Made by a program: the position numbers and the translations under genes. DNA of 32,112 nucleotides from Planctomycetia bacterium (GTDB taxonomy: Bacteria; Planctomycetota; UBA1135; GCA-002686595). The notes under the pieces were generated by a model. The model saw only the letters and a list, made by a program, of their open reading frames with translations. It was not told the origin of the DNA and did not search any database. Location: NCBI GenBank assembly GCA_005799545.1, contig SYGM01000186.1, forward strand, positions 1 to 32,112, written 5' to 3'. This document shows positions 1-32,112 of this stretch, one piece after another (position 1 is the first letter of the stretch; the number at the start of each line of letters is the position of its first letter).

Positions 1-284
1 AGGCGGAGATCTGCTACTCGACCGTCGCGATGGCGACCGACTACGACTGCTGGCATGAGGGCCACGACGATGTCACCGTCGAGGCGGTCATCGCGGTGAT
101 GAACAAGAACGTCGGCAACGCCAAGCGGCTCATCCTCGACGTGGTTCCGCGGCTCGCGGCGCAGCGGACCTGCGCCTGCCCGCGGGCGCTCGCCGGTGCG
201 ATCATGACCAATCCGGCGAAGATCCCGGGGGCCACGCGCGAGAAACTCGCCCTGCTGATCGAGAAATACATGCCCAAGGCCTGA
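1..284 (+). CDS. mtnP: S-methyl-5'-thioadenosine phosphorylase, C-terminal part
   Basis: The coding frame is open from base 3 at the window edge and ends with TGA at 282-284, so only about the last 93 residues are present. The residues read before the first visible ATG (position 30) continue the protein: the stretch AEICYSTVAMATDYDCWH is a strongly conserved C-terminal signature of MTA phosphorylases, followed by HDDVTVE. The family cleaves 5'-methylthioadenosine with phosphate to adenine and methylthioribose-1-phosphate in the cytoplasmic methionine salvage pathway. Starting the gene at the ATG at 30 would be wrong, because it cuts the conserved core. The next gene starts 3 nt after the stop, so the two are probably co-transcribed. 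The family call is firm, but the N-terminal phosphate-binding region lies outside the window. Confidence 0.93.
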   Translation, partial: AEICYSTVAMATDYDCWHEGHDDVTVEAVIAVMNKNVGNAKRLILDVVPRLAAQRTCACPRALAGAIMTNPAKIPGATREKLALLIEKYMPKA

Positions 285-287
285 ACG

Positions 288-2018
288 ATGCGACAAGCGC
301 TGCTCTCGACGCTTCTGGTGGTCGGTGCCCTCGCCTGCCGCAGCGGTCCGACGGAGGAAGATGCGCTGCGCTGGCGCGAGCAGGAGATGGCTCGCGAACG
401 ATTGGAGACGGAAGCGGGGACAGTCAGTCCCGCCTGGCAGCATCAGGGTCCGCGCATCGCCCCCGGCGGCACCGGTCCGGCGCGCTTCGCACTGCTGCTG
501 CACGAGGTCTTCGAAGAGCCGCGTGCGCTGGAGCTTTGCCGCACCATCGACGGTTGGTGGCGTGAGCCGGGCAACGAAGGCTTCGAGGCCGTCATGGATC
601 GCCTGCGCAGTGACCTCGACGGCATGGGCTTCGGTCGACTGCCTGAGTACGAGCTGGCGGAGTACAGCACGGAAATGCGCGAACCGGCCTGGACCCCGCT
701 CAGCGGCTCGCTGACGCTGGTCACGAACGCGGCCCGCGAACCGCTGCACGCCTTCGCTGCCGCCAGCGATGTCGATCGACTGCTCCTGCCCAAGGGACTG
801 CCGAGCTGCGAGTGCGAAGGCAGCGTGACGCTCTCACTCGAGACGCTGGCAGCCGGCGGCGTTCTGGTCAGCGCAGAACCGCTCTCGCGCGGGTTGCTGG
901 AGGCGGCGGAGCAGCGCGGAGCCGTGCTGGTGCTCTCGAGCGCGCTGGCGGATTACAACCGCGACCCCTCGCCGGCACAGCGCCATCTCGACGCGATCGC
1001 CTACACCAGCTATCCGCGCGGCGCGAAGCTGCCCGCCGCCCAGATCTCCCCGCGCACGCACCAGCGACTGCAAGCCGGCATGCGCGTGCGTTTTGAGGCC
1101 AGGACTCGGCTGGAAACCAAGCCGCTGCGCACGCTGGTGGCCACCATCGTCGGCACGCAACGAGCCGATCAGTCGGTGGCGATCGCCGCGCATGTGCAGG
1201 AACCCGGCGCCTGCGACAACGCCAGCGGCGTTGCCACGTCGATCGAGTCTCTACGAGCGCTGACGAGCCTGATCGATTCCGGCCGCCTGCGCCGTCCGGC
1301 AGCTTCGCTGAGCTTCGTGTTCGGTGACGAGATGGCGATGAGCCGCGTGTATCTCGAGCGCGGCGGACGCAAGGTGCTCGCTGCGATCGCGGCGGACATG
1401 ACGGGAGAATCGCGCGAACGCACGGGCGCCATCCCGCTGTTGGAACGTTCGCCGGATCCCGCGCGTCGCAGGCAACTGCCGCCCGACGAGCCCAGCGGGT
1501 GGGGGGCCGATTCGGGCCGCGGCAATTACGAGAACTCTCCGAACTCCGCGCTCGCGCTGATCGTGCGCATTGCGCTAGGGGACACGGCCTTGGCGGCGGG
1601 CGGCTGGCAGACGCGCGAGCATGCCTTCGAGGGCGGCAGCGACCATCAGGTGTTCCTGCGCGCCGGGATTCCGGCCGTGCTGCTGTGGCATTTCCCTGAC
1701 TTCGCCTATCACACCTCGCTCGATCGCATGGAGCACGTCGATGCCGCCGAGATGCGTCGCATGGGCACTGCGCTCGTGAGCGCGGGCATGGCGCTGGCGG
1801 ATCCGGCTCCGGGTGATCTGGATCGCTATCTGCGCAGTCTGGCGCTCGAGCAGGATTTGCGGGTGTCGGCGGCCAAGGCGGCAGACGACGAGGAATTGGC
1901 GGAGCACTGGCGCGCGTGGCTGCGCAGCTCGCGTCAGTGGCTGCGTACGCTGTGTCTGGGCGAAAAAGCGGGCGAATTGCCCGCAGAAACCGTCACACCG
2001 AAGCCGGCCGGACCGTGA
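288..2018 (+). CDS. M28-family zinc metallopeptidase, predicted lipoprotein
   Basis: This 576-aa protein begins with a short hydrophobic signal ending in ALAC at Cys17, a plausible lipobox, so it is probably membrane-anchored outside the cytoplasm. The C-terminal half carries an M28 aminopeptidase-like pattern. His302 in HVQEPGACDNASG and Asp310 in CDNASG are likely zinc ligands. Asp347-Glu348 (GDEM) sit where the catalytic Glu is expected, ADMTGE follows, and His475 in YHTSLDRMEHVD is the last ligand. The HxD of many M28 enzymes reads H-V-Q here, so the classic first-motif Asp is absent. The N-terminal part (about 20-280) has no motif I recognise. It lies 3 nt behind mtnP, and its last 26 bases overlap the convergent DUF1272 gene. 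Peptidase family is well supported; the substrate is unknown. Confidence 0.85.
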   Translation: MRQALLSTLLVVGALACRSGPTEEDALRWREQEMARERLETEAGTVSPAWQHQGPRIAPGGTGPARFALLLHEVFEEPRALELCRTIDGWWREPGNEGFEAVMDRLRSDLDGMGFGRLPEYELAEYSTEMREPAWTPLSGSLTLVTNAAREPLHAFAAASDVDRLLLPKGLPSCECEGSVTLSLETLAAGGVLVSAEPLSRGLLEAAEQRGAVLVLSSALADYNRDPSPAQRHLDAIAYTSYPRGAKLPAAQISPRTHQRLQAGMRVRFEARTRLETKPLRTLVATIVGTQRADQSVAIAAHVQEPGACDNASGVATSIESLRALTSLIDSGRLRRPAASLSFVFGDEMAMSRVYLERGGRKVLAAIAADMTGESRERTGAIPLLERSPDPARRRQLPPDEPSGWGADSGRGNYENSPNSALALIVRIALGDTALAAGGWQTREHAFEGGSDHQVFLRAGIPAVLLWHFPDFAYHTSLDRMEHVDAAEMRRMGTALVSAGMALADPAPGDLDRYLRSLALEQDLRVSAAKAADDEELAEHWRAWLRSSRQWLRTLCLGEKAGELPAETVTPKPAGP

Positions 2019-2220
2019 TCACCTGTTCGCGGCCGCGCAGGAACGGCGCAGCCGGCACAGGACGGCGCACGAGCTCGCCGCCGCAGTTCGAGCAGGTCCA
2101 GGCGTGCTCAGCGGCGCACGCATCGCAGTAGGTGCACTCGAAGGAGCAGATGAACGCATTGGGTTCGTCGCGACGCAACGGTCGCGCGCAGGACTCGCAG
2201 TGGGGGCGCAGTTCGAGCAC
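1993..2220 (-). CDS. DUF1272 zinc-ribbon-like small protein
   Basis: This 75-aa protein begins MLELRPHCESC and contains eight cysteines (residues 8, 11, 25, 29, 32, 35, 43, 46) in CxxC-like pairs, followed by GGELVRRP. Start, spacing and ending match the DUF1272 family, small proteins presumed to bind zinc but with no assigned function. The start codon is GTG, and the choice is supported by a good Shine-Dalgarno (GAGGAAG, complement of 2227-2233) 6 nt upstream. The 3' end overlaps the end of the convergent M28 gene by 26 bases. The gene diverges from the asparaginase gene, with 66 nt between start codons. Confidence 0.88.
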   Translation of the reverse strand: MLELRPHCESCARPLRRDEPNAFICSFECTYCDACAAEHAWTCSNCGGELVRRPVPAAPFLRGREQVITVRPASV

Positions 2221-2250
2221 GGTGATCTTCCTCGTTTCGCGGTGCGTTCA

Positions 2251-2259
2251 TGCTACCTT
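2251..2259 (+). promoter_or_regulatory. possible extended -10 promoter for the glycosylasparaginase gene
   Basis: TGC followed by TACCTT resembles an extended -10 element and would place transcription start near 2266, about 20 nt before the ATG at 2287. No convincing -35 box is visible at 16-18 nt spacing. It sits in the short divergent gap shared with the DUF1272 gene. Confidence 0.3.
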
Positions 2260-2274
2260 GGTTCGGTATTCATG

Positions 2275-2280
2275 AGGAGG
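2275..2280 (+). promoter_or_regulatory. Shine-Dalgarno sequence that sets the asparaginase start
   Basis: A perfect AGGAGG lies 6 nt before the ATG at 2287. It supports that ATG over the in-frame ATG at 2272 and over the long upstream open frame reaching back to 1813. It is unusual here, because most genes in the window have no such site. Confidence 0.8.
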
Positions 2281-2286
2281 TGTCAG

Positions 2287-3456
2287 ATGCAGGAAGATCA
2301 GATGAAGTGGACGCGTCGCAGTGTGTTGGGTGCAGCGCTGGCGAGTGGAACCGCCGCAGCGTGCAGTGGCCTGAGTGCGAGGGAAAACCGCGTTGGCGCG
2401 GCTCCTGCTTCCGCAGTGCCTGCTTCCTCAAAGGGCAAGGCGGTGCTCGTCGGCAGCGCCAATGCGCTCGCCGGCATGAAGCTGCACTATGCGAAGCTCG
2501 TTGAAGGCGCGGATCCGCTCGATGTTGCCGTCGAAGTGGTCAAGGTCACGGAAGCGGATCCCGACGACACCTCCGTCGGTCTCGGCGGCCTGCCCAATGA
2601 GGACGGTGTTGTGCAGTTGGACGCCGCTTGCATGTACGGTCCGCGCCACAAGTCGGGCGGAGTGGCCTGCATCGAGAACATCCTGCACCCCTCTGAGGTG
2701 GCGCGCGCCGTGCTGGAGCGCACCGATCATGTGCTGCTGGTGGGCCAGGGTGCATATGAGTTTGCGCGCCAGCACGGCCATCCCCATGTCAACCTGCTCA
2801 CGGAATCGACCCGCCAGGAGTGGATGAAGTGGAAGGAATCCATGAGCGAGCGCGATGATCGCCTGCCGCCGCCTGCCAAATTGCCATACCAAGGGGCGCT
2901 GCTGACGCCCAAGGAACGTGAAGAGCTGGCGTTTGCTCGCGTGCAAGAGCGCGCACGGCTGCAGAAAGAGTGGCGCGAGCGCGTCACGGGCACGATCCAC
3001 TGCTCCGCGCTGGCGACCAGCGGTGCCGTGGCCTGCATCACGACCACCTCGGGCCTCGCCTTCAAGATTCCCGGCCGCGTGGGGGACTCCGCGATCATCG
3101 GAGCAGGACTCTACTGCGACCAGGAAGCGGGAAGCGCAGGTGCGACGGGTCGTGGCGAAGCTTGCGTTCTCGCGAACGGCAGCTTTGCCGTCGTCGAGAT
3201 GCTGCGTCGGGGCATGGCCCCCCTCGATGCGGGTATGGAAGTGCTGCGGCGCGTGGTGCGGCAGACCCAGCGTCAAGCCCGCTGGCAGCCGGAGCTGGTC
3301 GACGACAAGGGCTTCCCCGACTTCGGCCTGCACCTGTACGTGCTGGGCCTTGACGGCACGGTGGCCGGTGTCTCTCTGCGCAACGGCGGTCAGTACGCGG
3401 TGAGCGACGCCAACGGCGGGCCGCGTCTGGCGGAGCTTGAGGTGCTGCGCTCCTGA
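2287..3456 (+). CDS. N4-(beta-N-acetylglucosaminyl)-L-asparaginase (Ntn hydrolase), Tat-exported
   Basis: This 389-aa protein starts with TRRSVLGAALASG, a twin-arginine-like signal, and the region ends in AAAC, so it may also be lipidated. The body matches glycosylasparaginases. These are made as a precursor that cleaves itself to expose a threonine nucleophile and then hydrolyse the GlcNAc-Asn bond or related aspartyl amides. Thr236 in GTIHCSA is the expected nucleophile, placed as in the DTIGM motif of the family. TTTSGLAFKIPGRVGDS and GAGLYCDQEAG, the substrate-binding region, follow. GGVACIENILHPSEVAR lies in the N-terminal alpha part. All catalytic positions I can check are present. Its 3' end faces the EF-hand gene with 15 nt between stops. 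Confidence 0.9.
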   Translation: MQEDQMKWTRRSVLGAALASGTAAACSGLSARENRVGAAPASAVPASSKGKAVLVGSANALAGMKLHYAKLVEGADPLDVAVEVVKVTEADPDDTSVGLGGLPNEDGVVQLDAACMYGPRHKSGGVACIENILHPSEVARAVLERTDHVLLVGQGAYEFARQHGHPHVNLLTESTRQEWMKWKESMSERDDRLPPPAKLPYQGALLTPKEREELAFARVQERARLQKEWRERVTGTIHCSALATSGAVACITTTSGLAFKIPGRVGDSAIIGAGLYCDQEAGSAGATGRGEACVLANGSFAVVEMLRRGMAPLDAGMEVLRRVVRQTQRQARWQPELVDDKGFPDFGLHLYVLGLDGTVAGVSLRNGGQYAVSDANGGPRLAELEVLRS

Positions 3457-3471
3457 GCGCAGCCGCAGCGT

Positions 3472-4386
3472 TCAGCGACCGAGCGCGCCCCAGAACTCCT
3501 CGCGCGACAGTCCGCCATCGCGGTTCTTGTCGAGCGTGGCGAAGACCGCGCTGAGCCGGACGCTGGTCTGCACCGGTCGCAGCAGGTCCGCCAGTTCAGC
3601 CTCCGTGATCCGGCCGTCCGCATCGATGTCCAGGCGGCGGAAGTTGTCAACCGGGCCCTGGATCTGATCCGGAAGCCGGATCGCACCCTCGCGCTCCTCG
3701 CGCGGAATGCGCTTGCCGAAGAGCTCGTCAATCGAGCGGGCCTTGGGCTTGCTCGTGCGAGGCAGCGTGGGATCGAGCAGGTGAGCCAGATCCTCCAGTT
3801 CCTCGCCCTTGAGGCGCTTGTCGCTGTCGCGATCGAGCTGCGTCATCACCACCTGAGGATCGAGCGTGGCGCGCGGCTGGTTGGACAGCAGCGTCCGCAG
3901 TTCCAGTTCGTCGATGGACTTGTTGCCATCGGCATCGAAACGCGTCAGCAGCGACTCGGCCCCCAGTTCGGACTTGTCGGAGGTACCGGCCGTGCGAGGC
4001 GCGGGGAAGGCACCGCCGCGCGAGGTGATCTCGATGTAGCGGCTGGCGAACTCCGCGCGTGAAATGCGGAAGTCCACGTCACGGTCAAAGGCGGCAAAGG
4101 CCTGCTTGCTGAGCCCCATGGTCTGCTCGGCCTCGCCGTAGAGCACCCAGCCGTTGTGGTCGAGGTCCGCCTGCTCGAAATATTTTCCGGCGACCTCCTC
4201 GGGCGATTCCTGCGGCGGCTGTTCCGCGGCGGGAGCCCGCGGAGTTGCGGGCTGCACAGCGGGGGCCGCCGCGGCGGGGGGCGGGGGGGATCCAGCCGGG
4301 GGCGTAGCAGCTGGGCGCTGGGATCCCGCCTGAGCGATCACCCAAGTCGAGCCGAGCAGGAGAGTGAGCAGAGACCAACGGCGCAT
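3472..4386 (-). CDS. secreted six-EF-hand calcium-binding protein
   Basis: This 304-aa protein has an N-terminal signal sequence (about residues 1-20), then a Pro/Ala-rich linker to about residue 60. Six 12-residue EF-hand loops follow: DLDHNGWVLYGE, DRDVDFRISRAE, DADGNKSIDELE, DRDSDKRLKGEE, DIDADGRITEAE and DKNRDGGLSREE. Loops 1, 5 and 6 have the central Gly; loops 2, 3 and 4 have Phe, Lys and Lys there. All six keep the acidic first and twelfth positions. Binding of extracytoplasmic calcium is therefore likely, but the partner or process is unknown. The start is the first ATG, and a palindrome plus a -10-like box lie directly upstream. It could be co-transcribed with the upstream gene at 4447-5121 or use its own promoter. 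Confidence 0.88.
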   Translation of the reverse strand: MRRWSLLTLLLGSTWVIAQAGSQRPAATPPAGSPPPPAAAAPAVQPATPRAPAAEQPPQESPEEVAGKYFEQADLDHNGWVLYGEAEQTMGLSKQAFAAFDRDVDFRISRAEFASRYIEITSRGGAFPAPRTAGTSDKSELGAESLLTRFDADGNKSIDELELRTLLSNQPRATLDPQVVMTQLDRDSDKRLKGEELEDLAHLLDPTLPRTSKPKARSIDELFGKRIPREEREGAIRLPDQIQGPVDNFRRLDIDADGRITEAELADLLRPVQTSVRLSAVFATLDKNRDGGLSREEFWGALGR

Positions 4387-4397
4387 GGCTATGCGCC
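4380..4397 (-). promoter_or_regulatory. perfect inverted repeat over the EF-hand start codon
   Basis: GGCGCAT and ATGCGCC form a perfect 7-bp inverted repeat around a 4-nt centre; the ATG of the EF-hand gene is the first three bases of the second arm. In RNA it could hide the start codon. If transcription starts near 4391 as the adjacent -10 box suggests, it is more likely a DNA operator. Function is not shown. Confidence 0.4.
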
Positions 4398-4425
4398 ATT
4401 ATCGTCACAGTGCAGCGCCTGGGAA
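4398..4425 (-). promoter_or_regulatory. candidate sigma-70-type promoter of the EF-hand gene
   Basis: On the minus strand TTCCCA (4420-4425), a 16-nt spacer and GATAAT (4398-4403) match the consensus at 4 of 6 and 5 of 6 positions. The -10 ends 11 nt before the ATG, giving an expected leader of only a few bases. Confidence 0.5.
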
Positions 4426-4446
4426 CAGCTCGCTCGTGAAAAAAGC

Positions 4447-5121
4447 CTACTTGGACAGGATCGCAAGAGCTTCTTCCACACGCGTGAGGACCAGCGTCTC
4501 CATTTCCGGGAGCAGAACCGCATCGGAAGCGCTGCGGTTGGTGTCACTGAACTCCTCGGTGCCGCGAACCTCCTGATACTTCAACCAGCACTCATACTCG
4601 GGGAACTCACCGCGCATCACGGGGTAGACGACACCATTGAGCGAGATGTGGATATCGCCGCCCATTTGCCTCGTGAACGCGCCGACATCCTTGACGCCGA
4701 CCAGCTCACTCTCCTTGTAGCCTCTGCCCTGCGCTTCAAGAATAGTCGTGATGGAGCGGAGGATGAGCAGTGCTTCCGGCATGCCCAGAGCCCAGTCGCG
4801 GCGCGGAGCTGCGTGATATTGCGCGAGGGCAGACTCCAAAATCTCCTTGTTGAGCTGTTTGACGGTCTTGGGTTCCGCCGGCACGGTCGCGGGAGTTTCC
4901 GATTCCACAACCGGAGGAGCAGAAATCGAAGCAGCCGAGCGAGGACCGTCCACGCTCAATGGTGCGGAGGACTGTGCTTGCGGAGTGCTGCCCGGCCCGG
5001 TGAGCGGCTCCGGTGACTCCGTCAGGCGAGGCTCGTTGGAGTTCGGCTGACGAACAGTTCCGATCCAGTATCCGATCATGCCGGCGAGCAGCAAGGCAAA
5101 GAGCGAAAGCAGATGTTTCAT
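4447..5121 (-). CDS. hypothetical membrane-anchored protein
   Basis: This 224-aa protein has one N-terminal hydrophobic segment (about residues 3-21) with no clear cleavage site, so it is probably a signal anchor. A Pro/Ser/Thr-rich spacer follows to about residue 85, then a folded-looking domain of about 135 residues ending in a Leu/Glu-rich helix. I recognise no family or catalytic motif. It lies 39 nt downstream of the cysteine-rich secreted protein and 60 nt upstream of the EF-hand gene, all in the same direction. The sequence looks less GC-rich than its surroundings, as does its upstream neighbour, suggesting a shared origin. It is a real gene by its clean start, long open frame and signal anchor, but its role is unknown. 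Confidence 0.65.
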   Translation of the reverse strand: MKHLLSLFALLLAGMIGYWIGTVRQPNSNEPRLTESPEPLTGPGSTPQAQSSAPLSVDGPRSAASISAPPVVESETPATVPAEPKTVKQLNKEILESALAQYHAAPRRDWALGMPEALLILRSITTILEAQGRGYKESELVGVKDVGAFTRQMGGDIHISLNGVVYPVMRGEFPEYECWLKYQEVRGTEEFSDTNRSASDAVLLPEMETLVLTRVEEALAILSK

Positions 5122-5160
5122 TTGGGTTGTGACTGAAGTCGTGCGGGAAGCTCGAGGAAA

Positions 5161-5628
5161 TCAGCCGGCATGCGGGCAGCTGCACACGCAGATGATAGAT
5201 TCTGTGTATACGGGGCTGCCGGCCCCATCACGGATCGTGACGGTGTAGGTTGTTGTCATCCCGCAGTTCGACCAGATGATGCCTGTGCGAAAATAGCTGC
5301 GCGTGCAAGCGGTTCCTGCGCCCGGACCAGTAGAGAGGGTGAGGCAGTAATTTGTGTTATGTGCATCCCAAATGAGGTTGATGTTTGCTTTGCAGTAATT
5401 CTCCTTGCAGGTTGCGCAAACTGGGAGTGCCTTGCCGGGACGTTCGGTTCCCTGCGCGATATCAAAGGCGAATGAAACGCCTGCAGGAACGCTGCCGGTA
5501 CCTGCCGGATTCGTAGCTTGGACTCCGCAATCCAGAACGCAATTGTCCTCGGGGGGCGGCGAGATCGCGAAACCCGAAGAAAATAGGAGGGTGGGAATAG
5601 AAACTGCGAGTGCGAGATTGGGTTTCAT
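5161..5628 (-). CDS. cysteine-rich small secreted protein, unknown function
   Basis: This 155-aa protein begins MKPNLALAVSIPTLLFSSGFA, a typical signal peptide. The mature part of about 135 residues has 11 cysteines, including NCVLDC, CATCKENYC and a terminal CVCSC cluster, which suggests a disulfide-stabilised or metal-binding extracytoplasmic protein. The ATG at 5628 is chosen because it starts the signal peptide, and because the in-frame TTG at 5664 falls inside the -35 box of a strong promoter. The region is visibly poor in G+C for this genome: 5341-5400 has 23 G+C of 60, while 12961-13020 has 43 of 60. I recognise no family. The odd number of cysteines hints that one stays free or pairs between chains. 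Confidence 0.68.
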   Translation of the reverse strand: MKPNLALAVSIPTLLFSSGFAISPPPEDNCVLDCGVQATNPAGTGSVPAGVSFAFDIAQGTERPGKALPVCATCKENYCKANINLIWDAHNTNYCLTLSTGPGAGTACTRSYFRTGIIWSNCGMTTTYTVTIRDGAGSPVYTESIICVCSCPHAG

Positions 5629-5635
5629 GATTCGG

Positions 5636-5664
5636 ACAATACCCACTACAGGGGTATCTGTCAA
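5636..5664 (-). promoter_or_regulatory. sigma-70 promoter of the cysteine-rich protein, probably leaderless
   Basis: The minus strand has a perfect TTGACA (5659-5664), a 17-nt spacer and TATTGT (5636-5641, 4 of 6). Only 7 nt separate the -10 box from the ATG at 5628, so transcription would begin at or next to the start codon. A TACCC/GGGTA inverted repeat (5640-5644 and 5652-5656) lies between the boxes and could be an operator. Confidence 0.7.
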
Positions 5665-5688
5665 GCTGCTTGATTCAGGGCAATCCGA

Positions 5689-6834
5689 TCAGCCGAGGCT
5701 GGCCGTCAGCAGGCTCTCCGCAACCCGATCCGCATCCGCATTGGACAGGAAAGGATGCACAGGCAGGCAAATCACTTCGCGAGCCAGTCGCTCCGCGTTG
5801 GGGAAATCGCCGGGTCCATAGCCCCATGGCTTCGCCGCTTCCTGAAGGTGCACCGGCGAGGGATAGTGTACCTGTGCGAAGATCGACTGCGCCTTGAGCT
5901 TCTCCAGCACCGTATCGCGCGAAACTCCGCCGACGATGCGCACCGTGTACTGGTGGTATGCATGCACCGTGTTGGAGCGGCGCGTGAGCGGAATCACCGC
6001 GGCATTGCCCTTCAATGCCGCGTCGTAACGCGCCGCGATCTCCGCGCGGCGAGCATTCCATGCATTCAGGTGCGGCAATTTGCAATTGAGTGCAGCTCCC
6101 TGCAGACCCTGCATGCGCGAATTGGTGCCCAGTTCCGAGTGCGTATAGCGCACCGGCGAACCGTGCTCGCGGATGCGCCGGGCCTTCTCGACCACTTTGG
6201 CGTGGCGCGAGAGCACCATGCCGCCCTCGCCGCAGGCGCCGAGGTTCTTCGTCGGGTAGAAGCTGAAGGCGGCGGCATCGCCCAGCTGGCCGCAGTTGAC
6301 GCCATCGCGCGAGGCCCCGTGGCTCTGCGCGCAATCCTCAACCAGGCTGATGCCGCGCTTGTCACACAGCGCGCGGAAGCCCTTGATGTCGACCATCTGA
6401 CCGTAGAGGTGCACCGGCAGGATCGCCGTGGTCTTCGAGTCGCAGGCGGCGGCGGCCTTCTCGAGATCGAGCAGGCCGGTGTCGAGCTCGACATCGGCGA
6501 GACGCGGGGTCGCTCCCATCCACGCAATGGCGCCCGCCGAGGCGAAGAAGGTGAACGGCGAGGTCACGACGTGGTCACCGGGTGCAACGCAGGCGGCGCG
6601 CAGCGCGACGACCAGCGCATCCGTGCCGTTGGCGACCGCGACACCGCGCTCGCTGACGCCGCAGTAGGCCGCGAAGGCCTTTTCGAAGGCCTCCACCTCG
6701 GGGCCGAGGATGTACTGGCCGCTCCTCAGCACGCGCAGCATGGCCTCCTCCAAGGCAGGGCCGAGCTGCGCGCGCTCGGCAGCGAGGTCGACGGGGGAGA
6801 TGGGCTTGAGTGCGGTCGCGGGTGCGCTGGTCAT
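5689..6834 (-). CDS. DegT/DnrJ/EryC1/StrS family PLP aminotransferase
   Basis: This 381-aa protein has the normal length for the sugar aminotransferase family, cytoplasmic PLP enzymes that transaminate keto-sugar nucleotides for surface glycans. Visible marks are GQYILGPEVEAFE near residue 40, GTDAL at 70-74, TPF-like TSPFTFFAS at 91-99, HLYGQ at 142-146, VEDCAQSHGA with Asp167, and FSFYPTKNLGACGEGG with Lys196 as the expected PLP Schiff-base lysine. The ATG is preceded by a good -10-like TACAAT, so it may have its own promoter behind the NSS transporter pair, which ends 22 nt upstream. The nearest other sugar-nucleotide gene is manC, about 15 kb away. The exact substrate cannot be read from sequence. 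Confidence 0.92.
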   Translation of the reverse strand: MTSAPATALKPISPVDLAAERAQLGPALEEAMLRVLRSGQYILGPEVEAFEKAFAAYCGVSERGVAVANGTDALVVALRAACVAPGDHVVTSPFTFFASAGAIAWMGATPRLADVELDTGLLDLEKAAAACDSKTTAILPVHLYGQMVDIKGFRALCDKRGISLVEDCAQSHGASRDGVNCGQLGDAAAFSFYPTKNLGACGEGGMVLSRHAKVVEKARRIREHGSPVRYTHSELGTNSRMQGLQGAALNCKLPHLNAWNARRAEIAARYDAALKGNAAVIPLTRRSNTVHAYHQYTVRIVGGVSRDTVLEKLKAQSIFAQVHYPSPVHLQEAAKPWGYGPGDFPNAERLAREVICLPVHPFLSNADADRVAESLLTASLG

Positions 6835-6844
6835 GGCACCCGTG

Positions 6845-6850
6845 ATTGTA
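6845..6850 (-). promoter_or_regulatory. candidate -10 box before the DegT-family gene
   Basis: TACAAT on the minus strand matches TATAAT at 5 of 6 positions and ends 10 nt before the ATG at 6834. No good -35 box is visible, so the gene might also be read through from the transporter genes upstream. Confidence 0.4.
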
Positions 6851-6856
6851 GCGCTC

Positions 6857-6958
6857 TCAGTCCTTGGGTGCTCGCAGCACCTTGGCGAAGCACCAGATGG
6901 TCAGTCCCCAGACAAAGACGAGGGACAGCGTCATGAAAATGGCTCCTTCAGTTCTCAT
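6857..6958 (-). CDS. 33-aa single-span partner peptide of the NSS symporter
   Basis: The reading frame starts with ATG at 6958, 7 nt after the TGA of the NSS transporter, and ends at TGA 6857-6859. The peptide starts MRTEGAIF, has one hydrophobic span rich in Leu, Val, Phe and Trp (about residues 6-27) and ends KVLRAPKD, giving a positive, presumably cytoplasmic tail. Very small single-span proteins encoded directly after NSS-family transporter genes are known as NSS small subunits (MetS type), and position, size and the GAI...WG pattern all fit. An internal ATG at codon 9 has AAGGAG 8 nt before it and could give a 25-aa product, but that would cut into the hydrophobic span, so I prefer the first ATG. 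Confidence 0.72.
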   Translation of the reverse strand: MRTEGAIFMTLSLVFVWGLTIWCFAKVLRAPKD

Positions 6959-6965
6959 GTTCGGC

Positions 6966-8579
6966 TCAGCCTTTCTGCGCGTCTTCCGGGCCGCGCTCCC
7001 CGTCGACATCGAGTCCCATTGCGCGCCAGCGCTTCGTTCCGACCGCCGTCATCGCGACGAGGACTGCGATCACGCCCAGCACAAGCAGCACGCTGTTGCG
7101 TGCCACGGCGTCCTTGGAGAGACCATCGATCCAGCCCGGCAGCGTCAGCCAGCAGAAGCGGCCGATCGTGATCAGGAGGTACAGCGGGGCCACGTACTTG
7201 ATGATGAACCAGACGAAACCAGGGATGCGCAGGGCGGCGCCCTCATGAGCCTCGGCCTTGCCGCGCTCGATGCCGAAGATCCAGCCGAAGGCGATCACCT
7301 GCACGGCCGCCAGCACGACGATGAGGAACGTGCCGACCCAGTCGTCGATCGTGCCCAGCGCCGTCATGCCGCCGGAGAAGTACACGCACCAGCCCGAGCC
7401 GATCACGCCCAGCAGCGCCGTGATCGTGAGCGCCGTCTTGCGCGGCACGCCCAGTGCTTCCTCGATGAAAGCCATCGTGGGCTGATACATCGAGATCGAG
7501 CTCGTGATCGCCGCAAGGAACAGCATGAAGAACCACAGGAAACCGAACAGGTTGCCCAGCGGCATGTGCGCGAAGACCACCGGCAGCGTCGAGAAGCCCA
7601 GACCGAAGGTGCCGCCGCTGACGGCCTCGGCCGTGCCTGCGATGCCGAGGAACACGACGGCGGCGGTCAGCGTGATCATGCCGCCGAAGCCCACCTCGAA
7701 GAGCTCGTTGGTGGCCGATGCGGTCAGGCCCGAGAGCACGAGGTCATCCTTGCGCCGCATGTACGAGGCGTAGTTGATGATCACGCCGAAGCCGACGGAG
7801 AGGCTGAAGAAGATCTGGCCTGCGGCGGCGATCCAGGCACCCGGATCGGAGAGCTTGCTCCAGTCCGGATTCCACATGAATCCGAGTCCGTCTGATACCG
7901 ATTGACCCGGGCCGTGCGAGGGCAGCGTCAGCACACGCGCCAGCACGAAGAGCGCGCAGACCGCCATGGCAGGCATCGCCCACTTGCAGAAGGTCTCGAT
8001 GCCGCCCGACAGTCCGCGCCAGACGAGCCACAGGTTGACGGCGAAGACGCCGATGAAGACCCAGACGATGGTGGCGAATCCATCGGCGAACAGCACGCCG
8101 TGGCCGCTCTTTCCGATGGTGGTTGCGAAGAACTCCTTGGAAGCCAGCGTCTGGGCCGCAGTGTCGGTTGCGACATCGATGCCCAGCGCCGGCGCCCCGG
8201 TGAACATCGCTTTGGCGTACTCGATGGCGTAGGAAAGGCACCACGCCTCGATGAACACGTAGTAGAAGGACACGCACAGCGGAATCAGCACGCCGATGAT
8301 GCCCAGATAGCGGAAGATCGGCCCCTTGCCGATGACACCCATGATCGCAGGCGCCGAGTGGAAGCCCTTGCGGCCGCCGTAGCGTCCCATCGTCCACTCA
8401 GCCCAGCCGATCGGAATGCCGAGGATCAGCAGCGCGGCGAAGTAGGGGATCATGAAGGCGCCGCCGCCGTTGTCCGCCGCCTGGCCGGGGAATCGCAGGA
8501 AATTGCCCAGTCCGACCGCGGATCCCGCGACGGCGAGGATCACGCCGAGGCGGGATCCCCATTCTTGCTTGGCGCTCAT
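6966..8579 (-). CDS. sodium:neurotransmitter symporter (NSS) family transporter
   Basis: This 537-aa, highly hydrophobic protein has the LeuT-type first helix, GSAVGLGNFLRFPGQAADNGG, in which the unwound region binds sodium and substrate. GWAEWTMGRYGG follows around residues 58-69, and about twelve membrane segments can be traced. The family carries amino acids or related amines inward, driven by sodium. The start ATG lies 60 nt after the stop of the nhaC-type gene in the same direction, and a 33-aa partner peptide follows. An antiporter that expels sodium next to a sodium-driven importer makes physiological sense. The substrate cannot be assigned from sequence alone. Confidence 0.93.
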   Translation of the reverse strand: MSAKQEWGSRLGVILAVAGSAVGLGNFLRFPGQAADNGGGAFMIPYFAALLILGIPIGWAEWTMGRYGGRKGFHSAPAIMGVIGKGPIFRYLGIIGVLIPLCVSFYYVFIEAWCLSYAIEYAKAMFTGAPALGIDVATDTAAQTLASKEFFATTIGKSGHGVLFADGFATIVWVFIGVFAVNLWLVWRGLSGGIETFCKWAMPAMAVCALFVLARVLTLPSHGPGQSVSDGLGFMWNPDWSKLSDPGAWIAAAGQIFFSLSVGFGVIINYASYMRRKDDLVLSGLTASATNELFEVGFGGMITLTAAVVFLGIAGTAEAVSGGTFGLGFSTLPVVFAHMPLGNLFGFLWFFMLFLAAITSSISMYQPTMAFIEEALGVPRKTALTITALLGVIGSGWCVYFSGGMTALGTIDDWVGTFLIVVLAAVQVIAFGWIFGIERGKAEAHEGAALRIPGFVWFIIKYVAPLYLLITIGRFCWLTLPGWIDGLSKDAVARNSVLLVLGVIAVLVAMTAVGTKRWRAMGLDVDGERGPEDAQKG

Positions 8580-8639
8580 GCTAGGGGGGTGCTCCGTAAA
8601 GAGGTGCTTGCGTCCGAGTGGGGAGGCTAACGGGCCGGG

Positions 8640-10130
8640 CTAGGGGGCGGCAACGCCATTCTTGCCTTCGTATTGGCGGGCTTCCTCGTCGCTGATGCGG
8701 GTGATCGTGAAGCCGAGATATCCGTAGAGGATCGAGACGAGCGGGCAGAGCCAGTTGAGGATCGCCCAGGGCGCGTAGCTCATCGTCGAGACGCCCAGCA
8801 CCGCCGTCATCTGCGCCCCGCAGGTATTCCACGGAATCAGGGCCGAGGTCACCGTGCCGGAGTCTTCGAGGCAGCGCGAGAGGTTCTTGGGGTGCAGGCG
8901 GCGATCGAGGAAGGCCTGACGGAACATCCGGCCGGGAACCACGATCGCCATGTACTGGTCGGAAGCCAGCACATTGACTCCGAAGCACATGAAGATCGTC
9001 GAGGCGATCAGGGAGCCCGTGCCCTTGGCGAGTCGCAGGATGGCACTGGCGATCGCGCCCAGCATTCCCGAGCGCTCCATGACGCCGCCGAAGGACAGCG
9101 CGCAGAAAATCAGCGCGATCGTGCCGAGCATGCTCTTCATGCCGCCGCGTCCGTCGAGCAGCGAGGTGATGCTCTCCTCGGCGGCGAGCCGCACGCCTTC
9201 GGAGCCTGCGGGGAAGGGGCTCAGGCTGTATCCGCCGTAGAGCGATGCCACGTGTCCCTGCAGGCTCGTGAGCCAGCCGCCTTCCGGCGCAGGCTGGATC
9301 AGCACGCCCATCGCCACGGCCACGAAGGAACCGATCACCAGTGCGGGAATCGCCGGGAAGCTCGTGATCACAAGCCCCAGCACCAGAGCCGGCGGAATCA
9401 GCAGCAGCGGCGAGAGCACGAAGCGCTCACCCAGAACCTGCTTGACCGCATCGGTGCGCGCGAACACTTCGGGACCGGCGTCGTGTCCCTGACCGAGGAA
9501 CCAGTAGACGGCGAGCGCGCCCAGCAGCGCCGGCGTCACGGTCCAGACCATGTGGCGCACATGCTCCATCAGCGTCGCGCCGCTCATCGCCGGTGCGAGG
9601 TTGGTCGTGTCGGACAATGGCGACATCTTGTCGCCGAAGTACGCGCCCGAGACCACGGCACCGGCCGTCATGCCGGCATCGATGCCCAGCGTGTGCCCCA
9701 CTCCGATCAGCGCGACGCCGACTGTTCCCGCCGTGGTCCAAGAGCTTCCGCAGGCCAGCGAAACCACGCAGCACACCAGACAGGCCGTCACCAGGAAGGC
9801 ACCCGGTGATATGAGATCAAGCCCGTACACCAGCAGCAGGGGCACCACACCGGAGTGCACCCACGCTCCGATCAGCATGCCGACCGCGAGCAGGATCAGG
9901 ATCGCGGACATCGACACATCGATCGTGTGCCGGATGCCGACTTCGAGATCCTTCCAGGGCTGCTTCAGCACCCAACGCGCGATCAGCGCGGCAACCGTGG
10001 TGGCTGCCACCAGCGCGATGTGATTGTCCGCGGAGCCGAAGACCTGCACATTCAGCACCAGCAGGCCGACGAGAACGACGACGGGAACGAGGGAGATGAG
10101 GAGGCCGGGGGGGGTGCGCGCTGCGCTCAT
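8640..10130 (-). CDS. nhaC: NhaC-family Na+/H+ antiporter
   Basis: This 496-aa integral membrane protein has about eleven to twelve hydrophobic segments. The central motif GSSWTTAGTVGVALIGVG, then GAYFGDKMSPLSDTTNLAPAMSG (about residues 165-187), is the hallmark of NhaC-type antiporters, with the acidic and polar residues thought to take part in ion exchange. A second conserved stretch near the end, LIPWNTCGAQM, also fits. The start ATG overlaps the stop of the upstream lipoprotein gene (ATGA), so translation is probably coupled. The real substrate pair could be Na+/H+ or an organic exchange such as malate/lactate seen in some relatives. Confidence 0.92.
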   Translation of the reverse strand: MSAARTPPGLLISLVPVVVLVGLLVLNVQVFGSADNHIALVAATTVAALIARWVLKQPWKDLEVGIRHTIDVSMSAILILLAVGMLIGAWVHSGVVPLLLVYGLDLISPGAFLVTACLVCCVVSLACGSSWTTAGTVGVALIGVGHTLGIDAGMTAGAVVSGAYFGDKMSPLSDTTNLAPAMSGATLMEHVRHMVWTVTPALLGALAVYWFLGQGHDAGPEVFARTDAVKQVLGERFVLSPLLLIPPALVLGLVITSFPAIPALVIGSFVAVAMGVLIQPAPEGGWLTSLQGHVASLYGGYSLSPFPAGSEGVRLAAEESITSLLDGRGGMKSMLGTIALIFCALSFGGVMERSGMLGAIASAILRLAKGTGSLIASTIFMCFGVNVLASDQYMAIVVPGRMFRQAFLDRRLHPKNLSRCLEDSGTVTSALIPWNTCGAQMTAVLGVSTMSYAPWAILNWLCPLVSILYGYLGFTITRISDEEARQYEGKNGVAAP

Positions 10131-10606
10131 GGCGCAGAGCCTACCAAAGCGGCCCGCACATCCTTGGGAGTCAGATGTTTCGCGGTTTCCAGTGCCGTCT
10201 TGATGCGCTGCACGGCGGCGGAGACATCCTCGGCGGGCCGGATCGCGATCAGCGCGGGCTCCACAACAGGCTCAGGGTATGAGGCTGTCGAGGCGAGGAT
10301 CACCAGGGGAGCCTGATACTCGCGCGCAAAGCGCTGAATGGCCGCTGCGCAGGCTGCCTCGCTGCCCGCATCATCGAGCACATGCAACTCCACCGTGCGG
10401 CCGCGCAGTGTGGCGCCATCCAGCTCGCGCTGCAGCACTTCGAGGGCGCGCTGGCTGGCGGTCGCGTCCTGTCCGCCGAAGCTGCCGACGAAACCCACCG
10501 GGAAAGGGCCGCGCTCCTCGCGCGTGTCTTGCGGACGCCACACGCTCGCGGGCCGCTCGCAGGCCGCGATGCATCCGAGGAAAGCCATGAGCGGGAGCAC
10601 CTTCAT
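10127..10606 (-). CDS. short lipoprotein resembling one lobe of a periplasmic binding protein
   Basis: This 159-aa protein starts MKVLPLMAFLGCIAAC, a good lipobox with Cys16. The mature part reads like the first lobe of a type-1 periplasmic binding protein: a beta strand VGFVGSFGG, a helix with repeated residues, then RTVELHVLDDAGSE followed by AACAAAIQRFA and APLVILAS. Full members of that family run to about 350-400 residues with two lobes; here the chain stops after roughly 140 mature residues. The start is placed at the signal sequence, since longer in-frame versions begin with arginine-rich, unlikely N-termini. It overlaps both neighbours by ATGA: the 255-aa gene upstream and nhaC downstream. 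A sensor or accessory role for the antiporter is possible but only inferred. Confidence 0.7.
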   Translation of the reverse strand: MKVLPLMAFLGCIAACERPASVWRPQDTREERGPFPVGFVGSFGGQDATASQRALEVLQRELDGATLRGRTVELHVLDDAGSEAACAAAIQRFAREYQAPLVILASTASYPEPVVEPALIAIRPAEDVSAAVQRIKTALETAKHLTPKDVRAALVGSAP

Positions 10607-11370
10607 CCGAATCGCCTGCCCGCGGCTCGCGCAGGCTGACCGATTCCAGCAGCGATCGAGCCGAGGAACAAGAAGCTGCCTTGAATCGTTCCCCCGACGC
10701 GCGGGGCAGGCAGCGCGCGCTGCTCCAGCTCCCACGGGCTGACGAAGACGGTCAGGGGGAACTCGGGCGCGTCCAGCTCCAGCGCCTGGATCTCCAGCCC
10801 CGTGATGTCATTGATGAAGCGCGAGACGCTGCGCACGCGCAGCGACAGATCGGCGCAGCCTCCGGGGTTGGAGTCCCCGCGCAGCGGCTCGATCGCGGGC
10901 TCATGATCCGCGGCTTCCTGCGCGGTGACGCCCGCGATGTCGAGTGCAAAGCCCGCTGTCTGGATGGCGAGCACGTGGCCGTAATCGATGCTCGCCGGCA
11001 GCTTGCGTGCGTCCATCAGGTTGACGCACAGGCGGTAAGCCCCGCGTCGCAGCCGACGTTCGGCCGGGTCGACGGGGGGCGCCACCCAGCTGTGGAGTAG
11101 CACATCAAAGGGGGAATCGGGCAGCGGCCGCAGATCATCCACGGCAACGCGCAGGCGGCGCGCGGCGTGGAAGTAGGGCAGCACATTCCAGTTCTGCGAG
11201 GGATCCGTGCGGTCCATACGCAGCTCCAGTCCGCCACCCAGAGCGAGCCGGCGATGGTCGCGAGCCTCGCCGCGCCACGGCGCGGGTTCGCCCCGCTCCA
11301 GCACATGGCGCACGAGATCCGCCATGGGGTAATCCGGGGGGAAACCGATGCACTCCAGCAGGAAATCCAC
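10603..11370 (-). CDS. hypothetical protein, head of the nhaC gene run
   Basis: This 255-aa protein has no N-terminal signal. It begins MDFLLECIGFPPDYPMADLVRH and has a well-packed, mixed composition with Trp and Pro, for example NWNVLPYFHAARRL and RLRRGAYRLCVNLMDARKLP. Near the end, GSFLFLGSIAAG could be a short hydrophobic segment. I recognise no domain. The start is a GTG at 11370; no Shine-Dalgarno is visible and another start is possible. Its stop overlaps the start of the lipoprotein gene (ATGA), so the three genes down to nhaC probably form one translationally coupled unit. It diverges from the M1 aminopeptidase gene, with 74 nt between start codons. Confidence 0.65.
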   Translation of the reverse strand: MDFLLECIGFPPDYPMADLVRHVLERGEPAPWRGEARDHRRLALGGGLELRMDRTDPSQNWNVLPYFHAARRLRVAVDDLRPLPDSPFDVLLHSWVAPPVDPAERRLRRGAYRLCVNLMDARKLPASIDYGHVLAIQTAGFALDIAGVTAQEAADHEPAIEPLRGDSNPGGCADLSLRVRSVSRFINDITGLEIQALELDAPEFPLTVFVSPWELEQRALPAPRVGGTIQGSFLFLGSIAAGIGQPARAAGRRFG

Positions 11371-11426
11371 GGTGCACCAGTCTTGCGCACCCGCGGCGGC
11401 GCGTCCATCGGTTGTGCTTCCCTTGG

Positions 11427-11432
11427 TACCAT
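11427..11432 (+). promoter_or_regulatory. possible -10 box for the M1 aminopeptidase operon
   Basis: TACCAT ends 12 nt before the ATG at 11445, in the divergent gap. No -35 element is convincing. It follows the same near-leaderless spacing seen elsewhere in this window. Confidence 0.35.
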
Positions 11433-11444
11433 TCGCCCACCCCC

Positions 11445-13844
11445 ATGCGCGTCCGTGCCGCCTGCCTGTGTCTGCCCTTCGCCCTGCTGGCCTGCCAGAG
11501 CGGAGTGGCCCCGCGCATCAGCGAGCCCGCGCCTCAGCGGCTGGAGGCAGCGCTGCGCCAATTCGATCTGGAGCACTACTCGCTCGACATCACGCTGGAT
11601 CCCAACCATCGCTCGCTGGCGGCCCGCGCCAAGCTGCGCCTGATTGCGCGTCAGCCGGAGCTGACGGCGGTTCAGCTGGCACTGGTTGATCTCAAGGTGC
11701 TGGCCGTGCAGGGCGAGTTGTGCGCGCCGGGTGGGTTCGCGCAGGATGAGCGCGGCGTGCGGATTCCGCTACGGCGTGCGCCGGCCGCGGGAGAAGCGCT
11801 GGAGCTGGAGGTGGAGTATTCAGGCCAACCCACTCGCGGGCTCTACTTCGCTCGCGAGCGCAGCGGTCAGCCCACGCAGGTCTGGACGCAGGGCGAATGC
11901 GTCGAGGTCTCCGGCTGGTTGCCCAACCTGCTCGATCCGGCCGACCGCGCCAGCGGCGAGATCCGAGTGCGCATGCCCGGAAGCTGGCGCGCGATGGCCG
12001 CAGGCGTCCGGCTGAGCCGCGAGGAGCAGGGTGAGCAGGCCGTGGAGCACTGGCGCATGGACCTGCCGCATCCTGCCTATCTGGTGACGCTCACGGCGGG
12101 TGAGTTCGTCGAGGCGAAGGATGAGCTCAACGGGCTGCCGCTGCACTATCTGGTGGCACCGGAGTACGAGGCCTGCATTCCCTCGAGCTTCGAGCGAACC
12201 CCGGAAATTCTGCAGTTCTTCAGCCGGATCACCGCACGGCGCTATCCCTGGCCGAAGTACGCGCAGACCAGCGTCGACAACTTCCACTTCGGCGGCATGG
12301 AGAACATCTCGGCCACCACGCTGACCGACCTGGCGCTGGTGGATGAGCTGGCGGCGCGCGACGGCGGCATGGACGGACTGGTCGCGCACGAGGCCGCTCA
12401 CCAGTGGTTCGGCGATCTGGTGACCTGTGAAGACTGGTCGCAGGCCTGGCTCAACGAGGGCTTCGCGACGTACTTCACGGCGCTGTACACGGCGGAGAGC
12501 GAGGGGGAACAGGCCTTCCAGCTGGCCGTGGACGACATGAACCGCTCCATGGCCGAGCGCGCACTCCGGCATCCGCCGCGCGCGATCGTCTGGGATCAGG
12601 CGCGCGATCCCATGCAGCTGTTCCTGACGGGCCACATCTATGCCGGCGCAGCTCAGCGCCTGCATCTGCTGCGTGCGAGCATCGGCGATGCTGCCTTCTT
12701 CCGCGGAGTGCAGCTGTACCTCTCGCAGCATCAGCACGGCAGCGTGAGCACTGCCGACCTTCTGGCTGCGATGGAGAGCGCTTGCGGCAAGCAGCTCGAT
12801 GCGTTCTTCGCGCAGTGGTTCGAGACACCCGGTGCGCCAAGCCTTGAGCTGCGCTGGAAGCACGATGCCGCCTCGAAGGTCCTGCTGGTCAGCATCGATC
12901 AGACCCATACCGTCGCTGACGGCGTGCCGGCCTGCTTCCGCATCGACACGGAACTTGAGATCGCGGATGCCGCGGGTGTGCGGCGCATCCCCGTGACGCT
13001 CGACTCGCGCAAGGAACTGCTCGAGATTCCGGCCGAGCAGGCTCCGCGCTGGGTGCGCTTCGATCCGCGCGGCTACGTGCCCAAGCAGCTGACGGAGGAA
13101 TGGAGCCTTGAGGCGCTGCTGGCGCTCGCAAAGGACGCGCGCGAGGCACCGGCGCGACGCACCGCGCTGGAGCGCCTCGTGGAACAGCACCGTTCAAGAG
13201 CCCCGGTGCAGGAACTGCTGGTCGGGCAGCTGACGCGCGAACCGCTGGGGCGGCTGCGGGCGCTGATCGCGGGCGCGATCGAGCCTTCTGCGGCCGATGC
13301 CCGGGCCGCGCTGCTGCAGGCTGCACGGACCGAGGAGGCCGCCGGCGTGCGCGCGGCGGCGCTGGAGCGTCTTGCCGGGCTGCCGCCGGCACCCGAGCTG
13401 CGCGAGCTGGCATTGGGAGAGCTGCAGCAGCCCTACAGCTACGCCACTTTTGGTGCGGCCGCCCAGCTGCTGGTGGTTCAGGACGCAGAGCTCGCGCGCG
13501 AGCGCCTGCGTGCCTTCGAGTCGCAAGGCGATGCGGCGGGCCGCGCGCAGACGGCGCTGCTGCGTGTCTGGCTGCAGCTGGGCGAGCGCGCGCGTCTGAT
13601 CGAATGGGCTCGCGATGCGGCGCGTCCGGTGCTGCTGCGCGAAGGCTGCGTGCGCGCGCTTTCGCAGGAGCGCGAGCTGCTGCGGAGTCTGCTGAACGAT
13701 GCCTCGTTCCGCGTGCGTCGCGCGGCGATCGACGGACTCGATGCGCGCGATGCGGACTTGCTGCGGCCTCGGCTCGCCAGTCCGATGATGCCCGAGGTGA
13801 TCGCCGTCGAGGCCGCGCTGGCGCGCCGGCCCAAGGGCGGCTGA
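11445..13844 (+). CDS. M1-family zinc aminopeptidase, predicted lipoprotein, with HEAT-like C-terminus
   Basis: This 799-aa protein begins with a signal sequence ending LLAC at Cys17, so it is probably a lipoprotein. The M1 core is complete. The exopeptidase motif GGMEN lies at residues 283-287. The zinc motif HEAAH is at 315-319, with Glu338 in NEGFA as third ligand at the canonical spacing. Residues from about 560 onward are rich in Leu, Ala, Arg and Glu in repeated helix pairs, resembling the HEAT/ARM-like domain of M1 enzymes. The family removes N-terminal residues from peptides. The ATG at 11445 starts the signal; the in-frame TTG at 11412 is less likely. The next gene starts 1 nt after the stop, so it heads an operon with the AhpD-like and peroxiredoxin genes. 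Confidence 0.93.
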   Translation: MRVRAACLCLPFALLACQSGVAPRISEPAPQRLEAALRQFDLEHYSLDITLDPNHRSLAARAKLRLIARQPELTAVQLALVDLKVLAVQGELCAPGGFAQDERGVRIPLRRAPAAGEALELEVEYSGQPTRGLYFARERSGQPTQVWTQGECVEVSGWLPNLLDPADRASGEIRVRMPGSWRAMAAGVRLSREEQGEQAVEHWRMDLPHPAYLVTLTAGEFVEAKDELNGLPLHYLVAPEYEACIPSSFERTPEILQFFSRITARRYPWPKYAQTSVDNFHFGGMENISATTLTDLALVDELAARDGGMDGLVAHEAAHQWFGDLVTCEDWSQAWLNEGFATYFTALYTAESEGEQAFQLAVDDMNRSMAERALRHPPRAIVWDQARDPMQLFLTGHIYAGAAQRLHLLRASIGDAAFFRGVQLYLSQHQHGSVSTADLLAAMESACGKQLDAFFAQWFETPGAPSLELRWKHDAASKVLLVSIDQTHTVADGVPACFRIDTELEIADAAGVRRIPVTLDSRKELLEIPAEQAPRWVRFDPRGYVPKQLTEEWSLEALLALAKDAREAPARRTALERLVEQHRSRAPVQELLVGQLTREPLGRLRALIAGAIEPSAADARAALLQAARTEEAAGVRAAALERLAGLPPAPELRELALGELQQPYSYATFGAAAQLLVVQDAELARERLRAFESQGDAAGRAQTALLRVWLQLGERARLIEWARDAARPVLLREGCVRALSQERELLRSLLNDASFRVRRAAIDGLDARDADLLRPRLASPMMPEVIAVEAALARRPKGG

Positions 13845-13845
13845 G

Positions 13846-14436
13846 ATGAGCTGGCTGCGTCTCGTTCGCCCGGAGGAAGCCGAAGGCGAGCTGGCCCGCT
13901 CCTACGCGGAAGCGCTGCAGCGCGCCGGTCGCGTGTATCAGATCGTGCAGGCGATGAGCCTCGCGCCGCGCGTGCTCGATGCTTCCATGGCGCTCTACCA
14001 GCGCGTGATGTTCGCGCCCTCGGGTTCGGGCATCGGGCTGTCGCGCGATCGGCGCGAATTGCTGGCCGTGGTGGTCAGCCGCACCAACGCCTGCCACTAC
14101 TGAACGCAGGCTCACCTGTGGGATCTCCGTGCCGAGGTCCGCGAAAGGCTGGGGGCGATGACCGAGGACTGGCTGCGGGCAGTGGCGCAGGACTGGCAGC
14201 AGGCCCGCCTGTCTCCTGCGGACATCGCGCTGTGCGCCTACGCAGAGCGGTTGACGCGGACACCGGGTGAAATGCGAGAATCGGACGTGCAGGAGCTGCG
14301 CGCCTGCGGCTTTTCGGATCGAGAGATCCACGATGCCGTGCAGGTGATCGCCTTCTTCAACTACATCAACCGCATCGCCGACGCGATCCATGTAGATCTT
14401 GAGCCGGAGATGAGCCCCTACCCGCAACAGACATGA
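13846..14436 (+). CDS. AhpD-like / peroxidase-related protein, probable selenoprotein (in-frame TGA at 14101-14103)
   Basis: The frame from ATG 13846 meets TGA at 14101 but continues in the same frame to TGA 14434-14436, giving 196 residues if the TGA is read as selenocysteine 86. The protein fits the carboxymuconolactone decarboxylase/AhpD-like, peroxidase-related family on both sides of the TGA: RLVRPEEAEGELA and AGRVYQIVQAMSL before it, VVVSRTNACHY just before, then TQAHLWDLR, and FFNYINRIADAI near the end. In relatives the motif is CxxC followed by His four residues later. Here it is Cys83-His-Tyr-U86-Thr-Gln-Ala-His90, so the stop replaces the second redox cysteine exactly. Family members act as thiol reductants or peroxidases, and AhpD recycles AhpC. 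It starts 1 nt after the M1 gene and overlaps the peroxiredoxin start by ATGA. The alternative is a nonsense mutation or sequencing error in a TGC codon. Confidence 0.82.
14105..14143 (+). promoter_or_regulatory. candidate bacterial SECIS stem-loop after the TGA codon
   Basis: An irregular hairpin can be drawn. CGC 14105-14107 pairs with GCG 14141-14143, GG 14109-14110 with CC 14139-14140, ACCT 14114-14117 with AGGT 14135-14138, and GG 14120-14121 with CC 14132-14133. The apical loop (14122-14131) starts with G, 18 nt after the TGA, within the range known for bacterial SECIS. A competing simpler hairpin (14105-14110 with 14115-14120) also exists. No folding energy was computed. Confidence 0.4.
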
Positions 14437-15074
14437 TCCCCAATGGCATTCCGCGCATCGGCGATCCCGCCCCCGACTTCACGCAGGCCAGCACCCACGG
14501 ACCCCTGACGCTCTCCACCTGGGCCGAGGGCAAGTGGGTGGTGCTGTTCTCGCATCCGGCCGACTTCACGCCGGTCTGCTCGACCGAGCTGACCGAGCTG
14601 GCGCGCCGCGCGGGCGATTTCGAAAAGCTCAACGCCAAGCTGGTGGGCCTGTCGATCGATTCGATCCACAGTCACCTCGCCTGGCGCGAGAATCTGCGTG
14701 AAAAGCTGGGCGTCGAGATCGGCTACCCGATCCTCGCCGACCTCGACATGAAGGTCGCGACGCTCTACGGCATGCTGCACCCCGGGGCCTCCGCGACCGC
14801 GACCGTGCGCGCGGTCTTCCTGATCGATCCCACCCGCACGATCCGCGCGCTGGTCTACTATCCGATGAATGTCGGGCGCAATGTCGATGAACTGCTGCGC
14901 CTGCTCACAGCTCTGCAGGTTGGGGACACGCACAAGTGCGCGCTGCCGGTCAACTGGCGGCCCGGTGACAAGGTGATCGTGCCTGCGCCGAAGACCGTGC
15001 AGGAGGTCGAGGAACGCAAGCAGAACGCCGCCTACGAGAAGATCGACTTCTATCTCAGCAAGAAGTCGCTCTAG
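14433..15074 (+). CDS. Prx6-type (1-Cys-like) peroxiredoxin
   Basis: This 213-aa protein has the length of the Prx6 subfamily, longer than typical 2-Cys AhpC. HPADFTPVCSTEL carries Thr46 and the peroxidatic Cys49; Arg126 in ATVRAVFLIDP is the usual partner in the active site. SIDSIHSHLAW and PILADLDMKVATLYGML are also family hallmarks, and the C-terminal region (about 165-213, including LPVNWRPGDKVIVP) is the dimerisation extension. A second cysteine lies at 169. The enzyme reduces peroxides in the cytoplasm and needs an electron donor. The gene starts inside the stop of the AhpD-like gene (ATGA at 14433-14436), so the two are probably made together and the AhpD-like protein is a likely donor. 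Its stop shares a CTAG palindrome with the convergent gene. Confidence 0.95.
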   Translation: MIPNGIPRIGDPAPDFTQASTHGPLTLSTWAEGKWVVLFSHPADFTPVCSTELTELARRAGDFEKLNAKLVGLSIDSIHSHLAWRENLREKLGVEIGYPILADLDMKVATLYGMLHPGASATATVRAVFLIDPTRTIRALVYYPMNVGRNVDELLRLLTALQVGDTHKCALPVNWRPGDKVIVPAPKTVQEVEERKQNAAYEKIDFYLSKKSL

Positions 15075-17359
15075 GGCTTCTGACGCAGCAGGTTCCACGC
15101 GCCGGCATCGACCGGCGCGTGCGTGCTCGTGCTGCCATCCGGCCAGCGCACGCGCACACTGCGGATCTCTGAGGCCTTGCCCAGCCCGAAGTGCAGCTCC
15201 GGCGCGTTGCTGCCCAGATAGCCCTCGCCCGCGCGCACCGTGCGCACCTGGGTGCCCTGTTCCGTCACGAGCTCCACTTCGGCCCCGATCGCGGCGCGGT
15301 TCGCTCCCTTGGATTCCAGACTCACTCCCAGCCAGCGATTCTCAGCGCGCGCGATGCGGTTTTCCAACAGGCGCGCCGGGCCGTTGTTCGCGGTCACGAT
15401 CAAGTCGAGGTCGCCGTCGCGATCGAAATCGCAGGCCAAGAGGCAGCGGTTGGCAAGGGGTTCCGCCAGTGCGCCGCTCTCGCGCACCTGCGTGAAGCGA
15501 CCCGCGCCGTCGTTCGCAAACCAGTGGCAGGGCTGGCCCACGCAGATGCCGGTCGATTCATAGTCGGGACTGGTGTAGCCGTTGGCGTAGACGAGATCGA
15601 GATCGCCATCGAGGTCGAGATCGCCGAACTGCGCGCCCCAGCCCGTGACGCCCACCGAGGCCTGCGCCAGACCGGCCTGCACCGCGACATCGCGGAAGGC
15701 GGAGATGCGGCTCTTGGGGCTGTTGTGCTTCAGGTTGTTGAGGTACAGCGCGTTGGATTCGAGCTGCCAGTTCGTCACGAACAGATCCTCGTCGAGATCG
15801 CCGTCGACATCGCCTGCGGCAAGCCCCATGGATCCGCGGGGATCATCGAGGCCCGTGCCCAGCGAGATGTCCTTGAAGCCCGTGCCCTCATTGCGCCAGA
15901 AGCGGTTGGGTGAGACATCGTTGGCGAGATACAGATCGCTCCTGCCGTCGCGATCGAAGTCCCACCAGATCGCCTGCATGCCGCGCCCCGTTTCGTCGGT
16001 CAGCTTGAACTCCTCGGTGCGGTCCACGAAGGCCAGGTCGCCGCGCTGACCGGCGTGGATCAGCCGGTTCTCCAGATACAGCTTGCGCTCGCCGGGAAAC
16101 GCGAACGGCAGCATCGCCATCGGATCCTCGCGCTGGTAGCGCTCGAACTCCTCAGGCGGCGGCATCTTGGACTCGTCGTAGAGCAGGTAGGCCGTGATGT
16201 AGAGGTCGAGATCCCCATCGCCGTCCGCATCCGCAGCGCTGGCCGCCGTCCACCAACGCTGCACTCCGTGCTGCGGGAGGCGCTCGCTGATCTCACGGAA
16301 GTGCGCCTTGCCATCGTTCTCGAATAGACGGCAGACGCCGTAGTTGGCGAGCAGCAGATCGGCATCGCCGTCGCCGTCGAAATCCGCGGCCAGCGCGCCC
16401 ATGCCGGCACCCTGCGTGGCGAGGCCCGCCTGCTCGCTGATCTGCGCGAAGCGCAGGCCGCCGAGATTGCGGTAGAGCTGGGCGCGCGGCGCCGTGCTGC
16501 CCTCGCGACCGCCGCCCGAGGGCAGGAAGATGTCGACGGCGCCATCCCCGTCGAAATCCGCCAGCGCGGCACCCGGGCCCATCGTCGGGCGGATGTCGAG
16601 CTGCAGATCCGGGCCCTCCAAGTGCAGGCTCTCGATGCCGGCCTCGCTCGTGACATCCACGAACGGGCCGCCGGTCGCCACCTGCATCGCCGGTCTGGCA
16701 GCACCGCCGATGCGCACCACCAGAGTGCGCGACTGGCCTTCCTCAAGCGTGAGCTTCGGCTTGACGAGCCAGCGGGTGCCGCCGACGGCCTCGGCGCTGA
16801 TAGGCGAGCTTTGCACGGCCTCGGCCTCCACCAGCGCGACCTGATCGACGCGCGCTTCCTCGACGCGGATCCAGGCTGCGGAGGGAGCAGGCGCGTACAG
16901 CCGCGCGCTCTCCAGCGTGCGCACGAGCACGTGCTTCTGGCGCTGGCGATTCTCGAGGAACACATCCAGCGGCCCGGATGCAGCCTGACCGTCCAGTCGC
17001 GCAAGCAGCGGGATGCGATCGATTTCCCGCCCCGGAGTGGTGATGCGCGGCGGTAGCTCGGCCTGCGAGACGCGGAACAGGCCCTGCTCGACATGGACGA
17101 TCTCGCTGCGTGCGGCGTGCACGAGCTCTCCGACGGCGAGCACCTGCGCGCCGGGCCAGAGCTCAAATCCGAGCCCCGAGCGCTCCACCTCGGCGCGGGG
17201 CTGTCGCTCCCAAAGCGTTGAGGTCGGCAGAACCAGCGTCGTCTCGGCGGACGGCGCGCCGGCCGGGGCGGAGGACTGGGTGCCGGGGATGGCGCCCGCG
17301 GTGGTGCTCGCGGCGGTGCTCGCGGCGGCGCACAGGGCTGCGAGCGCAGCGCGGAGCAT
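15071..17359 (-). CDS. CRTAC1-like secreted protein with FG-GAP/VCBS repeats and ASPIC/UnbV C-terminus
   Basis: This 762-aa protein has a signal peptide (about residues 1-22). The N-terminal third (about 40-230) is beta-rich with no motif I can name. From about residue 235, FVDVTSEAGIESLHLEG opens a CRTAC1-type beta-propeller with calcium-binding FG-GAP/VCBS repeats such as DFDGDGAVDIF, DFDGDGDADLLLAN, DADGDGDLDLYIT, DFDRDGRSDLYLAND, DVDGDLDEDLFVTN, DLDLDGDLDLVYAN and DFDRDGDLDLIV. The ASPIC/UnbV domain at the end includes NRWLGVSLESKGANRAAIGA and VRVRWPDGS. Such proteins are extracytoplasmic and often called adhesion or scaffold proteins, without a defined reaction. It starts 6 nt after the stop of the 75-aa gene, so co-transcription is likely. 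Confidence 0.93.
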   Translation of the reverse strand: MLRAALAALCAAASTAASTTAGAIPGTQSSAPAGAPSAETTLVLPTSTLWERQPRAEVERSGLGFELWPGAQVLAVGELVHAARSEIVHVEQGLFRVSQAELPPRITTPGREIDRIPLLARLDGQAASGPLDVFLENRQRQKHVLVRTLESARLYAPAPSAAWIRVEEARVDQVALVEAEAVQSSPISAEAVGGTRWLVKPKLTLEEGQSRTLVVRIGGAARPAMQVATGGPFVDVTSEAGIESLHLEGPDLQLDIRPTMGPGAALADFDGDGAVDIFLPSGGGREGSTAPRAQLYRNLGGLRFAQISEQAGLATQGAGMGALAADFDGDGDADLLLANYGVCRLFENDGKAHFREISERLPQHGVQRWWTAASAADADGDGDLDLYITAYLLYDESKMPPPEEFERYQREDPMAMLPFAFPGERKLYLENRLIHAGQRGDLAFVDRTEEFKLTDETGRGMQAIWWDFDRDGRSDLYLANDVSPNRFWRNEGTGFKDISLGTGLDDPRGSMGLAAGDVDGDLDEDLFVTNWQLESNALYLNNLKHNSPKSRISAFRDVAVQAGLAQASVGVTGWGAQFGDLDLDGDLDLVYANGYTSPDYESTGICVGQPCHWFANDGAGRFTQVRESGALAEPLANRCLLACDFDRDGDLDLIVTANNGPARLLENRIARAENRWLGVSLESKGANRAAIGAEVELVTEQGTQVRTVRAGEGYLGSNAPELHFGLGKASEIRSVRVRWPDGSTSTHAPVDAGAWNLLRQKP

Positions 17360-17365
17360 GGAGCC

Positions 17366-17593
17366 TCAGAACTTCAGGTCGCGGATCTCGTCGAGCGCGA
17401 AATCGATCGAGACTTCCTGATCGATGTTGATGACGCGGCCCGTGCCCTTGAAATGGTTGAAGATCAGGGCGCCTTGAACGATCCGACCGTCACGGAAGTG
17501 CAGCGTGACCTTGTCCGCCGTGCGCGCCGACATCAGCATGTCGTAGATCTTGCCGGGCAGCAGTTCGCGGTTCTTCTTGCTGGTGGTGCTCAT
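17366..17593 (-). CDS. small conserved-looking protein of unknown function
   Basis: This 75-aa protein begins MSTTSKKNRELLPGKIYDML. After a short helix comes a beta-rich stretch: DKVTLHFRDGRIVQGALIFNHF, then GTGRVINIDQEVSIDFALDEI. The strand-turn-strand pattern with RDGRIVQG recalls small Sm-like or SH3-like barrels, but I cannot place it in a named family. The ATG at 17593 follows a GTG codon, which is an alternative start adding one residue. It sits 12 nt after the Nudix gene and 6 nt before the CRTAC1-like gene, in a tight three-gene run. No signal peptide, so a cytoplasmic role is likely. Confidence 0.6.
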   Translation of the reverse strand: MSTTSKKNRELLPGKIYDMLMSARTADKVTLHFRDGRIVQGALIFNHFKGTGRVINIDQEVSIDFALDEIRDLKF

Positions 17594-17605
17594 CACGGGA
17601 GTCTC

Positions 17606-18286
17606 TCAGCTGTGGGTCTGGATGGATGTACGGTTGGGTGCACCGAGCAGCTCGCCCAGATGGGGGACAAGCAGTCTCGACCAGGTTTCGACGTTGGCGC
17701 CGGAGTTCACGAGGGATCGCAGCTCCTCGACCGTCACCAGACGGCCTTCCAGCTGGTCTTTTTCGCGCACTTCGACGCTGCCTTCGACGCGCATCACGTG
17801 CACGATGCCCAAATGCACCGCTCCCACGCTGTTGCTGTCGTCGTTGATCAGTCCGACCGTGGAGAGCGTGTAGCGTCCTTCGACGCAGAGCTCCTCCTCG
17901 ATCTCGCGCACGGCTCCGGCGGGCAACGGGTTGCGCAGCTCGCCGCGGGTCAGCGCGGTTTCCATGTCGATCGGGTTGATGTGGCCACCGATCCCGATCG
18001 AGTGCTTGTCATGCAGGCGGGCCTCGCCGCCTCCCTTCGTGCGCCGGGTCAGCAGCACGCGCTCGCCGCACACCACGATCGTGTACGGGATCAGCTGCTT
18101 GAAGGCCGGGCTGTGCTCGGCCCAGGGGCGCTCGACGAAGAAACCTTCGCGCACCAGCGTGCTCTCGAAAGCGCCTGCCGAGAGGCAGCTCGCCTCAGGG
18201 CCGGGGCGCTCGTCGAACCGCATCAACCCGTGGGGGTAGAAGTCAGGGAACAGTGCGGTGCGGGGTACGACGAAGACGAATTCCAT
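17606..18286 (-). CDS. Nudix-hydrolase-like protein
   Basis: This 226-aa protein has a Nudix-like core at about residues 66-190. TIVVCGERVLLTRRTKGG is the first strand pair, and SIGIGGHINPIDM is the loop before the Nudix helix. GAVREIEEELCVEG (residues 124-137) carries the REx-EE metal-binding residues. The distance between the conserved Gly and the REIEEEL helix is longer than in the textbook Nudix box, with an insertion at about 106-123, so the pattern is variant but functional-looking. The family hydrolyses nucleoside diphosphates linked to another group. The N-terminal 60 residues include a hydrophobic strand and FDERPGPEAS and are not assigned. ATG 18286 is chosen because a clear promoter lies upstream at 18344-18372, ruling out longer starts that would run into rnpB. 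Confidence 0.8.
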   Translation of the reverse strand: MEFVFVVPRTALFPDFYPHGLMRFDERPGPEASCLSAGAFESTLVREGFFVERPWAEHSPAFKQLIPYTIVVCGERVLLTRRTKGGGEARLHDKHSIGIGGHINPIDMETALTRGELRNPLPAGAVREIEEELCVEGRYTLSTVGLINDDSNSVGAVHLGIVHVMRVEGSVEVREKDQLEGRLVTVEELRSLVNSGANVETWSRLLVPHLGELLGAPNRTSIQTHS

Positions 18287-18343
18287 TGCTTGCGGGGGGC
18301 GCAGCTTCGGAGCGGGGTCCGGTGCAGCCTTTCGAGGGGAAGG

Positions 18344-18372
18344 AGTGTACGGGAAACCGGCCTTTTCGTCAA
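18344..18372 (-). promoter_or_regulatory. sigma-70 promoter of the Nudix gene run
   Basis: On the minus strand TTGACG (18367-18372, 5 of 6) and TACACT (18344-18349, 4 of 6) are separated by the ideal 17 nt. Transcription start near 18337 gives a leader of about 50 nt before ATG 18286. Probably serves the three genes down to 15071. Confidence 0.7.
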
Positions 18373-18401
18373 TTGTTTGGAGCTTGTGAGCCATCCAACC
18401 A

Positions 18402-18417
18402 CTACCCATTGGGGTAG
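18402..18417. promoter_or_regulatory. short palindrome between rnpB and the Nudix promoter
   Basis: CTACCC and GGGTAG form a perfect 6-bp inverted repeat with a 4-nt centre. It lies 29 nt upstream of the -35 box at 18367-18372. It could be an operator or part of the rnpB end; nothing more can be read from it. Confidence 0.3.
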
Positions 18418-18430
18418 GAGACCCTCCAGA

Positions 18431-18451
18431 CCCCGCAGGAACTCGGCGGGG
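18431..18451 (-). terminator. possible hairpin terminator after rnpB
   Basis: CCCCGC (18446-18451 complement) and GCGGGG (18431-18436 complement) can pair with a 9-nt loop, starting 9 nt beyond the rnpB 3' end. There is no U-tract, so an intrinsic terminator is uncertain. Confidence 0.3.
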
Positions 18452-18460
18452 AGCAGAGAG

Positions 18461-18837
18461 TGACAGGAGAGGCCTTGTAAGCCGGATTCTGTGCCTTCCC
18501 AAGGGAAGACGGCAGCCATTTCTCTGGGGCCGCAGTCGCCTGCGGCCTCGAACGACCTACCCGGACGGCGCGACGCGGGTCGTCGCCATGGGCCGTCCCG
18601 ATTTGGTCTTTCTCCGGGTGGGGTGTGCCGTGCCGGTGGCGTCGCCGTCACCGCGGTGCGCTCGTCCCGCACCGTGTCACCCTTGCCGCCGACCCTCGTC
18701 GGGCCGGCGGCGGTTTGATTTCTGTGGCACTTTCCCTGACCTCGCGGCCGGTTGCCGTTGGCAACCACCCTGACCCGTGGAGTCCGGACTTTCCTCCCGC
18801 CCTGAAGGGCGAGCGGCTGCCCCGGCCTCTCCTGTCA
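18461..18837 (-). ncRNA. rnpB: RNase P RNA, bacterial type A
   Basis: The minus strand carries the universal RNase P RNA marks in order: GAGGAAAGTCCGGACTCCA (complement of 18778-18796), AGAGAAATGG (complement of 18516-18525) and ACAGAATCCGGCTTACA (complement of 18476-18492). The ends are set by a perfect 14-bp P1 helix: TGACAGGAGAGGCC at the 5' end (complement of 18824-18837) pairs with its reverse complement at the 3' end (18461-18474). The RNA is the catalytic part of RNase P, which matures tRNA 5' ends. Its length of about 377 nt is normal for type A. Open frames drawn across it on both strands are not genes. Confidence 0.96.
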
Positions 18838-18843
18838 GGCGGG

Positions 18844-18849
18844 ATCCTA
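18844..18849 (-). promoter_or_regulatory. -10 box of rnpB
   Basis: TAGGAT on the minus strand (4 of 6) ends 6 nt before the first base of the P1 helix, just where a -10 box should be if the RNA starts at 18837. No clear -35 box is visible. Confidence 0.45.
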
Positions 18850-18857
18850 GCACATCC

Positions 18858-18887
18858 TTGCCGCATGCCTGCACGGGTGACTACCTT
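18858..18887 (+). promoter_or_regulatory. candidate promoter of the alpha/beta-hydrolase gene
   Basis: TTGCCG (18858-18863, 4 of 6), an 18-nt spacer and TACCTT (18882-18887, 3 of 6) precede the ATG at 18896 by 8 nt. Transcription would start at or next to the start codon. Confidence 0.42.
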
Positions 18888-18895
18888 CGCACACC

Positions 18896-19786
18896 ATGAG
18901 CGGGAGCGAGCCCTTCGTCACCTACCTCGAGTTGCGGGAATCCAACGCCGAAGGCGAGCAGGGTGCCGGACTGTCGCATTCCTCGGCCGGACTGGTGCTG
19001 CTGCATGTGCTGGAGCTGGCGGCAGCCGGCGAGCCGCGCGGCGCCGTGACCTGCGTGCATGAAGCGGGCGAGCACGGCGGCAGAGCTCTGACGCTAGCAC
19101 GCGCACTGGCGGAGAATGGCTGGGCCGTGGCGCTGCCCGACCTGCGCGGCCACGGGCGTTCCGAAGGACCGCGGGGCCATTCCAACGGCCTGAAGGAAGT
19201 GCTGCGCGACCTCAAGGATGTGCAGGATCACCTCGCGTATCGGCAGCCGGAAGCTCCCAAGGTGCTGCTGGGGCAGGGGCTGGGCGCGCTGTACGCACTG
19301 GCACACGCCTGCGAGCAGGGCGACGGTCTCGCGGGTCTGATCCTGATTGCGCCGCTCACGTCGCCGAGCTTTGCGCTGCCGGAGAAGCCCTCGGGCCTGA
19401 TGAAGCTCTTCAAGAAGCAGAGCGCGGATGCGGCGGGCAGCATCGGCTTCCAGGCGGACCACTTGACTGCCGTGCAGGCCGAGCGCGAAGCGCGCGCGGG
19501 CGATGAACTGGTTCACGATGTGATCACGGTGCGCGCGGCAGAGGAGGCCATGCGCGCCGCGGCGGAGTACCTGCCGAAGCTGCGCCAGCTGGGCGTGCCC
19601 GTGCTGCTGATCGCCGGCGATCGCGACCCGCACTGCGAGGTCGCGAGCCTGCGCTCCGCCGCCGGCTCGGCGGGCATCGAGCTGGAGTGCATTGCCGGCG
19701 GCCGGCACGATCTGCTGCACGACAGCGCCGCCGCGGATGTCCGCGAGCGCATCGTCCGCTGGCTGGAACAGCGCTTCCCGCGTTAG
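18896..19786 (+). CDS. alpha/beta-hydrolase-fold protein lacking the nucleophilic serine
   Basis: This 296-aa protein resembles the monoacylglycerol-lipase-like (serine aminopeptidase S33/hydrolase 4) group. HEAGEHGGRALTLARALAENGW is the oxyanion region, PDLRGHGRSEGPRGH is near residue 82, and the nucleophile elbow follows. In active members the elbow reads G-x-S-x-G, but here it is Gly126-Gln-Gly128-Leu-Gly130 (VLLGQGLGALYAL), so the Ser is Gly, encoded by GGG at 19277-19279. The other expected triad residues appear intact: Asp in AGDRDPH and His in GGRHDLLH. The N-terminal 45 residues are an extra beta-rich stretch. No signal peptide is seen. It may be a pseudoenzyme with binding or regulatory function, or use another nucleophile. 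Its stop overlaps that of the convergent gene by 4 nt. Confidence 0.85.
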   Translation: MSGSEPFVTYLELRESNAEGEQGAGLSHSSAGLVLLHVLELAAAGEPRGAVTCVHEAGEHGGRALTLARALAENGWAVALPDLRGHGRSEGPRGHSNGLKEVLRDLKDVQDHLAYRQPEAPKVLLGQGLGALYALAHACEQGDGLAGLILIAPLTSPSFALPEKPSGLMKLFKKQSADAAGSIGFQADHLTAVQAEREARAGDELVHDVITVRAAEEAMRAAAEYLPKLRQLGVPVLLIAGDRDPHCEVASLRSAAGSAGIELECIAGGRHDLLHDSAAADVRERIVRWLEQRFPR

Positions 19787-20778
19787 CGCAGATACTTGCG
19801 GTCCTCGACGCGACCGTCGAGCAGGCCAGGCTCGGAGATTCCTCCGCGCAGGATGCCGTAAAGTCCCAGCGACCAACGCGCGGCGCGCGCGTAGTCCGCA
19901 TCCAGCAGGTCCTGAAAGTCGAGCGTGCGCAGTTCGATCTCGCGCACGCCGATCCACTCCACGCTGCGCGCGAGCTGGCCGGCATGCTCATGTCCGTAGC
20001 GCGGGAGGAACTCGAGTTCCGCGGCCTTGGCCAGCTGGGCCTCGAGCTCGCGCGCGCAGCTCGAGGAGACGAAGTGCTCGACGCGGTCTTCCCCGCGCGC
20101 GCGGTCGATCAGGAGCGTGTAGCTGCGATCCTTGCGCAACTCCAGCTTCCAGGCGAACTCGCCTCTGCGGTTCCAGGCCCGCGCGCGCAACCAGGGTTCG
20201 CGCTGCTCGAGCACCAGCGCCTCCACGCGCGGCTTCAGCTCGGACAGCGCGACGCGGGCCACGCGTCCATCGGAGCCGACCTCAAGGCGCCCCAGCGCTC
20301 CGTCCTGCGGCTCAAAGCGCCAGGCGGGCGTGCGCAGTGCCTCCGCTTCGACGGCGCACAATCCGCGGCCGAGCTCCGCCGCGCGCCACAGCACCAGATC
20401 GGTCTTCTCGAGGTACTGCTGTTGGAGCGGATCGGTGCTCTCGCCGCGGCTGAGGAAGACGATCACGCTGGCCCCCGGCTGCTCGAGGCTGAGGCTGTAT
20501 CCGGCGTAGTCCGGCTCGGCGAGCATCCAGACGGCGCTCGCAGGAGCCGCGCCCTTCCAGACGGTCTGGAACTCCAGTCGGGCCAGCCGCGCGCCCTTCT
20601 TGGAGCGCGAAACCGCGACGCGCGTGCCTTGGGCTGTTTCCACGGGGAAATTCGCCAGTTCCACGATGCGCGCCTGACCGGCGAGGTCCGCGGAGCGCAC
20701 CAGCTCGCGCAGCGTCGGTAGCGCGGAGCCCGTCGCGGGCGCGGACTGCAGCAGGCAGGTCAGAAGCAGTGTCAGCAT
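19783..20778 (-). CDS. hypothetical secreted protein
   Basis: This 331-aa protein starts MLTLLLTCLLQSAPATG, a signal peptide. The first half reads as a beta-rich domain: LVRSADLAGQARIVELANFPVE, LEFQTVWKGAAP and ASVIVFLSRGES. The order, with a transport or signal-like strand followed by a WKG turn and FLSRG, resembles small OB/TIMP-like secreted domains common in Gram-negative bacteria, but the match is weak. The second half (about 175-331) is charged and rich in Arg and Glu and matches nothing I know. Its ATG lies within the end of ruvX (7-nt overlap), so it is the last gene of the glmM-to-ruvX run. Its stop overlaps that of the convergent hydrolase by 4 nt (TTAG). Confidence 0.68.
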   Translation of the reverse strand: MLTLLLTCLLQSAPATGSALPTLRELVRSADLAGQARIVELANFPVETAQGTRVAVSRSKKGARLARLEFQTVWKGAAPASAVWMLAEPDYAGYSLSLEQPGASVIVFLSRGESTDPLQQQYLEKTDLVLWRAAELGRGLCAVEAEALRTPAWRFEPQDGALGRLEVGSDGRVARVALSELKPRVEALVLEQREPWLRARAWNRRGEFAWKLELRKDRSYTLLIDRARGEDRVEHFVSSSCARELEAQLAKAAELEFLPRYGHEHAGQLARSVEWIGVREIELRTLDFQDLLDADYARAARWSLGLYGILRGGISEPGLLDGRVEDRKYLR

Positions 20779-21233
20779 GCAGGTCCATCCTCGCGTGTGC
20801 GCTCCGAAGCGCGCAAGTGATCCCGCAGCAGGACCACGGCGCTGGTGCTGTCGCGCAGGCTGCGCGCCTTCTCGCCGTGCAGTCCGCTTTCGCGCAGGAT
20901 CTCCTCGGCTTCCTTGGTGGAGAGGCGCTCATCGGCGAAGGCCAGCTCCACGGCCGGGAAGCGCGCCGCGAGCCGGGCGGCGAAGGCGCGCACCTCCTGC
21001 GCGCGCGGTCCCTCGCTGCCGTCCATGTTGCGCGGCAGCCCCACAAGGAACAAACCCACGCTGCGCTCGTCGAGTTGCTTCCTGACCGCCTCGAGCAGTG
21101 CCGGGGAATCGCCTGGTCCGTGGAAGGGCGGCAGGGTATTGAGGCTGATGCCCAGCGCGTCCGCATAGGCCAGACCCGTGCGCTTGGTGCCGTGGTCGAT
21201 CGCGAGAATGCCGCCTCGACGGGGGAGCGCCAT
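20772..21233 (-). CDS. ruvX: putative pre-16S rRNA nuclease (YqgF/RuvX)
   Basis: This 153-aa protein has the family length. The RNase H-like fold motif AIDHGTKRTGLAYAD sits at residues 11-25 with Asp13 as likely catalytic acid. VGLPRNMDGSEGPRA follows at about 80-95, and DERLSTKEAE (about 115-125) carries a further acidic residue; a C-terminal DSTSAVVLL motif closes the fold. The family trims the 5' end of 16S rRNA precursors. ATG 21233 is preferred over the in-frame codon at 21287, since only the shorter form begins near the first strand. It starts 1 nt after the manC stop. Its 3' end overlaps the next gene by 7 nt. Confidence 0.92.
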   Translation of the reverse strand: MALPRRGGILAIDHGTKRTGLAYADALGISLNTLPPFHGPGDSPALLEAVRKQLDERSVGLFLVGLPRNMDGSEGPRAQEVRAFAARLAARFPAVELAFADERLSTKEAEEILRESGLHGEKARSLRDSTSAVVLLRDHLRASERTREDGPAC

Positions 21234-21234
21234 G

Positions 21235-22314
21235 TCAGATGAAGCGCGGATCGCGCTTTTCGAGTTCGGCGACGAGCGCGCGGACATCCTGAGCGCGCTC
21301 GCGCGGGATCACGAGCGTCACCTTGCCGGAGTGCACGACCACCAGGTCGCGCACGCCGAGCAGCGCGATGATCTCGCCCTTGGGGCCGTAGGCGATGCAG
21401 TTGGACGCATCCTGCGCGAGCAGCTGCGCGCCGCCTGCGATCACATGTGCGTGCTCATCGGCCGGGTGGACATCGGGCAGCGCGGTCCACGAGCCCACAT
21501 CGCTCCATTCGAATTCGATCGGAACCACGCGCACGGAGCGGGCCTTTTCCATCACGGCCACATCGATGGCGACGGAAGGCAGATTCGGCCAGACGCGCGC
21601 GAGCGTCTGATCATCGCCGGCGCGCAGAATCTGCTCGATGCCGCTCAGCGTGGTGGCTGCGTGCTCGCGCAGGGCGGCGAGGATGCTTGCCGTGCTCCAC
21701 ACGAAGATGCCCGCGTTCCACAGGAACCGGCCGGAGCGCAGAAAGCCCTCGGCGCGCTCGCTGTCGGGTTTCTCCACGAAGCGGGAGACCTCGTGCACCG
21801 CGGCGCCGGGGCGCGTGTGCAGGAGATCGCCGCACTCGATGTAACCGTAGCCGGTCGAGGGGAAGGTGGGGCGCACGCCCAGCGTCAGCAGTGCGCCGCT
21901 GTCGGCGGCTTCCTCCGCGGCGGCGGCGAGCGTGCGGCGGAACTTCGCCGGCGGACGAATGACGTGGTCGCTCGGCAGCACGATCTGCACGGAAGCGGGG
22001 CTGCGGCGCGCGATCTCGGCCGCGGCCCACGCCACGCAGGGCGTGGTATTGCGGCCGACCGGCTCGCACAGCACGTTTTCCGGAGGGAGCTTGCGCAGAT
22101 GACGGCCGACCAGCGGTGCGTGGACGGCACCGGTCACGACGAGAATGCGTTCCGGAGGAACGAGCCCCTTCAGGCGGTCCACCGTATCGCGGATCATCAC
22201 CTTCGACCCGCTGATCGGCAGGAACTGCTTGGGCAGCGTCTTGCGGCTTGCGGGCCAGAAGCGCGTGCCTGAACCTCCGGCCATGACGACCGCGTACAAC
22301 TCGTGCGTGCTCAT
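21235..22314 (-). CDS. manC: mannose-1-phosphate guanylyltransferase
   Basis: This 359-aa protein begins with the nucleotidyltransferase signature VVMAGGSGTRFWPASRKTLPKQFLPI (about residues 9-34), which binds GTP. EPVGRNTTPCVAWAA (near 85-100), LPSDHVI, GYGYIECG, FVEKPD, WNAGIFVW and EFEWSDVGSW then follow in the order seen in GDP-mannose pyrophosphorylases. It makes GDP-mannose from mannose-1-phosphate and GTP for surface glycans. The short length shows it lacks the phosphomannose isomerase domain present in bifunctional forms, so isomerase must come from elsewhere. It lies 21 nt after the AsmA-like gene and 1 nt before ruvX. A -10-like TAGAAT 10 nt upstream suggests an additional internal promoter. 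Confidence 0.94.
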   Translation of the reverse strand: MSTHELYAVVMAGGSGTRFWPASRKTLPKQFLPISGSKVMIRDTVDRLKGLVPPERILVVTGAVHAPLVGRHLRKLPPENVLCEPVGRNTTPCVAWAAAEIARRSPASVQIVLPSDHVIRPPAKFRRTLAAAAEEAADSGALLTLGVRPTFPSTGYGYIECGDLLHTRPGAAVHEVSRFVEKPDSERAEGFLRSGRFLWNAGIFVWSTASILAALREHAATTLSGIEQILRAGDDQTLARVWPNLPSVAIDVAVMEKARSVRVVPIEFEWSDVGSWTALPDVHPADEHAHVIAGGAQLLAQDASNCIAYGPKGEIIALLGVRDLVVVHSGKVTLVIPRERAQDVRALVAELEKRDPRFI

Positions 22315-22324
22315 CGCAGCGCGG

Positions 22325-22353
22325 ATTCTAACGCATCAGAAGCGGGGCGGCAG
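22325..22353 (-). promoter_or_regulatory. candidate internal promoter of manC
   Basis: On the minus strand TAGAAT (22325-22330) matches 5 of 6 consensus bases and ends 10 nt before the ATG; CTGCCG (22348-22353) is a weak -35 at 17-nt spacing, inside the end of the AsmA-like gene. Confidence 0.4.
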
Positions 22354-25300
22354 CGGGGAAAGACCGGGGAGCGGCAGCGCCCGCTGGCGGCGGCCGCGGA
22401 AAAGGCCCGTGACCGGGTTCTTGAGATCCACGAAGGGGCGGGCCATGTCGCCGCGGATCTCGACGGACATCAGCCGGTTCTGAATCGAATAGAAGAGCCG
22501 CGTGAACGGACCGAGGCGGTCGATCAGCGCATAGCGCAGCTCCAGATCGAAGCTCAGCGCGCCGTCGAAGTCGAGCGTGCCGCGGCTGCCAACCAGCTGC
22601 AGAATCGGACTCTCCACGGACATGTCCGTCAGCACGATCCGGCCGTCTGCGATGCGCAGTCGCGACTGCATGTTCTCGAACACAACGGTGCTGTCGAGGC
22701 CGAGCTGGCTGAACAGCGCGCGGAAGACCGGGATCGACCACAGCCTGGAATCACGCACGCGCAGTGAGCCGCTGCCCTCGAGCTCCAGCAGCTGCTCCGT
22801 GTTGCCTTCCAGCCGCAGCTCCGCGTTGAGCCGGCCCTTGGTCGCGAACTCGGAATCAAACAGCCCGCGCAGCAGTCCGCCGACCTCGACATCGCGCAGG
22901 CTGACGCCCAGCTGGAAATCGTACGGCGCGAGCAGGGTGATCGCGAAGCTTGCGCCGCTCATGTGCTGTTCGGCGCCGATCGGCAGCAGTCGGCCGCCTT
23001 CCAGGCTGGCGTCCAGATCCTCGATCGACAGCAGCGGTTCGATGTACGAGAGCCGGAACGAGGCGGGACCCAGCACTCGGCCCGCGATGTCGCCGTAGAG
23101 CTCGTCAATGCGCGCACGCACGCGCAGCTGCTCGTCTTCGAGGATCAACTGCTCAATGCGCGCGCGTGCGGTGCCGATGCGCAGCGGCAAGCCCAGCTCC
23201 AGCGTCGTGTCCACGGGCGTGATGTCGCCGGAGAACTCCAGCCGCGTGCTGCGACCCGCGCCGCCGGCGAGGCGCAGATCGGCACTGTCGATCTCGACTC
23301 GACCCTGCAGTGCCAGTTCGCCCAGCAGCGTGTCGAGCGTGCTGGCATCCAGGATGCCTGCCAGATGCGCGCGATCGAGCGGCAGCTCCTGCGCCGCGAG
23401 CTGCATGCGCAGCTCCCAGCCGCCGTCCGATGCGCCCGCGTTGAGCTCGCGGACTTCCAGCGCGCTGCCCGCGAGTCTGGCGCCCAGGTCCTGTCCGCGC
23501 AGCCGGCCCGCCGCCCAATCCAGGCGGCCCTCCAAGGCGTCAAAGACCAACTGTTCGCCGGCCTCCAGCGTGTTGCCGCGCAATTGGGCGCGGATGCGCA
23601 ATCCGGCGGGTTGCGCCGGCTCCAGCGCGGCCTCCAGATCGAGCGCTCCCGCCAGACGCACGGCGCTCGGCGTGTCTCCGAGGTTCTGCTGCAACTGCTC
23701 GTTGAGCTCCGGTGCCGCCGCATCGAGCCCCGCAGCGAGAATGCGCAGCGTGCCGTCGAATTCGCCGTCCAGCGCAACCCGCGCCCTCTCCTTCCAGCGT
23801 GCCAGCAGCGGCGCGGCGCGCACGCGCACACTGCCCTCCTCGGGCAGTTCCAGCAGCACGCGCCCTTCGAGCCCTGTCAGCTCCAGCGGCATGGCGCGCG
23901 GCACCAGCCGTGTCTCGCGCGGGCGCAGTTCCAGCTCGCTGTGCGGACTGGCCGCATGCCCCGCGCGCTCGCGCACATAGCGCAGATCCAGCGTGCCGCG
24001 TGCACCGGACTCCTCGAGCGCTTCGGCCACGGCCGGAATCTGCGTGCGCAGACTGGCGACGTCCGCACCCTGCAGGGCAAGTTCATCGGCGCGCACGCGC
24101 ACATGCACGCATTCGTCCGCGGATCCGGTTGTGCTGCGCGGATCGCTGTGCAGATGCGCCGCGATGTGCAGCGCGCGCGCGCTTTCCAGCTCCGCATCGG
24201 CTTCGAAGGCCACGGCCACGCCGCCCTTGCCGTCGCTGCGCACGCGCAGTTCGCCGTCGATGCCGCGCACCGGCAGCGGCAGCTCGTCCCAGCGTGCCTC
24301 GACGCCCTTCAGCCGCGTGGTGAGTTCGATGGCGGCGTAGGGCATGTCGACCGTGCGGACGAGCCGGAAGCGCGGAGCGAGCGTCCCCCCGCGCGGATCG
24401 AAGGGCAGCCAGGTCGTCGCGGCCTCGACGCTGGGTTCCAGCCCGCGCAGCGCCGTGTAGATCGGCTCACCCAGGCTCAGTGCGGAACTTTCGATGACCA
24501 GATCCAGCTCGGAGGCGCCATATCCCGGCAGGAAGGGCGGCGCATCGATCGGGTGCGAGCTCACCAACCCGTCGCAGCGCACATCACCGGCCGGTGTGCG
24601 CGCACGCAGATCGATCAGGCCCGTGCGCAGCGGACGCAGATTGCCCGGCTCGCGCGCGAACACGACCTTGCCGCTGACCGCATCGGCCGGCAGCGGGAAG
24701 CCCTCCTCGCGCCGGCCGGCTTCCGGCCAGCCGAGGTAGGTCATGCCCGTCTTGCCCGCCGGATCGAATTCGAAGGCCAGACGCAGGCCCTGCTCGGCGC
24801 TGAGCGCCAGCGGCCATTCGATGCCCGCGAGCAGGTTGGCGCTGCCGCGCGGTGCAAAGCCGCGCCAGATCTCGCGCAGTTGCTCGCCGCCTCCCGCCAG
24901 TTCAGCGATGCGCTCATCCAGCGGGATCGAGTCCGCAGCAAGCTGCGCTGCGAGCCGACCCGCGCGCAATTCCGCCGCACCGCGCAGCTGTGCGCCTTCC
25001 CATGCGCCGAGCAGGGTCGCGTTGCCCGTCCAGTGCTGCGGATCCAGTGCCGCGGCAAGCTGCTCGGATTCCAGCGCGAGATCCAGCTCCAGTGAAGAAG
25101 CGGTGAGGCGCTGCATGCCGCGCGCCAGCACGATGTCCGCCTCCTGAACGCGTGCCCGCACGCGCGCACGCACTCCGGAATGCATGCTGAGCCGGCCCGT
25201 CACATCCAGCGTGCCGCGCGGCTGCCACGCCTGCAGTTGTTCCAGCAGCCGGCCTTCGGGCAGGTAGGCCAGGCTCAGCGGAAGAGCCGCACCCGCGAGC

Positions 25301-25932
25301 TCGATGTCGAGGCCTTGCTCCGCGGCGGCGTACTGGCCCGAGAAGTACAGCTCGCTCGCGCGTGCACCGTCCGGCGAGAAGCGCGGACGCAGCCGGCCCT
25401 CGAAACGCAGCAGATCACCGTTCTGAAATGAACCGCGCGCATCGAGGCGGCCCAGCGGCAACCGGCCCCAACGGTGCGAGGCCAGCGCCAGCTCCATTCC
25501 TTCGACACGCAACGGAAAGTCCGCGATCGACTGCAGCGTCGGACTCGAACCGCCCTGCGGGGCGCGCTCTTCCAGCCATGTGCGGCCCAGTTCGGCGCTG
25601 CCGCCGCGCGCCGTCGCACCCGTGATCCGGAAGCCGCGCTCGAAGTCGAGATTCCATTCCAGTTCCAGCTCTTCAATGCGGATCCGCTCAGGGGCCTGGC
25701 CCACGACGAGCTCGCGGATCACCAGGCGCGCCGGGAACAGCCGCACGCCCGCATGTTCCATGCTGATCGGCCGTTCACCCAGCGCCGTCCCGGTCGCGCT
25801 GCGCGCAATCGAGGTCAGCAGGCCCGTGGCCTCGGCACCGAGCAGCAGCACCAGCAGCAGAAACGCGATCCAGCCGCACAGGAGCACCAGGCTCCAGCTG
25901 ATCGCGACGAGTGAACGCAGCAGGCCCAGCAT
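22336..25932 (-). CDS. large AsmA-like / YhdP-type envelope protein
   Basis: This 1198-aa protein has one N-terminal membrane segment (about residues 10-35) followed by a very long beta-rich periplasmic body with repeated RLRFE-, GELRVR- and LDLRYV-like strands. The last 150 residues (ELRLEGNTEQLLELEGSGSL, then VFENMQSRLRIADGRIVLTDMSVESP, then LQLVGSRGTLDFDGALSFDLEL) match the AsmA C-terminal region. AsmA/TamB/YhdP proteins are thought to form bridges that carry lipids between the inner and outer membranes, so this points to a two-membrane envelope. The ATG lies 4 nt after the alr stop, so it is part of the same run. Alternative long open frames run on the opposite strand but have no family signature. 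Confidence 0.85.
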   Translation of the reverse strand: MLGLLRSLVAISWSLVLLCGWIAFLLLVLLLGAEATGLLTSIARSATGTALGERPISMEHAGVRLFPARLVIRELVVGQAPERIRIEELELEWNLDFERGFRITGATARGGSAELGRTWLEERAPQGGSSPTLQSIADFPLRVEGMELALASHRWGRLPLGRLDARGSFQNGDLLRFEGRLRPRFSPDGARASELYFSGQYAAAEQGLDIELAGAALPLSLAYLPEGRLLEQLQAWQPRGTLDVTGRLSMHSGVRARVRARVQEADIVLARGMQRLTASSLELDLALESEQLAAALDPQHWTGNATLLGAWEGAQLRGAAELRAGRLAAQLAADSIPLDERIAELAGGGEQLREIWRGFAPRGSANLLAGIEWPLALSAEQGLRLAFEFDPAGKTGMTYLGWPEAGRREEGFPLPADAVSGKVVFAREPGNLRPLRTGLIDLRARTPAGDVRCDGLVSSHPIDAPPFLPGYGASELDLVIESSALSLGEPIYTALRGLEPSVEAATTWLPFDPRGGTLAPRFRLVRTVDMPYAAIELTTRLKGVEARWDELPLPVRGIDGELRVRSDGKGGVAVAFEADAELESARALHIAAHLHSDPRSTTGSADECVHVRVRADELALQGADVASLRTQIPAVAEALEESGARGTLDLRYVRERAGHAASPHSELELRPRETRLVPRAMPLELTGLEGRVLLELPEEGSVRVRAAPLLARWKERARVALDGEFDGTLRILAAGLDAAAPELNEQLQQNLGDTPSAVRLAGALDLEAALEPAQPAGLRIRAQLRGNTLEAGEQLVFDALEGRLDWAAGRLRGQDLGARLAGSALEVRELNAGASDGGWELRMQLAAQELPLDRAHLAGILDASTLDTLLGELALQGRVEIDSADLRLAGGAGRSTRLEFSGDITPVDTTLELGLPLRIGTARARIEQLILEDEQLRVRARIDELYGDIAGRVLGPASFRLSYIEPLLSIEDLDASLEGGRLLPIGAEQHMSGASFAITLLAPYDFQLGVSLRDVEVGGLLRGLFDSEFATKGRLNAELRLEGNTEQLLELEGSGSLRVRDSRLWSIPVFRALFSQLGLDSTVVFENMQSRLRIADGRIVLTDMSVESPILQLVGSRGTLDFDGALSFDLELRYALIDRLGPFTRLFYSIQNRLMSVEIRGDMARPFVDLKNPVTGLFRGRRQRALPLPGLSPLPPRF

Positions 25933-25936
25933 GGCC

Positions 25937-27154
25937 TCAGCTCGTCGGCGGCGGCAGCGGAACGCGGAAGCTCGCCTTGGGGCTGCGTTCGCGCTCTAGC
26001 GGGCGCGGATCGCGCTGCGAGGGAATCGTCAGATCTTCTCCGCCGACGTACAGACGCTGCACGCGCCGTCCGAATGAGCAGGTGATTTCATAGGGGATCG
26101 TGCCGGCTTGGCGCGCAAGATCCTCGACGCTGATGCTCTCGGCGCCATCCTCGCCGATCACGGTGACGCAGTCGCCGACGCTCGCGCCGGGCACATGGCC
26201 CACATCGACGGTGATGTAGTCCATCGACACGCGGCCGACGATCGGCGCGCGCAGGCCGCGCACAAGCACTTCGCCGACGTTGCCCAAGGCCCAGGGCAGC
26301 CCGTCGTGGTAGCCGATCGGCAGCGTGGCGATGCGCGTGGCACGCGGAGCCCGCCAGGTCGATGAGTACCCGATCGGCGTGCCCGCAGGCACATCCTTCA
26401 GGAACACGATCTGCGTGCGCAGGCTCAGGATCGGCTGCAGGCGCTGTGCCGCCGCGAGATCGCCGGGCAGGATGCCGTAGGCGCTGATGCCCGGGCGCAC
26501 CGTGTCGTAGAGCGGCTTGAGGCCCGTGAAGATCGAGGCCGAGTTGGCCATGTGGATCCAGCCGCGCAGCAGATGCTCCGCGCGCGCTTCGCGCAGCACT
26601 CCTTCGAACAGGCGCGCCTGCTCGCGCGTGGAGGCCGAGAGTGCGCCATCGGAGGCGCTGACGTGCGTCATCACACCCGCGAGATCGAGGTTGGGGGAAC
26701 TGCGCACCAGCCGCAGCAATTCCAGCGCCCGCGCAGGCGGTACGCCGAGGCGTCCCATGCCGGTGTCGACGTTGAGATGGACCTTGGCGCGCACGCCCAT
26801 CGAGCGTGCGAGACTCTGAATCATCGCGGCGCGATCCGTGGAGTGCAGCACGATGTGCACCGAGTGGCGCAGGCAGTCGGCCGCTTCGCTGTCGATGATC
26901 GTGCCCAGCACGAGGATCGGCACGCGCACGCCGCTCTCGCGCAGCTCCAGTGCTTCCGCGCTCGTGCCCACGCCCAGTGCATCGATGCCGCAGCGCAGCG
27001 CGTGGTTGGCGATCGCCTTGGCGCCGTGTCCGTAGGCATCGGCCTTGACGACGAGGATCACGCGCACGCCGGAGCCGGCAGTCAGCCGGATCTCGCGCAG
27101 GTTGTGTTCCAGCGCATCGAGATTGATTTCGGCCTTGACCCGGTAAGCGTCCAC
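25937..27154 (-). CDS. alr: alanine racemase
   Basis: This 405-aa PLP enzyme interconverts L- and D-alanine for peptidoglycan. Lys37 in VVKADAYGHGA is the PLP lysine and Tyr263 in GTPIGYSSTWRA sits at the catalytic tyrosine position. HVNLNVDTGMGRLG-like HLNVDTGMGRLG (126-137), THVSASD (163-169) and ATLPIGYHDG complete the pattern. The start is a GTG at 27154; the protein begins VDAYRVKAEINLDALEHNL, as expected for this family. The gene follows tsaB after 45 nt and precedes the AsmA-like gene by 4 nt. The gap holds a possible promoter. About 30 extra residues after position 375 form an Arg/Pro-rich tail not typical of the core. Confidence 0.95.
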   Translation of the reverse strand: MDAYRVKAEINLDALEHNLREIRLTAGSGVRVILVVKADAYGHGAKAIANHALRCGIDALGVGTSAEALELRESGVRVPILVLGTIIDSEAADCLRHSVHIVLHSTDRAAMIQSLARSMGVRAKVHLNVDTGMGRLGVPPARALELLRLVRSSPNLDLAGVMTHVSASDGALSASTREQARLFEGVLREARAEHLLRGWIHMANSASIFTGLKPLYDTVRPGISAYGILPGDLAAAQRLQPILSLRTQIVFLKDVPAGTPIGYSSTWRAPRATRIATLPIGYHDGLPWALGNVGEVLVRGLRAPIVGRVSMDYITVDVGHVPGASVGDCVTVIGEDGAESISVEDLARQAGTIPYEITCSFGRRVQRLYVGGEDLTIPSQRDPRPLERERSPKASFRVPLPPPTS

Positions 27155-27163
27155 GCGCGCCCG

Positions 27164-27192
27164 AAGGTAGGGGGGCCGAAGGCCGTTTTCCA
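27164..27192 (-). promoter_or_regulatory. candidate internal promoter of alr
   Basis: On the minus strand TGGAAA (27187-27192, 4 of 6), a 17-nt spacer and TACCTT (27164-27169, 3 of 6) end 9 nt before the GTG start, in the 45-nt gap after tsaB. Confidence 0.35.
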
Positions 27193-27199
27193 GAGCGCG

Positions 27200-27811
27200 C
27201 TAGCGCCGCCGCTCGGTGACGGCGAAAGGTCTCAGGTACAGCGGTTCGAGCCCGGCGGCGGGGACCGCAGGCTCCTTGGCGGCGCGGCATCGCGACAAGG
27301 CGCCCAGCGCCCCGGCTCGCGGCACCGCATCCGACCCGAAGATCCGCGGACAACCCTGCACGCGCTCCTGCGCCTGCGCAGGAGTGAGTACGCACAGCGG
27401 TTCGAGCGCCGTCACATCATCCGCTTCGCGGCGATAGCGGGCGTAGTACCAGCCGCCCGCCCGGGCATCGATCGAGACGCAGGCTTCCTCACCCGGCGCA
27501 AGCTCGCCGTAGGCATGAGCCTCGAAGGAGCACACGCCGCGCAGGCTGGCGCCCTGCGCCAGCGCCAGTCCTTTGGCGCAGGCGAGTCCCACGCGCAGCC
27601 CGGTGTAGCTGCCAGGACCCAGGCCGACATGGATCACGCGCAGGCTCGACGGCGCCAGCCCCAGAGCCCGCATGCGCGCATCGAGCAGCACGAGCAGATC
27701 GGAGGCGTGGGCCTGCTCGGCGCGCAGCGAGTCCTCGATCCACTTTCCATCGACGAGCAGCGCCAGTGAGGCCTGCCGGGTCGAACTCTCGATCGCGAGC
27801 TCGACGCTCAC
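27200..27811 (-). CDS. tsaB: tRNA threonylcarbamoyladenosine biosynthesis protein TsaB
   Basis: This 203-aa protein begins LAIESSTRQASLAL, the ASKHA-type first strand, and carries VGLGPGSYTGLRVGLACAKGLA, the hallmark of TsaB (YeaZ). In the cell TsaB binds TsaD and TsaE and helps make t6A37 in tRNAs that read ANN codons. The start GTG abuts the TGA of glmM with no gap, so translation is probably coupled. The stop is TAG at 27200-27202. The C-terminal part (about 130-203) is more variable, as usual. The partner tsaD is not in the window. Confidence 0.92.
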   Translation of the reverse strand: MSVELAIESSTRQASLALLVDGKWIEDSLRAEQAHASDLLVLLDARMRALGLAPSSLRVIHVGLGPGSYTGLRVGLACAKGLALAQGASLRGVCSFEAHAYGELAPGEEACVSIDARAGGWYYARYRREADDVTALEPLCVLTPAQAQERVQGCPRIFGSDAVPRAGALGALSRCRAAKEPAVPAAGLEPLYLRPFAVTERRR

Positions 27812-29146
27812 TCAGGCTCCGATCGCCTGCTTCAGCTCGTCGGCGATGCTCATGGCCTGCGCGCGGATCAGAGCCTCCTCGGGGCCCTCGACCATCACCC
27901 GCGCCAAGGCCTCGGTGCCGGAGTAGCGCAGCAGCACGCGTCCATCCTCGCCCAGCGCGTTTTCCACGGCCTTGACCGCCGCGCTGACGCGCGCGAGCGT
28001 CGTCAGCGGCGGCTTCTCGCGCACTCGCACGTTGATCAGCACCTGCGGGAAGGCGCGGAAGGCTCCCGCCAGCTCCGATAGCCGCTTGTTGCGCGCGCGC
28101 AGCACGCGCAGCACAGCCAGCGCCGTGTAGAGTCCGTCGCCGATGTAGTGGTTGTCCGGTCCGAAGACGATGTGACCCGACTGTTCGCCGCCGAGGCGCA
28201 GTCCGTCGCGCCGCAAGGCCTCGACCACGCGTCGATCGCCGACATCGCAGGTCACGATGCGCGCACCGACATCCCGCAAGGCGCGTGACAGGCCCTTGTT
28301 GCTCATCACCGTGGCGACGATGGCGCCGCCCGTGAGCGCGCCGTTGCTCGCCAGCTCGCGCGTCAGGACCGTCAGAATCCCGTCGCCGTCGACCAGCGCG
28401 CCATGCTCGTCGATCAGCATGCAGCGATCGCCGTCGCCATCGAGCGCGATGCCCAGCTCGGCCTGCTCGGCGAGCACCTTCGCCGCCAGCGGACCGGTGT
28501 GCGTGGCGCCGCACTCGCGATTGATGTTCGAGCCATCCGGCGCGCACGCGAAGGCGACCACCTCGGCGCCCAGCGAGCGCAGCACGCCCGGTGCGATGCC
28601 GCTGCCGCCGCCGTTGGCGCAGTCGAGCACCAGCTTGCAGCCGCGCAGATCCAGACCCTTGCCGACCGTCTCCGCGAGGTGAGCCGCGTAGTGGCGCGCG
28701 AGCTCCGGATCGAAGCGCACGGCCTCGATCGTCGGCTCCGCCCGTGGCTGCGCGTGCAGTTGCTCCTCGATGCGCAGTTCCAGCTCGTCGCTCAGCTTGT
28801 CGCCCGCCGCGCTGAACAGCTTGATGCCGTTGTCCTCCGCCGGATTGTGCGAGGCGCTGATCATCGCGCCCAGCTCGACACCCTCGGTGCGCGTCAGCCA
28901 GGCCAGGCCCGGCGTCGTGATCAGGCCGGCGCTGCTCACGGCGTAGCCGCGCTGTGCCAGACCCGCTGCCAGCGCGCGCTCCAGCTCCGGCCCGGAGCGG
29001 CGTCCATCGTGTCCGATCAGTGCGCGCCTGCCCGGCATGACCTTGCCGACTGCCAGGCCCAGTGCGCTGACCGCCGGCACTGCCAGCCAGCCATCGCCCG
29101 CGCGTCCGCGGATGCCATCCGTGCCGAAGATCCGTGCGTTCCCCAC
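27812..29146 (-). CDS. glmM: phosphoglucosamine mutase
   Basis: From GTG 29146 the protein has 444 residues, the standard length. FGTDGIRG lies at 7-14. MISASHNP at 95-102 holds Ser99, the phosphorylated active-site serine, and DGDGDR (236-241) is the magnesium site. GGEQSGHI is the sugar-binding loop and LLRYSGTEALARVMVEG is the phosphate-binding end. It converts glucosamine-6-phosphate to glucosamine-1-phosphate for UDP-GlcNAc, feeding peptidoglycan and lipopolysaccharide. An in-frame ATG at 29209 with AGGAG 10 nt upstream would add 21 residues without family precedent and would overlap the divergent gene; I prefer the GTG but cannot exclude it. It heads the seven-gene run to 19783. The cdaA-type gene often next to glmM is absent. 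Confidence 0.94.
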   Translation of the reverse strand: MGNARIFGTDGIRGRAGDGWLAVPAVSALGLAVGKVMPGRRALIGHDGRRSGPELERALAAGLAQRGYAVSSAGLITTPGLAWLTRTEGVELGAMISASHNPAEDNGIKLFSAAGDKLSDELELRIEEQLHAQPRAEPTIEAVRFDPELARHYAAHLAETVGKGLDLRGCKLVLDCANGGGSGIAPGVLRSLGAEVVAFACAPDGSNINRECGATHTGPLAAKVLAEQAELGIALDGDGDRCMLIDEHGALVDGDGILTVLTRELASNGALTGGAIVATVMSNKGLSRALRDVGARIVTCDVGDRRVVEALRRDGLRLGGEQSGHIVFGPDNHYIGDGLYTALAVLRVLRARNKRLSELAGAFRAFPQVLINVRVREKPPLTTLARVSAAVKAVENALGEDGRVLLRYSGTEALARVMVEGPEEALIRAQAMSIADELKQAIGA

Positions 29147-29194
29147 GCGCGCATCGTGCAGGTCGCCGCGCTCGGAAACAAGGCCCGCGCAGGC

Positions 29195-29200
29195 TAGTCT
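29195..29200 (+). promoter_or_regulatory. possible -10 box of the cyanophycinase-like gene
   Basis: TAGTCT ends 7 nt before the ATG at 29208, giving an expected leaderless mRNA. No convincing -35 box is visible. Confidence 0.33.
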
Positions 29201-29207
29201 CGCGTCC

Positions 29208-30257
29208 ATGAAGGTCGCACTCCTGCTTGCCTGCACGCTCGCTGCCTGCGCTGTTTCTCCCGACCGTCATGCTGCAAAGCCAAGCTCCGGCAAACTGCTG
29301 ATCGTCGGCGGCGGTCTGGACAACGACACCGCGCCGGTCTACCGGGCATTGCTAGAAGCGGGCCGCGGACCCGTGCTCGTCGCCACGGCGGCGACCGGCC
29401 CGCAGGAGGACGAGGCGGTCGACAAGACCGAGGCGCTGCTGGCGCATGATGCCGCGACGGAGGTGATCGTCCTGCGGCGTGAGACCGGCGATGCGCAGAC
29501 CATCGACGCGCTGCAGCGCGCGCGCTCGGTCTTCTTCACGGGCGGTGATCAGCAGCGCATTGTCGATCGCTATCCTCCCGGTCCGGTGCGCGAGGCCTTC
29601 CGCGCTTTCGTGCAGCGCGGCGGCACGCTTGGCGGCGGCAGCGCCGGCTGCGCCATGCTTGGTGAGCGCATGCTGCTCGGCGGCCGCAGCGCACAGGCGC
29701 TGGGCATCCCTGCCAAGGACGAGGATGGCTCCGAGCGGGTGCTCGGTCCGCGCATCGGCTCCGGCATGGGTTTTCTGCCGGGCGTGCTGACCGATTCACA
29801 CTTCTTCGAGCGCGATCGACTGGGTCGGCTGTGCGCAGCGCTGGTGCAGGGACCGGACAAGCTGGGGCTGGGCGTCGGCGAGGACGCGGCCGTGGAGGTC
29901 GATCTCGCAGCGCGCACGGTGCGCGGGCTCACCTGGAGCGAGTCCCTGCTGATCGACGCGCGTTGCGCACGAGCCGAGGGCGGCCGATGGGGACCGTTTG
30001 TGGCGCAACTCGTGGGCGAGGGTGAAACACTTGCGCTCGGCGGACTGTGCGACCAGCCGCCGGAGGTGCTTGCGGAAGCCGCGGCGACCCGCATCCCCGT
30101 GGTCGAACCGGGGCAGAACCGACAGCTTTCCTCCTGGCGCCTGTTTCGCCGTGCGCGCGACGGGCAGGAGCTGTTTGAATGGCACAGCGATGGCTGGAGC
30201 GTGCGGGCGCGGGGCCTCGGCGATGGCCGCCGAGTGCTCTTCGAAGTGCGGCGCTAG
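29208..30257 (+). CDS. cyanophycinase-like S51-family serine peptidase, lipoprotein
   Basis: This 349-aa protein starts MKVALLLACTLAAC, a good lipobox with Cys14, so it should sit outside the cytoplasm. KLLIVGGGLDND (29-40), VFFTGGDQQRI (108-118), GGGSAGCAML with Ser145 as nucleophile (142-151), then SHFFERDRLGRL and GLGVGEDAAVEV match cyanophycinases, which split the storage polymer cyanophycin into beta-Asp-Arg dipeptides. Others in the S51 family are dipeptidases, and the substrate here could be different. The ATG at 29208 begins the signal; an upstream in-frame frame reaching 29037 lacks one. It diverges from glmM, and its stop shares a CTAG palindrome with folP, which is convergent. Confidence 0.85.
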   Translation: MKVALLLACTLAACAVSPDRHAAKPSSGKLLIVGGGLDNDTAPVYRALLEAGRGPVLVATAATGPQEDEAVDKTEALLAHDAATEVIVLRRETGDAQTIDALQRARSVFFTGGDQQRIVDRYPPGPVREAFRAFVQRGGTLGGGSAGCAMLGERMLLGGRSAQALGIPAKDEDGSERVLGPRIGSGMGFLPGVLTDSHFFERDRLGRLCAALVQGPDKLGLGVGEDAAVEVDLAARTVRGLTWSESLLIDARCARAEGGRWGPFVAQLVGEGETLALGGLCDQPPEVLAEAAATRIPVVEPGQNRQLSSWRLFRRARDGQELFEWHSDGWSVRARGLGDGRRVLFEVRR

Positions 30258-31075
30258 CCTGCGCCGGCGCTGAGCGCGGATTCCACCAGCCAGGCCTCGC
30301 GCAGCGCACGCACATCGTGCGTGCGGATCACGGCGGCGCCCTGACGTGCGGCGTGCAGCTCCGCGGCGAGCGTCAGCGCCGCGCGGTCCTGCGCCGGCGG
30401 AGCGATGCGGCCGCTGCTCTCGACAAGCTTGGCGAGGAATGACTTGCGCGACACGCCGACCAGCAGCGGTGCGCCGAGCTCCAGCAGGTGCGGCAGCCCG
30501 CGCAGGAGCGCCAGATTGTGCTCGAGCGTCTTGCCGAAGCCGATGCCCGGATCGAGCAGGATGCGCGAAGGCTCGATGCCGGCATGGATCGCGGCTTCGC
30601 GGCGCTCATCGAGGAACGCAGCCACCTCACCGAGCACGTTGTGGTAGCGCGGCTCGATCTGCATATCGCGGGGACGGCCCTGCATGTGCATCGCGCAGTA
30701 CTGGGCACCGCGACGCGCAACCAGCGGCAGCATCTGCGGATCGTGCACGCCCGCCTCGATGTCGTTGACCAGGCTGGCGCCCTCGTCGAGCGCTGCGGAG
30801 GCGACCTCGCTCTTGGTGGTGTCGATCGAGATCGGCACGCGCACGGCGCGGGAAAGCGCGCGGATCACCGGCAGGATGCGCGCGCGCTCTTCCGCGGCGG
30901 AAACGGAGAGCGCACCCGGCCGGGAGGATTCGCCGCCGACATCGAGCCACTCGGCTCCATCGGCGATCAGCGCGTGCGCATGCTCCACGGCCCGCGCCGG
31001 ATCAAGAAACAGCCCTCCGTCGGAAAACGAGTCGGGCGTGACGTTGATCACGCCCATGATCGTGATGCGTCGCAT
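30254..31075 (-). CDS. folP: dihydropteroate synthase
   Basis: From ATG 31075 the protein has 273 residues, the usual length. GVINVTPDSFSDGG (8-21) is the first pterin/pyrophosphate loop. DVGGESSRPGA (about 45-55), SIDTTKSEVA (about 82-91), NDIEAG, DPGIGFGKTLEHN (about 184-196), GVSRKSFL (about 215-222) and a terminal IRTHDV follow in the family order. The enzyme joins pABA and dihydropterin pyrophosphate in folate synthesis and is the sulfonamide target. The GTG at 31087 in frame is less likely, as the sequence before the ATG does not resemble the family. It starts 22 nt after the ftsH stop in the same direction, so they may form one unit. Confidence 0.95.
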   Translation of the reverse strand: MRRITIMGVINVTPDSFSDGGLFLDPARAVEHAHALIADGAEWLDVGGESSRPGALSVSAAEERARILPVIRALSRAVRVPISIDTTKSEVASAALDEGASLVNDIEAGVHDPQMLPLVARRGAQYCAMHMQGRPRDMQIEPRYHNVLGEVAAFLDERREAAIHAGIEPSRILLDPGIGFGKTLEHNLALLRGLPHLLELGAPLLVGVSRKSFLAKLVESSGRIAPPAQDRAALTLAAELHAARQGAAVIRTHDVRALREAWLVESALSAGAG

Positions 31076-31097
31076 GGAGGGACGCACAAGCGGCCTC

Positions 31098-32112
31098 TCA
31101 GGCCGGCGACAGGCCCGGCGTGCCGGGCAACTCTCCGCCCTGGGTGCGTGCTCCGGGGTTTGCCGACGCGGTACCCGCAGGGCTCGCTGCGGGAGCGGTG
31201 GCGCCAGGACGCTGCGGCGGGGGAGTCGGGCGCAGGCTGTCGAGGCTTTCGCCGGCGAGGATGCGCTTGATTTCCATTCCGCTGATGGTTTCCCAAGTCA
31301 GCAGGGCCTGCGTGATGCGCTCCATCTGCTCGGTGTTCTCGCGCACGATGCGGGCCGCGGTCTCGTAGGCTTCCTTGAGAATGCGCTCGATTTCTTCGTC
31401 GATTTCGCGCGCCGTCTGTTCGGAGTGCCACTTGCCGCTCGTGAGCTCGGTGCCGAGGAAATCGGAGCCCTGGCGCTCGGCGTAGTGGATCGGGCCGACC
31501 TTGTCGGACATGCCCAGTTCCGTGACCATCGCGCGCGCCAGCTCCGTGGCGCGGCGGATGTCATCCGAGGCGCCGGCCGAGATGTCGCCGACGAACTGCG
31601 CCTCAGCGACGCGACCGCCGAAGGCGACCGCGAGTTGTCCGAGCATCTTCTTGCGCTGGAAGTGGTAGCTCTCCTTGTCGGGGAGCATCATGGTCGTGCC
31701 CAGCGCGCGTCCGCGCGGCACGATCGTGACCTTGTGCGGCGGGTCGACATCCGGAATCATCGCCGCCACGATGGCGTGTCCCGCCTCGTGGTAGGCGGTG
31801 ACGCGACGATCCTCCTCCTCGATCGACTTGGAGCGCTTCTGACGGCCGTAGCGCACCTTGTCGCGGGCCTCCTCGAGGTGCTCCATCGTGATCTCGTCCT
31901 TCTTGGCGAGCGCGGCCATGATCGCGGCTTCGTTGGCGATCGCGGCGAGATCGGCGCCGGAATAACCGGGCGTCGAGCGCGCGAGCACCGCGGCATCGAC
32001 GTCTGCGGCGGCCTTCACCTTCTTGAGGTGCACGCGCAGGATCTCCTCGCGTCCGGCGAGGTCCGGCAGGTCGATCACGACCTCGCGGTCGAAGCGACCG
32101 GGGCGCAGCAGC
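31098..32112 (-). CDS. ftsH: ATP-dependent zinc metalloprotease FtsH, C-terminal part
   Basis: About the last 338 residues are present; the N-terminal membrane segments and Walker motifs lie beyond the window edge. LLRPGRFDREVVIDLPD at the edge is the AAA second region of homology with its arginine fingers, then GYSGADLAAIANEAA is the AAA C-terminal helical part. HEAGH is the zinc motif of the M41 peptidase, and SAGASDDIRRATELAR carries the downstream ligand region. The last 45 residues are Pro/Ala/Gly-rich, a tail not seen in E. coli FtsH. The enzyme degrades membrane and soluble proteins at the inner membrane. folP follows 22 nt later. Confidence 0.96.
   Translation of the reverse strand, partial: LLRPGRFDREVVIDLPDLAGREEILRVHLKKVKAAADVDAAVLARSTPGYSGADLAAIANEAAIMAALAKKDEITMEHLEEARDKVRYGRQKRSKSIEEEDRRVTAYHEAGHAIVAAMIPDVDPPHKVTIVPRGRALGTTMMLPDKESYHFQRKKMLGQLAVAFGGRVAEAQFVGDISAGASDDIRRATELARAMVTELGMSDKVGPIHYAERQGSDFLGTELTSGKWHSEQTAREIDEEIERILKEAYETAARIVRENTEQMERITQALLTWETISGMEIKRILAGESLDSLRPTPPPQRPGATAPAASPAGTASANPGARTQGGELPGTPGLSPA

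Follow-up and report, generated by a model that had tools for sequence, protein, structure and literature searches.

Does an in-frame TGA within an AhpD-like gene of a planctomycete contig encode selenocysteine (Sec), or does it mark a broken gene? The frame in question lies in a stretch of 32,112 nucleotides, analysed as a whole and called the window here. It starts at the ATG at 13846, meets a TGA at 14101-14103 and then remains open until the TGA at 14434-14436. Ordinary ORF calling splits it into two pieces, 13846-14103 (85 aa) and 14158-14436 (92 aa). The relevant features of the window, all on the plus strand, are the following.

11412-13844, plus strand: M1-family metallopeptidase gene (Pfam PF01433, 154 bits), with one base from its stop to the next ATG.
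13846-14436, plus strand: predicted AhpD-like (peroxidase-related, TIGR01926) selenoprotein gene, 196 aa via UGA readthrough, from profile matches, alignment and predicted fold.
14092-14094, plus strand: Cys83 (TGC), likely resolving partner in CxxU, invariant in the ortholog alignment.
14101-14103, plus strand: UGA codon of the predicted Sec86, second position of CxxU; TGA in 70/70 and 80/80 loci, Cys in distant stop-free homologues.
14113-14115, plus strand: His90 of the CxxUxxxH motif, invariant in the ortholog alignment and also kept in PDB 6k40.
14121-14140, plus strand: candidate SECIS hairpin GGAUCUC-CGUGCC-GAGGUCC, with its apical loop at 14128-14133 and a spacing of 24 nt to the UGA.
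14433-15074, plus strand: peroxiredoxin gene (AhpC/TSA and 1-cysPrx_C; NCBIfam PRK13189) of the Cys form (TPVC), whose start overlaps the stop of the predicted selenoprotein gene.

An earlier note, made from the letters of the window, had described a single 196-residue AhpD-like/peroxidase-related protein across the TGA. The profiles agree: the readthrough protein passes the curated cut-off of TIGR01926 ('peroxidase-related enzyme') with 144.5 bits against 81.8, and it also passes Pfam CMD and TIGR00778. The active-site motif can be read directly as C83-H-Y-U86-T-Q-A-H90, which places the TGA at the second Cys of CxxC and a His four residues on, as the note had stated. Its account of the gene boundaries also holds, both for the two pieces produced by standard callers and for the stop that overlaps the peroxiredoxin start (ATGA, with the ATG at 14433). 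Cys83, U86, His90 and Glu71 are all invariant in the ortholog alignment. AlphaFold, run on the full readthrough protein with 25 orthologues, confidently predicts a full-length AhpD fold (mean pLDDT 94.5, pTM 0.90) in which residue 86 lies close to the start of helix 84-119. The best PDB match of the model is Deinococcus radiodurans AhpD (6k40, TM 0.82/0.87); similar peroxidase-related proteins also rank among the top structural matches.

Seen in one draft metagenome-assembled genome (MAG), a single TGA in a gene that standard callers split could reflect a nonsense mutation or a sequencing error, and the locus could be a pseudogene or an assembly artefact. This explanation is refuted because the TGA is conserved across genomes. 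In a relatives' set of 61 genomes including its own, 55 of which contain a homologue, 70/70 homologous loci, the window's gene among them, have their TGA precisely at the second CxxC position. The same codon is TGA in 80/80 loci from named GTDB contigs spanning Planctomycetota, Acidobacteriota, Chloroflexota, Gemmatimonadota and Armatimonadota. These 150 loci come from many independent assemblies, with some genomes shared between the two sets. Protein identity downstream of the TGA stays at the upstream level in the ortholog alignment, and codons beyond the TGA appear to be selected (see the hairpin below). The shared codon and the undiminished identity bear out the earlier note's argument that a chance nonsense mutation is unlikely, and we consider the probability of a pseudogene or artefact to be negligible. 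As a separate observation, the homologue at L083 (relative G050) appears disrupted downstream of the TGA, with two separate matches and further in-frame TGAs, possibly through a frameshift or an assembly error.

An open frame would result as well if the UGA were read through with another amino acid, or if TGA were reassigned genome-wide (e.g., to Trp or Gly). Reassignment is contradicted by the window, where the M1 peptidase, the predicted selenoprotein and a phosphomutase all terminate at TGA. A residue other than Sec would also sit poorly at a codon that takes the place of a catalytic Cys. The homologue alignment suggested in the earlier note finds TGA in the relatives and Cys in distant stop-free forms, with TGT or TGC at the Sec codon wherever the motif is readable; the matched stretch of one fetched locus, L176, is without CxxC. 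A tree of 55 rows puts 38 Sec rows together in a well-supported group (98/91); four distant Sec rows lie outside it, and 11 of the 13 Cys rows belong to one separate clade. The distribution of the two forms argues in the same direction: 67 of 148 phylum genomes carry the TGA form, and selA passes the cut-off in 63 of them, whereas the stop-free form alone occurs in 8 genomes, with selA over the cut-off in 0/8. The association between the TGA form and selA presence has a Fisher p of 3e-8, an optimistic value because the genomes are related. The remaining 4 TGA-form genomes, without a selA match over the cut-off, are drafts about 90-92% complete. A distant Cys paralogue also occurs in some selA-bearing genomes (e.g., L186, L193-L195).

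The Sec machinery of the host genome, a draft MAG of 3.4 Mb and 77% completeness in which the window is contig 162 and which very probably comes from an uncultured planctomycete, further counts against any reading other than Sec. The search for selA, selB, selD and a selC tRNA that the earlier note had called for recovers all four: selA (484 bits), selB (343 bits summed over its pieces), selD (328 bits) and a tRNA-Sec (72 bits against a gathering score of 47; anticodon tca (UCA) according to ARAGORN). selA, selD and the tRNA-Sec share one contig. Host selD contains one internal TGA, read as ...ADCAGUAAKMP..., at the position we regard as the customary site of Sec in SelD, and is predicted from this to be a selenoprotein itself.

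G000 contig 160 (L196 11236-11238): internal TGA of selD, on the same contig as selA and tRNA-Sec.

Non-Sec readthrough or reassignment thus appears highly improbable. We conclude, with a probability of about 97%, that 13846-14436 is one intact gene, which would encode an AhpD-like thiol/selenol oxidoreductase with Sec at UGA 14101-14103.

The strongest other TGA-interrupted frame with coding-like flanks in the window, at TGA 27814 (minus strand), was rejected as a candidate: this TGA is an ordinary stop that separates a phosphoglucomutase/phosphomannomutase gene from a TsaD/TsaB-like gene. The window also carries an RNase P RNA of bacterial class A (18462-18832, minus strand; 273 bits).

The bacterial SECIS model calls for a loop of 3-9 nt, a stem of 4-16 bp, a spacing of 16-37 nt from the UGA, a G within the first two loop positions and an energy of -7.5 kcal/mol or lower (PMC13188914). 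The hairpin at 14121-14140 fits this model, with a 7-bp stem, a 6-nt loop (CGUGCC) with G at position 2, and -8.8 to -10.4 kcal/mol. We rejected a SECIS-like hairpin as sole evidence, given that 12-17% of codons pass in the control; a model-fitting hairpin at least as stable follows 12% of codons in the window's ordinary genes. Since such hairpins are not rare by themselves, the evidence for a SECIS is its conservation. The loop Arg codon is CGT in 44/50 orthologues, compared with 8% of Arg codons in the rest of these genes, and a Leu codon is CTC in 47/50, compared with 43% of Leu codons elsewhere. Stem pair 24-37 is C-G in 32 orthologous sequences and U-A in 9, and its shuffle test ignores the relatedness of the sequences. 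This pattern of codon and base-pair use suggests that the hairpin is under selection at the RNA level. A 63-nt segment spanning the UGA and the sequence beyond it, folded as a whole, is no more stable than shuffles (z 0.04), and Rfam gives no matching family at the hairpin site; the SECIS signal comes from the local hairpin and from how well it is conserved.

In sixteen more distant paralogues the UGA is followed by another hairpin, GGCGC-GGUCU-GCGCC, which hardly varies. Paralogues L066-L081 of the relatives, mostly of the CHYUxxHHRRGLRR type, make up a second AhpD-like TGA group with this GGUCU-loop hairpin, and the two apparently conserved SECIS types would be a new detail. Two side observations concern other UGAs. 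Distant TGA homologues of the CVFU/CHFU types (L190-L192) have the segment GCGGUCGCGG after the UGA, possibly a third SECIS form. After the UGA of host selD, a hairpin GCGCA-CGUGU-UGCGC can form with a CGUG loop like that at 14121-14140; being a single sequence, it is a lead only.

The commonest conserved neighbour of the gene in this planctomycete group is the M1-family peptidase. A same-strand M1-family-like gene lies upstream in 29 of the 54 loci that are labelled Planctomycetota or unnamed and include 2 kb upstream of the gene; among loci from other phyla the figure is 0/16. This frequent neighbour is a new detail. The earlier note had implied a link to the peroxiredoxin, which is the weak point of its interpretation. 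The two genes overlap by ATGA in the window and M. tuberculosis AhpD supplies electrons to AhpC (PMC8945050), and an AhpC/AhpD-type pair is possible at this locus. However, across the ~150 loci examined, only a handful of further genomes (L021/L088, L092, L125) have a close relative of the peroxiredoxin in the vicinity of the gene. Because its adjacency is rarely conserved, the pairing is not general, and we rejected the peroxiredoxin as a general partner. That the protein mainly reduces the adjacent peroxiredoxin would be a special case of the selenoprotein explanation, not an exclusive rival to it, and seems to us rather doubtful.

On comparative grounds, SelB bound to the hairpin just 3' of the UGA would bring Sec-tRNA to 14101-14103, and Sec insertion would place CxxU as the active site on a helix of the AhpD type. 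If the chemistry follows that of AhpD, the nucleophile that attacks a peroxide or a disulfide would be Sec86, the Se-S bond would be resolved by Cys83, and proton relay would fall to His90 together with Glu71. The enzyme may then be reduced by a dithiol, for example dihydrolipoamide or thioredoxin. D. radiodurans becomes more sensitive to H2O2 when its AhpD-like protein is lost, and the CxxC cysteines of that protein matter for complementation (reviewed in PMC8945050). A broader and more speculative proposal, which we hold to be unlikely, is that of an obligate selenoprotein subfamily in planctomycetes and several other phyla. In this subfamily the CGUG-loop and GGUCU-loop SECIS would dictate the protein segments DLRAEV and (in the paralogues) HHRRGLRRL, respectively; in one planctomycete group, the protein would in addition work with the M1-type peptidase in an undescribed redox process.

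As the earlier note had said, AhpD-like selenoproteins were already known from metagenomic surveys. The family is not new, because AhpD-like CxxU selenoproteins of COG2128/TIGR01926 were reported in 27 Sargasso Sea sequences in 2005 (PMC1088965) and in 299 Global Ocean Sampling sequences in 2008 (PMC2398784); TIGR01926 with CxxU is also listed in a 2026 review (PMC13188914). The word AhpD is absent from the main text of a 2016 study of planctomycete selenoproteins (PMC4807772). The apparent fixation of Sec across the group of this protein would be a new detail. A selenoprotein family known from metagenomes can now be assigned to planctomycete genomes whose Sec machinery is complete, and ordinary ORF calling is seen to split its gene all through this group. 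SelB recognition could be tested on these loci, which offer a large, clean collection of Sec/Cys pairs and of SECIS elements. The general picture of selenium biology is unchanged.

Among known systems, D. radiodurans AhpD (6k40) shares the fold and family of the window protein and its active-site layout, CxxCxxxH, but has Cys instead of Sec, and the structural alignment gives about 38% identity. M. tuberculosis AhpD (PDB 1gu9/1knc) has a CxxC-type redox site and shares the AhpD core, but its fold matches only weakly (E 0.02, TM about 0.5, identity about 12%), and it is not a close relative. The AhpD-related CFYUT selenoprotein NF041238 has the CxYU motif in common with the window protein, but represents a different, longer family whose equivalog cut-off the window protein misses (76.7 bits against 175). 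Closest is the AhpD-like 1 family (COG2128/TIGR01926): it is the same family, with CxxU, UGA-encoded Sec and a predicted downstream SECIS. It is known mainly from marine metagenome reads, whereas the window gene lies in a probable planctomycete genome with full Sec machinery, and the M1-peptidase/peroxiredoxin neighbourhood further sets the window gene apart.
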